From: Betaproteobacteria bacterium
GTDB taxonomy: Bacteria; Pseudomonadota; Gammaproteobacteria; Burkholderiales; Casimicrobiaceae
Length of the DNA: 64,000 nucleotides
NCBI GenBank assembly: GCA_016861105.1
Contig: BOKS01000002.1
Coordinates: 1 to 64,000, forward strand
Reading direction: 5' to 3'
The notes under the pieces were generated by a model, which saw only the letters and a program-made list of their open reading frames with translations, did no database searches and had not been told where the DNA came from. Below, piece by piece: positions 1 through 64,000 of the stretch. The position numbers and the translations under genes are program-made. How positions within the stretch are numbered: the first letter of the stretch is position 1; every line of letters starts with the position of its first letter.

Positions 1-201
1 CTTCGCCTTGAACGTCGGTGAGTGGTTCCTGCGAGGTCGTTTCATGCTCTCTGCTCCTCGGCGACCAAGCGCCATTAGAGCAGAGCTACCCACCTATCCC
101 CCTGTCCGACTTTGCGGAGCCACTTCTGTGTTCCTGTCCATGTTTCCGGTGTGAGCCGGAGTGCCACCGGATGGTCCGGGGGTGTCAGCCCAGGAGGCAA
201 C

Positions 202-411
202 ATGGCAGAACAAGAGAACGCGGTGCTGATCCGTCGCAGGGAAGTTCAGCGGCGCACGGGGCTTAGCCGTACGACGATCTACGAGAAGATCGCCCGCGGC
301 GAGTTTCCACCTCCAATCAATCTCGGCGCCAGGTCCGTCGGCTGGGTTGAGGCGGAAATCCAGAGGTGGGTCACCGGACGGATCAACGCAAGCCGGGGGG
401 CCGCGAAGTGA
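202..411 (+). CDS. AlpA-family / MerR-like excisionase-type DNA-binding regulator
   Basis: Translation MAEQENAVLIRRREVQRRTGLSRTTIYEKIARGEFPPPINLGARSVGWVEAEIQRWV is a classic AlpA HTH; RBS-like aggaggcaac just before ATG 202. The ORF track start at 112 is probably too far upstream. Confidence 0.85.
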   Translation: MAEQENAVLIRRREVQRRTGLSRTTIYEKIARGEFPPPINLGARSVGWVEAEIQRWVTGRINASRGAAK

Positions 412-701
412 GGGCCCCAGAAACGCGAAGGCCGTCGGCTGGACCCCGACGGCCACCGCAACACCACATCACACACAGCCCGAATCGTACTCCGCCGCGT
501 CGCCCCCGGCAATCGGGCGAGCGGACATTTGCAGCCTATCTCGGAACAGCGCTGCGGCACACACGCGCTGCAGTCGATGCTCGACTCCGCCACGGCGTTT
601 GCGCCGGCGCTGTTGCCGCTGTCGTGAGGGCACGAGAAGCCCTGGACGCGGCGCTCTGGCTCGCGGAGTACATCCGTGAGGACGGCGATGAACGGGGCTG
701 A
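408..701 (+). CDS. Small hypothetical protein, translationally coupled to the AlpA-like gene
   Basis: In-frame GTG at 408 overlaps the AlpA stop (GTGA); frame open to 701 and followed by the primase ORF; no recognised domain. Confidence 0.45.
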   Translation: MRAPETRRPSAGPRRPPQHHITHSPNRTPPRRPRQSGERTFAAYLGTALRHTRAAVDARLRHGVCAGAVAAVVRAREALDAALWLAEYIREDGDERG

Positions 702-3492
702 GAACTTCCGCGACGCGATCCGCGCAGCGGGGCTAATGCCGCCCGACACGATCGAGGCCGACGACAAGCTCCACCGCTTCTCGAGCAACGGGAAGCCGAG
801 CGACGATGCAGGCTGGTACGTGTACCACCCGAATGGCATCCCCGCCGCGAGCTTCGGCTGCTGGCGGGATGACATCAAGCAGACGTGGCACGCGAGCATC
901 GGCCGCAAGCTGTCCGCCGAAGAGGTCGAAGCGTTACGCCGCAAGGCCGAGACCGATCGCGCTCAACGCGAGGCGCTTGAGCAGGAGATGCACGCCAAGG
1001 CAGCGAAGCGCGCGACGGATCTCTTCTGGAACAAGGCGCAGCCTGCACCCGACGATCATCCCTATCTGGCGCGCAAGGGCGTCCCGCCACACGGCGTCCG
1101 CGTCGTTGGCGATGTGCTCCTCGTGCCGATGCGCGACTCGGCGGGGAAGCTCTGGAACGTCGAACGGATCCGGGCCGAACCGGGCGCCAAGAAGAAGGGA
1201 CTCTACGGCGGACGCCGCACCGGCTGTTATCACGCCATCGGCAAGCTCAACGGCCTCATCTGCATCGCCGAGGGGTACGCAACCGGTGCCAGCATCCATG
1301 AGGCCACCGGGCATGCAGTGGCGGTGGCGTTCACCGCCGGCAATCTGGAAACCGTCGCGCGCGAACTGCGAGCGAAGTACCCGGACGTTCGAGTCGTCCT
1401 GTGTGCCGACGACGACTACCAGACCGATGGCAACCCTGGCTTGACGCAGGCGACAGCGGCGGCCCGAGCGGTCGGCGGACTCGTCGCCGTCCCCGACTTC
1501 GGCGACGACCGACCGGATGCGTCAACGGACTTCAACGACCTGGTGCGCCACAGTGGCGCAGAGGCCGTAGAACGGGCCATAGCGAAGGCGCAGGCGCCGG
1601 AGGTAGGTCGAGACCAGCCGAGTGCCGCGAACGCAACAGCGGGCGATTCCGGCCCTCGCGTCGAGTTGCTATGCGCCGCTGACGTGAGGGCGGAGGCCGT
1701 GCACTGGCATTGGCACGAGTGGCTCGCCGCCGGCAAGCTGCACATCCTCGCCGGGCCGGCGGGCACGGGCAAGACAACGTTAGCGATTGCCTTGGCTGCG
1801 ACGCTCACGATTGGCGGACGCTGGCCGGATGGCACGCGAGCACGTGTCGCTGACGTGGTGATCTGGTCCGGCGAGGATGGCATCGCCGACACGTTGGCGC
1901 CACGACTGGCAGCAAACGGCGCTGACTCTGCCCGCGTTCATTTCGTGCGGAGTGTCGCCGACGACGGGGAGCGCCGCCCATTCGATCCGGCTACGATCCG
2001 CGCCTCCTCTTACGATCCAAGCGCGTCTGCTTGGTCGGTGTGTGCAGTTGCGCCGGTCATGTCACTCGCGAGCACTTCGCCCTCGGTGAGCGTCAACGGT
2101 TCGGACTGCCCGGATCGCAGTCAGTTCACGCTCCCCAACGGCCTCACACCCGATGAGCGCAACGCGCTGCTGCGTTACCTGACGTCGGCTCACCTGAAGT
2201 ATCCGCAAGCGGTCACCGAGATGGGTACCGGCAATGACGTGCTCTTCGAGGTCACGGAATTGGTTGGCGATGCGATCGAAGACTTCCTGCGGGGGGGTGG
2301 GCTGGACCCCCGATATCCAGTCCTCGAATCGATTCCACGTCAGGTACAGGTCCTCGAGAGACTCGTGTCCGTAGGAATCATGAGCGGCGGTGCGATCGGT
2401 CCCGGCGACGTACTTCAGGCGCTTACCAAGGAACCAGGTTTTCTCGAATTCGCTCCGCCGAGCAGCGCGTTCGAGGAGGTCCTGCTGCATCGCTGGCGAC
2501 TGGAGCGGCGCGAGAACGTCCGCGAAGCCACGCCGGAGGAGATCCAAAATCTGCTGGACCTGTTGAGGCCGAGAGAATCGCAAGCTCCACGCACCCCCAT
2601 GACGGGCTCGCCGGGCTTCGTCATGCACGAGATGTCGGGCGCGCTTGCGTCGATGGTCGTGAGCTTCCCCGTCTACGGGGCGGACCGACTGATCGCCTTG
2701 CCCTTCGTCCCGATCGACGTCGGAGATGGGGACTGGCTTGCGATCATGTTTGACGACCAGGTGCTTTGGTCGACGCTGGAGAGTGCGATCATCAGAAATG
2801 CTGTCAATATTCCCAGGGTGGACGCTAGTCTCGTGTCTGGCCGCACGGGAAGGCTTTCGTACGTGCTCGGCTCGACCGGATTGCGAACGGCGCGAATTCT
2901 AGTTCCCTCCTGGAACATGCTGGTGTCGACCGCGTGTGCGTTGTTTGCTGATGTCGAACTCGGGAGCGCGTTCTGCTCGAGCGTCGAATGGATGAAGAAT
3001 CGCGGCATCACCACGGGCTGCGCGGCGGAGTCGTACTGCCCGCAATCCGGCGTGAGCCGGTTGTCGATGGCGGCGTTCATGCAACGGCTCGGCCAGACGA
3101 TGGCTTCCGGAGGAGCTGTCTCAGAGGCCCAGGGCAACTATCTCGATCCCGATGCTGCGCCAGTCGTCTGCAGCACTGGCGCGGTATCTCCGGTGCCGTT
3201 TGCGCGGAACATCGCCATCGACGTCGTGATCGGCCTTGTCGGCTCGGGTTCCGGTTCGGTAGCCGCCCAACTCGTCTGGTCTCCCGACGGAGCGAGCTGG
3301 GTGCCTGTCGCAGCTTCTATCCCGTCGGGTTTCCGCGCGTCGCATTGGTCAAACGCGCGGCTCCAGGGCAGCCACCCGGCAGACGCCGGTGAAACCGTCC
3401 GACTGGGCGTCCGCATCGCGCGCCATGCAGGCACCAGCGACATCGCTCGCTATCACTGTCGGATTCGGCTCGTCCCACGGGGCGTCGAATGA
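676..3492 (+). pseudogene. Chimeric ORF: TOPRIM primase + RepA-like AAA ATPase N-terminus, fused to an unrelated middle and an S-layer-like C-terminal tail
   Basis: N-terminal part has primase/TOPRIM motifs (CIAEGYATGASIHEATGHAVAVAFTAGNL, VVLCADDDYQTDGNPG) and Walker A (LAGPAGTGKTTLA, VVIWSGEDG). The ATPase is interrupted near FDPAT (~nt 2000). The C-terminus contains SVEWMKNRGITTGCAAESYCPQSGVSRLSMAAFMQRLG, typical of secreted S-layer-like proteins. Confidence 0.6.
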
Positions 3493-3637
3493 CCCCGGCG
3501 CCCGGCCGACATCGGCCTTCCGGCTGCCTATGGGCTGGGGCCGGAGCCGAACCAGCACGCGCTGTCGATCACCTCGTCCATGGGCGGACGCGCGACAGGA
3601 GAGGGTTTTCCCTTATGAAATCAGGGGTTACGTAGGA

Positions 3638-3665
3638 TTGAAACCCCGCCGCTTTCTGCTAGTCT
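3638..3665 (+). promoter_or_regulatory. Possible sigma70 promoter for the Bax-inhibitor-1 family gene
   Basis: TTGAAA-N16-TAGTCT upstream of ATG 3709, with ggaggaaag RBS. Confidence 0.4.
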
Positions 3666-3708
3666 AACGGGCGCTTCGGCCCATGTCGGGCCGTTCCACG
3701 GAGGAAAG

Positions 3709-4431
3709 ATGGATCCCAAGCTCCAGCCTGTCTCGGTCCCGGGTTCGCGCCTGCCGCTCGAACAGGCGGGCGGTACGCTGGCCCTCGAGCGCAACAAGGT
3801 CCTGCGCAACACCTACTGGCTGCTCGCGCTGTCGCTGCTGCCCACGGTGGGCGGCGCGCTCGTCGGCACCCAGTTCAACCTGGCGCGCGTCTTCGCCGCC
3901 TATCCGATCGCGGCCCCGCTGGTGATGTTCGGCCTGATGATCGGGTCGCTGTTCGTCGTCACCGCGCTGCGCAACAGCGCGCTCGGCGTGGTCGCGCTGT
4001 TCGGCTTCACGTTCATCGCCGGGCTCGCGCTGACGCCGATCCTGACGTACGCGGCGGGCTTCGCGAACGGCGGGCAGCTGGTCGCCCTCGCCGGCGGCAT
4101 GACGGCCGTGATCTTCTTCGCCCTCGCCGGCTTCGCGACGGTGACGAAGAAGGACTTCAGCTTCATGGGCAAGTTCCTGTTCGTGGGGCTGATCCTGCTG
4201 ATCGTCGCGTCGCTCGCCAACCTGTTCTTCCAGGTGCCGGCGGCGTCGCTGACGATCTCGGCGATCGCGGTGCTGCTGTTCTCGGCGTACATCCTGTACG
4301 ACGTGTCGCGCATCGTGAACGGCGGCGAGACGAACTACATCATGGCGACGATGGGGCTGTTCCTCAGCATCTACAACCTGTTCGTCAGCCTGCTGAACCT
4401 CCTGCTCGCCTTCACCGGCCAGCGCGAGTGA
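3709..4431 (+). CDS. Bax inhibitor-1/YccA family membrane protein
   Basis: Seven-TM pattern and family motifs (GFTFIAGLALTPIL, LLFSAYILYDVSRIVNGGETNYIMATMGLFLSIYNLFVSLLNLL); strong RBS. Confidence 0.92.
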   Translation: MDPKLQPVSVPGSRLPLEQAGGTLALERNKVLRNTYWLLALSLLPTVGGALVGTQFNLARVFAAYPIAAPLVMFGLMIGSLFVVTALRNSALGVVALFGFTFIAGLALTPILTYAAGFANGGQLVALAGGMTAVIFFALAGFATVTKKDFSFMGKFLFVGLILLIVASLANLFFQVPAASLTISAIAVLLFSAYILYDVSRIVNGGETNYIMATMGLFLSIYNLFVSLLNLLLAFTGQRE

Positions 4432-4436
4432 CGCTC

Positions 4437-4500
4437 CCGTCCCGGCCGAAGGGCCGGGACGGCACCCATCGCGGGCGGCCTTGCGGCCGCCCGTTTCTTT
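4437..4500. terminator. Tandem hairpins between convergent genes (probable bidirectional terminator)
   Basis: CCGTCCCGGCC-gaag-GGCCGGGACGG (4437-4462), then GGGCGGCC-ttgc-GGCCGCCC followed by GTTTCTTT (4473-4500). Confidence 0.75.
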
Positions 4501-4528
4501 TCGCGCCGCGCGGACGACCCGCGCGGCG

Positions 4529-5872
4529 TCAGTCGGGGCGCGTGAACAGCGCGATCGACTCGACGTGCGCGGTGTGCGGGAACATGTTGACCACGCCCGC
4601 CGCCGCCAGCGCGTAGCCGCGGTCGTGGACCAGCACCGCGGCGTCGCGCGCCAGCGTCGCGGGGTTGCAGGACACGTAGACGATCCGCGCGAGGGCCGCC
4701 TCGTCGTCGCGGTGCGGCAGCGCCCGGACGAGCTCGACTGCGCCCTCGCGCGGCGGGTCGACCAGCGCGGCGTCGAGCGGCAGCAGGGCCGCGATCGAGG
4801 CCGGCGTGGCCTCGAACAGGTTCGCCACGACGAAGCGCGTCCTGTCGGCGAGAGCGTTGGCCGCGGCGTTCTGCTGCGCGCGGGCCACCAGCGCCTGCGC
4901 GCCCTCGACGCCGGTCACGTCGGCCCCGCGCCGGGCGATCGGCAGCGTGAAGTTCCCCAGGCCGCAGAAGAAGTCGGCGATGCGCTCGCCGGGCTGCGGC
5001 CGCAGCAGCGCGAGCGCGCGTCGCACGAGGATGCGGTTCACCGCGTGGTTGACCTGCGTGAACTCGGTCGGGCCGAAGGGGATCTCGACGCCGGACTCGG
5101 GCAGCGCGTAGGCGAGCCGCGCCTGCGGCGGATGGAACGGGGCCGCGGTCGCCGGCCCGCCCGTCTGCAGCCACACGTCGACGCCGTGGTCGTCCGCGAA
5201 CTCGCGCAGCACCCGCGTGTCGGGCCCGGTCAGCGGCTCCAGGATGCGGAAGACGAGGGCGTACACCGGCACCCGGTCGCCGCCGTCGCCCGGCCGCTCG
5301 CCCACCGCGACCTCGATCTGCGGCACGCGGTCGCGGATCGACAGCTCGGCGACGAGCGCGCGCAGCGCCGGGAGCAGCGCGGAGACGTGCGGCGGCAGGA
5401 CGTGGCACTCGCGCATGTCGGCGACGTAGCTCGAGCGACGCTCGTGGAAGCCGACCAGCACGCCGCCCTTCTTCGGGACGTGGCGCACCGACAACCGCGC
5501 CCGGAAGCGATAGCCCCATGCCGGCCCGTGCACCGGCGGCAGCAGGCGCCCGGGCACCACGCGCCCGATGCGCGCGAGCGCCTCCTCCAGAACGCGCTGC
5601 TTCGCGGCGACCTGCAGCGCGGGGTCGGCGTGCTGCAGGCTGCAGCCGCCGCAGGTTCCGAAGTGCGGGCACCGCGGCTGCGCGCGCGACGCGCTCGCGC
5701 GCAGCACGGACACGGCGCGAGCGACCTCGTAGGTCGGCTTGCGCTTCTGCACGGCGATGGCGACGCGCTCGCCGGGCAGCGCGCCCTCGACGAAGACGGC
5801 CTTGCCGTCGACGCGGGCGACGCCGCGCCCCTCGTTGTCGAGCGACTCGATGCTGACGACCGGCTCCGCCAT
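4529..5872 (-). CDS. rlmD: 23S rRNA (uracil(1939)-C(5))-methyltransferase RlmD
   Basis: TRAM-like N-terminus, [22 protein letters not shown] Fe-S motif, [42 protein letters not shown]. Confidence 0.93.
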
Positions 5873-5997
5873 GGATGCGTCGTGGCCGCCCGGGGGCGGA
5901 AAAGGGGGCGAGATTGTACCGCCGCGGCGCCGGCGCGGCGCCGCCGGCCGGGCGGCCGGTAGAATCGCGGTTTCTCGTGCAGCAACCCCGCCGCCGG

Positions 5998-6687
5998 ATG
6001 CGCGTGCTCGCGATCGAATCGTCCACCGACGTGCTGTCGGTCGCCGCCGGTGGCGACGGGCCCGTCGCCGGGCGCGCCGAGCGCGCGTGGCAGACGCACT
6101 CCGCGCGGGCGTTGCCGCTCGTCGACGAGGTGCTCGGCGAACTCGGCTGGACGCTCACCGACGTCGACGGCATCGCGTTCGGCGCGGGCCCCGGCTCGTT
6201 CACCGGCGTGCGGATCGCCTGCGGCGTGGCGCAGGGCCTCGCGCTCGGGATCGGCAAGCCGGTCGTCCCGGTCGGCACGCTGGAGGCGCTCGCCGAGGAA
6301 GCGCACGCCGCGCACCGCGCCACGCGCGTCGCGGCCTGCCTGGATGCGCGCATGCACGAGGTCTACTTCGCGGCGTTCGAACGCGTCGGCGCGTCGTGGC
6401 ACGCCGTGGCGGCACCGGCCGTCCTCAAGCCGAGCGAAGTCGCGTTCCCGCCGGGCCGCTGGTTCGGGGCCGGCGACGGGTTCGCGGTGGACCCGGCGCT
6501 CGCGGCGTCGGCGGCGCTCGAGGCGGTCGACGCCGCGCTCGTCCCCACGGCGCGGGCGGTGCTGCGGCTGGGTCGGGCGCGCCTCGCCCGCGGCGAGGGC
6601 GTCGCGGCCGAGCTCGCGCTGCCGCTGTACGTCCGCCATCGCGTCGCGCTGACGTCGGCCGAGCGCGCCGCCGGCGCGAGGCTCTGA
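5998..6687 (+). CDS. tsaB: tRNA threonylcarbamoyladenosine biosynthesis protein TsaB
   Basis: [17 protein letters not shown]...[24 protein letters not shown]... Confidence 0.93.
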
Positions 6688-7193
6688 TGGCGAGCCTGCC
6701 GGATCGCTTCGCCGCGCTGCGCCGCGTCGCGTGGCGCCCGATGGCGCGCGCGGACCTGGGCTACGTCGCCGCGCTCGAAGCGCAGATCCACGCTTCGCCG
6801 TGGACGCTGGGCAATTTCCGCGATGCGCTCGCGGCGGGCTACAGCGCGCAGGTCGGCGAGCGCGACGGGCGCATCGTCGTGTTCGGCGTGATGATGCTCT
6901 CGCCCGGCGAGGCGCAGCTCCTCAATCTCTCGGTGGTTCCCGATGCGCGGCGCCAGGGGCTCGGCGGCGCGCTGCTCGAGCGCTTCTGCGACGACGCGCT
7001 GCGTTGCGGCGCGGAGCAGATGTTCCTCGAGGTGCGCGTCGGCAACGCCCCGGCGATCGCGCTGTACGAGTCGGCCGGTTTCACGCGCGTGGCGCGCCGC
7101 GCCGCGTACTACCCGGCCGTCGGCCAGTCGCCGGCCGAGGATGCGCTGGTGATGCGGCTCGTGCTGCGGCGCCCGGCCGCGACGGGGGCGTGA
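6687..7193 (+). CDS. rimI: Ribosomal protein S18-alanine N-acetyltransferase (GNAT)
   Basis: GNAT fold, [20 protein letters not shown] and [19 protein letters not shown]; directly after tsaB with TGATG overlap. Confidence 0.9.
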
Positions 7194-7951
7194 TGGCGTC
7201 GCGCGACGAGATCCTGCGCGAACTCCGGCTCGCCCCGCAGTGGCGGCTGCGCGCCCGGCCGGCCGATCCCGCGCCCGAGGCGCCGCCGCCGCCGGCGGAA
7301 GCGCCCGCGGGGGCGCGCGTCGTGCCGCTGCGACCGGCCGGCGACGCGGCGCAGCGTCTCGCGCGCATCGCGTCGCTCGACTGGCCGGAGCTCGCGGCCG
7401 ACGTCGAGGCGTGCACGGCGTGCGGCCTGTGCCGCACGCGCAAGCGCGCGGTGCCCGGCGTCGGCGATCCGCGCGCGCGCTGGCTGTTCGTCGGCGAGGC
7501 GCCGGGCGCGGAGGAGGACGCGCGCGGCGAGCCGTTCGTGGGCCAGGCCGGCCGGCTGCTGGACAACATGCTCGCCGCGCTCGGGCTGAGCCGGCGCGAG
7601 GGCGTCTACATCGCCAACGTGCTGAAGTGCCGGCCGCCCGGCAACCGCGCGCCGGAGCCGGCGGAAGCGGAGGCCTGCCGCCCGTACCTGGAGCGCCAGG
7701 TCGCGCTGGTGCAGCCCGCGCTGATCGTCGCGCTGGGCAAGAGCGCGGCGACGCTCCTGCTGGGCAGCGAGGCCACGATCGCGAGCCTGCGCGGGCGCGT
7801 GCATCGCTACCGGGGCATTCCGCTCGTCGTCACCTACCACCCCGCGTACCTGCTGCGCAACCTGACCGACAAGGCGAAGGCGTGGGAGGACCTGCTGTTC
7901 GCGCGCCGCACGCTGGTGCAGGCGCAGCGCGACGCGCCGCCGGCCGGCTAG
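7193..7951 (+). CDS. Uracil-DNA glycosylase, family 4/5 type
   Basis: [51 protein letters not shown]...[16 protein letters not shown] overlap with rimI. Confidence 0.9.
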
Positions 7952-8074
7952 CTCCGCAGCCGGCGGCGCTAAGCGCCGCGTGCGTCCCTCCTCTTGCAAG
8001 ACGGGGCATCCGCCCCCACAGTACCGGCCGCGGGCGGCTTCGCGGGCGCCCACCACCAGTCCGGGAGACAGTCC

Positions 8075-8764
8075 ATGTCGCGCAACGTCGCCACCGCATT
8101 CGTCCTCGCCGCCGCGCTGCTGCTCGGCGGCTGCGGCTACAACCAGCTGCAGTCGCAGGACGAGCAGATCAAGGCGTCGTGGTCGGAGGTGCTGAACCAG
8201 TACCAGCGCCGCGCCGACCTCGTGCCCAACCTCGTCAACACGGTCAAGGGCTACGCCGCGCAGGAAGAGAAGGTGCTGATCGAGGTGACGCAGGCGCGCG
8301 CGGCGGTGGCGGGCATCAGGGCCACCCCCGAGCTGATCAACGACCCGGCCGCGTTCCAGAAATTCCAGCAGGCGCAGTCGGAGCTCTCGGGCGCGCTGTC
8401 GCGGCTGATGGTGGTCGTCGAGAACTACCCCAACCTCAAGTCCGACGCCCTGTTCCGCGACCTCCAGTCGCAGCTCGAGGGCACGGAGAACCGCATCACG
8501 GTCGCACGCAACCGCTACATCAAGTCCGTCCAGGACTACAACACCACCGTGCGCCAGTTCCCCACCAACCTGACGGCGATGATCTTCGGCCACGACGTGA
8601 AGCCGAACTTCGTGGTGGCCGACGAGGCCGCCGTCTCGAAACCGCCGGCGGTCGACTTCGGCAAGCCGGCACCGGCGGCGCCGCCGGCGGTCCCCGCGCC
8701 CGCGCCCGAGAAGAAGGCCGACGCCGGCGACACGGCGGCCGACCTGCTGAAGAAGGGCTACTGA
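8075..8764 (+). CDS. LemA family protein (lipoprotein signal peptide)
   Basis: LLLGGCGYNQLQSQDEQIKASWSEVLNQYQRRADLVPNLVNTVKGYA is diagnostic LemA. Confidence 0.93.
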   Translation: MSRNVATAFVLAAALLLGGCGYNQLQSQDEQIKASWSEVLNQYQRRADLVPNLVNTVKGYAAQEEKVLIEVTQARAAVAGIRATPELINDPAAFQKFQQAQSELSGALSRLMVVVENYPNLKSDALFRDLQSQLEGTENRITVARNRYIKSVQDYNTTVRQFPTNLTAMIFGHDVKPNFVVADEAAVSKPPAVDFGKPAPAAPPAVPAPAPEKKADAGDTAADLLKKGY

Positions 8765-8840
8765 CGCGGTGCGGGACGGTCCGCCCGCGGCGGACCGTCG
8801 CGTTCGGCGCCGGGCGCCCGCGCCCGGCCCGCGCCCGCCC

Positions 8841-9794
8841 ATGACCGACGCCGTGCGTCCGCCCCTCGCTCCGCTGCTGCGCATCGCTGCGGCGCTCGCC
8901 GCGCTCGCACTCTGGCCGCTGCTCGCGCTCGCCCAGCAGCAGCCGTGGGAGGCCGGGACCGACGGGCTGAGGCCGGTGCCGGCGCTGTCGGCGCGCGTGA
9001 CCGACCTCACCGCGACGCTGTCCGGCGCGGAGCGGCAGGCGCTGGAGGCGAATCTCGCCGCGTTCGAGCAGCGCACCGGCGGGCAGATCGCCGTGCTGCT
9101 CGTGCCGAGCACGCAGCCCGAGCCGATCGAGGCCTACGCCATCCGCGTGGCCGACGCGTGGAAGATCGGGCGCAAGGGTCAGGACGACGGGGCGATCCTC
9201 GTCGTCGCCAAGGACGACCGCCGGCTGCGTCTCGAGGTGGGCTACGGCTACGAGGGGGTGCTGACCGACGCGGTCAGCAAGCGAATCATCGCCGAGACGA
9301 TCACGCCGTTCTTCCGGCAGGGACAGTTCGGCGCGGGCATCAGCGCCGGCGTCGACCGGATGGTCGCCGTCCTCGAGAAGGAACCGTCCGGCGCACCGCC
9401 GCCGCGCGAGCAGCGGCGGCCGGAGTCGATCGGCGTCGACTTCGGCACGATCCTCGTCGTGCTGCTGGTGATCGTGCCGATGATCGGCGGGGTGCTGCGA
9501 CGGATCTTCGGCAAGGTCGGCGGCGCGACGGCCGGGGCCGGCCTGGTCGGCACGGTGGCGGGCGTCATCGCAGGGTCGCTGCTGATCGGCCTGGTGGCGG
9601 CGGTCCTCGCCTGGGTGTTCCTGCTGTTCTTCACGATGGCAGGCCCGGGCGCGCTCGCGCGTGGCGGCCGCAGCGGCACCACCGGTCCGTGGATCGGCGG
9701 CGGGCACTGGGGGGGCGGCGGCTTCGGCGGCGGCGGCGGTTTCGGGGGCGGGGGCGGCGGCTTCGGCGGCGGCGGCGCCTCCGGCGGGTGGTGA
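8841..9794 (+). CDS. TPM domain (YgcG-family) secreted/membrane protein with Gly-rich C-terminus
   Basis: VTDLTATLSGAERQALEANLAAFEQRTGGQIAVLLVPSTQPEPIEAYAIRVADAWKIGRKGQDDGAILVVAKDDRRLRLEVGYGYEG; TMs; (GGGFGGGGG)n tail. Confidence 0.92.
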   Translation: MTDAVRPPLAPLLRIAAALAALALWPLLALAQQQPWEAGTDGLRPVPALSARVTDLTATLSGAERQALEANLAAFEQRTGGQIAVLLVPSTQPEPIEAYAIRVADAWKIGRKGQDDGAILVVAKDDRRLRLEVGYGYEGVLTDAVSKRIIAETITPFFRQGQFGAGISAGVDRMVAVLEKEPSGAPPPREQRRPESIGVDFGTILVVLLVIVPMIGGVLRRIFGKVGGATAGAGLVGTVAGVIAGSLLIGLVAAVLAWVFLLFFTMAGPGALARGGRSGTTGPWIGGGHWGGGGFGGGGGFGGGGGGFGGGGASGGW

Positions 9795-10324
9795 ACGAGG
9801 CGATGGACGCGACGACGATGCCCTGGCGAGCGCCGAACCGGTTCTGGCGGCACGCATTCTCCGACGACGCGGACGTGCGCCGTGCCTTTCCCGCGGAGGG
9901 AATGACCCGCGTCGAGCACGCGATCCGCGACGGCGAGGCGACGCACCGCGGGCAGGTGTGCGTGGCGGTGGAGGCCGCGCTGCCGCTGGCGCGCGTCGTG
10001 GCGAAGGTCCCGCCGCGCGAGCGTGCGATCGAGGTGTTCGGGCAGCTCCGCGTCTGGGACACGGAGGAGAACAACGGCGTCCTGATCTACGTGCTGCTGG
10101 CCGATCGCGACGTCGAGATCGTCGCCGACCGCGGCATCGACCGCGCGGTCGGGCACGCGGCGTGGGAGGCCATCTGCCGGCGGATGGAGGAGATCTTCCG
10201 CGAGGACCGCCACGTCGACGCCGTCGAGCACGGCGTGCGCGAGGTGTCCGCGTTGCTCGCGCAGCACTTCCCCGGCGGCGCCGACGACCGCAACGAGATC
10301 CCCGACCGGCCGGTGGTCCTGTAG
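9791..10324 (+). CDS. TPM domain protein (second TPM protein of the LemA cluster)
   Basis: GTG start overlaps the previous stop (GTGA), alternative ATG at 9803; WDTEENNGVLIYVLLADRDVEIVADRGI. Confidence 0.85.
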   Translation: MNEAMDATTMPWRAPNRFWRHAFSDDADVRRAFPAEGMTRVEHAIRDGEATHRGQVCVAVEAALPLARVVAKVPPRERAIEVFGQLRVWDTEENNGVLIYVLLADRDVEIVADRGIDRAVGHAAWEAICRRMEEIFREDRHVDAVEHGVREVSALLAQHFPGGADDRNEIPDRPVVL

Positions 10325-10435
10325 GGCGTCGCGGGGGCCAGGGGCGGGACGGCAGCGGGCTCGCCGCGTCGGCCCGTCCCCGGCGGCCGAAGGCACGCTC
10401 GTCCCGCGTCCCCGGCCGCCCGACCCTGCCGTCCC

Positions 10436-11800
10436 TCAGTGCGGCTTCTCCATCCCGATCAGGTGCAGCGAATCGTGCTGCGCCTGGTTGTAGCGGTGGC
10501 GCAGGAGCACGAGCGCCATCGACGCGCTGACGAAGAGCCCGAACACCAGGATCACGACCTTGATCGACAGGTCGGCGCGGATCATCAGCGCGTAGCCGAA
10601 GAGCATCGCGAGGATCGACAGGTTCTCGTTGAAGTTCTGCACCGCGATCGAGTGGCCCGCGCCCATCAGCACGTGGCCGCGGTGCTGCAGCAGCGCGTTC
10701 ATCGGCACGACGAAGAAACCGGCGAGCGCGCCCACGATCATCAGGATCGCGCAGGCGATCAGCACGTAGTAGGGCACGGCGATCGTGCGCGCGCCGAGCG
10801 CGAGGTCGAACGCGCCCTGCGGCCCGATGCTGCGCTCGTACATCGCGAGCACCATCACGATCAGGCCCATCGCGATGCCGACGGGCAGGATCGACACGCT
10901 CTGGCGCAGCGTCACCTTCGTCGCGGCGATCACGGCGCCGAAGGCGATGCCGACCGCCACGACCGCCTGCAGGATCGCCGCCTGCGAGAGGTTCATGCCC
11001 AGCGACACCTCCGCCCACTTCAGCACGATGAACTGCAGCGTCGCCCCCGCGCCCCAGAACAGCGTCGTCGTCGCGAGCGAGATCTGGCCGAGCCTGTCGC
11101 GCCACAGCAGCGCCACGCAGTGCGAGAACTCGCGGATCAGGAACGCGGGGTTGCGGCTCGCGATCCGGTGGTCGACGCCGGTGTCCGGGATCCACAGGTT
11201 GAACATCGCGGCGACGCCGTAGAAGAAGGCGATCACGATGATCGCGGCCTCGGCGGGCGAGTCCACGAAGGTGTCGACGCCCGGGACGTCGAGGCCGAGC
11301 AGCTGCGAGGAGACGGTCTGCGAGACCAGCGCGCCGCCGAGCACCGTGCCGAGGATGATCGAGCCGACGGTGGTACCCTCGATCCAGCCGTTCGCGGCCA
11401 CGAGCTGCTGCGGCGGCAGCAGCTCGGTCAGGATGCCGTACTTCGCGGGCGAGTACGCGGCCGCGCCGAACCCGACCACCGCGTAGGCGGCGAGCACGAC
11501 CAGGTACTCCGGCAGCCCCGGCGGCACGAGGAACTGGTGCAGCAGCATCAGCAGGCACCCACCCACCTTGATCGTGTTGGTCACGAACATCACCCTGCCC
11601 TTCGGCCGGCTGTCCGCGAACGCGCCGACCCAGGCGGCGAGCACGACGTACGACACCACGAAGAAGAACTTCAGCATCGGCACCATCCACGCGGGGCCGG
11701 CGAGCTGCGCGAGGAGCGCGATCGCGGCGACCAGCAGCGCGTTGTCGGCGAGCGAGCTGAAGAACTGCGCCGCCATGATGGTGTAGAAGCCGGGTTTCAT
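10436..11800 (-). CDS. lplT: Lysophospholipid transporter LplT-like MFS protein
   Basis: MKPGFYTIMAAQFFSSLADNALLVAAIALLAQL...YSPAKYGILTELLPPQQLVAANGWIEGTTVGSIILGTVLGG. Confidence 0.9.
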   Translation of the reverse strand: MKPGFYTIMAAQFFSSLADNALLVAAIALLAQLAGPAWMVPMLKFFFVVSYVVLAAWVGAFADSRPKGRVMFVTNTIKVGGCLLMLLHQFLVPPGLPEYLVVLAAYAVVGFGAAAYSPAKYGILTELLPPQQLVAANGWIEGTTVGSIILGTVLGGALVSQTVSSQLLGLDVPGVDTFVDSPAEAAIIVIAFFYGVAAMFNLWIPDTGVDHRIASRNPAFLIREFSHCVALLWRDRLGQISLATTTLFWGAGATLQFIVLKWAEVSLGMNLSQAAILQAVVAVGIAFGAVIAATKVTLRQSVSILPVGIAMGLIVMVLAMYERSIGPQGAFDLALGARTIAVPYYVLIACAILMIVGALAGFFVVPMNALLQHRGHVLMGAGHSIAVQNFNENLSILAMLFGYALMIRADLSIKVVILVFGLFVSASMALVLLRHRYNQAQHDSLHLIGMEKPH

Positions 11801-11991
11801 CTCGATCCGGGTCGTGGCACCGGCAGGCGGGGCGGCGAGGCGGCGCAGCGGGCGCGGGCCGCCTTTTGATATGATCGCGAGGCTTTGGGAAGCCGGCGCT
11901 TTATACCACGAACGCGCCGCCCCGCCCCGCCCCGGACGGGAAGGCCCCGCCGGTGTCGTCCTGGCCGGCGCGGCCGGCCCGATCCTCCGCC

Positions 11992-13086
11992 ATGGCCCGA
12001 CCGCTCGTCGCGCAGATCAACCTCGCCGCGCTCGCGGCCAACCTCGGGCGGGCGCGCGAGAAGGCGCCCGGTGCGCAGGTGCTCGCCGTCGTCAAGGCCA
12101 ACGCCTACGGCCACGGCCTCGCGCGCGTGCTGCCGGCGCTCGAGCGCGCCGACGGCCTCGCGCTCGTCGAGCTCGAGGCCGCCCTGGCGCTGCGCGACGC
12201 GCACTACTCGCGCCGCATCCTGCTGCTCGAGGGATTCTTCGACGAGCGCGAGCTGCTCGACATCGCCCGCGCGCGGCTCGCCGTGGTCGTGCACGACGAG
12301 GCGCAGGTGGCGATGCTGGAGCGCGCCGTGCTGCCGCGTCCGCTCGAGGTGTTCGTCAAGGTCAACACGGGCATGAACAGGCTGGGGCTGGCGCCGCGCG
12401 ACGTGGCGCGCGCCTGCGAGCGGCTCGGCGGCTCGCCGTCGGTGGCGGCGCTGCGGCTGATGACGCACTTCGCGCGGGCCGACGAGGACGACGGCCTCGC
12501 GGAGCCGCTGGCCGTCTTCGACGACGCCTGCCGCAACCTCCCGTATCCGCGCTCGCTCGCGAACTCGGCGGGCGTGTTCCGCTACGCGGAGGTCGGCGGC
12601 GACATCGTGCGGCCGGGCATCATGCTCTACGGCGCCACGCCGTTCGCCTACGACACCGCCGAGATGCTCGGCCTGCGTCCGGTGATGACGCTGCACAGCG
12701 AGATCATCGCGGTCCAGCGGCTCGAGGCCGACCAGACGGTCGGCTACGGCGGCGCGTTCACCGCGTCGCGCCCGACGCGCGTCGGGGTGATCGCCTGCGG
12801 CTACGCCGACGGCTACCCGCGCCACGCGCCGAACGGCACGCCGGTGCTCGTCTGCGGGCGGCGCACGCGCCTCGTCGGCCGCGTGTCGATGGACATGATC
12901 ACCTGCGACCTCGGCGACGTGCCCGAGGCGCGCGTGGGCAGCCCCGTCGTGCTGTGGGGCGAGGGGCTGCCCGTCGACGACGTCGCGGCGGCCGCGTCGA
13001 CCGTCGGCTACGAGCTGCTGTGCGCGCTCGCGCCGCGCGTGCGCGTGGTGACGACGCGCGTGGGCCGCATCGACCTGCCGCTGTGA
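11992..13086 (+). CDS. alr: Alanine racemase
   Basis: [15 protein letters not shown]-lysine motif, [37 protein letters not shown]. Upstream ATG at 11953 also possible. Confidence 0.93.
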
Positions 13087-13120
13087 ACCTCCAACGCACC
13101 CCCGCGATCCCGGACTCCCC

Positions 13121-14128
13121 ATGCTCGATGGCATGCTGATCGTCGTCACCGGCGCCGCCGGATTCGTCGGCGCGAACCTCGTGCGCGCGCTGAACGCCCG
13201 CGGCCACACGCGCATCCTCGCCGTGGACAATCTCGCGCGCGCCGACAAGGTGGCCAACCTCGCCGATCTCGACGTCGAGGGCTTCGTCGACAAGGACGAG
13301 TTCCTCCCGCGCCTCGCCGAGGGCGAGTTCGAGGACGAGCTCGGCGCGGTGTTCCACCAGGGGGCGTGCTCGGACACGATGGAGACCGACGGCCGCTACA
13401 TGATGCGCAACAACTACCGCTACTCGGTGGCGCTGCTCGACTACTGCCAGGACAACGACGTCCCGCTGATCTACGCGTCGTCGGCGTCGGTGTACGGCGG
13501 CGGCAGCGAGTTCCGCGAGGCGCGCGAGTGCGAGGCGCCGCTCAACGTCTACGGCTACTCGAAGTTCCTGTTCGACCAGGCGGTGCGGCGCACGCTTCCG
13601 GAGCGCACGGCGCCGGTGGTCGGCTTCCGCTACTTCAACGTCTACGGGCCGCGCGAGCAGCACAAGGGGCGCATGGCGTCGGTGGCGTTCCACTTCTTCC
13701 ACCAGTACCGTCGCGAGGGCCGCGTGCGGCTGTTCGAGGGCTCGGGCGGCTACGCGGCAGGCGAGCAGCGCCGCGACTTCGTGCACGTCGACGACGTCGT
13801 CGCGGCGAACCTGTGGTTCCTCGAGCACCCCGAGCGCTCGGGCGTGTTCAATCTCGGCACCGGCCGCGCCTCGACCTACAACGCGATGGCGGCCGCCGTG
13901 GTGAACGCGGTGGACGCGCGCGCGGGACGGCCGCGGCGCACGGTGCGCGAGCTCGTCGACGCGGGCGTCGTCGAGTACATCCCGTTCCCGCCGGCGCTCG
14001 TCGGCAAGTACCAGAACCACACGCAGGCGGACCTCGCGAACCTGCGCGCCGCGGGCTACGGCGCGCCGTTCCTCGACGTCGACGCGGGCGTCGAGCGCTA
14101 CGTCGAAAGTCTGATGGCCGCGCCCTGA
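13121..14128 (+). CDS. hldD: ADP-L-glycero-D-manno-heptose-6-epimerase
   Basis: [43 protein letters not shown]...[18 protein letters not shown]...; alternative start ATG 13133. Confidence 0.94.
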
Positions 14129-14192
14129 GGTCCCGTCCTATCGTCCTTCGTGCCGGCGCGCTCCGCCGCCGGGCCCCCTACGGAGGACGTCG

Positions 14193-14558
14193 ATGAGAAA
14201 CCTGCTGCTCGCGCTCGCCGCGCTCGTGTTCGCGCACGTCGCCGGCGCTGCCGTCAACCTCAACACCGCCACGAAGGACGAACTCGTCGCGCTGCCGGGC
14301 ATCGGCCCGGCGAAGGCGCAGGCCATCGTCGACTACCGCAACCAGCACGGACCGTTCCGCGCGGTCGACGACGTGCGCAAGGTCAAGGGCATCGGCGAGA
14401 AGCTCTTCCTGCAGATCCGCCCCGAGCTGACGATCGGCGGCGGCGCGTCCCCGCGCGCCACCGCGGTCGCCGGCCGGCCCGAGGCGAAGGGGGAGGCGAA
14501 GCCGGCCGCCCGCGCGGCCGACGGCGGTATCGCGCGCGACGACAAGCCGCGGAAGTGA
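14193..14558 (+). CDS. ComEA-family helix-hairpin-helix protein with signal peptide
   Basis: AVNLNTATKDELVALPGIGPAKAQAIVDYRNQHGPFRAVDDVRKVKGIGEKLFLQIRPELT. Confidence 0.9.
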   Translation: MRNLLLALAALVFAHVAGAAVNLNTATKDELVALPGIGPAKAQAIVDYRNQHGPFRAVDDVRKVKGIGEKLFLQIRPELTIGGGASPRATAVAGRPEAKGEAKPAARAADGGIARDDKPRK

Positions 14559-14623
14559 CGCGCGGCGCGGGGCGATGCGGTCGGGGGCTACAATGCCGAT
14601 TCGTCCGACGACCGCCTCGCCCC

Positions 14624-15508
14624 ATGCTTCCGACGCTCGCCGACACCGTCGGCAACACCCCGCTCGTGCGGCTGCAGCGGCTGCCCGGCACGACGAGCAA
14701 CGTCGTGCTCGGCAAGATGGAGGGCAACAATCCGGCCGGCTCGGTGAAGGACAGGCCGGCGCTGTCGATGATCGTCGAGGCCGAGAAGCGCGGCGAGATC
14801 CGGCCCGGCGACACGCTCGTCGAGCCCACGTCCGGCAACACCGGCATCGCCCTCGCGATGGTCGCCGCGATGCGCGGGTACCGCATGGTGCTCGTCATGC
14901 CCGACAACCTGTCCGTCGAGCGGCGCCAGGCGATGACGGCGTACGGCGCCGAGCTCGTGCTCACGCCGAAGGCGGGCGGCATGGAAGGCGCGCGCGACCT
15001 CGCCGAGCGCATGGTGGCCGAGGGCAGGGGACGGATGCTCGACCAGTTCTCCAACCCCGACAATCCGCTCGCGCACTACCGCGGCACCGGCCCGGAGCTG
15101 TGGGCGCAGACGGGCGGGCGCATCACGCACTTCGTCTCCGCCATGGGCACCACCGGCACCATCATGGGCGTGTCGCGTTTCCTCAAGGAACGCAATCCGG
15201 CGGTCGTCGTGATCGGTGCGCAGCCGGCGGAGGGGGCGTCGATCCCCGGCATCCGCAAGTGGCCGGACGCCTACCTGCCGAGGATCTACGAGCCCGGTCG
15301 CGTCGACCGCATCGAGCCGGTGACGCAGGAGGAGGCCGAGGCGACGACGCGGCGCCTCGCCGCCGAGGAGGGCGTCTTCTGCGGCATCTCGGCGGGCGGC
15401 GCCTGCGCGGTGGCGTTGCGCATCGCGCGCGAGGTCGAGAACGCGACGATCGTGTTCGTCGTCTGCGACCGCGGCGACCGCTACCTGTCGCTCGGCGTGT
15501 TTCCGTGA
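14624..15508 (+). CDS. cysM: Cysteine synthase B
   Basis: NTPLVRLQRLPG, EGNNPAGSVKDRPALSMI, PTSGNTGIALAMVAAMRGYRM; ends DRYLSLGVFP. Confidence 0.92.
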   Translation: MLPTLADTVGNTPLVRLQRLPGTTSNVVLGKMEGNNPAGSVKDRPALSMIVEAEKRGEIRPGDTLVEPTSGNTGIALAMVAAMRGYRMVLVMPDNLSVERRQAMTAYGAELVLTPKAGGMEGARDLAERMVAEGRGRMLDQFSNPDNPLAHYRGTGPELWAQTGGRITHFVSAMGTTGTIMGVSRFLKERNPAVVVIGAQPAEGASIPGIRKWPDAYLPRIYEPGRVDRIEPVTQEEAEATTRRLAAEEGVFCGISAGGACAVALRIAREVENATIVFVVCDRGDRYLSLGVFP

Positions 15509-15539
15509 ACGCCGAAGCCGCGCGCGCGAAGGGGGGCCC

Positions 15540-16373
15540 GTGACGGCGATCCTCGTGTTCGACATCGAGACGGTGCCCGATCTCGCGGCCGTGCGCCGCA
15601 CCTGCGAGGTCCCCGCCGACCTTTGCGACGCCGACGTCGCGGCGTGGTTCGCGCAGTCGCGGCGCGTCGCCACGGGCAGCGACTTCGCGCCCCTCTACCT
15701 GCAGAAGGTCGTCGCCATCGGGTGTGCCGTGCGCGACGGCCCGCGGTTCAGGATCGGGTCGCTGGGCGAGGTGGGCGACGACGAGCCCGACCTCCTGCGT
15801 CGCTTCTTCGAGCTCGTCGACCGCTTCACGCCGCAGCTCGTGTCCTGGAACGGCAGCGGCTTCGACCTTCCCGTGCTGCACCACCGGGCGCTGATCCACG
15901 GCGTGCCCGCCGCGCGCTACTGGGAGTGGGGCGACGACGACCGGGACTTCCGCTACAACAACTACCTGTCGCGCTACCACACCCGGCACCTCGACGTGAT
16001 GGACGTGCTGGCCGCGTACCAGCCGCGCGCGAACGCCCCGCTGGACGCGATGGCGCGCCTCTGCGGATTTCCGGGCAAGCTCGGGATGGATGGCAGCGAG
16101 GTCGCGGCGGCCGTCGCGGCCGGGCGCCTCGCCGAGGTGCGCGCCTACTGCGAGACCGACGTCCTCAACACCTACCTGCTCTACCAGCGCTTCCGGCTGA
16201 TGCGCGGCGAGGTCGACGCGGCGGCGTACGCCGCGGAGATCTCGTTCATCCGCGAGCGGATCGCCGCGAGCGACGCGCCGCACTGGCGCGCCTACCTCGC
16301 CGCGTGGGACGGTGCCGCGACGCGGGGCGAGCCGCGTCCGGCGACCGGCGCGCCGCGCGCGGCCGCCGGCTGA
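15540..16373 (+). CDS. Predicted 3'-5' exonuclease, PolB-like family
   Basis: ILVFDIETVPDLAAVRR; LVSWNGSGFDLPVLHHRALIHGV; YCETDVLNTYLLYQRFRLMRGE (DEDD exonuclease pattern). GTG start. Confidence 0.88.
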   Translation: MTAILVFDIETVPDLAAVRRTCEVPADLCDADVAAWFAQSRRVATGSDFAPLYLQKVVAIGCAVRDGPRFRIGSLGEVGDDEPDLLRRFFELVDRFTPQLVSWNGSGFDLPVLHHRALIHGVPAARYWEWGDDDRDFRYNNYLSRYHTRHLDVMDVLAAYQPRANAPLDAMARLCGFPGKLGMDGSEVAAAVAAGRLAEVRAYCETDVLNTYLLYQRFRLMRGEVDAAAYAAEISFIRERIAASDAPHWRAYLAAWDGAATRGEPRPATGAPRAAAG

Positions 16374-16515
16374 GACGCCCCGCCGGCGACCAGCGCACGT
16401 CGGCGTCGGCGACGCTGGCGATCGCGGGTCCGCGTGCGATGCGGCCGCTCGCGACGGCGGCCGTGCCCGCGGTGCGCCGGACATCGTGGCCGCGTCATCG
16501 ACGCGGCCACGGTGT

Positions 16516-17361
16516 CTAGGCGGGCAGCGCGATCGTCCCGCGGCCGATCTCGACGACGCGACCGCCGACGCGGATCGACCCGTCGGCGTCGACGGCGAGC
16601 GCGAGGCGGCAGGGCCGGCCGACCGCCTCGCCCTGGTCGATCGTGAGGCGCTGCGGCAGCGGCGCCTGCGTCGCGATCAGCCAGCCGCCCAGGTTCGCGC
16701 ACGCCGAGCCGGTGCCGGGGTCCTCGACCACGGCGCCGTGCTTGAGGAAGAAGAAGCGCGCGAGCACGCGGTCCGCGTGCCGGGCGAACACGTACGCCAT
16801 CGCGCGCGCGCCGTTGCTCGCGTACGCCTGCATCGCCTCGGCGCGCGGCGCCGCGCGCCGCACGGCGTCGGCGCCCGCGACCGGAACGACCAGCTGCTCG
16901 CTGCCGGTGTCGACCCACAGCGGCGCATCGCCGATGTCGCCCGGCGCGAGCCCGAGCGCGGCCGCGAGGTCGGCATTCGAGGCGGCGGGCACGCGGTGCC
17001 GGGGCGCGTTCGCCCGCAGCGTCCACACGTCGCCGTCGGCCTCGACCGGGATCACGCCGGCCTTCATCGCCAGCGTCACGCCGTCGCCGCCGCCGCACAG
17101 CGCGCGCACGACGTGCGCCGTGCCGAGCGTCGGATGGCCGGCGAACGGCATCTCGAAGGTCGGCGTGAAGATGCGCACCGCCGCGGTCGCCTGGTCGGAC
17201 GGGAGCACGAACGTCGTCTCCGACAGGTTGAACTGCAGTGCGAGCGCCTGCATGGTGTCGCCGTCCAGCGAGCGGGCGTCCTCGAACACGCACAGCGGAT
17301 TGCCGCCCAGCGGCGACTCGGCGAACACGTTGACGAGGCGGAAGCGCAGTTCGGTGATCAT
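16516..17361 (-). CDS. PhzF family phenazine biosynthesis-like isomerase
   Basis: RLVNVFAESPLGGNPLCVFEDA...RIFTPTFEMPFAGHPTLGTAHVV...VEDPGTGSACANLGGWL. Confidence 0.93.
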   Translation of the reverse strand: MITELRFRLVNVFAESPLGGNPLCVFEDARSLDGDTMQALALQFNLSETTFVLPSDQATAAVRIFTPTFEMPFAGHPTLGTAHVVRALCGGGDGVTLAMKAGVIPVEADGDVWTLRANAPRHRVPAASNADLAAALGLAPGDIGDAPLWVDTGSEQLVVPVAGADAVRRAAPRAEAMQAYASNGARAMAYVFARHADRVLARFFFLKHGAVVEDPGTGSACANLGGWLIATQAPLPQRLTIDQGEAVGRPCRLALAVDADGSIRVGGRVVEIGRGTIALPA

Positions 17362-18470
17362 CGGGACGCCTCCACGGCGTGGATCAGCTCGCGGGCCGCG
17401 CTGCGGAACGCTTCGCCGTCGACGCCCGACGGGGCCACCACCGTCGCGCGGCCGATCGCGGGGAAGTTCGCCTCGATCGACCGCGTGTACGTCGGGTCGT
17501 AGTGGCGGTCGAGCAGTTCGCCGACGAGCGTGTCGAAGTCGCCGGCCGCGGCGAGCGCGTTCCAGCGCGCGACCGGCTCGCGGCCCAGCAGCGGGACGAG
17601 CGGGGCCAGCCGTTGCGCGAGCAGCGCGGGGTCGGCGAGGAAGTGCCGGTACTCCTCCTGCAGCAGGGCGATGCGGTGCGCGCGGCCGAGCTCGACGCGG
17701 GCGCACGGCGAGGCGCGCATCCGCTCGAGCAGCGTGCCGGGCACCTGCAGGCGCCCGATGCGCTTGCTCTCGGATTCGACGTACACCGGTCGCGCGGCGT
17801 CGACACGCTGCAGCGCGTCGGCGATCAGGGTCTCGAAGTGCTTCTGCGACGGCTGCGGCTGCCCGGGCAGGTCGCCCAGCAGCGAGCCGCGATGCCGTGC
17901 CATGCCCTCGAGGTCGAGCACTTGCGCCCCCTCCGCGCGCAGCGCATCGAGGAGGCGGCTCTTGCCCGACCCCGTCAGCCCGCAGACGACGCAAAACGGG
18001 AGCCCCGCCGGCAGCCGCTGCAGCGCGTCGATCACGTGGCGGCGATATGCGCGATAGCCGCCGTCGAGCTGCACGGCGCGCCAGCCGACCTCGCGGAGGA
18101 CGTGCGCCAGCGAGCGGCTGCGCTGTCCGCCGCGCCAGCAGTAGACCAGCGGCGCCCAGTCGCGGGGGCGGTGGGCGAAGCGCTCGACGATGCCCGCGAT
18201 GTTGCGCGCGATCAGCGCGGCGCCGCGCTTCTTCGCCTCGAACGGCGACGCCTGCGCGTGCAGCGTGCCGACCTCCGCGCGCTCCTCGTTCGACAGCACG
18301 GGGCAGTTGATCGCGCCCGGCAGGTGATCGTCGGCGAACTCGGCGGGCGTACGCACGTCGAGCCGCTCGGGCCACGCGTCGATCGCGTCCGGCGCGACGC
18401 GGCGCGGCTCGTGGCCGTCGCGCTGCGCCGGCCGGCGCACGGCAGCGGCCTCGTGCGCGATGGCGGTCAC
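17358..18470 (-). CDS. mnmH: tRNA 2-selenouridine/geranyl-2-thiouridine synthase MnmH (SelU/YbbB)
   Basis: Rhodanese with VYCWRGGQRSRSLAHVL, then P-loop CGLTGSGKSRLLDAL; GTG start overlaps the tesA stop. Confidence 0.92.
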   Translation of the reverse strand: MTAIAHEAAAVRRPAQRDGHEPRRVAPDAIDAWPERLDVRTPAEFADDHLPGAINCPVLSNEERAEVGTLHAQASPFEAKKRGAALIARNIAGIVERFAHRPRDWAPLVYCWRGGQRSRSLAHVLREVGWRAVQLDGGYRAYRRHVIDALQRLPAGLPFCVVCGLTGSGKSRLLDALRAEGAQVLDLEGMARHRGSLLGDLPGQPQPSQKHFETLIADALQRVDAARPVYVESESKRIGRLQVPGTLLERMRASPCARVELGRAHRIALLQEEYRHFLADPALLAQRLAPLVPLLGREPVARWNALAAAGDFDTLVGELLDRHYDPTYTRSIEANFPAIGRATVVAPSGVDGEAFRSAARELIHAVEASR

Positions 18471-19090
18471 TTGCGCAGCAGCGGGCGCAGCGCGGGCCAG
18501 ACGGTGTCCACCATCCGCGGCTGCGCCTGCGCGGTCGGGTGGATGCGGTCCGGCTGGAACATCGCCATGTCCTCGCCGAAGCCGTCGAAGAGATAGGGTA
18601 CCAGCGCCGCCTTGCGGGCCTGCGCCACGTCCGCGAACATCGCGTCGAACTCCCGGACGTAGGCGGGGCCGTAGTTCGGCGGCAGCTTCATGCCGACGAC
18701 CAGCGCCTTCGCGCCCGCGGCCTGCGCGTCGCGCACCATCGCGTCGAGGTTGGCGCGCGTCGCCGCCAGCGGCTGGCCGCGCAGCGCGTCGTTGCCGCCC
18801 AGTTCGATGACGACGACCGCGGGTCGATGCGCCTTCAGCAGCGCGGGCAGGCGCGCGCGCCCGCCGGCCGTCGTGTCGCCGCTGATCGAGGCGTTGACGA
18901 TCCGATGCGGCAGCTTGTGCTCGCGCAGCCGCGCCTCCAGCAGCGACACCCAGACTTCGCCCGGGGCGAGCCCGTAGCCCGCCGAGATGGAGTCGCCGAC
19001 GACGAGGACGACGGGCGCGGCCGTCGCGGCACGCGCGAGGGCGGGCAGCAGCAGGAGCGTGGCGAGGACGAGACGGCGCTGCGCGTGCAT
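18467..19090 (-). CDS. tesA: Arylesterase / lysophospholipase TesA-like (SGNH hydrolase)
   Basis: VVLVVGDSISAGYGLAPGEVWVSLLEARL...VVIELGGNDALRGQP...DRIHPTAQAQ; signal peptide. Confidence 0.9.
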   Translation of the reverse strand: MHAQRRLVLATLLLLPALARAATAAPVVLVVGDSISAGYGLAPGEVWVSLLEARLREHKLPHRIVNASISGDTTAGGRARLPALLKAHRPAVVVIELGGNDALRGQPLAATRANLDAMVRDAQAAGAKALVVGMKLPPNYGPAYVREFDAMFADVAQARKAALVPYLFDGFGEDMAMFQPDRIHPTAQAQPRMVDTVWPALRPLLRK

Positions 19091-19375
19091 GGGGCGTCGG
19101 CCGGAGGCGATCCGGCGCCATTGTAAGAGGTGGACTGGAGGGACCCGCCGCGGCCCGCGCGGTTCCCGTCGCGTCCCGGGGGCGATGCCTGGGGCCGCGG
19201 GACGCGCGTCGCCGGGCGGGGCGGGCGGCGCCCTCGGCGTATACTCGGCGCCGCGCTTCGCGCGCCGCCGCGAGCGCTGTCCAACCGTCCGGGCCGCGGC
19301 GCTTGAAACGTCCGGCGCGCCGCCGCATCTCACCAGGACGGCCGCCCCGCTCCGCGCCGCGCCCCGAATCCCGCC

Positions 19376-20107
19376 ATGTCGTCCCCGATCCTTCGCGCCG
19401 AGGCGCTCTCGAAGACCGTGCAGAGCGGCGACGACCCGCTCACGATCCTCGACGGCGTGACGTTCGAGGTCGCTGCAGGCGACACGGTCGCGATCGTCGG
19501 TGCATCGGGATCCGGCAAGACGACGCTTCTCGGCCTGCTCGCCGGGCTGGACCGTCCGACCGCGGGCGACGTCTGGCTCGACGGCCACGCGCTCTCCGGC
19601 GAGGACGAGGACGAGCGTGCGGCGCTGCGGCAGCGGCTGCTGGGCTTCGTCTTCCAGTCGTTCCAGCTGCTGCCGGCGCTGACCGCGCTGGAGAACGTCA
19701 TGCTCCCGCTGGAGCTCGCCGGCGCCGACGACGCGGCGCAGCGGGCGCGGACCTGGCTCGACCGCGTCGGGCTCGCGCGGCGCGTGCGCCACTACCCGCG
19801 CCAGCTGTCCGGCGGCGAGCAGCAGCGCGTGGCGATCGCGCGCGCGTTCGCCGGCGACCCGAAGCTCCTGATGGCCGACGAGCCGACCGGCAACCTGGAC
19901 AACGCGACGGGCGCCGAGGTCGCCGACCTCATGTTCCGCCTCAATCGCGAGCACGGCACGACGCTGCTGCTCGTCACGCACGACCTCGCGCTCGCCCGCC
20001 GCTGCGGGCGTCGACTGTCGCTCGCCGGCGGCCGGCTTGTCGGCGACGAGCGCGCATCGCGCGAGGGCGGCGGCGTGCGCGACACGCCGGTCGCGCGGCC
20101 CGCCTGA
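19376..20107 (+). CDS. ABC transporter ATP-binding protein (LolD/YbbA-like)
   Basis: Walker A GASGSGKTTLL, signature QLSGGEQQRVAIARAFAG, Walker B LLMADEPTGNLD. Confidence 0.92.
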   Translation: MSSPILRAEALSKTVQSGDDPLTILDGVTFEVAAGDTVAIVGASGSGKTTLLGLLAGLDRPTAGDVWLDGHALSGEDEDERAALRQRLLGFVFQSFQLLPALTALENVMLPLELAGADDAAQRARTWLDRVGLARRVRHYPRQLSGGEQQRVAIARAFAGDPKLLMADEPTGNLDNATGAEVADLMFRLNREHGTTLLLVTHDLALARRCGRRLSLAGGRLVGDERASREGGGVRDTPVARPA

Positions 20108-20115
20108 CGCACGCG

Positions 20116-22629
20116 ATGCGCACGCTCGCCCTCGGCCTCCGCATGCTGCGGCGCGACTGGCGCGCCGGCGAGTTGCGCGTCCTCGTGGCGGCGCTCGTGC
20201 TGGCCGTCGCCAGCGTCGGAACGGTCGGGTTCTTCGCCGACCGCGTGAAGGGCGCGCTCACGCGGCAGGCGAACCTGCTGCTCGGCGGCGACCTGATGAT
20301 CACCGGCGATCGCCCGCTGCCGGCCGCGTTCGCGGAGCGCGCGCGCGCGGACGGGCTCGCGACCACGCCGGTGATCCGCTTCAACAGCATGGTGCAGCGC
20401 GCCGACGTGCCCGCGGACGGCGCCGCGGCGATCCTCACCGACGTGAAGGCGGTCGGTGCCGGCTATCCGCTGCGCGGCAGCGTCACGCTCGTCGGCGGCG
20501 AGGGGCGCGAGGATCGCGTCGCCGCGGGCATCCCGCCGCCCGGCGCGGCGTGGGCGGACGTGCGCCTCGCGCAGCGGCTCGGCATCGGCAAGGGCGCGCG
20601 ACTGTCGGTCGGCGAAACCACGATCGTGGTCGGCGAGATCCTGCGCTCCGAGCCCGAGGTCGCCGGCGTCGTGTTCTCGCTCGGGCCGAAGCTGCTGATG
20701 AATCTCGACGACGTGCCGGCGACGAACCTGCTGCAGCCCGGCAACCGGGCTTCGCACCGCCTGCTGGTCGCCGCGCCCGGCGAGGCGGCGCTCGAGCGCT
20801 ACCGGCGGTGGCTGGGCGGCGAGCTGAAGGCGGGGCAGCGCATGGAAAACGTGCGTGACCTGCGGCCCGAGGTGCGGCAGACGCTGGAGCGGGCCGAGAA
20901 GTTCCTCGGGCTCGCCGCGCTGGTGGCCGTCCTGCTCGCGGCGGTGGCGATCGCGCTGGCCGCCTCGCGTTACCTGCGGCGCCATCTGGACGCCGCGGCG
21001 ATGATGCGCTGCTTCGGCGCCTCGCGCGGGCGCACGCTCGCGCTCTTCGCGCTGCAGTTCCTCGTGCTCGGCGTCGCGGCGTGCGCGGCCGGCGTGCTCG
21101 TCGCGCTCGGCGGACAGGCGCTGCTCGTCGGCACGCTGTCGAGCCTGATGGACGCGGGCCTGCCGGCCCCGACGTGGGGACCGGCGCTCGCCTCGTTCGC
21201 GACCGGCCTCCTGCTGCTGTTCGGTTTCGCGCTCCCCCCGCTGGTCGCGCTGTCCGGCGTGCCGCCGCTGCGCGTGCTGCGCCGCGACCTGCCGCGCCCG
21301 AAGGTCGCCGGCGTGCTCGCCTACGCGCTGGGCGCGGCGACGGTGGCGATGCTGATCGCGTGGCAGGCGCGGGAGGCGCAGGCGGGCGCGATCATGGTGG
21401 GCGGCGTGGGGGCGCTGCTGCTCGTGGCGGCGCTCGCCGCCTGGGGGCTGATCGTGCTGCTGAAGCGGCTGCCGCAGCGTGGCGTGTCGTGGCGCTTCGG
21501 GCTCGCCAACCTCTCGCGGCGCCGCTTCGCCTCGTCGCTGCAGATCGGCGCGCTCGCCCTGGGGCTGATGGCGCTGCTGCTGCTCACGCTCGTCCGCGGC
21601 GACCTCATGCAGGCGTGGCGCGCCAACCTGCCGCCCGACGCCCCGAACCAGTTCCTCGTCAACGTGCTGCCCGACCAGGCCGCGGACGCGCGCGCGACGC
21701 TCTCGCAGCGCTTCGGGCGCGACATCGCGTTCTCGCCGATGGTGCGCGGTCGCCTGGTGGAGGTCAACGGCCAGGCGCTCGACACGACGCGGTTCGCCGA
21801 CGCGCGCGCGCGCCGGCTGGCGGAGCGCGAGTTCAATCTCTCCTGGACCGACGCGCTGCCCGGTGGCAACCGCGTCGTCGCCGGACGCTTCTGGCCGCCG
21901 GGCGCGCGCGGCGCCGAGCAGGGCATGTCGCTGGAGGACGGCATCGCCGAGTCGCTCGGCGTGCGGCTCGGCGATGCGCTCACGTTCGACGTGGCAGGCG
22001 CGCGCGTCACCGCGAAGGTCACCAGCCTGCGCAAGGTCGACTGGGACAGCTTCCGCGTGAACTTCTTCGCGCTGTTCCCGCCCGGCCCGCTCGACGACAA
22101 GCCGGTGTCGTACATCGCGGCGTTCCGCGCGCCGGACACCGACCACGGCTGGCTCGCGCCGCTCGTGCAGAAGCACCCGAACATCCTCGCGATCGACGTC
22201 GGCGAGCTGATGCGGCAGGTGCAGGGCATCGTCGACCGCGTGTCGCGCGCGATCGAGTTCGTCTTCCTGTTCACGCTGGCCGGAGGCCTGCTCGTGCTGC
22301 AGGCCGCGGTGGCCGCGACGCAGGACGAGCGCCGCTTCGACGCCGCGGTGCTGCGCACGCTGGGCGCGTCGCGCCGCCAGCTGCAGTCGGCGCAGGTCGC
22401 GGAGTTCCTGCTGCTCGGTGCGCTCGCCGGGCTGGTCGCTGCCGCCGGGGCGACCGCGATCGGCTGGGCGCTGTCCGACCGCGTGTTCCGCATCCCGTTC
22501 CAGGCGAATCCGCTGGTGTGGCTCTACGGCGTCGGCGGCGGTGCGCTGGCCGTCGCGTTCGCCGGCTGGCTCGGGACCCGCAACACGGTGCGCCAGCCGC
22601 CGCTGGCGGTCATCCGCCAGCTCGGATGA
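20116..22629 (+). CDS. FtsX-like ABC transporter permease (YbbP-like)
   Basis: Large FtsX/MacB-like permease with multiple TM segments, directly downstream of the ATPase; RRFDAAVLRTLGASRRQL motif. Confidence 0.9.
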   Translation: MRTLALGLRMLRRDWRAGELRVLVAALVLAVASVGTVGFFADRVKGALTRQANLLLGGDLMITGDRPLPAAFAERARADGLATTPVIRFNSMVQRADVPADGAAAILTDVKAVGAGYPLRGSVTLVGGEGREDRVAAGIPPPGAAWADVRLAQRLGIGKGARLSVGETTIVVGEILRSEPEVAGVVFSLGPKLLMNLDDVPATNLLQPGNRASHRLLVAAPGEAALERYRRWLGGELKAGQRMENVRDLRPEVRQTLERAEKFLGLAALVAVLLAAVAIALAASRYLRRHLDAAAMMRCFGASRGRTLALFALQFLVLGVAACAAGVLVALGGQALLVGTLSSLMDAGLPAPTWGPALASFATGLLLLFGFALPPLVALSGVPPLRVLRRDLPRPKVAGVLAYALGAATVAMLIAWQAREAQAGAIMVGGVGALLLVAALAAWGLIVLLKRLPQRGVSWRFGLANLSRRRFASSLQIGALALGLMALLLLTLVRGDLMQAWRANLPPDAPNQFLVNVLPDQAADARATLSQRFGRDIAFSPMVRGRLVEVNGQALDTTRFADARARRLAEREFNLSWTDALPGGNRVVAGRFWPPGARGAEQGMSLEDGIAESLGVRLGDALTFDVAGARVTAKVTSLRKVDWDSFRVNFFALFPPGPLDDKPVSYIAAFRAPDTDHGWLAPLVQKHPNILAIDVGELMRQVQGIVDRVSRAIEFVFLFTLAGGLLVLQAAVAATQDERRFDAAVLRTLGASRRQLQSAQVAEFLLLGALAGLVAAAGATAIGWALSDRVFRIPFQANPLVWLYGVGGGALAVAFAGWLGTRNTVRQPPLAVIRQLG

Positions 22630-23030
22630 CGACACAGGCAGCGCCGGACGCGCAGGCGGCAACGCCGTTCGCCCGGCTCGGCGGCGAGGAGGGCGTGCGC
22701 GCGCTGGTCGACCGCTTCTACGACCTGATGGACCTCGAGCCCGAGTTCGCCCCGCTGCGCGCCGTGCACGGGGCCTCGCTCGCGCACGCGCGCGACAAGC
22801 TGCACCTGTTCCTGTGCGGCTGGCTCGGCGGCCCGCCGCTGTACGCGAGCCGGTACGGCCATCCGCGCCTGCGTTCGCGGCACCTGCCGTTTCCGATCGG
22901 GGCGCGCGAGCGCGACCAGTGGGTCGCCTGCATGGCGCGCGCGCTCGACGACGCCGGCGGCCCGGACGACCTCAAGGCGCCGCTGATGGAGGCCTTCGCC
23001 GGGACCGCCGACTGGATGGTGAACCGCTGA
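22626..23030 (+). CDS. Group 2 truncated hemoglobin
   Basis: PFARLGGEEGVRALVDRFYDLMDLEPEFAPLRAVHG...KLHLFLCGWLGGPPLYASRYGHPRLRSRHLPFPIG; ATGA overlap with the permease stop. Confidence 0.92.
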   Translation: MTTQAAPDAQAATPFARLGGEEGVRALVDRFYDLMDLEPEFAPLRAVHGASLAHARDKLHLFLCGWLGGPPLYASRYGHPRLRSRHLPFPIGARERDQWVACMARALDDAGGPDDLKAPLMEAFAGTADWMVNR

Positions 23031-23055
23031 TCGGCACGGCGCGCCGCGCGGGCCG

Positions 23056-24225
23056 TCACTTGCCCGCGAGCACCGACTCGCGCGACCAGCGCCGCGCGAC
23101 GCCGGCGAGCGCGAGCGCGATCAGCAGCAGCGGGAGGAGCCACGACAGCGCGTAGTCGGCCGGCGCGATCCCCTCGCCGCGCAGCGCGCGGTTGAGCAGC
23201 GCGTACTGGCCGGACACGGGGACGAGCGCGATCCAGTCGGGCTCGCGGCGCTGCGCGAACAGCTGCACCGCCGGGATCAGGGCGACGACGAACATGAACA
23301 CGGACACGTTCGCCTGCGCCTCCTTGAACGTGCGCCCGCGCGCGCCGACCCACAGCAGCACGGCGGGCATCAGCGCGATCATCGGCAGCAGGATCGCCAC
23401 GAAGCGGCCCAGCTCCCCCGCGCCGAAGAGGAACGGGATGCCGACCGGCGGCAACGGCGCGAACGACAGCGTCGCCCAGAACCCGGCGAGCGTCACCAGC
23501 ACCACGGCCGCGTTGAACGCCGCCGTCGCCAGCCACTTGCCTGCGACGAGCTCGAGCGGCGTCGCCGGGGTCGTGAGCAGCGGCTCGAGCGACTGGCGCT
23601 CGCGCTCGCCGGCCGTCGCGTCCAGCGCCACCGCCATGCCGCCCATGATCGCGGCGAACAGGCCGTAGTAGGCGACGAGGAACAGGACGAGCGCGCCGGA
23701 CTGCTGCGGCGTGGCGAGGTTCACCGTCCGCACGTCGAGGGGTGCGCCGACCTCCGGCGCGACGCCGCGCAGCAGCAGGCGCATGCGGCCCCACTGGGCG
23801 CCGTAGGCGCGCAGCAGCGTCTCGGCCTGGTCGATCGATGCGCGCGAGCGGTCGCGCGAGCGGTCGAAGACGAGCCGCACGACGCCCGCGCGCCCGGCCT
23901 CGACGTCGCCGGGGAACGCCGGGTCCACCACGAGCACCACGTCGAGCTCGCCGGCGCGCACGCGGGCCTCGTAGTCGTCGGGCGCCGCGGCGATGCGCAC
24001 CTGCTCGCGTTCGAGAAACGCCACCAGCGCGGGCGCGTGCTCGGCGCCATGGACGGGAAGCGCGAGGTCGCGCGCGGCGCGCGCCTGCTGCGCCATGAGG
24101 TTGAAGATCAGCATCAGGAAGATCGGGCCGGCGAGCGCGGCGGTCGCCAGCGTGACCAGCAGCGTGCGCCGTTCGCGCAGCGTGTCGACCGCCTCCTTCG
24201 CGGCGACGGCGAGGACGCGGTTCAC
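23056..24225 (-). CDS. ABC-2 type permease, NatB-like exporter subunit
   Basis: VLAVAAKEAVDTLRERRTLLVTL; GERERQSLEPLLTTPATPLELVAGKWLAT; multiple TMs. Confidence 0.88.
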   Translation of the reverse strand: MNRVLAVAAKEAVDTLRERRTLLVTLATAALAGPIFLMLIFNLMAQQARAARDLALPVHGAEHAPALVAFLEREQVRIAAAPDDYEARVRAGELDVVLVVDPAFPGDVEAGRAGVVRLVFDRSRDRSRASIDQAETLLRAYGAQWGRMRLLLRGVAPEVGAPLDVRTVNLATPQQSGALVLFLVAYYGLFAAIMGGMAVALDATAGERERQSLEPLLTTPATPLELVAGKWLATAAFNAAVVLVTLAGFWATLSFAPLPPVGIPFLFGAGELGRFVAILLPMIALMPAVLLWVGARGRTFKEAQANVSVFMFVVALIPAVQLFAQRREPDWIALVPVSGQYALLNRALRGEGIAPADYALSWLLPLLLIALALAGVARRWSRESVLAGK

Positions 24226-24241
24226 GGCCGGAGCGCGCCGG

Positions 24242-24985
24242 TCATGCCGCGAGTCCCTCGCCGGAGCCCAGCAGGCCGACGAAGGCGTCCTCGAGCGAGG
24301 CGGCCCCGGAGAGCGCGAGCAGCTCGGCCGCCGTGCCCGCCGCGACGACGCGCCCGCGGCCGAGGATCACGATGCGGTCGCACAGCGCCGCGACCTCCTG
24401 CATGACGTGCGAGCTGAACAGCAGGCACTTGCCCTGCGCCCGCAGCGCCTTGAGCTGCGCGCGCAGGCTGCGCACGCTCATGATGTCGAGCCCGTTCGTG
24501 GGCTCGTCCAGCAGGATCGTGTCGGGGTCGTGCACGAGCGCGCGGGCGATCGCGGTCTTCATCTTCTCGCCCTGCGAGAAGCCCTGCGCCGGCCGGTCGG
24601 CGATCGCGGCGAGCCCCATCGTGTCGACGAGCGTCGCGATGCGCCGGTCGAGCACGTCCGCGGCGATGCCGTGCAGGCGGCCGTAGTAGCGGATGTTCTC
24701 GCGCGCGGTGAGGCGCGGATACAGCCCGCGCGCATCGGAGAGCACGCCGATGCGGCGCCGCACCGCGCGCCGGTCGGCCACGACGTCGAGGCCGCCGATG
24801 CGGGCCCGGCCGGCATCGGGGACGACCAGCGTGGCCAGCATCCGCAGCAGCGTGGTCTTCCCGGCCCCGTTGGGCCCGAGCAGCCCGGTGATCTCGCCGT
24901 CCGCCGCGACGAACGACACGCCGTCGACCGCCTGCACCTCGCGGCGCCTGCCGAACGCCTTCGCGAGACCGTCGACGGCGATCAC
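24242..24985 (-). CDS. ABC transporter ATP-binding protein, NatA-like
   Basis: [45 protein letters not shown] start overlaps the upstream hydrolase stop. Confidence 0.9.
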
Positions 24986-26481
24986 GGCGCCGGCCCCAGC
25001 CGGCCGGTCCACAGCGGCGGGCGCTTCGCGTTCGCGAAGCGCTCGATGCACGCGGACGGCAGCGTGTCGAAGCCCGCGCGGTCGACGAAGGCGGCGACGA
25101 GCCGCGGGCCGCACGCGTGCGGCGAGACGATGTGGCCGTAGCCTGCCGCCACGACGTGGCGATGGTTGGCGAGCGTGCGTCCGACCTCCTCGGCGTACGC
25201 CGGCGGCGTGACGGGATCGAGCGCGCCGGAGAGCATCAGGATCGGCAGGTCGGAGGCGACCGGCGTCGCGTGGCCGTCCGCCGCGTCGCCCCGCGGCCAG
25301 ACGTCGCAGACGTCCAGCGCGGCGCGCGCGAGCCGACCCGCGCGCAGCGCCGCGAGCGCCGCGCGCTCGCCTGCCGTCACGCGCGGCGCGTCTTCCGCGC
25401 AGGTGACCGCGTAGTGCAGCGCGACGTCGACCTGCTCGGCGAGATCGCTGCCGACGAGCTGCGCCGTGGCGAACAGCGGCGCGAAGTCGCCGTCCGCCGC
25501 GCGGGCGAGGATCGCGGGGATCAGGCCGGCGAGCTCGGGAACGTAGGTGAGCGGATGCAGGCCGGCGAGCAGCGCGTCGAAGGTCAGCGTCACCGTTTGC
25601 GTCACGCCGGTGCGCGGCTCGGCGACGACGACCTCGCGTCCCGCCGGGCCGAGCGAGGCGCGCAGCGCCTCGAGCGTCGCCGCGGGATCGGCCCGCGACG
25701 CCGCGCACGCGGGTGCGTCGCGGCAGGCCGCGAAGACCGCTTCGAGCGCGCGCTCGCGCGTGCGCCAGACGTCGAGGGAGATGCGCATCGACGGCGGCGC
25801 CACGCCGTCGAGGATCGCGCTGCGCACGCGCCCGGGGTGGCGACGGACGTACTCGAGCGCGACGCGCGAGCCGTAGCTCCCGCCCCACAGGTTCCACTTC
25901 GCGACGCCGAGCGCCTCGCGCACCGCCTCCAGGTCGGCGATCCACGCGGCCGTCGTGTAGTGCGCGAGGTCCACGCCGCGGGCGGCGAGCTCGGCGACGC
26001 AGGCGCGCGCCTTGGGCAGCGGGTCGACGTCGAGCGCTTCGTCGGCGTCGTCGCCGGGCTCGAACGCCGCGCAGTCGAGCGGCGCGCTGCGTCCCGTGCC
26101 GCGCTGGTCGACGAGCACGATGTCGCGGGTGCGGCGCACCTCGACGAGCCGGGACGCGAACGCCGCGAGCGACGACGCGGCCTGGCCGGGGCCGCCGGCG
26201 AGGATCAGCAGCGGATCGGGCTTCGGCGACAGCGTGTTGGCGCGCAGGACGGCGACGTGGAGCCCGATCGTGCGGCCGCCGGGCCTGCCGCGATCCTCGG
26301 GGACGTCGAGCGTGGCGCACTGCGCCGCCGTCGCGAGCCGCGGCAGCCGGCAGTCGGCGAGCGCGAGGCGATCGCCGCGCGGCGCGTCGTTCGAGCAGGA
26401 CGCGAGCAGCGTCGCGGCCGCGGCCAGCGCGACGCGCGCTGCGCGGCGCCTCGCGCGCGCCCGCCCGTTCCCCTCGATCAT
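24982..26481 (-). CDS. Alpha/beta hydrolase, TAP-like C-terminal domain (secreted peptidase-like lipoprotein)
   Basis: Lipobox [58 protein letters not shown]-terminal [22 protein letters not shown]. Confidence 0.88.
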
Positions 26482-26621
26482 GGCGCCGGATGGTAGCAAA
26501 CGGTGCCGGCACGGCAGCGACGGGCCGCGACGGCCGGCGGCCGGGCGCGACCGGCTGGCGCCGGCGGGCGCGGACGGCAGGTGTAGCATCCTCGACACTT
26601 CCGCTGCAATTCCGTCCGCCC

Positions 26622-27479
26622 ATGCACGCGCGCGACCTCGAGCCCGGCATCGTCACCGACCTCAGGGACCGGCTGACCTACGGCGGCTACCTGCGCCTCG
26701 ACCTCGTGCTCGCGGCGCAGCAGCCGCTGTCCGGCGGCGCGGGCGGGGCGCCGCGGCACGACGAGATGCTGTTCATCGTCCAGCACCAGGTCTCCGAGCT
26801 GTGGATGAAGCTGATGATCCACGAGCTCGCGGCGGCCATCCGGCACGTCCAGCGCGACGCCCTCGGCGAGAACTCCAAGATCCTCGCGCGCGTGAAGCTG
26901 ATCCAGCGGCAGCTGTTCGACATGTGGGCCGTGTTGGAGACGCTGACGCCCTCGGAGTACGACGCGTTCCGCCCGTCGCTGGGCACGTCGTCGGGCTTCC
27001 AGTCCGCGCAGTACCGCGCGATCGAGTTCCTGCTGGGCAACAAGCAGGCGGCGATGCTCGACGTCTTCCGCCACGACCCGCAGGCGCACGCCGAGCTCGA
27101 GCGGCTGCTGCACGCGCGCTCGCTCTACGACGAGTTCCTCGGCCACCTCGCGCGCCGCGGCCTGCCGGTGCCCGCGGCGGTGCTGGAGCGCGACTTCAGC
27201 CAGCCCTACGTCCGGCACCCCGACCTCGTGCCCGTGTTCAAGACCGTCTACGACGACCCCGGGCACTGGTGGGACGCCTACGACATGTGCGAGAAGCTCG
27301 TGGACGTCGAGGAGGGCTTCCAGCTCTGGCGCTTCCGGCACATGAAGACCGTCGAGCGGATCATCGGCCACAAGCCGGGGACCGGCGGCTCGTCGGGAGT
27401 CGGCTTCCTGCGCAAGGCGCTCGACATCGCGTTCTTCCCCGAGCTGATCGACGTCCGCACCCAGATCGGCCGGCGCTGA
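26622..27479 (+). CDS. kynA: Tryptophan 2,3-dioxygenase
   Basis: [20 protein letters not shown]...[24 protein letters not shown]...[25 protein letters not shown]. Confidence 0.95.
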
Positions 27480-27666
27480 CGCTGCGCGTCAGGTCCGGAC
27501 CGTGCCGGCGGCCGTCCTACGGTCCGGCCGCAGTCCGCCGGCGTTGATCTGGCGCATTGTCGCCGACGGACGGTCGGGTAGCATGCGCGCACGTTTTTCG
27601 CTTGAACCCCTCCGAACGGCCGCCGCGGGAATCCCCGCCGGGCCCCATCGCCTGTCGAGATTCCCG

Positions 27667-27921
27667 ATGCAAGCCATCGATCTGCAGTTGCGCTCCGCCC
27701 TCGCGTTCGCCTACGCGTTCGTCATCGCGCGCGTCGTCGCCGCCGCGGCCTCCGGCGCCGAGGTCAACGTCGTGGCGGTGCTCGCCACCTACCTGCTGCT
27801 CGGCGGCGTGGCAGTCGTCCTGCGCGGCACGACGCCGGCCGACACCGACGTCAAGCAGGCGCGCACGATGGCGTTCGTCACGCTCGGCGCGCTGGCGGCC
27901 ACGGCGCCCGCGTTCTGGTAG
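27667..27921 (+). CDS. Small membrane protein
   Basis: 84-aa ORF with two or three hydrophobic segments (VNVVAVLATYLLLGGVAVVLRG, MAFVTLGALAATAPAFW). Confidence 0.6.
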   Translation: MQAIDLQLRSALAFAYAFVIARVVAAAASGAEVNVVAVLATYLLLGGVAVVLRGTTPADTDVKQARTMAFVTLGALAATAPAFW

Positions 27922-27951
27922 CGGCGTCGCGGCGTTTGCCGGCCCGGCCGC

Positions 27952-28299
27952 TCACTCGCCGCCCGCGGGTCCCCAGAACACGACCCACGTGACGAAGTCG
28001 TCGCCGAAGCCCTCGAAGCGGTGCGCGACGCCAGCGGGCACGAAGAACGCGGAGCCCGGCGCGAATGCGTGGCGCGTGCCGGCGACGACGAACTCGCCGC
28101 GGCCGCAGACCACGAAGTAGAGCTCGTCCTGCTCGTGCGGCGCCTGCGGGTCGTGGCCGCGCGGCGCGTAGAGCTCGACCGACATCGTGCCGTGCGCGAA
28201 GGCGCGCACGAAGCGCTCGCCCTGCGGCCAGCGCGCGCTCGGCGGTCCCGGCAGCCGGCGCAGCAATTCCTCGGCCGTCGCCTTCAGCGTGGCATCCAT
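27952..28299 (-). CDS. Cupin domain protein
   Basis: PHEQDELYFVVCGRGEFVVAGTRHAFAPGSAFFVPAGVAHRFEGF. Confidence 0.85.
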   Translation of the reverse strand: MDATLKATAEELLRRLPGPPSARWPQGERFVRAFAHGTMSVELYAPRGHDPQAPHEQDELYFVVCGRGEFVVAGTRHAFAPGSAFFVPAGVAHRFEGFGDDFVTWVVFWGPAGGE

Positions 28300-28399
28300 C
28301 GATGAGCTCCCGTCGGGGCTGGGTCGGCGCGGCAGCCTACGGGCGCGGCGGCGGCGCGTCAACCGGGCGGGACTGCCGCCGCCGTAGTATCGTCGACCC

Positions 28400-29626
28400 G
28401 TGCCGTCCACCGCCGATCCGCTCGACGCCGCGCTCGCCGCGCTCGGCCCGGCGCCGCTCGACGACGCGCGCCTGCGCGCGCACGTGTGGCCCCTGTTCGC
28501 GCGCGTGCTCGCGCGCAGTGCGCAGCGCGTCTACCTCGCGAACCACTCGCTCGGCCGGCCGCTGGATGCGATGGACGCGGACGTGCGCGAGGGACTCGCC
28601 GCCTGGTACGCCGACCTCGGCGGCGCGTGGTCCGCGTGGATGGCCGAGCACGATGCCCATCGCGCGCGGCTCGCACGGCTGCTCGGTGCCGCGCGGCCCG
28701 GTACGGTCGTGCCGCGCACGAGCGCGGCACAGGGCTTGCGGGCGGTCCTCAACAGCGCCGACGCGCCGCCGCGGGTGGTCGCCACGCGCGGCGAGTTCGA
28801 TTCGCTCGACGTCGTGCTGCGCGAGTACGCGAACCGCGGCCGGGTGCGCCTCGACCTCGTCGAGCCGGACGGCGACGGCGAGTTCCACGCCGAGGCGATC
28901 GTGCGCGCGATCGTGCCCGGGACCGGCCTCGTCGTGCTCTCGCAGGTGATGTTCCAGAGCGGCCAGGTGCTGCCGGAGCTCGGCGCGATCGTCGCGCACG
29001 CGCACCGCGTCGGGGCGCGCGTGCTGCTCGACGTCTACCACGCGCTCGGCGTGCTCCCGGTCGACGTCGCCGCGCTCGGCGTCGACTTCGCCGTCGGCGG
29101 CGCCTACAAGTACCTGCGCGGCGGCCCGGGCGCCTGCTTCCTGTACGTCGCGCCCGCGGTGCTCGACGCGGGCGTGCGCACGCTCGACATCGGCTGGTTC
29201 GCGAAGGAGGCGCCGTTCGGCTACGCCCGCCCCGATCCGCCGCGCCTCGCCGCCGGCGGCGACGCGTGGCTGGAGTCGACGCCGCCCGTGCTGACCTGGT
29301 ACCAGGCGCGCAGTGGCCAGCGCTTCACGCTGGGGATCGGCGTCGCGCGTCTGCGCGAGCACTCGCTGCGCCAGCAGCGCCGTCTCGTGGACCTCCTGGC
29401 GGAGCGCGGGATCGCGGGCGTCGGCGGCACGCCGGAGCGCGGGGCGTTCGTGGTCGTCCGGCGGTCGGATGCCGGCGCGGTGGCCGAGAAGCTGCGCGGA
29501 CAGGGCGTCGACGTCGACGCGCGCGGACGCTTCCTGCGCCTGTGTCCCGACGTGCTGACGGCCGACGAGGAGCTGGTGCACGCCGCGGGCGCGGTCGCCG
29601 CGGCCTGCGGCGGCGCGTGCGGCTGA
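28400..29626 (+). CDS. kynU: Kynureninase / class V aminotransferase-fold enzyme
   Basis: LANHSLGRPLDAMDADVREGLAAWY, LSQVMFQSGQVLPEL, YHALGVLPVDVAALGVDFAVGGAYKYLRGGPGACFLYV; near kynA. GTG start. Confidence 0.85.
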   Translation: MPSTADPLDAALAALGPAPLDDARLRAHVWPLFARVLARSAQRVYLANHSLGRPLDAMDADVREGLAAWYADLGGAWSAWMAEHDAHRARLARLLGAARPGTVVPRTSAAQGLRAVLNSADAPPRVVATRGEFDSLDVVLREYANRGRVRLDLVEPDGDGEFHAEAIVRAIVPGTGLVVLSQVMFQSGQVLPELGAIVAHAHRVGARVLLDVYHALGVLPVDVAALGVDFAVGGAYKYLRGGPGACFLYVAPAVLDAGVRTLDIGWFAKEAPFGYARPDPPRLAAGGDAWLESTPPVLTWYQARSGQRFTLGIGVARLREHSLRQQRRLVDLLAERGIAGVGGTPERGAFVVVRRSDAGAVAEKLRGQGVDVDARGRFLRLCPDVLTADEELVHAAGAVAAACGGACG

Positions 29627-29747
29627 GGCGGACGCCACGCAGTCCCGCAACGCCCCGTGCGCGTGCGGCAGCGGCCGCGCCCACAAGCGCTGCTGCGGCG
29701 CCCTCGCGTCCGCGCATGCCGGTGGCAGCGCGCTTCCGCCGCCGGTC

Positions 29748-30980
29748 GTGCAGACGCTCGCCGCGGCGCTCGCGGCGCACCGCGAGCACCGCTTCGCGGC
29801 CGCCCGCGACGGCTACGTCGCCGCATTGCGCGTCGTGCCCGCACTGGCCGACGCGCTCCACATGCTGGGCGTCGTGCACCTGCAGACCGGCGAGCCGGCA
29901 CGGGCCGTCGCGCTCCTGCTGCGCGCCGCCGAGGCGTTCGACTGGAACGTGCCGGCCGTTCGCCACAACCTGCGCCTCGCGCTCGCCGCGCTGCTCGCGG
30001 ATCCCTCGGTGGCGCACCCCTGGGCGACGTGGCTCGCCTACCGCGAGGCCGTGGATGCCCGGCGGCGTCGCGCGCGCCCCTTCGCCGGGCGCATCAGCGT
30101 CGTCGTCCCGGCGTTCAATCACGCGCAGTGGGTCGGCGAGGCGCTGGACTCGCTGGCGACACAGACACGGCCCCCCGACGAGATCGTCGTCGTCGACGAC
30201 GGGTCGACCGACGGGACGGCGGAGCGGATCCGCGCGGCGCTGTCCCGCTGTCCGGGACGCCCCCGGTTCGTCTCCCGGTCCAACCGCGGGGCGGCCGCGA
30301 CGATCAACGAGGGGGTCGCCCTGACGAGCGGCGACTACGTCAACGTCCTCAACTCCGACGACCGGTTTCCGCCGACCCGCCTCGCCACGATGGCCGAGCA
30401 CGTGGCGGGCTGCGGTGCGGCCTGGGGATTCTCGCGCGCGACGTGCATCGGCGCGTCCGGCGAACCCGTGGCACCCGGCACCGCGGAGCGCTGCGACGCG
30501 ATCGCCGCGCTGATCGACGAGGTCGGGGCTGCGGCGAGTGTGGGCCTCGCGTTCCTGTCGGCCAATCCCGCGGTGTCGAGCGGCAGCCTGTTCTTCGCAC
30601 GGACGCTCCACGAGCGCCTCGGCGGGTTCGCCGACCTGCGCTACAACCACGACTGGGACTTCTGCCTGCGCGCGAGCCTGCTCGCCGAGCCGGTGTTCGT
30701 CGCGCGTGCCGAGTACGACTACCGGCTGCACGACGCCAACACGATCACGGGCGCGGGCGTGGCGGCCGCGGCCGAGGCCGCCCGGCTGTTCGAGCGCTTC
30801 CACGCGGCGGCCGCCGGAACCGCGGCGCCCGGGCAGCCGTTCGCGCCGGTCCCGGGCGTCTGGGGCGCGGCGTACTGGCTGCGCCTGCTGCAGGGCGGCC
30901 AGCCGGGCTTGCTTCCGCCGGACGTCCTGCGCGCGTGCGCGAAGGCGGCGACGCGGATCGCTGCCGGGATCGCGGCGTGA
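29748..30980 (+). CDS. TPR-containing family 2 glycosyltransferase; same-frame SEC-C motif upstream of the predicted start
   Basis: TPR-like LHMLGVVHLQTGEPARAVALLLRAAEAF, then GT2 ISVVVPAFNHAQWVGEALDSLATQTRPPDEIVVVDDGSTDGTAE. The frame also encodes NAPCACGSGRAHKRCCG upstream. Confidence 0.82.
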   Translation: MQTLAAALAAHREHRFAAARDGYVAALRVVPALADALHMLGVVHLQTGEPARAVALLLRAAEAFDWNVPAVRHNLRLALAALLADPSVAHPWATWLAYREAVDARRRRARPFAGRISVVVPAFNHAQWVGEALDSLATQTRPPDEIVVVDDGSTDGTAERIRAALSRCPGRPRFVSRSNRGAAATINEGVALTSGDYVNVLNSDDRFPPTRLATMAEHVAGCGAAWGFSRATCIGASGEPVAPGTAERCDAIAALIDEVGAAASVGLAFLSANPAVSSGSLFFARTLHERLGGFADLRYNHDWDFCLRASLLAEPVFVARAEYDYRLHDANTITGAGVAAAAEAARLFERFHAAAAGTAAPGQPFAPVPGVWGAAYWLRLLQGGQPGLLPPDVLRACAKAATRIAAGIAA

Positions 30981-31888
30981 CGACCGCAGCGCCCGTGGCG
31001 AGCGTGATCGTGGCGCTCAACCCCCACGACAACGACCTGCGCCGCATCTTCGCCGCGTGCGACGCGCAGCAGGGCATCGCCGCGCCCTACGAGGTGCTGG
31101 TGATCGACAACGGTGCGCGCGCCGGCGTGGCGGCGGCGTGCCGCGAGCACGCGGCCGCGCATCCGGGCACGGCGGTGGTCCACGTCGCGTGCGACCGCCG
31201 CGGACGGGCTGCCGCCAACAACGCGGGCATCCGCCGCGCCCGCGCCGGGCACTTGGTGTTCGTCGCCGACGATTTCATCCCGGCGCCGACGCTGCTGCGC
31301 GCGCACCTCGACTTCCAGCAGCAACTCGCGGCACCGGCTGCGGGCATCGGCCCCGCGTACTTCACGCCGGCGTGCGCCCGTGATCCCTTCCGCCGCTGGC
31401 TCGAGGACAGCGGACGGCTGTTCGGCGTGCCGTTCCGCACGGCGTCCGTCCAGTGGCCGGGCCAGTTCTTCTACGTGGGAAACGTCTCGCTGCCGCGAAG
31501 CGCGTTCGACCGCGTCGGCGGGTTCGACGAGCGCTTCGAGGACGACCTGCAGGACGACCTCGAGTTCGGCCTGCGCCTCGCCGCCGCGGGGATCCGCACG
31601 CACCTGCTGCCGGCGGCGGTCGCCTGGCACGACCACGACCTCACGCTCGACGAGCGGCTCGAGGCGATGCGGCGCGCGGGGCGCGCGGCGCGGCGGATGG
31701 AGGCGCGCGCAGCGGGCGCCAGGCCGTGGGCGCCGATCGTCGACCAGCCGGTCGCGCCGCTCGCTGCGCTGGCGGCGGTCGACCGCGCGACCGATCCCTC
31801 GGCGCAGGCCCGTGCCGAGTACTTCCGCGCGCGGGTCGACCTCGCGTTCATCGAGGGGTATCGCGCCGGGGACCCGGCCCCCCCTTGA
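30977..31888 (+). CDS. Glycosyltransferase family 2
   Basis: VASVIVALNPHDNDLRRIFAACDAQQGIAAPYEVLVIDNGA...FDERFEDDLQDDLEFGLRLAAAG; GTGA overlap with the upstream gene. Confidence 0.85.
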   Translation: MTTAAPVASVIVALNPHDNDLRRIFAACDAQQGIAAPYEVLVIDNGARAGVAAACREHAAAHPGTAVVHVACDRRGRAAANNAGIRRARAGHLVFVADDFIPAPTLLRAHLDFQQQLAAPAAGIGPAYFTPACARDPFRRWLEDSGRLFGVPFRTASVQWPGQFFYVGNVSLPRSAFDRVGGFDERFEDDLQDDLEFGLRLAAAGIRTHLLPAAVAWHDHDLTLDERLEAMRRAGRAARRMEARAAGARPWAPIVDQPVAPLAALAAVDRATDPSAQARAEYFRARVDLAFIEGYRAGDPAPP

Positions 31889-31979
31889 CCCCAAAACGAG
31901 GGTCAGAGTCGCATTTCCACGGCCAGCATCCAAGACGCACGGAAATGGAAATGCGAGTCTGACCCTCGATTTGGGGTCA
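31886..31979. repeat. Palindromic element 1 of the GGGTCAGAG family
   Basis: 34-nt arms 31886-31919 and 31946-31979, complementary at 32/34 positions. Each arm also carries its own TGACCC-N8-GGGTCA hairpin. Confidence 0.9.
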
Positions 31980-32258
31980 GGCGCCGGCGCTGCGGATCAC
32001 GATGCGGACCACCAGCAGGAGGGCGAGCACGAAGAGCGCCCCGCAGACCACCCCGACGATCACGACCTGATGCGGCCGGATGGTCAGCGCGTCGCGCTGC
32101 ATGTGCCGGCCCTTGCGGACGCCGAAGAAGCTCCAGAACACGGCGCCGAACACCTCGCGGAGCGTGGCGTCGCGGCGGGGTGGATCGTCGGCGGGTGGGC
32201 TGGGCTCGCGGCCGGGTGCCTCGTCGGCGCGAGGGCGCGGCGTCGTCTCGTGGGTCAT
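31977..32258 (-). CDS. DUF2970 family small membrane protein
   Basis: [57 protein letters not shown]. Confidence 0.85.
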
Positions 32259-32358
32259 CGTCGGTCGCTGCCTGCGGCGCACGCGACGCGCAGCGGGAAG
32301 CCGGCACCGATCGTAGCACGCACCCCGCGCCCTCCCGCCGGCGTGCCGGAAACATCCC

Positions 32359-32386
32359 CTTGAAAGCGCAGCGGATTCCCCCATGT
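32359..32386 (+). promoter_or_regulatory. Sigma32 (RpoH) heat-shock promoter of clpB
   Basis: CTTGAAA-N13-CCCCATGT, matching the RpoH consensus CTTGAAA-N11..16-CCCCATnT, upstream of ATG 32430. Confidence 0.88.
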
Positions 32387-32429
32387 CGGTGACAGGAATG
32401 CGCCCCGGCCGAGGGGCGGGGAGAACCGC

Positions 32430-35018
<2,589 letters not shown>

Positions 35019-35062
35019 CCCGCGGCGAGGGTGCGGGCCGCGCGCCGGCGGTCCGGGGCGGC

Positions 35063-35091
35063 TTGACACGCGAATGAGAAGCATTATCATT
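35063..35091 (+). promoter_or_regulatory. Probable Fur box overlapping a promoter
   Basis: TTGACA at 35063-35068, then AATGAGAAGCATTATCATT (35073-35091), close to the 19-bp Fur consensus GATAATGATAATCATTATC. Confidence 0.75.
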
Positions 35092-35116
35092 CGTGAATGC
35101 CCCTCCGGAGCCGCCG

Positions 35117-35380
35117 ATGAGCCTTCCGCCCCCCGTGCCTTCCGCCCGGGCCGCCGCCGACCGCGTCGAGTCGGTCGTCGCCGGCACGCTGTGCCTGATG
35201 AGCTGCTACGCAAGCGATCCGCGGCGCTGCCACGCCGAGCGCATCGCGTCGAACCTCGCGCTGCTCGCCGAGGACGCTGCGGTGTCCGCCCCGATGCGGA
35301 CGCTCTGCCGGCGCATGTCCGAGCGCTGGGACGCGCTCGCCACGCTGGCGGCGGACGGCCGCCGGGGCGCGCTCCACTGA
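35117..35380 (+). CDS. Small Cys-containing hypothetical protein downstream of the Fur box
   Basis: MSLPPPVPSARAAADRVESVVAGTLCLMSCYASDPRRCHAERIASNLALLAEDAAV...; alternative start at 35093. Confidence 0.65.
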   Translation: MSLPPPVPSARAAADRVESVVAGTLCLMSCYASDPRRCHAERIASNLALLAEDAAVSAPMRTLCRRMSERWDALATLAADGRRGALH

Positions 35381-35385
35381 CTGCG

Positions 35386-35640
35386 ATGCCCGCCGACCCG
35401 TCGTCGTGCACTGCCGAGGCGCTGTGGGGTCCTCTGCTCGCGCACTACTCGCGCGTCGCGCGCGGCTGCGCGTGCCGCGGCGACGCCGACGCCGTCCGAT
35501 TGCTCGCGGCGCTCGCCGTGTGCGCCGGAGCGCCGCTGCTGCGGTGCACGGCGGCAGGGCTCGCCGTGGAGCTTCGACGTGGCAGCGCTGCGCGGGCTCA
35601 ACGCACGGCGGAACTCGCCGCCGCAGCCGCGGGTCTATGA
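35386..35640 (+). CDS. Small hypothetical protein, second gene of the putative Fur-controlled pair
   Basis: MPADPSSCTAEALWGPLLAHYSRVARGCACRGDADAVRLLAALAVCAGAPLLRC; 5 bp after the previous stop. Confidence 0.5.
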   Translation: MPADPSSCTAEALWGPLLAHYSRVARGCACRGDADAVRLLAALAVCAGAPLLRCTAAGLAVELRRGSAARAQRTAELAAAAAGL

Positions 35641-35890
35641 CGCGGGTCCGGCCGACTCCTCCGGACGCCTGCAAGCCGGCCCCTCGCGGGGCCGCCGCGA
35701 CGCGACAGCCCGCATGGGGTTGCGCGTCGCGGTCGTGCATGCACGCTGTGCTCCGCCGGCGCCCCGTCGCGCGGCCGGCGCGACGTCCCACGGGCGGCGG
35801 CGCACTGCCGCACCGGCCCCCCACGGGGGCCTGGCTTCCGCGGGGCCCGATTCCCGAGTCGTCCGCACGACACGGTCGCCGTCTTCGGTT

Positions 35891-36238
35891 TCAGACGTAC
35901 GGCGCCCAGCGGCGCCCGACGCGCGCGTCGTCCAGCCGCGCGAACCACGCGGCCACGCGGTCGAACCAGGGGAGCCGGCGCCCGCGCGCATCCAGGCGGC
36001 GCGCGGCGCGCCCCGCGATCACGACCGAGGTCGGCGCCTGCGCCGCCGCGATCGTGAGGCCGTTGCGCTCGATCGTCCAGGCGTCGCCGGCCTGCAGGAC
36101 GATGTCGCGCGCGTCGCCGTGCTGCGTCACCCACAGCCGGCCGCGCGTCACGCGCAGCGTGTTGCCGCGCGCATCGTCGAGGTGCAGCGCGGCGCCGTCG
36201 TCGAGGTCGAAGTGTCGTTCCGGTCCGGGGCAGGTCAT
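35891..36238 (-). CDS. DUF2917 domain protein
   Basis: LHLDDARGNTLRVTRGRLWVTQHGDARDIVLQAGDAWTIERNGLTIAAAQAPTSVVI. Confidence 0.82.
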   Translation of the reverse strand: MTCPGPERHFDLDDGAALHLDDARGNTLRVTRGRLWVTQHGDARDIVLQAGDAWTIERNGLTIAAAQAPTSVVIAGRAARRLDARGRRLPWFDRVAAWFARLDDARVGRRWAPYV

Positions 36239-36384
36239 GGCGCTCTCCTGAAGGCATGCGTAGAATGCATCCGGCCCGGCGCGGTCAGCGCACTGCGCCG
36301 CCGGCCGATGCACGAGCGACATCGTGGCCGAGACGGCGCGCGCCCGCCAACGACGAATGCGCATGCGATCGATGAGGCAGGCTC

Positions 36385-37335
36385 ATGCATAGGACGCTGC
36401 GGCGGCTGCCGTCGCTGGACTTCCTGCGCGGCTTCGAGGCGGTGGCGCGGCGCGGCTCGTTCACGCTCGCCGCGGAGGAGCTGTTCCTCACGCAGTCGGC
36501 GCTCTCGCGCCAGGTCAAGGCGCTGGAGGAGGCACTGGGCGTGCCGCTGTTCGAGCGCCGGCATCGCGCGGTGACGCTCACGCCGGCGGGGGCCGCGTTC
36601 CGCGGCGACGTGGCCGAGGCGCTGCGCGTGATCGCGGCGGCGGCGGAGCGCGCCGGCACGCGCAGCGACGCGCTGCGCGTCACGACGACGGTGTCGTTCG
36701 CGTCGCTCTGGGTGATCCCGCGGCTGCCCGCGTTCCGCGAGGCGCACCCCGAGGTGGAGGTCTTCCTGTCCGCCAACGACAGCTTCGTGGATCTCGCACG
36801 CGGCGACGTGGACCTCGCGATCCGCTACCTGGGCGCGGAGGTTCCGGCGTCGGCCGTCCGGCTGTTCGGCGAGCGCATGCTCCCCGTCGTGAGCCCGGCG
36901 GTGGCGAGGCGCGCGCCGCTGCGCACGCCGGCGGACCTCGCGCGACACGTGCTGCTCCACTTCGACGACCCGGAGGGGCGCCTGCCGTGGCTGCACTGGC
37001 CCACGTGGCTCGCCGCGAACGGGGCGGCGGGCCTCAAGCCCGCGGGATCGCTGCGCTTCACGCTCTACGACCAGCTGATCCAGGCCGCCGCGGGCGGGCA
37101 GGGTGTCGCGCTCGGCCGCCTGCCGCTCGTCCAGTCGTTCCTCGACCGCGGGCAGCTCGTGGCGCCGTTCCCGCGCCGCTACGATTCGCAGCGCGGCTAC
37201 TACGTCCTCGCCGCGCCGCACGCGGCCGCGCGACCGGACGTCGAGGCGTTCGTCGCGTTCCTGCGCGCCGAGGCGGCGAAGGCCGAGGCGGGCGGCGCGC
37301 CGGCGCGTCAGCGCTCGAAGGCGCTGAAGACGTAG
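36385..37335 (+). CDS. LysR-type regulator, GcvA-like
   Basis: LPSLDFLRGFEAVARRGSFTLAAEELFLTQSALSRQVKALEEALGVPLFERRHRAVTLTPAG. Confidence 0.92.
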   Translation: MHRTLRRLPSLDFLRGFEAVARRGSFTLAAEELFLTQSALSRQVKALEEALGVPLFERRHRAVTLTPAGAAFRGDVAEALRVIAAAAERAGTRSDALRVTTTVSFASLWVIPRLPAFREAHPEVEVFLSANDSFVDLARGDVDLAIRYLGAEVPASAVRLFGERMLPVVSPAVARRAPLRTPADLARHVLLHFDDPEGRLPWLHWPTWLAANGAAGLKPAGSLRFTLYDQLIQAAAGGQGVALGRLPLVQSFLDRGQLVAPFPRRYDSQRGYYVLAAPHAAARPDVEAFVAFLRAEAAKAEAGGAPARQRSKALKT

Positions 37336-37805
37336 TCGCGCGCCTGCTGCGGCGCGTGGCAGCCGAAGCACGCGGTCTTCGCGTCGGCCCCGACGGCCCG
37401 CTCGGTCCTCGAGTCGCCCTTGAAGCCTTCGAAGCCCCAGCCGCCGGTGTCCGCCCAGCGCTTCGCGTCGCGGTGCATGACGCCGACGACCTTGCGCGCG
37501 CCGGCGGTCACGGCCGATCCCTCGGTGCGCGCGTCGCGCAGGTCGAAGACGATCACCGCGCCGTCCGGGAACCGCCCATCGCGGTAGCCCTGCATCGCCT
37601 TCGCGTTCGCGTAGATGTGGTGAACGCCGCCGAACGCGTCGTACAGCGGATGCCCGGGCAGGATCTGCATCGACTTCACGTGCGTCCACTGGCGGTAGCC
37701 CTCCGGATAGGGGACCGGCGCGCCGGCGTCGGCGGCGGCGGCCGCGAGCGCCAGCGCGACCGCGGCGGCCAGGTGCACGAGGGGGGAACGGGCGGAGTTG
37801 GGCAT
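37308..37805 (-). CDS. Cytochrome P460 family protein
   Basis: Signal peptide; YPEGYRQWTHVKSMQILPGHPLYDAFGGVHHIYAN; C-terminal CFGCHAP heme motif. Confidence 0.88.
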   Translation of the reverse strand: MPNSARSPLVHLAAAVALALAAAAADAGAPVPYPEGYRQWTHVKSMQILPGHPLYDAFGGVHHIYANAKAMQGYRDGRFPDGAVIVFDLRDARTEGSAVTAGARKVVGVMHRDAKRWADTGGWGFEGFKGDSRTERAVGADAKTACFGCHAPQQARDYVFSAFER

Positions 37806-37928
37806 GCGGGCCTCCAGTAGAATGGGCCGCGACGCGGGTCGTCGCAGTGCGGCGCGATTCTGGCGAGCGCGCCGGCGCGCGCCAAGCGGGCACCGCGCGG
37901 TGCCCTACGCACTTTTCGGTGTGCATCG

Positions 37929-38264
37929 ATGACGGAGCAGCGCAAAGAAAAATCCTCGGCCGCGCCGCCGGTGGCCCGGATGGTCGAGGACATCGTGGGG
38001 TGCAAGTGGTCGCTCGCGGTGCTGGCGCGCGTCCGCGACGGCGTGCGCCGCCCCGGGGCGCTCGAGCACAGCCTTCCGGGGCTGTCGACCAAGGTCCTGA
38101 ACGAGCGCCTGCGCAAGCTCGTGCGCTACGGGATCCTCGCGCGCACGGCCTACGCCGAGGTGCCGCCGCGCGTCGAGTACGCGCTGACGCCGTTCGGCGA
38201 GCGCTTCGCGCGCATGCTCGACGAGATCGCCTCGCTCGAGCGCGAGTTCGGCGCGCGGCGATGA
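37929..38264 (+). CDS. HxlR-family transcriptional regulator
   Basis: MVEDIVGCKWSLAVLARVRDGVRRPGALEHSLPGLSTKVLNERLRKLVRYGILAR. Confidence 0.88.
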   Translation: MTEQRKEKSSAAPPVARMVEDIVGCKWSLAVLARVRDGVRRPGALEHSLPGLSTKVLNERLRKLVRYGILARTAYAEVPPRVEYALTPFGERFARMLDEIASLEREFGARR

Positions 38265-38863
38265 CGACGGATGCGGCGCCGCACGCGTCGCTCGCGCCCT
38301 CGCCGTGGGTCGAGCGCTTCGCCCCGCTGGTCGCCCCCGGGGCGCGCGTGCTCGATCTCGCCTGCGGCCACGGCCGCCACGCGCGCCTCTTCGCGGCGCG
38401 CGGCAGCCGCGTGCTCGCCGTCGACCGCGACGCGGCGGCGCTCGCGTCGCTGCACGGCGTCGCGGGCGTCGCCACGCTCGCCGCCGACCTCGAGGGCGCG
38501 CCGTGGCCGCTCGCCGAGGCGCGCTTCGATGCGATCGTCGTCGTCAACTACCTGCACCGGCCGTTGTTCGCGCCGTTGCGGGCGGCGCTCGCGCCCGACG
38601 GGCTGCTGATCTACGAGACCTTCGCCCGCGGGAACGAAGCGTTCGGACGCCCCTCCAATCCCGCGTTCCTGCTCGAGCGCGGCGAACTGCTGGCATTGGC
38701 CCGCGACGGCCTGTCGGTCGTCGCATTCGAGCAGGGCCGCGTGCGTGGCGCCGGGCGCGATGCCGTCGTGCAGCGCCTCGCGGCGGTCGGGCCGGAGCGC
38801 GCGTGGCCGTGGCCGCTGCCGGACGCCGGTCCGCGCGCCGGTCCGGTACGGGATTGGGAGTAG
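38261..38863 (+). CDS. Class I SAM-dependent methyltransferase
   Basis: VLDLACGHGRHARLFAARGSRVLAVDRDAAAL...FDAIVVVNYLHRPLF; ATGA overlap with the HxlR gene. Confidence 0.87.
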   Translation: MTTDAAPHASLAPSPWVERFAPLVAPGARVLDLACGHGRHARLFAARGSRVLAVDRDAAALASLHGVAGVATLAADLEGAPWPLAEARFDAIVVVNYLHRPLFAPLRAALAPDGLLIYETFARGNEAFGRPSNPAFLLERGELLALARDGLSVVAFEQGRVRGAGRDAVVQRLAAVGPERAWPWPLPDAGPRAGPVRDWE

Positions 38864-38890
38864 AATCGCCGCTTTGCACCCGCGATTGTC

Positions 38891-39778
38891 ATGCTGACCG
38901 GAAGCTTCGTCGCGATCGTGACGCCCATGAGCGCCGGCGGCGCGCTCGACCTGCCCGCGCTGCGCTCGCTCGTCGACTGGCACATCGCCGAAGGCACGTC
39001 GGGGATCGTGATCGTCGGCACCACCGGCGAGTCGCCGACCGTCGATCACGAGGAGCACCGCCTGCTGATCCGCACGGCGGTGGAGCACGCGGCCGGACGC
39101 GTGCCGGTGATCGCCGGCACCGGCGCGAACTCGACGCGCGAGGCGCTCGACCTCACCGAGTACGCGAAGGGCGTGGGCGCCGACGGCTGCCTGTCGGTGG
39201 TGCCGTACTACAACAAGCCCACGCAGGAAGGCCTCTACCGGCACTTCCGCGCCGTCGCCGAGGTCGGGCTGCCGGTCATCCTGTACAACGTGCCGGGTCG
39301 CACGGTCGCCGACCTCGCCAACGAAACGGTGCTCCGTCTCGCCGACGTGCCGAACGTCGCGGGGCTGAAGGACGCGACGGCGGACCTCGGCCGCGGCAGC
39401 GAGCTGCTGCGCGCGCTGCGGCAGAAGGGCCACCGCCGCTTCGCCGTGTACAGCGGCGAGGACATCACGGCGCTGCCGCTGATGCTGATGGGCGGCCACG
39501 GCGTCATCTCGGTGACCGCGAACGTCGCGCCGGGCCCGATGGCCAGGATGTGCCGCGCGGCACTGGGCGGCGACGCCGCCACGGCGCGCGAGTGCAACGA
39601 CAGGCTGCTGCCGCTGCACCGCCGGCTGTTCGTCGAGGCCAATCCGATCCCGGTCAAGTGGGCGCTCGCCGAGATGGGCCGGATCGCCAACGAACTGCGG
39701 CTGCCGCTGGTGCCGCTTTCCCCGCAACACCACGAAGCGGTCCGCGACGCGATGCGCGAAGCCGGCCTGCTGTCGTGA
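38891..39778 (+). CDS. dapA: 4-hydroxy-tetrahydrodipicolinate synthase
   Basis: [60 protein letters not shown]. Confidence 0.95.
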
Positions 39779-39795
39779 CCGTCACGGAATCGCCG

Positions 39796-40953
39796 ATGGA
39801 CCCCGTCTTCACCGTCCTGCGCGCCGGCGCGAAGCTGTGCGCGGCGGGACTGCTGCTCGCCGCGCTGGCCGGCTGCGAGACCTTCGCGCCGACCGCCAGC
39901 CTCGGCAAGCGCATCGAGTACAAGACCACCGGGACCGCGCCCGCGCTCGAGATCCCGCCGGACCTCACGACGCCGCGCTTCGACGACCGCTTCGCCGCGA
40001 CCACCGCGAGCGGGCTCGCCGCCCAGCAGGGCAGCCGGCCGCGCTCGGAGGTGCTTCCCGCGAATCCGGAGGCCCGCATCGTGCGCGCGGGCACCGAGCG
40101 CTGGCTCGTGGTCAAGGCGTCGCCGGAGCAGACGTGGAACACGCTGCGCCAGTTCTGGACCGACCTCGGCTTCGTGATCTCCGTGGAGCAGCCGGTGATC
40201 GGCGTGATGGAGACCGACTGGGCCGAGAACCGCGCGGAGATCCCGCAGGACATCGTGCGGCAGACGCTGGGCAAGTACGTCGACATCCTGTACACGACCT
40301 ACAAGCGCGACAAGTTCCGCACGCGCGTCGAGCGCGGCGCGGAGCCCGGGACGGTCGAGGTCTACATCTCGCACCGGGGGATGGAGCAGATGCCGACCGC
40401 GAGCAGCCAGGGCTCGCCCGTGGCCTTCGCGTGGGCCGTGCTGCCGCCGAACCCGGACCTGGAGGCGGAGATGCTCACGCGCCTGATGCAGCGCTTCGGC
40501 GCCCCGGCGCCCGCCGCCGCCACGGCCGTCGCGGCGTCGACCCCTCCCGCGCCCGGGCAGCCGACGCCGGTCGACGCCGCGCGCCTCGAGAAGGGCAGCG
40601 ACGGCGCAGCGCGGCTGGTGATGGACGACGCCTTCGACCGGGCGTGGCGGCGCGTGGGACTCGCCCTCGACCGCACCGGCTTCACCGTGGTCGACCGCGA
40701 CCGCAGCAACGGCCTGTACTTCGTGCGCTACGCCGACCCGGACAGCGACGTCGCCAAGGCGCGCGATTCCGGCTGGCTCGCGAAGCTCATGTTCTGGAAG
40801 ACCGACGAGAAGGACCGTCCCGAGCAGTACCGCATCAAGGTGACCGAGACCGCGCCGACGTCGACGGTCACCGTGCAGGACACCAAGGGCGAGATCGACC
40901 GCTCGGCGAACGGCGAGAGGATCCTCGCGCTGCTGCGCGAGCAGCTGCGCTGA
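39796..40953 (+). CDS. bamC: Outer membrane assembly lipoprotein BamC (NlpB/DapX)
   Basis: Lipobox LAALAGCETF; IEIPPDLTTPRFDDR-like motif; duplicated fold; downstream of dapA. Alternative GTG start at 39775 overlaps the dapA stop. Confidence 0.9.
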   Translation: MDPVFTVLRAGAKLCAAGLLLAALAGCETFAPTASLGKRIEYKTTGTAPALEIPPDLTTPRFDDRFAATTASGLAAQQGSRPRSEVLPANPEARIVRAGTERWLVVKASPEQTWNTLRQFWTDLGFVISVEQPVIGVMETDWAENRAEIPQDIVRQTLGKYVDILYTTYKRDKFRTRVERGAEPGTVEVYISHRGMEQMPTASSQGSPVAFAWAVLPPNPDLEAEMLTRLMQRFGAPAPAAATAVAASTPPAPGQPTPVDAARLEKGSDGAARLVMDDAFDRAWRRVGLALDRTGFTVVDRDRSNGLYFVRYADPDSDVAKARDSGWLAKLMFWKTDEKDRPEQYRIKVTETAPTSTVTVQDTKGEIDRSANGERILALLREQLR

Positions 40954-41014
40954 CGGCGGCGCGGCCGTGCGCGATCCCGCACCCGCGTTCCGGCCGTAGG
41001 CGCGCGCCGCCCCG

Positions 41015-41779
41015 ATGCGCTTCGCATCGATCGGCTCGGGCAGCGAGGGCAACGGGCTCGTGGTCGAGGCGGGCTGCACGCGCGTGCTGATCGACTGCGG
41101 CTTCGGCGTGCGCGACGCCGCCGCGCGCCTCGCCCGCCTCGGCCTGTCCCCCGGCGACCTCGCCGGCATCCTCGTCACGCACGAGCACTCGGACCACGTC
41201 GGCGGCGTCGCCGCGTTCGCGGCGCGCCACGACGTCCCGGTCTGGATCACGTTCGGCACGCTCGACGTCGTCGGCGAGCGGATGGCGGTCGTCCCGCGCG
41301 TGTACGGCTTCGACTCTCACGACGTGCTCGCGATCGGCGATCTCGACGTGCGCCCGTTCCCGGTGCCGCACGACGCCCGCGAGCCCGTGCAGTTCGTGCT
41401 CTCCGACGGCGCCGCGCGACTCGGCGTGCTGACCGACCTCGGCACGGTGACGCCGCACGTCGAGGCGAGCCTGTCCGGCTGCGACGCGCTCGTGCTCGAG
41501 TGCAACCACGACGAGGCGATGCTCGCGGGCGGCCGCTACCCGTATCCGCTGAAGCAGCGCATCGCCGGGCGCTTCGGCCACCTGTGCAACGAGGCCGCCG
41601 CCGCCCTGCTGCGCGCGATCGACACGACGCGGCTGCGGCACGTGATCGCGGCGCACCTGTCGCGGGAGAACAACACGCCGGACCTCGCGCGGGGCGCGCT
41701 CGCGGGCGCGCTCGGCTGCGCGCCCGCGTGGATCGGCGTCGCCGACCAGTCCGAGGGGTTCGGCTGGAGGCAGCTGTGA
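41015..41779 (+). CDS. MBL-fold metallo-hydrolase (YycJ/WalJ-like)
   Basis: MRFASIGSGSEGNGLVVEAGCTRVLIDCGFGVRDAAARL...ILVTHEHSDHVGGVAAFAARHDVPVW. Confidence 0.9.
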   Translation: MRFASIGSGSEGNGLVVEAGCTRVLIDCGFGVRDAAARLARLGLSPGDLAGILVTHEHSDHVGGVAAFAARHDVPVWITFGTLDVVGERMAVVPRVYGFDSHDVLAIGDLDVRPFPVPHDAREPVQFVLSDGAARLGVLTDLGTVTPHVEASLSGCDALVLECNHDEAMLAGGRYPYPLKQRIAGRFGHLCNEAAAALLRAIDTTRLRHVIAAHLSRENNTPDLARGALAGALGCAPAWIGVADQSEGFGWRQL

Positions 41780-41802
41780 CCGCAGTCCCCGTGGAGACCG
41801 GC

Positions 41803-42528
41803 ATGGAGAAGCGCCAGGAGCTGTACAAGGGCAAGGCGAAGACGGTCTACGCGACGGACGACCCGCGCTACCTCGTCATGCACTATCGCGACGACGTCTC
41901 CGCGTTCGACGGTGCGAAGCTCGCCAGCCTCGAGCGCAAGGGCGAGACCAACAACCTGTTCAACGCCCACGTGATGCAGCGGCTCGCCCAGGCGGGCGTC
42001 GCCTCGCACTTCGTGCGCGTGCTGGGCGAGCGCGAGTCGCTGGTCAGGGCGATGAAGATGCTGCCGGTCGAGTGCGTGGTGCGCAACGTGGTCGCGGGGT
42101 CGATGGCCAAGCGCTACGGCATCGCCGAGGGCACGCGGCTCCCCGAGCCGATCTTCGAGTTCTTCCTCAAGAGCGACGCGCTCCACGATCCGCTGGTGAA
42201 CGACGACCACATCCGCGTGCTGGGCTGGGCGAGCGCCGACGAGATCGCGCAGATGAAGGCGATGACGCACCGGGTCAACGGCGTGCTGCGGCCGCTGTTC
42301 GCCGCGGCCGGGATCGACCTCGTCGACTACAAGCTCGAGTTCGGCCACCCGGTCGACGACCCCGGCGGGCCCCTCGTGCTGGGCGACGAGTTCACGCCGG
42401 ACGGCTGCCGCCTGTGGGACGCGACGACCGGCGAGAAGATGGACAAGGACCGCTTCCGGCGCGACCTCGGAAGCGTCATCGAGCACTACCGCGAAGTCGG
42501 CCGGCGCATCGGCGTGCCGGGCATGTAG
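41803..42528 (+). CDS. purC: Phosphoribosylaminoimidazole-succinocarboxamide synthase
   Basis: LYKGKAKTVYATDDPRYLVMHYRDDVSAFDG...VECVVRNVVAGSMAKRYG...DYKLEFGHPVDDPGGPLVLGDEFTPDGCRLWD. Confidence 0.95.
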   Translation: MEKRQELYKGKAKTVYATDDPRYLVMHYRDDVSAFDGAKLASLERKGETNNLFNAHVMQRLAQAGVASHFVRVLGERESLVRAMKMLPVECVVRNVVAGSMAKRYGIAEGTRLPEPIFEFFLKSDALHDPLVNDDHIRVLGWASADEIAQMKAMTHRVNGVLRPLFAAAGIDLVDYKLEFGHPVDDPGGPLVLGDEFTPDGCRLWDATTGEKMDKDRFRRDLGSVIEHYREVGRRIGVPGM

Positions 42529-42530
42529 TT

Positions 42531-42652
42531 CGCGTCGATCGGGGTCAGAGCCGATCGGGGTCAGAGCCGCAACGCAGGCGCGGATTCGCCCCGCCTGCGT
42601 TGCGGCTCTGACCCCGATCGACGCGCTCCGCCTGCGTTACGGCTCTGACCCC
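42531..42652. repeat. Palindromic element 2 of the GGGTCAGAG family, with internal duplications
   Basis: Right arm 42592-42625 pairs with the left arm once a second tandem 16-nt copy of GATCGGGGTCAGAGCC (42537-42552, 42553-42568) is removed. CGCCTGCGTT(G/A)CGGCTCTGACCCC also recurs (42592-42615, 42629-42652). Confidence 0.9.
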
Positions 42653-43149
42653 TAAAGGCCGAGCACCGAACCGCCGAGCGCCGGCTCGCCGGTCGCCCAG
42701 ATCTCGTCGAAGCGGGTCGCCAGCGGCTCGACCGCCTGCGGCATCGACAGCAGCAGCGTCGCGCGCGGCTGGTCGACGTGGTAGCGGTGCAGCGCGTGGC
42801 GGGCATCGACGATCACGAGCGCGTCGCTCGCGCTGCGCGCCTCGGGGCCGGTGCGCCAGACCGCCATCGCGTGCGCGTACCCGCGGAGCAGGGCCGTGAT
42901 GCGCGGGCACGAGCGCTCCAGGTGCCGCGTGTCGTGGACGACGATGCGCAGCTCCGCGGTGCGCGAGCGGCGCAGGAACGCCTTCAGCGCCTCCGCGCGG
43001 GCCGCCGTGTCCCAGCCGCCGTCGGCGAGATCGCGGTCGAAGACGTGGACGCGCTGCGTGGCGAGCGCGAGCAGCGCGTCGATCGCCTCCCGCTGCGCGG
43101 CGATCGTGTCGAGGCGCCGCTCCTCGGGTGGCGGGGCGGCGTCAGGCAT
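42652..43149 (-). CDS. DUF7931-like hypothetical protein
   Basis: ALLALATQRVHVFDRDLADGGWDTAARAEALKAFLRRSRTAELRIVVHDTRHLERSCPRITALLRGYAHAMAVWRT; overlaps the upstream cupin gene stop. Confidence 0.75.
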   Translation of the reverse strand: MPDAAPPPEERRLDTIAAQREAIDALLALATQRVHVFDRDLADGGWDTAARAEALKAFLRRSRTAELRIVVHDTRHLERSCPRITALLRGYAHAMAVWRTGPEARSASDALVIVDARHALHRYHVDQPRATLLLSMPQAVEPLATRFDEIWATGEPALGGSVLGL

Positions 43150-44275
43150 CGGGGACGAGGTAGCCATCGAGGTACCAGCGGTGGAGGCGCGCGACCTGCG
43201 CGCGGGGAAGCGTCGCGCTGGCAGCCGGTGCCAGCGCGCGATCGTCGGCCAGCCGTTCGAGCGCGACATCGCCGGGGTTGCGCGCGGCGGACTCGCCGTT
43301 GACGTGGAACGCGCGGTCGTCGTAGAGCATCAGCGTGCGCGCGTCGAGCCGCACGCCGCACCGCGCGATGCGCGCGCGGAACGCGGCGGGTCGCAGCGGA
43401 GCGTCGGGCGGATCGAAGACGACGATCGCCTTGGGCTCGGACAGCGTGCGCCCGAGGAACCGGGCGACCGTCGCGCGGTCCCAGCGGATGGCCGCGAGCA
43501 GCGCGGCGACGCGCTTCACCATCGCGTCGGGAATGCGCGCAGGCGCCGACGTCGGGCGCAGGCCGGGATCGGCGTAGCGCCCGTCGAGGTCGAGATCGTC
43601 GCGCAGGAAGTCGAGGAACGCCGTGCCGAGCTCCTGCGCAGTGGCCGCGCGGAACCCGATCGAGTACGTCGTGCACGGCTCGAGCGCGACGCCGTCGTGC
43701 GCCCACTCCGGAGGCAGGTACAGGAGGTCGCCCGGGCCGAACACGTGATCCTGCGCGGGCGCGAAGCGGCGCAGGATGCGCAGCGGCAGGCCGGGCCGGA
43801 AGCGCGCGTCGTCCTGGCGACCGTAACGCCAGCGTCGCCTGCCGAAGCCCTGCAGCAGGAACACGTCGTAGTTGTCGAGGTGCGGGCCCACGCCGCCACC
43901 GGGGACGGCGTAGCTCGCCATGACGTCGTCGAGCCGCGCGTACGGCACGAACGCGAAGCGGCGCAGCAGGTCGTCGCAGTCGCGATCGTGCAGGTTGACG
44001 CCCTGCACGAGCAGCGTCCAGCCGCGGGGCGGGAGCGCGCGGAAGTCGGCGGCGCGCAGCGGTCCGTGGCGCAGCGTCCAGGCGGCGCCCTCGCGCACGA
44101 CCAGCCGCGACTCGACGTCGTCGCGCATCGCCAGCGTGCGCAGTGCCCGCGCGTCGAGCGGTCCCCGGAAGCCCGGCAGCGCCCCGGTCACGCGCAGCGC
44201 CTCCTTCTGCCAGTGCCGGGCGAGGAACGCGGCCGGCGAGAGCCCGCCGAGCAGGCGCCGTCGTGCGTCGGACAT
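43142..44275 (-). CDS. JmjC/cupin ribosomal oxygenase, RoxA (YcfD)-like
   Basis: LGGLSPAAFLARHWQKEALRVTGALPGF...PGGGVGPHLDNYDVFLLQGFGRRRWRYG...GDLLYLPPEWAHDGVAL. Confidence 0.9.
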   Translation of the reverse strand: MSDARRRLLGGLSPAAFLARHWQKEALRVTGALPGFRGPLDARALRTLAMRDDVESRLVVREGAAWTLRHGPLRAADFRALPPRGWTLLVQGVNLHDRDCDDLLRRFAFVPYARLDDVMASYAVPGGGVGPHLDNYDVFLLQGFGRRRWRYGRQDDARFRPGLPLRILRRFAPAQDHVFGPGDLLYLPPEWAHDGVALEPCTTYSIGFRAATAQELGTAFLDFLRDDLDLDGRYADPGLRPTSAPARIPDAMVKRVAALLAAIRWDRATVARFLGRTLSEPKAIVVFDPPDAPLRPAAFRARIARCGVRLDARTLMLYDDRAFHVNGESAARNPGDVALERLADDRALAPAASATLPRAQVARLHRWYLDGYLVPDA

Positions 44276-44386
44276 GCGCCCGATTATAGGACCGGGCAGG
44301 TGCCGCCGGCCGCCCCGTCCCCCGGCGCTACAATGGCCGCTCGCCCGCGCCCGTGCGGCCTTTCTCCTCCGCCCCCGAGGGCCCCG

Positions 44387-44860
44387 ATGAACATCTTCGC
44401 CAACACCGTCGTCTCGATCACGTTCAAGCTCTACGATGCGCAGAACGCGCTGATCGAGGAGACGCCGGAGCCGATCGCGTACCTGCACGGCGGCTACTCG
44501 GGGATCTTCCCCAAGATCGAGGAGGCGCTCAACTTCCGCAACGTCGGCGACGTCGTGTCGGTCACGCTCGAGCCGACCGACGCGTTCGGCGACTACGACC
44601 CGCAGCTCATCCGGCTCGAGCCGGTCGACTCGCTGCCGCCCGACGTCGCGGTCGGCGGCTACCTCGTCGCCGACGAGAACGGCGAGGAGCGCGTGTGGCG
44701 CGTCACCAACATCGCCGACGGCAAGGCGGTGCTCGACGGCAACCACGAGCTCGCGGGCCAGCGGCTGCGCTTCGACTGCACGGTGGTCGAGATCCGTCCC
44801 GCCACGCAGGAGGAGATCCAGCACGGCCACGTGCACGGCGCGCACGGGCATCACCACTGA
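44387..44860 (+). CDS. SlyD-like FKBP-type peptidyl-prolyl isomerase
   Basis: ITFKLYDAQNALIEETPEPIAYLHGGYSGIFPKIEEALNFRNVGDVVSVTLEPTDAFGDYDPQLIR; His-rich tail HGHVHGAHGHHH. Confidence 0.92.
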   Translation: MNIFANTVVSITFKLYDAQNALIEETPEPIAYLHGGYSGIFPKIEEALNFRNVGDVVSVTLEPTDAFGDYDPQLIRLEPVDSLPPDVAVGGYLVADENGEERVWRVTNIADGKAVLDGNHELAGQRLRFDCTVVEIRPATQEEIQHGHVHGAHGHHH

Positions 44861-45091
44861 GTCGACGGAAAGGGCGCCTCGCGCGGTCCGTGGCGAGTAC
44901 GGCGCCGCGCCTCGTTCGGCGCGACGGATGCCAGTGCGGGCGGACTGGCTCGGCCATGCGCCGCCCGCCGGGAAAGGCCACGCAACGACGAGCGTCGCGC
45001 CTGCGGGGCGACTCCGCGCCGGCCGCCAGCGCCTTCCACCGTCGTCGTGACTGCGACCGCGGGGACCTGGCGTCGTTCGCGCCTGATGTGA

Positions 45092-47713
45092 TCAGCCGCC
45101 CGCGAGCTGCTTGAGCTCGTAGAGCGCGGCGAGCGCCTCGCGCGGCGACAGCGCGTCCGGATCGAGCGTGGCGAGCCTGTCCAGCGCGGGCGCGCCCGGG
45201 ACCGACGCCGGAGCGGCCGGCGCGGCCTCCGCGGCGAAGAGGTCCGCCTGGCCCTCGTTGCGCGACGAGAACTGGTCGAGGCGCGCGAGGTAGGCGCGCG
45301 CCTGCCGCACGGTGTCCGCCGGCACGCCGGCGAGCTTCGCGACCTGCAGGCCGTAGCTGCGGTTCGCCGGCCCGTCCTCGACCGCGTGCAGGAACACGAT
45401 GCCGTCGCGGTGCTCGACGGCGTCGAAGTGGACGTTCGCGCAGCCCTCCAGCTCGGCGGCGAGCGCCGTGAGCTCGAAGTAGTGCGTGGCGAACAGCGTG
45501 AGGCTGCGGTTGCGCTCGGCGAGCCGGTGCGCGATCGCCCACGCGAGCGCGAGGCCGTCGTAGGTCGACGTCCCGCGCCCGATCTCGTCGATCAGCACGA
45601 GGCTGCGCGGCGTCGCGCGATTGAGGATGAACGCCGCCTCGGTCATCTCGACCATGAACGTCGAGCGTCCGCCGGCGAGGTCGTCCGAGGCGCCGATGCG
45701 CGTGAAGATCGCGTCGAGCGGGCCGACGACCACCTCGTCCGCGGGCACGAAGGCGCCGCAGTGCGCGAGCAGCGCGATGGCGGCGGTCTGGCGCATGTAA
45801 GTCGACTTGCCGCCCATGTTGGGCCCGGTGACGACGAGGAGGCGCCGCTCGCGCGAGAGCGCGACGTCGTTGGGGACGAAGTCCTCGACCTGGCGCTCGA
45901 CGACCGGATGGCGGCCGCGGCGGATCGCGATGCCGGGCTCGGCGACGAAGCGGGGCCGCGTCCAGCGCAGCGCGAGCGCGCGCTCGGCGAGCGTCGCCAG
46001 CACGTCGGTCGCGGCGAGCGCCCCGGCCGCCGCCTGCAGCGCGGGGATCGCCGGCACGAGGTCGGCGACCAGCGCGTCGAACAGGAGCTTCTCGCGGGCC
46101 AGCGCGCGCTCCTGCGCGGACAGCGCGCGGTCCTCGAAGGCCTTGAGCTCGGGCGTGACGTAGCGCTCGGCGTTCTTCAGCGTCTGCCGCCGGCGGTAGT
46201 CGTCGGGCACGCGCGCGGCGTTGGCGTGCGTGACCTCGATGTAGTAGCCGTGCACGCGGTTGAACTCGACCTTGAGCGACGCGATGCCGCTGCGCTCCCG
46301 CTCGCGCCGCTCGAGGTCGAGCAGGAACGCGCCGCAGTTCGCGTCGATCGACCGCAGCTCGTCGAGCTCGGCGTCGACGCCGGACGCGATCACGCCGCCG
46401 TCGCGCAGTTGCGCCGCCGGCTCGGGCTGAAGCGTCGCCGCGAGCCGCGCGTGCCACCGCGCGTCGACGCCCAGCGCCTCCCGCGCACGATCGAGCAGCG
46501 TGGCGCCCAGGGGCGCGAGCGCTTCGGCGAGCGCCGGCAGCGCGGCGAGCGTGTCGCGCAGCGCCGCGAGCTCGCGCGGGCGCACGCCGGCCAGGGCGAT
46601 GCGCCCGGCGATGCGCTCGACGTCGGCGGTGCGCCGGAGCAGCGCACAGGCCGCGGCGCGCGCCGACGAGGCGCCGAGCAGCGCCTCGATCGCGTCGTGG
46701 CGCTCGGCCGCGCGCGCGGGATCGGCCAGCGGCTGGAGCAGCCAGCGCCGCAGCAGCCGGCTGCCGGCCGCCGTGGCGCAGGCGTCGAGCAGCGACAGCA
46801 GCGTGGGTGCCGGATCGCCGGCGAGCGTCTGCGTGATCTCCAGCGTCCGGCGTGCCGCCGGGTCGAGGCCGAGGAACTCGCCGGTCGCTTCGACCGCGAG
46901 CGTGCGCACGTGCGGGAGCGCCGCCTGCTGCGTCGCGCCCGCGTAGCCGGCCAGCGCGCCGGCGGCCTGGACGGCGAGGGGCACGTCGTCGGCGCCGAAC
47001 GCCGCGAGGCTGTGCACGCCGAGCACGCGCAGCAACGCGCGTTGCGCCCCCTCCCGGTCGAACTGCCAGCCGGGCAGCGCGCGCGTCGGCACGACGCGGC
47101 CGCGCAGCGCAGGGGGTGGCGACGCCTCGGCGACCAGCAGTTCGGCGGGCTCGATGCGCTCGAGCGTCGCGGCCGCTTCGGCGAGCGGCGCCTCGGCCAG
47201 CGTCAGGCGCCCGGAGGCGAGCTCGAGCCACGCGACGCCCGCGCGCTTGCCGTCGGCGTGCCACGCGGCGAGCAGGCACTCGCGCCGCGCGTCGAGCAGG
47301 CTCGCGTCGGTGAGCGTCCCGGGCGTGACGATGCGCGCGACCTTGCGCTCCATCGGGCCCTTCGCGGAAGCGTCCCCGACCTGCTCGACGATGACGACGG
47401 ACTCGCCGGCCTTCATCAGCCGCGCGAGGTGCTGCTCGACGGCGTGGTGCGGCACGCCGGCCATCGGGATCCGCGCCCCCGCCGACTGGCCGCGCGCCGT
47501 CAGCGTGATGTCGAGCAGGCGCGCCGCGCGCTCCGCGTCGTCGAAGAACAGCTCGTAGAAGTCCCCCATCCGGTAGAAGACCAGCTTGTCCGGATGCTCC
47601 GCCTTGACGCGGAGGTACTGCTGCATCGACGGCGTGTGGGCGCCGCCCGGCGCCGGCGCGCGCTCGTTGGACGTCGTGGGCGCGGGCACGTCGGGGATCA
47701 TCGCGACGATCAT
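45092..47713 (-). CDS. mutS: DNA mismatch repair protein MutS
   Basis: [46 protein letters not shown]...[32 protein letters not shown]...[22 protein letters not shown]. Confidence 0.97.
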
Positions 47714-47803
47714 ACCAACCCGTGGCCGCGATCCTGCCGCGGCGGCCCTGAAACGACGACGGAGCCCCGCGGGGCCCCGTCGCAGTGCCGGATGCGGGTG
47801 CGA

Positions 47804-48514
47804 TCAGCGCCTGCGAAGGCGCACGAGTCCGGCGGCCGCCGCGGCGAGTCCGAGCAGCGCGAGCGAGCCGGGCTCGGGCACGCGGAACGGCTCGTGGCGG
47901 CCGGTGATCACGTCCTGGCGCGTCTCGGAGGTGAGCAGCAGGACGCGCGACGCGGCGAGGTCGGGTGCGCCGAGCAGCGCGACGATCGCGTCGTAGATCG
48001 TCGACACGCCGGCGGACACGCCGGTCAGGCCGAGCGAGCCCGCACCCAGCGCGAAGGTGCTGTCGTAGATGCCCTTCCAGATGCCGAGCTGGATCGCCGC
48101 GGCGAGATTCGCGTTGCCGCCGACGTTCAGCCAGTCGTAGTCGTCGCCGCCGGCGACGTAGGCGTTGACGGCGCCGAGGAAGTCGAGGACGCGGGCCGGC
48201 GCGCCGACCGAGACCTGGTAGGTGATCGTCGCGCCGTTGGACAGCGTCTGCGCGAGATCGTGGCAGTACGCGTAGAGCGGGGCGCCGTTGAGGTGGAACG
48301 CGGAGGCGTCGATGCCGACGGGGTTGGCGATCGTGCCCTGGAAGCGCCCGGCGTTGGTGGTGAACGATCCGACCGGTGCCGGCGCGGAGACGCCGATGCC
48401 GCCGACGCCGGGGTTGAGCACCGGGTTGTTCCACGTCACGTCGATCTGGGCGGCGGTGGCGGCCGTCGATGCCGCGACGAGGATGCCGGCGAGCAGTTGG
48501 GCGAAGCGGTTCAT
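47804..48514 (-). CDS. PEP-CTERM sorting domain protein (predicted exosortase substrate)
   Basis: Signal peptide MNRFAQLLAGILVAASTAATAA; C-terminus VPEPGSLALLGLAAAAAGLVRLRRR. Confidence 0.95.
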   Translation of the reverse strand: MNRFAQLLAGILVAASTAATAAQIDVTWNNPVLNPGVGGIGVSAPAPVGSFTTNAGRFQGTIANPVGIDASAFHLNGAPLYAYCHDLAQTLSNGATITYQVSVGAPARVLDFLGAVNAYVAGGDDYDWLNVGGNANLAAAIQLGIWKGIYDSTFALGAGSLGLTGVSAGVSTIYDAIVALLGAPDLAASRVLLLTSETRQDVITGRHEPFRVPEPGSLALLGLAAAAAGLVRLRRR

Positions 48515-48550
48515 GCGAATCCTCGGAGTAGGAGATTTCGCCCAATGCAC

Positions 48551-48567
48551 TGCAACCCTGATGCCAG
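48551..48567 (-). promoter_or_regulatory. Sigma54 (RpoN) -24/-12 promoter of the PEP-CTERM gene
   Basis: On the minus strand TGGCATCAGGGTTGCA, GG and GC separated by 10 nt, ~37 bp upstream of the start codon. Confidence 0.75.
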
Positions 48568-49187
48568 TCGATGCAAATCGTTGAGTCGTCGCGAAAAACC
48601 GCACACGTGCCGGCGACGGACGGCGACGGTGTCAATTCGATCGACACCATTTCGTAAGAATTTTCGACGCTGTCGTGAACAAGGGGGCGCCGCCCGTCAC
48701 CAGCGCCGCACAAGCGCCTGAAACGCCTGCGCGCTGCGGTCGTCCGGCGCGCGCGGGGCGATGTCAAGCGCGCCGCCGCGCCGGTCGTGCACGCGCGCCG
48801 TGCGTTTCGGGCGGCGCCGCGACCGTTCGTCGGCGATGAATGTGCGGGCCGCGACGACGGTCCGCTACAGGTGCACAGTGAGCGGTTCCGCGGACCGCGT
48901 CGCGACGCCCACGGTGTCGCGCGCCGCCGCGCGCGCCGCCCGTGTCGCCGGCGCCCGTCGCGCGCATGACAAACTGGGAAAACTTTCCGGAAAGGGCACG
49001 AGCGCACCGGCGCCGCGCATTGCCGTCGCGCGGTGAAACACTCGCCGTGTCGGCCCGCGGTACACCACAGCGTGTCGCCGACCGGCGACCGACGCTTTCG
49101 ACGCCGCCCGCCAGCATCGCGCAACGGTGGATCGAGCGTGTAGTATGGCCGTCCTTTTCGCGCTTGCGGACGAACCGGGGAGAAACG

Positions 49188-49835
49188 ATGCTCGCACTCA
49201 TCTCGCGCCTTGCCGGCCCGGGGCCGGCCGGCCGCCGGATGCCGCTGCTGATCGCGGCGGCGCTCGCCCTGCTGGTCGGCGGCTGTGCCGCGCCCAAGTA
49301 CCCGCCGGCGCCGCAGCAGGCGGCCACCCCCGACTACGCCTACCGCATCGGACCGCTGGACAACGTCAACGTCATCGTCTGGCGCAATCCGGAGCTCTCG
49401 ATCGCGGTGCCCGTGCGCCCGGACGGCAAGATCTCCACGCCGCTGGTCGACGACATCGTCGCGATCGGCAAGACGCCCACGGAGCTCGAGCGCGAGATCG
49501 AGAGGGCGCTGACCAAGTTCATCCGCGACCCGGTGGTGACGGTCGTGGTCACGACGTTCGTCGGGCCGTCGAGCGAGCAGATCCGCGTCACGGGCGAGGC
49601 CGCGAGGCCGCAGGTCCTGCCCTACCGCCAGAGCCTGACGCTGCTCGACGTGATGATCGCGGTGGGCGGACTCACCGACTTCGCCGACGGCAACGCCGCC
49701 ACGATCTACCGCGCGGCGGAAGGCGGGAAGATCTACAGCGTGCGCCTGTCCGACCTGATCAAGCGCGGCGACATCACGGCGAACGTGGACATGCGCCCCG
49801 GGGACATCCTGATCATTCCGCAGAGCTGGTTCTGA
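49188..49835 (+). CDS. XrtA/PEP-CTERM system polysaccharide export lipoprotein (Wza/EpsE-like)
   Basis: Lipobox LLVGGCAAPK; DYAYRIGPLDNVNVIVWRNPELSIAVPVRPDGKISTPLVDDI; SLBB region. Confidence 0.92.
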   Translation: MLALISRLAGPGPAGRRMPLLIAAALALLVGGCAAPKYPPAPQQAATPDYAYRIGPLDNVNVIVWRNPELSIAVPVRPDGKISTPLVDDIVAIGKTPTELEREIERALTKFIRDPVVTVVVTTFVGPSSEQIRVTGEAARPQVLPYRQSLTLLDVMIAVGGLTDFADGNAATIYRAAEGGKIYSVRLSDLIKRGDITANVDMRPGDILIIPQSWF

Positions 49836-49870
49836 CGCGCGCCGCGCCCCCCGGCGAAGGAAGGACTCCG

Positions 49871-51442
49871 ATGAACGAGACCATTGAGCTGCTGCGCCGC
49901 TACGTCCTCGACATGTGGCATCGCCGCTGGATCGGGCTCACCGTGGCCTGGCTCGCGGCGCTGATCGCGATCGCGCTCGTCTACCGCATCCCCGAGCGCT
50001 ACGAGGCGACCGCCCGCGTGTCCGTCGACACCGAGTCGCTGCTGAAGCCGCTGCTGTCCGGACTCGCCGTCCAGCCGAACATCGACCAGCAGGTCGCGTT
50101 GGTGAGCCGCACGCTGATCAGCCGCCCGAACGTGGAGAAGGTCGTGCGGATGGCGGACATGGACCTCGCGGTGCAGACGCCGGCGCAGCGCGACCAGATC
50201 GTCGACGGCGTGATGCGCTCGCTCAAGATGGCCGGCAACGCGCGCGGCGGCAACCTCTACCAGATCAGCTACCAGGACGGCAATCCGGAGCAGGCGCGCA
50301 AGGTCGTCCAGTCGCTGATCACGATCTTCGTCGAGTCGAGCCTCGGCGACAAGCGCCAGGACTCGCGCGCGGCCGTGCGCTTCCTCGACGAGCAGATCCG
50401 CCAGTACGAGGCGGCGCTGCAGGCCGCGGAGAACCGGCTGAAGGAGTTCCGGCTGCGCTACCTCGGCATGTCGCAGAGCGGCGCCGACTACTTCGCGCGG
50501 ATGAACGGGCTGGCGCAGCAGATCGAGGCGGCGCGGCTCGAGCTCAACGCGGCCACACAGGCGCGCGACGCCTACCGGCGCGAGCTCGCCGGCGAGCAGC
50601 CGACGTTCATTCCCGAGGCGTCCGCGCCGGTCGCGGCCGCGCCCGACACCGTGCCCGAGATCGACGGCCGCCTGCAGCAGCTGCGCCGCGAGCTCGACGA
50701 GATGTCGCGCAAGTACACGGACAACCATCCGGACGTGTCGAACACCAGGCGGATCATCGGCGAGCTCGAGGGCGAGCGGAAGGCCGTGCTGGAGGAGCGG
50801 CGCAAGGCGGCCCCGCCCGGATCCCCGGCGGCGGCGCCGCTCGACCGCAATCCGGTGTTCCAGCAGCTGCGCATCTCGATGGCCGAGGCCGAGGCGCAGG
50901 TCGCCTCGACGCGCGCCCGGCTCGCCGGGCTGGAGGCGCAGTACGCGCAGCTGCGCGGCCAGGCGCGCATGGTGCCGGAGGTCGAGCAGGAATTCACGCA
51001 GCTCAACCGCGACTACGAGGTGCAGAAGCGCACCTACGAGACGCTGCTCGGCCGGCGCGAGTCGGCGATGATGGGCATCGAGGTGCAGGACACCGGCGCT
51101 GCGCAGTTCCGCGTGATCGATCCGCCGCGCGTCGGCCCGAAGCCGGTCGCGCCCAACCGCCCGATGCTGCTCGCGGTCGCCTTCCTCGCGTCGCTCGGCG
51201 CGGGGATCGCGGCGGCGTTCTTCGTCAGCCAGCTCGCGCCGACGTTCCACGACCAGCGCACGCTGCGCGAGATCGCGAAGCGCCCGGTCCTCGGGCCGGT
51301 GTCGCTGCTGCCCACGCCGGCGCTGGTCCGGCAGAAGCGCCGCCGCTCGCTGATGTTCGCGGGCGGCGTCAGCGGGCTGGTCGCGCTGTTCGCGGTGGTC
51401 GCGGCCTTCTCGCTCGTCCAGTGGCGCACGCTGCTGGCGTGA
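49871..51442 (+). CDS. XrtA system chain-length determinant (Wzz/GNVR) protein
   Basis: Two terminal TMs, coiled coils, Wzz-like N-terminus; in cluster. Confidence 0.9.
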   Translation: MNETIELLRRYVLDMWHRRWIGLTVAWLAALIAIALVYRIPERYEATARVSVDTESLLKPLLSGLAVQPNIDQQVALVSRTLISRPNVEKVVRMADMDLAVQTPAQRDQIVDGVMRSLKMAGNARGGNLYQISYQDGNPEQARKVVQSLITIFVESSLGDKRQDSRAAVRFLDEQIRQYEAALQAAENRLKEFRLRYLGMSQSGADYFARMNGLAQQIEAARLELNAATQARDAYRRELAGEQPTFIPEASAPVAAAPDTVPEIDGRLQQLRRELDEMSRKYTDNHPDVSNTRRIIGELEGERKAVLEERRKAAPPGSPAAAPLDRNPVFQQLRISMAEAEAQVASTRARLAGLEAQYAQLRGQARMVPEVEQEFTQLNRDYEVQKRTYETLLGRRESAMMGIEVQDTGAAQFRVIDPPRVGPKPVAPNRPMLLAVAFLASLGAGIAAAFFVSQLAPTFHDQRTLREIAKRPVLGPVSLLPTPALVRQKRRRSLMFAGGVSGLVALFAVVAAFSLVQWRTLLA

Positions 51443-51455
51443 CCGGGGAACCGAC

Positions 51456-52433
51456 ATGAGCCTGATCGAACAAGCCGCGAAACGACTCGAGGAGTTGCGC
51501 CGCGCCGGGGCGACGCAGCGCGACGACGCGCCCGCCGAGGCGCCGCGCGAGCCGCTGCCCACGCCCGAGGCCCTCGTGCGCGCGCTCGAGGCGCGCCGGG
51601 AGGCGAACGACGGCGTCGCGGGGCCGGCCGCCGCGCAGACCCCGCCGCTGCGGGTCGCGCCGGCCGGCGAGGCGCCGCTGCTGCGCCCGGCGCGCGAGGT
51701 GGCGAAGGCGCCGGCGCGCACCACGCGCCACGTCGACGTCGACCTCGAGCGGCTGAAGACGCTCGGCTTCGTCACGCCCGACGCGCCGCAGACGCAGCTC
51801 GCCGAGGAGTTCCGCGTGGTGAAGCGGCCGATCCTGCGCAACGTCCGCGGGACCGACGGCGCCAGCGTGCCGCACGGCAACCTCGTCATGGTGACCAGCG
51901 CGGTCGCCGGCGAGGGCAAGACGTTCACGGCCGTCAACCTCGCGATCAGCATGGCGATGGAGTACGACAACACCGTGCTGCTCGTCGACGGCGACGTCGC
52001 GCATCCGTCGCTGCCCCGCCTGTTCGGCGTGCCCGAGTCGCCCGGGCTGCTCGACCTCCTCACCGACGAGCGTCTCGACGTGGCCGACGCGCTGGTGCGC
52101 ACGAACATCGAGAAGCTCACGGTGCTGCCGGCGGGCACCCCGCACCGGCGCTCGACGGAGCTGCTGGCGAGCGAGCAGATGGCGGCGCTGCTGAGCGAGC
52201 TGTCGTCGCGCTATCCGGACCGGGTGATCATCTTCGACTCGCCGCCCCTGCTGTCCACGACGGAGGCGCGCGTGCTGGCCTCGCACATGGGACAGGTGCT
52301 CGTGGTGGTGGCCGCGCAGTCGACCTCGCACGACAAGGTCACCAAGGCCCTCGACACGATCGAGCGCTGCGAGGTGGTGATGACGCTCCTCAACAAGTCG
52401 AGCGCGGCGAACGCCGGCGCGTACCGCTACTGA
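51456..52433 (+). CDS. XrtA-associated tyrosine-protein kinase (CpsD/BY-kinase-like)
   Basis: EEFRVVKRPILRNV; VMVTSAVAGEGKTFTAVNLAISMAMEYDNTVLLVDGDVAHPSLPRLFG; VIIFDSPPLLSTTEARVLA. Confidence 0.92.
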   Translation: MSLIEQAAKRLEELRRAGATQRDDAPAEAPREPLPTPEALVRALEARREANDGVAGPAAAQTPPLRVAPAGEAPLLRPAREVAKAPARTTRHVDVDLERLKTLGFVTPDAPQTQLAEEFRVVKRPILRNVRGTDGASVPHGNLVMVTSAVAGEGKTFTAVNLAISMAMEYDNTVLLVDGDVAHPSLPRLFGVPESPGLLDLLTDERLDVADALVRTNIEKLTVLPAGTPHRRSTELLASEQMAALLSELSSRYPDRVIIFDSPPLLSTTEARVLASHMGQVLVVVAAQSTSHDKVTKALDTIERCEVVMTLLNKSSAANAGAYRY

Positions 52434-52533
52434 CCGGCGGAGCCGGACGCCGCGCCATGCCCGTCCCGTCGCGCCGCCCCGTCGCCGCCCGCCGCGCCAG
52501 CCCCGCCGTGCGGCGGCAGGCGCCGCCCGCGGC

Positions 52534-54066
52534 ATGACGTCGGCCGCACGACGGCCGCGCGATCCGTGGCGCGTCGCCGCCGCGGCCCTGCTGGCGCTGG
52601 CGTGCGGCGCCGCCGGCGCGCAGGGGACGGTCACGCCCACGCTCTCCGGCCGCATCGAGTACACGAGCAACGTCAACCTGTCGCCCGACGACCAGCGCGA
52701 GCACGACGTCATCCTCTCGCTCACGCCCGGCATCGCGATCGACTACCGGGCGCCGCGGGCGTCGCTGCAGGGGTCCTTCGCGGTCCCCCTCACCTACTAC
52801 GCGCGGGCGTCCTCGTCGAGCCGCGCCGACGTGCAGGCGGCGTTGCGCGGCAGCGCCGAGGTGCTCGCGGACCTGTTCTTCGTCGACGCCTCGATCAACG
52901 TCTCGCAGTCCTACGCGAACCCGTTCGGGCCGCGGCCGGACGACATCACGAGCATCACGGAGAACCGCCAGACGTCGGCCACGTACCGCCTGTCGCCCTA
53001 CCTGCAGCGCCGCGTGGGCAACTACCGCTACCTGCTGCGCGACGATCTCACCTGGACGCGCTTCTACGACTCGCCGTTCGACGAGGGCACCACCTACTCG
53101 AACCGCCTGTTCGGTACGGTGGAGCGCGACGCGACGCCGTACGGCTGGGCGCTCGACGTCTACCGCGACGAGTACGAGTTCACCGACAGCCGCTCGGAGC
53201 AGCTGCTCGAGCGCGTCCGCGCGCGCGGCATCTGGCAGCCCAGCCCCCTGTTCTCCGCGTACGTGACCGGCGGCTACGAGCGCAACCGCTTCCCGCTCAC
53301 GCGCTACGAGGGCGAGACCTACGGCCTCGGCTTCACGTGGCGGCCCACCCCGCGCACGAACGTCGACGCCAACTGGGAGAAGCGCTTCTTCGGCGATTCC
53401 TACCTGTTCAACCTCGACCATCGCACCCGGCTCGCCGTCTTCCGCCTGCGGGCGTCGCGCGACGCCTCGTCGTTCCCCGAATTGCTCGCGCAGGTCCCCG
53501 AGGGTACCTTCGTCCCGGGGCTTCTCAACGAGCTCCTCGTCGCGCGCATCCCCGATCCCCAGGAGCGCGCGCAGTTCATCGTCGACTACATGTCCAGCCG
53601 CGGCCTGCCCCTCGTGCTCAATGCACCGCTCGAGCTGTACACGACGCGCATCACCGTGATCGAGCGGGCGGTCGCGAGCGTCGGGCTGCTCGGCGTGCGC
53701 AACTCGCTGTTCCTGTCGGCGTTCTACTCGAAGAGCACGCCGGTCACCGCCTCGGGCACCGAGATCCCGCCGCTGGTCGCGCAGTCGCTCGACAACAACA
53801 CGCAGGTCGGCGGCACCGCCGTCTGGAGCTACCGGCTCTCGGGGCTGTCGTCGCTGTCGCTGTCGGGCACCGTGACGCGCACGCGGGCCAACGATCCGTT
53901 CACCGACGAGTCGACGCAGCGCATCGCGCGGCTCACCTTCACGCGGCGCGTCTCGCCGTGGACCAGCGTGTTCGCCGGCGCGCGCTGGCAGGACTTCGAG
54001 TCCGACTTCTCGCGGCCCTGGGACGAATACGCGGTCTACGCGGGCTTCAACTACAGGTTCCACTGA
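52534..54066 (+). CDS. PEP-CTERM system-associated outer-membrane beta-barrel protein (TIGR03016-like)
   Basis: Signal peptide; GRIEYTSNVNLSPDDQREHDVILSLTPGI; alternating beta strands; C-terminal aromatic (YAVYAGFNYRFH); canonical cluster position. Confidence 0.85.
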   Translation: MTSAARRPRDPWRVAAAALLALACGAAGAQGTVTPTLSGRIEYTSNVNLSPDDQREHDVILSLTPGIAIDYRAPRASLQGSFAVPLTYYARASSSSRADVQAALRGSAEVLADLFFVDASINVSQSYANPFGPRPDDITSITENRQTSATYRLSPYLQRRVGNYRYLLRDDLTWTRFYDSPFDEGTTYSNRLFGTVERDATPYGWALDVYRDEYEFTDSRSEQLLERVRARGIWQPSPLFSAYVTGGYERNRFPLTRYEGETYGLGFTWRPTPRTNVDANWEKRFFGDSYLFNLDHRTRLAVFRLRASRDASSFPELLAQVPEGTFVPGLLNELLVARIPDPQERAQFIVDYMSSRGLPLVLNAPLELYTTRITVIERAVASVGLLGVRNSLFLSAFYSKSTPVTASGTEIPPLVAQSLDNNTQVGGTAVWSYRLSGLSSLSLSGTVTRTRANDPFTDESTQRIARLTFTRRVSPWTSVFAGARWQDFESDFSRPWDEYAVYAGFNYRFH

Positions 54067-54071
54067 CGGCC

Positions 54072-55106
54072 ATGTTCGAGTCCTACTACGGCTTCTCGGG
54101 CAAGCCGTTCCAGCTCAATCCCGACCCCGCGTTCTACTTCGGCAGCCGCGGCCACCAGCGCGCCTTCGCCTACCTGCAGTACGGGCTCTACCAGGGCGAG
54201 GGGTTCATCGTCATCACCGGCGAGGTCGGCGCCGGCAAGACCACGATCGTGCGCAGCCTGCTCGAGCAGCTCGACACCTCGAAGGTGGTCGCGGCGCAGA
54301 TCGTCTCCACGAACCTCGACGCGGACGACATGCTGCGGGCGGTCGGCGTCGCGTTCGGGCTGCCGGTGCGGACCGTCTCCAAGGCCGTGCTGCTCGGCGC
54401 CATCGAGGCGTTCCTCTGCCAGCTCGCCACCGAGAAGAAGCGCGCGCTGCTGGTGGTCGACGAGGCGCAGAACCTCACGGCCCGCGCGGTCGAGGAGCTG
54501 CGGATGCTCTCGAACTTCCAGCTCGGCGAGCAGGCGCTGCTGCAGAGCTTCCTCGTCGGCCAGCCCGAGCTGCGCACCGTGATGCAGAGCCCGCGGATGC
54601 AGCAGCTGCGCCAGCGCGTCATCGCCTCCTACCACCTCGGCCCGCTCGACGAGAGCGAGACGCAGGCCTACGTCGAGCACCGGCTGCGCCACGTGGGCTG
54701 GAGCGACGACCCGCGCTTCGCGCCCGCGTGCTTCCCGCTGATCCACGCGCTCACCGGCGGCATCCCGCGGCGGATCAACGCGCTGTGCAACCGGCTGCTG
54801 CTGTCCACCTACCTCGGGGAGAAGCACACGGTCGAGCCCGCGGACGTCCAGGCGATCGCGCGCGAGCTCGCCGAGGAGCTGGGCGGCGTCGACGAGCGTG
54901 CGGCCGAGCCCGCGCGCGGGCAGGCGCCGGCGCCCGCCGCCGCGGGGGCGGGCGCGGCGACGCCCGCAGTCACCGACATCGGCCTGCGCCGCCTCGAGGA
55001 CCGGCTGGAGCGCGTCGAGCGCACGGTCGGCGCCACCGTCGACCTGCTGCACAACCTGCTGCACCCGGACAAGGCCAAGTCCTCGGGCACGCAGACGGGG
55101 CGCTGA
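54072..55106 (+). CDS. XrtA-associated AAA ATPase (TIGR03015/ExeA-like)
   Basis: MFESYYGFSGKPFQLNPDPAFYFGSRGHQRAFAYLQYGLYQGEGFIVITGEVGAGKTTIVRSLL. Confidence 0.94.
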   Translation: MFESYYGFSGKPFQLNPDPAFYFGSRGHQRAFAYLQYGLYQGEGFIVITGEVGAGKTTIVRSLLEQLDTSKVVAAQIVSTNLDADDMLRAVGVAFGLPVRTVSKAVLLGAIEAFLCQLATEKKRALLVVDEAQNLTARAVEELRMLSNFQLGEQALLQSFLVGQPELRTVMQSPRMQQLRQRVIASYHLGPLDESETQAYVEHRLRHVGWSDDPRFAPACFPLIHALTGGIPRRINALCNRLLLSTYLGEKHTVEPADVQAIARELAEELGGVDERAAEPARGQAPAPAAAGAGAATPAVTDIGLRRLEDRLERVERTVGATVDLLHNLLHPDKAKSSGTQTGR

Positions 55107-56278
55107 TGCGGGGCGGGCACGCGCGCTCGGGATGCATCGCCTGCGTCGTCGGCGCGCGCCCGAACTACATGAAGATGGCGCCGCTCATCCGCGCCTTCGC
55201 GACGGAGCGGCGGCTGCCTGCTGCGCTCCTCGTGCACACCGGGCAGCATTACGACGTGGCGATGAACGAGCGCCTGTTCCGCGACCTGGGCCTGCCCGCG
55301 CCCGACGTCAACCTCGAGGTCGGGTCGGCGACGCACGCGGTGCAGACGGCCGAGGTCATGCGGCGCATCGAGCCGGTGCTCGACGAGCACGCGCCGTCGT
55401 GCGTCGTCGTCGTGGGCGACGTCAACTCGACGCTCGCGGCGAGCCTCGTCGCGGCGAAGAAGGGCATCCCCGTCGCGCACGTGGAGGCGGGGCTGCGCAG
55501 CCGCGACCGCACGATGCCCGAGGAGATCAACCGGCTGCTCACCGACCAGCTGGCCGACCTGTGTTACGTGACCGAGCGCGGCGCGATCGAGAACCTGTGC
55601 CGCGAGGGCGTCGCGCCGGAGCGCATCCACTTCGCCGGCAACGTGATGATCGACTCGCTCGACCGGCACCGCGCCGCCGCGGTGGACCCCGCGGCCACGC
55701 TCGCGGCCGCCGGCGCCGACCCGGGGCTCGCGCGGCGGGCGTCGGGGTTCGCGGTGGCCACGCTGCACCGCCCGTCGAACGTGGACGACGCGGCGGCGCT
55801 CGCCGAGTCGCTGGCGATCCTCGGCGACGTCGCGCACTCGATGCCGGTGATCTGGCCGGTGCACCCGCGCACGCGTTCCAACCTCGAGCGCTTCGGCCTG
55901 ATGGCGCGGCTGGAGGCCGTGGCGATCGCGCTGCTGCCGCCGCAGGGCTACCTCGAGATGCTGGGCCTGCTCGCCGGCGCGCGCGTGGTGCTCACCGACT
56001 CGGGCGGGCTGCAGGAGGAGACGACCGCACTGGGCGTGCCGTGCCTGACGATGCGCGAGAACACGGAGCGGCCGGTCACCGTCGACGAGGGCACGAATCT
56101 GCTCGTGGGGCGCGACCGCGCCCGCGCGGCGGCCGCGCTCGCCGACGTCGTCGCCGGCCGCGGCAAGCGCGGCCGCAAGCCCGAGCTGTGGGACGGACGC
56201 GCTGCCGGCCGGATCGCGCGGCATCTGGCCGACTGGCTCGCGCAGCGCGGCGTGATCCGCCAGCAGGTGCCCGCATGA
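55106..56278 (+). CDS. wecB: UDP-N-acetylglucosamine 2-epimerase (non-hydrolyzing)
   Basis: VVGARPNYMKMAPLIRAF, VHTGQHYDVAMNERLF, VEAGLRSRDRTMPEEINRLLTD, VLTDSGGLQEETTALGVPCLTMRENTERPVT. Confidence 0.95.
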   Translation: MRGGHARSGCIACVVGARPNYMKMAPLIRAFATERRLPAALLVHTGQHYDVAMNERLFRDLGLPAPDVNLEVGSATHAVQTAEVMRRIEPVLDEHAPSCVVVVGDVNSTLAASLVAAKKGIPVAHVEAGLRSRDRTMPEEINRLLTDQLADLCYVTERGAIENLCREGVAPERIHFAGNVMIDSLDRHRAAAVDPAATLAAAGADPGLARRASGFAVATLHRPSNVDDAAALAESLAILGDVAHSMPVIWPVHPRTRSNLERFGLMARLEAVAIALLPPQGYLEMLGLLAGARVVLTDSGGLQEETTALGVPCLTMRENTERPVTVDEGTNLLVGRDRARAAAALADVVAGRGKRGRKPELWDGRAAGRIARHLADWLAQRGVIRQQVPA

Positions 56279-57147
56279 CCGCCGCGACGTCCGCGCCGGC
56301 CGCCGCGTCCCGCCCGATCGTCAACGCGCTGTCGGTGGACGTCGAGGACTATTTCCAGGTCTCGGCCTTCGAGAAGCGCATCTCGCCGGACGACTGGGAG
56401 CAGCTCCCCTGCCGCGTCGAGCGCAACGTCGAGCGCATCCTCGCGCTGTGCGACGCGCACGGCGCGAAGGCGACGTTCTTCACGCTCGGCTGGATCGCGC
56501 AGCGCTATCCCGGGCTCGTGCGCCGGGTCGCGGACGCCGGGCACGAGGTGGCGAGCCACGGCCACGCGCACCGGCGCGCGCACGACCAGCACCCCGACGA
56601 GTTCCTGCGCGACATCGCCCGCACGAAGGCGCTGCTCGAGGACCTGACCGGGCGCGCCGTGCGCGGCTACCGCGCGCCGAGCTTCTCGGTGGGACCGCGC
56701 AACCCGTGGGCCTTCGAGTGCATCGCGAAGGCGGGCTACCGCTACAGTTCCAGCGTCTACCCGATCCGGCACGACCACTACGGCGCGCCCGACGCGCCGC
56801 GCTTTCCGCACGAGATCGTCGCCGGGCTGCTGGAGGTGCCGGTGGCGACCGTCCAGCTGATGAAGCGCAACTGGCCGGCCGGCGGCGGCGGCTACTTCCG
56901 GCTGCTGCCCTACGAGGTGTCGCGCTGGTCGATCGCGCGCATCAACGGCGTCGACGGGCAGCCGGCGATCTTCTACTTCCACCCGTGGGAGCTCGACCCC
57001 GACCAGCCGCGCATCGGCGGCGTGCCGGTGCGGACGCGCGTGCGGCACTACCTCAATCTCCACCGCACCGAGTCCCGGCTCGCGCGGCTGCTGCGCGACT
57101 TCCGCTGGGACCGCGTCGACCGCGTCTTCCTCGACGGGGGGCACTGA
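56275..57147 (+). CDS. XrtA system polysaccharide deacetylase (DUF3473 C-terminus)
   Basis: NALSVDVEDYFQVSAFEKRI; ATFFTLGWIAQRYPGLVRRVADAGHEVASHGHAH; YRAPSFSVGPRNPWAFE. Confidence 0.94.
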   Translation: MTAATSAPAAASRPIVNALSVDVEDYFQVSAFEKRISPDDWEQLPCRVERNVERILALCDAHGAKATFFTLGWIAQRYPGLVRRVADAGHEVASHGHAHRRAHDQHPDEFLRDIARTKALLEDLTGRAVRGYRAPSFSVGPRNPWAFECIAKAGYRYSSSVYPIRHDHYGAPDAPRFPHEIVAGLLEVPVATVQLMKRNWPAGGGGYFRLLPYEVSRWSIARINGVDGQPAIFYFHPWELDPDQPRIGGVPVRTRVRHYLNLHRTESRLARLLRDFRWDRVDRVFLDGGH

Positions 57148-58220
57148 TGGAGGCCGTGGCGATCGCCGCGCCGGCCGCCGCGACGACCGCGGCGCTGCGC
57201 GTCGCGCCGCTCGCGGCCGCCGACGTGCCGCGCTGGGAGGCCTACGTCGAGCGCGCGCCCGACGCGACGTTCTTCCACCGCGCCGGATGGCGGACGGTCC
57301 TCGAGGACGTGTTCCGGCACCGGACGCACTATCTCGTCGCGGAGCGCGGCGGCACGATCGCCGGCGTCCTGCCGCTGGCGGAGGTGCGCACGCGGCTGTT
57401 CGGCCACGCGCTCGTGTCGCTGCCGTTCGCCGTCTATGGAGGGCCCGTCGCCGACGACGCGGCGGCGCGCGACGCGCTCGTCGACGCGGCCGAGGCGCTG
57501 GGTCGCGACCTCGGCGTGGCGCACCTGGAGCTGCGCGGCCGCGCGCCGGTGCGCCCCGGCTGGCCGGCGCAGGACCTGTACGTGACGTTCCGCAAGCGCC
57601 TCGCGCCGGACGTCGAGGCGAACATGCTGGCGATCCCGCGCAAGCAGCGCGCGATGGTGCGCAAGGGCATCAAGCACGGGCTGGCGAGCGAGATCGACGC
57701 CGACGCACGCCGCTTCTTCGCGCTCTACGCCGACAACGTCCACCGGCACGGCACGCCGCCGTTCGCGCACGCGTACTTCGAGCGCCTGCGCGACGTGTTC
57801 GGCGGCGACTGCGAGGTGCTGACGGTGGTTGCGCCGGGCGGGCGGGCGGTCTCGTCCGTCCTGTCGTTCTACTTCCGCGACGAGGTCCTGCCCTACTACG
57901 CGGGCGACAGCGTGGACGCGCGCGACCTCGCCGCCAACGACTTCAAGTACTGGGAGCTCATGCGCCGCGCGTGCGAGCGCGGGCTCGCGGTGTACGACTA
58001 CGGGCGCAGCAAGCGCGGCACGGGAAGCTTCGACTTCAAGAAGAACTGGGGCTTCGAGCCCGCATCGCTGCACTACGCGTTCCGGCTCTACCGCGGCGGC
58101 GAGGTGCCGCAGCAGAATCCGCTCAACCCCAAGTACCGCGCGATGATCGCGCTGTGGCGCCGGCTGCCGCGCGGACTCGTCAACGCCATCGGCCCGCACA
58201 TCGTGCGCGGACTCGGCTAG
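57147..58220 (+). CDS. FemAB family XrtA/PEP-CTERM system-associated protein
   Basis: WEAYVERAPDATFFHRAGWRTVLEDVFRHRTHYLVAERGG...YDYGRSKRGTGSFDFKKNWGFEP. Confidence 0.92.
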   Translation: MEAVAIAAPAAATTAALRVAPLAAADVPRWEAYVERAPDATFFHRAGWRTVLEDVFRHRTHYLVAERGGTIAGVLPLAEVRTRLFGHALVSLPFAVYGGPVADDAAARDALVDAAEALGRDLGVAHLELRGRAPVRPGWPAQDLYVTFRKRLAPDVEANMLAIPRKQRAMVRKGIKHGLASEIDADARRFFALYADNVHRHGTPPFAHAYFERLRDVFGGDCEVLTVVAPGGRAVSSVLSFYFRDEVLPYYAGDSVDARDLAANDFKYWELMRRACERGLAVYDYGRSKRGTGSFDFKKNWGFEPASLHYAFRLYRGGEVPQQNPLNPKYRAMIALWRRLPRGLVNAIGPHIVRGLG

Positions 58221-58222
58221 TC

Positions 58223-59782
58223 GTGGCCTCCGTGATCGGTTCCCCGACGCGCGCCCCGTCGCAGGACGCCGGAGCGTCGTTCCGCGCCGCGCCGGCCGTC
58301 GCCGCGGCGCTCGCCGCGATCGCGATCCTCGCCGCCTACGCGCCCACCGTCGCATCGATCGTGGCGATCTGGCGGCGATCGGAGACGTTCGCGCACGGCT
58401 TCGTGGTCGTCCCGATCGCGCTGTGGCTCGCGTGGCGCAAGCGCCGGGAGATCGCCGCGGTGCCGGCGAAGCCGTGGACCCCGGGGCTCGTGCTGGTCGG
58501 TGCGGCCGGCGCGGCGTGGCTGGTCACGGCCTCGGCGGAGGTGCTCGGGCTCAACCAGTTCGCGCTCGCCTTCATGGTGCAGGCGGCGATCGTCACGGTC
58601 GTCGGCCTGCAGGTGGCCCGCGCGGCCGCGTTCCCGCTGCTCTTCGTCCTGTTCGCGGTGCCGGCGGGCGAACTGCTGGTGCCCACGCTGATCGACTGGA
58701 CCGCCGACTTCACGGTCGCCGCGCTGCGGCTGTCCGGCGTGCCGGTGTTCCGCGAGGCGAACCACTTCGTGATCCCGTCGGGCGCGTGGTCGGTCGTCGA
58801 GGCCTGCAGCGGACTGCGCTACCTGATCGCGTCGTTCATGATCGGCGTCGTCTACGCGGCCATCGCCTACCGCAGCCCGTGGCGGCGTGCCGCCTTCATC
58901 GCCGCCTCGATCCTGGTGCCGATCCTCGCGAACTGGCTGCGGGCCTACATCATCGTGATGATCGGACACCTGTCGGACAACCGGCTCGCGGTGGGCGTCG
59001 ACCACCTGATCTACGGCTGGGTGTTCTTCGGGCTGGTGATGGGCCTGCTGTTCTGGATCGGCTCGACGTGGTCGGAACGCGAGCCCGCATCCGCGGAGGA
59101 CGTGCCCGCGCACCCCGCCCACGCCACCCACGCCGCGCGGCCGGCGGCGGCGTTCTTCGTCGCCGCGGCCGCCGCGGTCGCCGTGGCCGTGCCGTGGCGT
59201 CCCGTGTTCGCGTCGATCGAGCGTCCGCCGTCGGCGGTCGTGCCGCAGCTCGCGCGGCTGGCGGGCGGCGGCGGATTCGTGCCCGCGGAGCGCGAGGCGC
59301 CGGCGTGGACGCCGAGCTACAAGGGCCAGGCGGCAGTGCTGCGCCAGTCGTTCGAGCGCGACGGCGCCGCCGCGTGGCTGTACGTCGCGTACTACCGCAA
59401 CCAGGCGAAGGGACGCGAACTCGTCACCTCCGGCAACCAGCTCGTCGGGATCGCCGACCACCGCTGGCGCGAGGTCGAGCGCAGCACGGCCACGGTGACC
59501 TTCGACGGCCGCGACGCGCAGGCGCGGCGCTCCACGATCTCCGGCCCGCGCGAGCGCCTCGTCGCCTACAGCCTGCTGTGGGTGGACGGGACGCTGACGT
59601 CGAGCGAGTACGCCGCGAAGGCGCTGCTGTCGTGGTCGAAGCTGCGCGGCGGCGCCGGCGACGCCGCGCTGGTCGTGGTCTACGCGCGCGACGACCGGTC
59701 CGCCGACGTGGCGGCGGCGGCGCTGCGTGCGCTGTCGCCGGAGCTCGCGACGATGCTCGCGCAGGCCCGGGAGCGGCGGTGA
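58223..59782 (+). CDS. xrtA: Exosortase A (XrtA) fused to EpsI-like domain
   Basis: Multi-TM exosortase with EACSGLRYLIASFMIGVVYA (catalytic Cys) and ILANWLRAYIIVMIGHLS (Arg/His), then a periplasmic EpsI domain. GTG start. Confidence 0.94.
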   Translation: MASVIGSPTRAPSQDAGASFRAAPAVAAALAAIAILAAYAPTVASIVAIWRRSETFAHGFVVVPIALWLAWRKRREIAAVPAKPWTPGLVLVGAAGAAWLVTASAEVLGLNQFALAFMVQAAIVTVVGLQVARAAAFPLLFVLFAVPAGELLVPTLIDWTADFTVAALRLSGVPVFREANHFVIPSGAWSVVEACSGLRYLIASFMIGVVYAAIAYRSPWRRAAFIAASILVPILANWLRAYIIVMIGHLSDNRLAVGVDHLIYGWVFFGLVMGLLFWIGSTWSEREPASAEDVPAHPAHATHAARPAAAFFVAAAAAVAVAVPWRPVFASIERPPSAVVPQLARLAGGGGFVPAEREAPAWTPSYKGQAAVLRQSFERDGAAAWLYVAYYRNQAKGRELVTSGNQLVGIADHRWREVERSTATVTFDGRDAQARRSTISGPRERLVAYSLLWVDGTLTSSEYAAKALLSWSKLRGGAGDAALVVVYARDDRSADVAAAALRALSPELATMLAQARERR

Positions 59783-60957
59783 GCGCGCCGCGCCGCATCG
59801 TGCACGTCGTCTACAGGCTCGCGGTCGGGGGCCTGGAGAACGGGCTCGTCAACCTCGTCAACCGGCTGCCCGCGGAGGCGTGGACGCACACCATCGTCGC
59901 GCTCACGGACGTCGACGCGGCGTTCGCGCGCCGCATCGTGCGCGACGACGTCGAGCTGGTGGCGCTGGGCAAGCGCCCCGGGCACGCGCTGCCGCTGTAC
60001 CCGCAGCTGTGGCGGCTGTTCCGCGACCGGCGGCCCGCCGTCGTGCACACGCGCAACCTCGCGCCGCTGGAGACGATGCCGGCGGCGTGGGCCGCCGGCG
60101 TGCCGGCGCGCGTGCACGGCGAGCACGGCCGCGACGCGGAGGATCCGGACGGCCGCAACGTGCGCCGCCAGCGCATCCGCCGCGCATTCCGCCCGTTCGT
60201 GACGCACTACGTCGCGCTGTCGCCCGACCTCGCGCAGTACCTCGCCGGACCGATCGGCGTTCCGCCGTCGCGCATCGCGCAGATCTACAACGGCGTCGAC
60301 GTCGTGCGCTTCGCGCCGGCGCGCGCCCGCGAGCGGATCGCCGGCTGCCCGTTCACGGACCCGAACGAGTTGATCGTCGGCGCGGTCGGGCGTCTCGACC
60401 CGGTGAAGGACCACGCGACGCTGGCGCTCGCCTTCGCCCGCGCCGTCGCCGTGCGGCCGGACCTCGGCGCGCGGCTGCGGCTGGTGATCGTGGGCGACGG
60501 CCCGCAGCGTAGGCGCGTGGAGGAGATCGTCGCCGCGGCCGGGCTGGGCGCGCGCGCGTGGCTGCCGGGCGAGCGCGACGACGTGCCGCAGGTGCTGCGC
60601 GGCCTCGACGTCTTCGTCCTGCCGTCGTTCGGGGAAGGCGTGTCGAACACGATCCTCGAGGCGATGGCCACCGGCCTGCCGGTCGTCGCGACCCGCGTGG
60701 GCGCCAACGCCGATCTCGTCACCGACGGCACGAGCGGGACGATCGTGCCCGCGTCCGACAGCGAGGCGCTGTCCGCCGCGATCGTCGCCTATGCGGACGA
60801 CCCCGCGCGCGCCGCGGCGCACGGCCGCGCGGCCCGGCAGCGCGCCGAGCAGCAGTTCAGCCTCGACAGGATGGTGGAGCGCTACCACCGGCTGTACCTG
60901 GAGGCGGCGGGCGAGACGCGGACCCCTACGCGCGACGCCGTCGCGGCGGGCCGCTGA
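59779..60957 (+). CDS. XrtA-associated glycosyltransferase (GT4, TIGR03088-like)
   Basis: HVVYRLAVGGLENGLVNLVNRLP...HTRNLAPLETMPAAWAAGVPARVHGEHGRD; FVLPSFGEGVSNTILEAMATGLPVVATRVG; GTGA overlap. Confidence 0.93.
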   Translation: MSAPRRIVHVVYRLAVGGLENGLVNLVNRLPAEAWTHTIVALTDVDAAFARRIVRDDVELVALGKRPGHALPLYPQLWRLFRDRRPAVVHTRNLAPLETMPAAWAAGVPARVHGEHGRDAEDPDGRNVRRQRIRRAFRPFVTHYVALSPDLAQYLAGPIGVPPSRIAQIYNGVDVVRFAPARARERIAGCPFTDPNELIVGAVGRLDPVKDHATLALAFARAVAVRPDLGARLRLVIVGDGPQRRRVEEIVAAAGLGARAWLPGERDDVPQVLRGLDVFVLPSFGEGVSNTILEAMATGLPVVATRVGANADLVTDGTSGTIVPASDSEALSAAIVAYADDPARAAAHGRAARQRAEQQFSLDRMVERYHRLYLEAAGETRTPTRDAVAAGR

Positions 60958-60973
60958 GCGAAAGGCGCGCGCG

Positions 60974-62902
60974 ATGTGCGGGATCGCCGGCCTCTTCGAC
61001 ACGCGCGCGCGGCGCGACGTCGACCGCGCGCTCCTCGACCGCATGAACGAATCGCAGCGCCACCGCGGGCCGGACGGCGGCGGCCTTCACGTCGAGCCCG
61101 GCGTCGGGCTCGGGCACCGGCGCCTCGCCATCATCGACGTCGCCACCGGCCAGCAGCCGCTGTTCAACGAGGACGGCAGCGTGGCGATCGTCTTCAACGG
61201 CGAGATCTACAACTACCGCGAGCTCATCCCGGAGCTCGCCGCGCTCGGGCACGCGTTCGCCACCAAGAGCGACACCGAGGTCATCGTCCACGCGTGGGAG
61301 GCGTGGGGCGAGGCGTGCGTCCAGCGCCTGCGCGGGATGTTCGCCTTCGCGCTGTGGGACCGCAACCGCGAGACGCTGTTCCTGGCGCGCGACCGCCTCG
61401 GCGTCAAGCCGCTGCACTACGCGCTGCTCGACGACGGCACATTGCTGTTCGGCTCGGAGATGAAGGCGCTGCTGGCGCACCCGGCCCTGTCCCGCACGAT
61501 CGACCCGTGCGCGATCGAGGAGTACTTCGCGCTCGGCTACGTGGCCGAGCCGCGCACCGTCTTTTCGGGCGCGCGCAAGCTTCCGCCGGCGCACACGCTG
61601 GCCGTGCGCCGTGGCGAGCGGCTGCCCGAGCCGCGCCGCTATTGGGATCCGCGCTTCACGCTCGACCGCGCGCTCGATCCGCGGGAGGCGTGCGACGAGC
61701 TGACCGCGCGGCTCGACGAGTCCGTGCGGCTGCGCCTGATCTCGGAGGTCCCGCTCGGCGCGTTCCTCTCCGGCGGCGTGGATTCGAGCGCGGTGGTCGC
61801 GTCGATGGCGCGCGTGTCCGCCGACCCGGTCAATACCTGCGCGATCGCCTTCGCCGATCCGGCGTTCGACGAGTCCCGCTACGCGCAGATGGTCGCGTCG
61901 CGCTACGGCACCCGGCACTTCGTCGACCGCGTCGAGAGCGACGACTTCGACCTGATCGACGAGCTGGCCCGCGTCTACGACGAGCCCTACGCCGACAGCT
62001 CGGCCATCCCGACCTACCGCGTCTGCCAGCTCGCGCGCCGGCACGTCACCGTCGCGCTGTCGGGCGACGGCGGCGACGAGAACTTCGCGGGCTATCGCCG
62101 CTACCGGCTGCACCTCGGCGAGGAGCGGCTGCGCCGGGCGCTGCCGCAGTCGGTGCGCGGCGCGTTGTTCGGCGCGCTGGGCCGCGCCTACCCGAAGGCC
62201 GACTGGGCGCCGCGCTTCCTGCGCGCGAAGTCCACGTTCGAGGCGCTGGGCCGCGATTCCGTGGCGGCGTACTTCCACGGCGTGTCGATCCTGCGCGACG
62301 ACATGCGGCGGCGTCTCTTCACGCCCGCGTTCCGCCGCGAGCTGGGCGGCTACGGCGCGGTCGAGGTGTTCCGCCGCCACGCCGCGGACGCCGGCACCGC
62401 GGATCCGCTGGCGCTGGTGCAGTACCTCGACCTCAAGACCTACCTCGTCGGCGACATCAACACCAAGGTCGACCGCGCCAGCATGGCGCACTCGCTCGAA
62501 GTCCGCGAGCCGCTGATGGATCATCCGCTGGTCGAGTGGCTCGCGAGCCTGCCGTCGTCGCTCAAGGTCCGCGACGGCGAGGGGAAGTGGCTGCTCAAGA
62601 AGGCCATGGAGCCGCGGCTGCCCGACGAGGTGCTCTACCGGCCGAAGATGGGCTTCGCCGTGCCGCTCGCCCGCTGGTTCCGCGGTCCGCTGCGCGAGCG
62701 CGTGCGCGACGCGCTGCTCGGCGAGCGGCTGGCCGACACCGGCATGTTCGAGCGCGTCTGCCTGCGGCGCCTCATCGACGATCACCAGTCGGGCCTGCGC
62801 GACCACAGCGCGCCGCTGTGGACGCTGCTCATGTTCGACGCCTTCCTGCGCAACACGGTCGACGCGGGCGGCCGCGCGGCGGCGCTGGAGCGGGCGGCAT
62901 GA
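60974..62902 (+). CDS. asnB: XrtA-associated amidotransferase (asparagine synthase-like)
   Basis: MCGIAGLFD with Cys2 class II glutaminase; VPLGAFLSGGVDSSAVVASMA; SGDGGDENFAGYRRY. Confidence 0.95.
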   Translation: MCGIAGLFDTRARRDVDRALLDRMNESQRHRGPDGGGLHVEPGVGLGHRRLAIIDVATGQQPLFNEDGSVAIVFNGEIYNYRELIPELAALGHAFATKSDTEVIVHAWEAWGEACVQRLRGMFAFALWDRNRETLFLARDRLGVKPLHYALLDDGTLLFGSEMKALLAHPALSRTIDPCAIEEYFALGYVAEPRTVFSGARKLPPAHTLAVRRGERLPEPRRYWDPRFTLDRALDPREACDELTARLDESVRLRLISEVPLGAFLSGGVDSSAVVASMARVSADPVNTCAIAFADPAFDESRYAQMVASRYGTRHFVDRVESDDFDLIDELARVYDEPYADSSAIPTYRVCQLARRHVTVALSGDGGDENFAGYRRYRLHLGEERLRRALPQSVRGALFGALGRAYPKADWAPRFLRAKSTFEALGRDSVAAYFHGVSILRDDMRRRLFTPAFRRELGGYGAVEVFRRHAADAGTADPLALVQYLDLKTYLVGDINTKVDRASMAHSLEVREPLMDHPLVEWLASLPSSLKVRDGEGKWLLKKAMEPRLPDEVLYRPKMGFAVPLARWFRGPLRERVRDALLGERLADTGMFERVCLRRLIDDHQSGLRDHSAPLWTLLMFDAFLRNTVDAGGRAAALERAA

Positions 62903-63021
62903 AGCGCTTCGCGGCAACGGGGTCAGAGCCGTTCTTCGCCGGTGCAGCCGTGGCTTCGTACGGCGACCGTTCGGCGAAGAACGTCTCTGACCCCGTTGCC
63001 GTCGCTGACCCCTTTCGGTGA
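62899..63021 (+). CDS. 40-codon bridging ORF containing palindromic element 3
   Basis: ATGA overlaps the asnB stop; runs MKRFAATGSEPFFAGAAVASYGDRSAKNVSDPVAVADPFR; stop TGA overlaps the GTG start of the next gene (GTGA). Confidence 0.35.
   Translation: MKRFAATGSEPFFAGAAVASYGDRSAKNVSDPVAVADPFR
62913..63012. repeat. Palindromic element 3 of the GGGTCAGAG family
   Basis: 29-nt arms 62913-62941 and 62972-63000 with one mismatch, plus an extra CTGACCCC at 63005-63012. Confidence 0.9.
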
Positions 63022-64000
63022 CGGCGATGCGCATCCTGCACGTCCTCGACCACTCGCTGCCGCTGCACAGCGGCTACGCGTTCCGCACCGCGGCGATCCT
63101 GCGCGAGCAGCACGCGCTCGGCTGGGAGACGCTGCAGCTGACCACGCCGCGACAGCAGGCCGGCGACGACGTCGAGCGGGCCGGCGGGCTCGTCTTCCAC
63201 CGCACGCCGCTGCCCGGGTCCGCGCTCGCCCGCGTGCCGCTGGCTGGCTACGCGCGGGAGATGGCCGCCACCGCGGCGCGCATCGGTGCGCTGGCGGCAT
63301 CGTTCCGGCCCGACGTGCTCCACGCGCACTCGCCGGTGCTCGACGTGCTGCCCGCGCTGCGCGTGGGGCGCCGGCTCGGGCTGCCGGTCGTCTACGAGCT
63401 GCGTGCGCTGTGGGAGGACGCCGCCGTCGACCACGGCACGACCACCGAGGGAAGCGCGCGCTACCGCGCGTCGCGCGGCGTCGAGACGTGGGCGCTGCGC
63501 CGCGTCGACCACGTGACGACGATCTGCGAGGGCCTGCGCGCGGAGATCGTCGCGCGCGGCATCGCGCCCGAGCGCGTGACCGTGGTGCCCAACGCGGTGG
63601 ACGTCGCCGCGTTCCGTTTCGCGCAGCCGGCCGACGACGCGCTGCGCGCCCGGCTGGGCTTCGCCGGCTGCACGGTCGTCGGCTTCGCCGGCTCGTTCTA
63701 CGCCTACGAGGGAATCGACCTGCTGATCGACGCCGTGGCGCGCCTCGCCCCCGCCCACCGGCGCCTGCGCGTGCTGCTGGTCGGCGGCGGCCCGCAGGAG
63801 CGGGCGCTGCGCGCGCAGGCGATCGAGCAGGGACTGGGCGACCGCGTCGTCTTCAGCGGCCGCGTGCCGCACGACGAGGTGCAGCGCTACTACGGGCTCA
63901 TCGACGTGCTCGCGTATCCCCGCCACCGGATGCGCCTCACGGAGCTCGTCACCCCGCTCAAGCCGCTGGAGGCGATGGCGCAGGGCCGCATGCTCGTCGC
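63018..64000 (+). CDS. XrtA/PEP-CTERM-associated glycosyltransferase (GT4), truncated by window end
   Basis: Own translation: MRILHVLDHSLPLHSGYAFRTAAILREQHALGWETLQLTTPRQ...VVYELRALWEDAAVDHGTTTEGSARYRASRGVETWALRRVDHVTTICEGL. Not in the ORF track because no stop lies in the window; alternative ATG 63027. Confidence 0.92.
   Translation, partial: MTAMRILHVLDHSLPLHSGYAFRTAAILREQHALGWETLQLTTPRQQAGDDVERAGGLVFHRTPLPGSALARVPLAGYAREMAATAARIGALAASFRPDVLHAHSPVLDVLPALRVGRRLGLPVVYELRALWEDAAVDHGTTTEGSARYRASRGVETWALRRVDHVTTICEGLRAEIVARGIAPERVTVVPNAVDVAAFRFAQPADDALRARLGFAGCTVVGFAGSFYAYEGIDLLIDAVARLAPAHRRLRVLLVGGGPQERALRAQAIEQGLGDRVVFSGRVPHDEVQRYYGLIDVLAYPRHRMRLTELVTPLKPLEAMAQGRMLV

Follow-up and report, generated by a model that had tools for sequence, protein, structure and literature searches.

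The window, by which we mean the whole 64,000-nucleotide stretch of DNA analysed, contains a glycosyltransferase family 2 gene on the plus strand (30977..31888; Pfam PF13641 and PF00535 above cut-off) that converges on a DUF2970 gene on the minus strand (31977..32258; PF11174, 67.2 bits). The two genes meet at a palindrome with arms TGACCCCAAAACGAGGGTCA and TGACCCCAAATCGAGGGTCA, an inverted repeat of 43 nt per arm that is 86% complementary and has 26 nt between the arms. As a preliminary description of this DNA had stated, both genes end on a TGA at the outer edge of the palindrome (31886-31888 on the plus strand and 31979-31977 on the minus strand), and each arm can form a TGACCC-N8-GGGTCA hairpin at the place given there, a pattern found twice in the window against 0.02 expected. 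The element itself spans 80 bp (31893-31972) and is an inverted REP dimer, consisting of a left unit AAAACGAGGGTCAGAGTCGCATTTC (31893..31917, plus strand), a spacer that forms the tip of the long hairpin (31918..31947), and an inverted right unit AAATCGAGGGTCAGACTCGCATTTC (31948..31972, minus strand). The four bases that separate each unit from the adjacent stop codon (CCCC at 31889..31892 and, at 31973..31976, GGGG on the plus strand or CCCC on the minus strand) are flanking sequence that lies outside the REP family.

A REP family and a RAYT-type transposase gene in the source genome

Searching the source genome, that of a member of the Burkholderiales, with the window element gave 125 alignments, and the core GGGTCAGAGTCGmATTTC occurs 132 times in the genome at two or fewer mismatches, compared with no occurrence of the reversed pattern used as a control. 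We retrieved 42 genomic regions and called their genes with a purpose-written codon-usage caller and no standard program. The retrieved loci hold 138 units in 46 clusters, mostly inverted pairs or larger head-to-head clusters of a 25 bp unit, GAAACGAG-GGTCAGA-CTCGmATTTC, whose tag tetranucleotide is CGAG in most units of this genome and GTAG or TTAG in some outer units as well as in genomes G002 (a sister species) and G008. Clusters lie outside called genes in 44 of the 46 cases, and one, L051, was called inside a gene. The family therefore has the hallmarks of REPs: a short palindromic unit in many dispersed copies that are mostly extragenic and near gene 3′ ends. Alignment of 86 outer units places the family boundary at (G)AAACGAG, where conservation starts 4 bp inside each of the window stops; beyond it, positions hardly depart from background, save for a mild C/G bias. 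Elsewhere in the family, ends of the TGACCC-N8-GGGTCA type are found only at one end of one other cluster, L043. Thus TGACCCC, which had been described as part of the repeat, is sequence that flanks the window copy.

One locus, L057, carries a RAYT-type gene (4119-4814, minus strand) that encodes an intact 231-residue Y1_Tnp protein (PF01797, 41.9 bits). Three REP units lie on one side of this gene, and the other side has two that point the opposite way, which is the arrangement of a RAYT gene flanked by inverted copies of its REP that is expected of REPIN/RAYT systems. The best NCBIfam match of the protein is NF047646 (REP-associated tyrosine transposase), at 70.2 bits against a cut-off of 80, which it does not pass, and a phmmer search of the protein against solved structures gave no match. 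At the orthologous position in G002 there is likewise a Y1_Tnp gene with the same neighbour gene. We conclude that the source genome contains a REP/RAYT system, and the family was probably spread by a HUH transposase of the RAYT type that would act on hairpin DNA.

A second REP-like family, GGGGTCAGAGCCG, is represented by 31 cores in the genome. In its copy at window positions 42541-42654 the outermost unit reads CTT-TAG-GGGTCAGAGCC compared with GA-TCG-GGGTCAGAGCC in the inner units, and the TAG is the stop codon of a minus-strand gene (42652-43149). A further copy, at 62919-63011, lies 17 bp from the stop of one gene and before the start of another (63018-63998). Units of this second family flank a second Y1_Tnp gene, at about 4335-4661 of L064 (G000:C7:107334-107660, G000 being the source genome), which has an in-frame TAG and looks decayed.

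The convergent gene pair in relatives that lack the repeat

We searched 22 genomes of the genus for orthologues with a concatenated protein query. In seven REP-free relatives (G001, G002, G004, G009, G010, G015 and G019) the DUF2970 protein ends AGA or AGV immediately before the stop codon. The convergent pair is present without the repeat in G019, where both stops are TGA and the gap is 5 bp (TGA-CCGCC-TCA), in G004, where both stops are again TGA and the gap is 19 bp (TGA-CCGCGTTTCGAGCGCGGCG-TCA), and in G001, where the gene ends overlap. At the G004 locus (L130), which has no REP, a short hairpin (CCGCG-TTTCGAG-CGCGG) is already formed by the 19 bp that separate the TGA stops.

Because REP-free relatives keep both the gene pair and its two TGA stops, the window stops are most likely older than the element. 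The proposal that the palindrome supplies the stops of both neighbours is thus contradicted by the comparison of C-termini, which found the same stops in repeat-free orthologues (G004 and G019); judged from these orthologues, the window element probably supplied neither. The empty site on which this reading draws is one reconstructed from other species and not from a strain of the same species, and the ancestral stop codon of the glycosyltransferase gene is less certain than that of the DUF2970 gene because the glycosyltransferase C-terminus is variable. We consider it likely that the element is an ordinary inverted dimer of a dispersed REP family, lying between two convergent genes that already had their TGA stops. 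With the element removed, the present gap between the two genes would be 8 bp. That the palindrome extends as far as the stops seems to follow from base complementarity: TGA stops that face each other (TGA...TCA) can pair, and so can the adjoining CCCC and GGGG.

Folding of the dimer and the ends of the two mRNAs

Folded as RNA, the 107 nt region reaches -67.4 kcal/mol on the plus strand and -74.4 kcal/mol on the minus strand (z = -10.6 and -9.8 compared with shuffled sequences). The long hairpin is favoured, a single local TGACCC-N8-GGGTCA hairpin reaching -8.3 kcal/mol. Rfam returned only sub-threshold matches to microRNA precursors, which are expected with any long hairpin. The palindrome had also been proposed to serve as a bidirectional terminator. 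For an intrinsic terminator this lacks support from the sequence, since no site resembling a rho-independent terminator (a GC-rich hairpin followed by a T run) was found in 31500-32400.

With the dimer in place, a very stable hairpin would now form the end of both mRNAs and, by analogy with the REPs of E. coli, could shield their 3′ ends or slow terminating ribosomes. This raises the possibility that both genes retain the dimer as a functional 3′ end element, whether as an exonuclease barrier, a ribosome brake or a Rho-linked terminator. The stability of the hairpin on both strands and its start 4 nt past each stop are in keeping with such a role, as is the finding, attributed to Liang 2015 in a passage of PMC12306157 that summarises it, that translation in E. 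coli can be diminished by REPs at a distance of less than 16 nt from a stop; in the source genome, 34 of the 61 gene 3′ ends that face REP clusters are within 15 bp of the cluster. Against it stand the lack of an intrinsic-terminator-like site and the REP-free relatives, which keep the gene pair, so that the window element has been dispensable over evolution. We regard a retained 3′ end function as rather unlikely.

Position of REP clusters relative to gene ends

The genes on either side are convergent for 20 of the 44 clusters outside called genes, co-directional for 21 and divergent for 3, where a background of gene pairs taken from the retrieved loci (and not from the whole genome) predicts about 5, 33 and 7, respectively; the convergent enrichment is significant (Fisher p about 2e-7). 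Among the 61 gene 3′ ends that face a cluster, 42 are within 20 bp of it and 11 overlap a unit. When the element is subtracted from occupied convergent pairs, the sizes of the gaps that are left resemble those of background gaps. These findings bear on the broader suggestion that the family is linked to stop codons. The enrichment at gene 3′ ends holds, and in seven other clusters the outermost unit itself contains the stop (a TAG at a different place in the unit, discussed below). We suggest that the adjacency to stops would arise from survival: most lasting REP copies would be those immediately 3′ of genes, particularly in narrow gaps between convergent ones, where they are presumably least harmful.

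Alternatively, the transposase may prefer stop codons, or short sequences found there, as insertion targets, so that adjacency would reflect the choice of target and not survival. The units of other species bear on this possibility. The unit is GAAAGTAG in G002, has ATTGG or AATGG in G004 and TTAG, ATAG or GTAG in G008, and is AAAACCGG in the isolate SJ809. In G002, 9 of 14 nearby 3′ ends overlap the unit, five at register -8 (where the unit offers TAG) and four at -2 (where it offers TGA). In SJ809, 8 of 11 fall at -3 to 0, and at two loci (L364 and L383) the edges of the dimer are within one base of the TGA stops of both convergent neighbours. This recurrence of exact registers, like the 3′ ends that overlap units in the source genome, is what a target preference would produce, and with stops so exactly at the element edge the preference may be real in SJ809. 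However, registers -8 and -2 belong to a single reading frame, in which the unit offers either TGA or TAG, and selection among random insertions would therefore explain them too. The bases just outside the unit are variable, and 27 of the 86 outer units (31%) face gene starts, both of which argue against a preferred target. On balance we find a target preference improbable. That the element brought TGACCCC along and thereby supplied both stops at the window locus is very improbable: the motif is present symmetrically at both ends and L043 has a similar TGACCCCC end, but the motif is found in only 3 of 86 outer units, and both stops exist in G004 and G019, which lack the repeat.

TAG tags that act as stop codons

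In seven clusters (L048, L052, L053, L060, L071, L072 and L081) the outermost unit carries TAG instead of GAG, and this TAG is the in-frame stop codon of the abutting gene. TAG was found in none of 52 inner units and in none of 27 outer units that face the 5′ end of a gene. We compared proteins that end in a REP TAG with those of REP-free relatives and found them longer by 4 residues (RraA-like), about 7 (HAD phosphatase), about 4 (MetW) and 1 (ABC exporter); AroD, and XseA compared with one relative, are equal in length to their REP-free counterparts. Because of these differences in length, we conclude from the predicted proteins that at least some copies of the element provide a new stop codon to the neighbouring gene. 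Where the stop overlaps the unit only at -1 or -2 (an ALDH gene at L069 and an ABC permease gene at L056), REP-free relatives have their stop at that codon too.

Some REP sites are common to G002 and the source genome. At all three such sites where the TAG of G002 is a stop (XseA, DsbA-like and AroD), the source genome keeps the TAG, whereas at none of the five where it is not a stop does it do so, the source genome having CGAG instead (the right end of L060, YecA at L057, both ends of L070, and CsoR at L078). This contrast (Fisher p = 1/56 = 0.018) was calculated by hand from small numbers, and independent insertions are possible. The contrast speaks for an old TAG tag that selection has preserved, rather than for nonsense mutations that arose anew several times. 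The seven TAGs are unlikely to stem from simple nonsense mutation of CGAG copies, as stops would be expected at several positions and in several frames and all seven occupy the same codon. We also rejected the idea that TAG is a stop-only variant across the genus, many TAG tags in G002 and G008 not being stops.

We tentatively propose that a REP tag that has become a stop codon is held by selection for translation termination while the remaining copies of the family drift towards a different tag, a reading that we consider a little short of an even prospect. Were tags locked in this manner, gene ends would preserve fossils of older REP sequence and would keep the copies concerned where they are. 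Such locking of a tag by its function as a stop is apparently absent from the REP literature that we examined, and would add a modest new detail to it.

Discussion

The REP dimer in the window belongs to a known class of element. Convergent REPs mostly lie less than 20 bp from the ends of both ORFs, and the termini of GTAG REPs often supply the TAG stop of flanking ORFs (PMC3733652). Like GTAG REPs, the family described here is short, palindromic and dispersed, often as inverted pairs near convergent 3′ ends, and the sister species G002 carries GTAG at the matching place. Unlike in GTAG REPs, the tag position in the source genome is CGAG and lies inside the stem, GTAG-type tags being limited to a few outer units. 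The family also resembles REPINs and RAYTs (PMC3116915, PMC2817692) in its inverted REP pairs, in a Y1_Tnp gene that has copies of the same REP on both sides in opposite orientations, and in the single intact RAYT copy of the source genome at a place common to G002; it differs from these in that the protein scores below the cut-off of the NCBIfam REP-associated transposase model and in that many clusters hold at least three units. With TIRYT-associated repeats, which have a GGGGWSAS motif (PMC3733652), the family of G004, that of SJ809 and the second family of the source genome share a GGGGTCAG core that fits this motif. However, with their compact size, self-complementarity and high number, the present units are nearer to REPs than to long terminal inverted repeats.

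The window locus, an ordinary one for this family, does not appear to be a case of one element that created both stop codons together. The REP family as a whole offers a countable case of a mobile repeat adopted as a coding signal: the TAG stops of three genes fall within a common repeat and are kept in two species, while at five common repeats where the TAG is not a stop it is no longer present.
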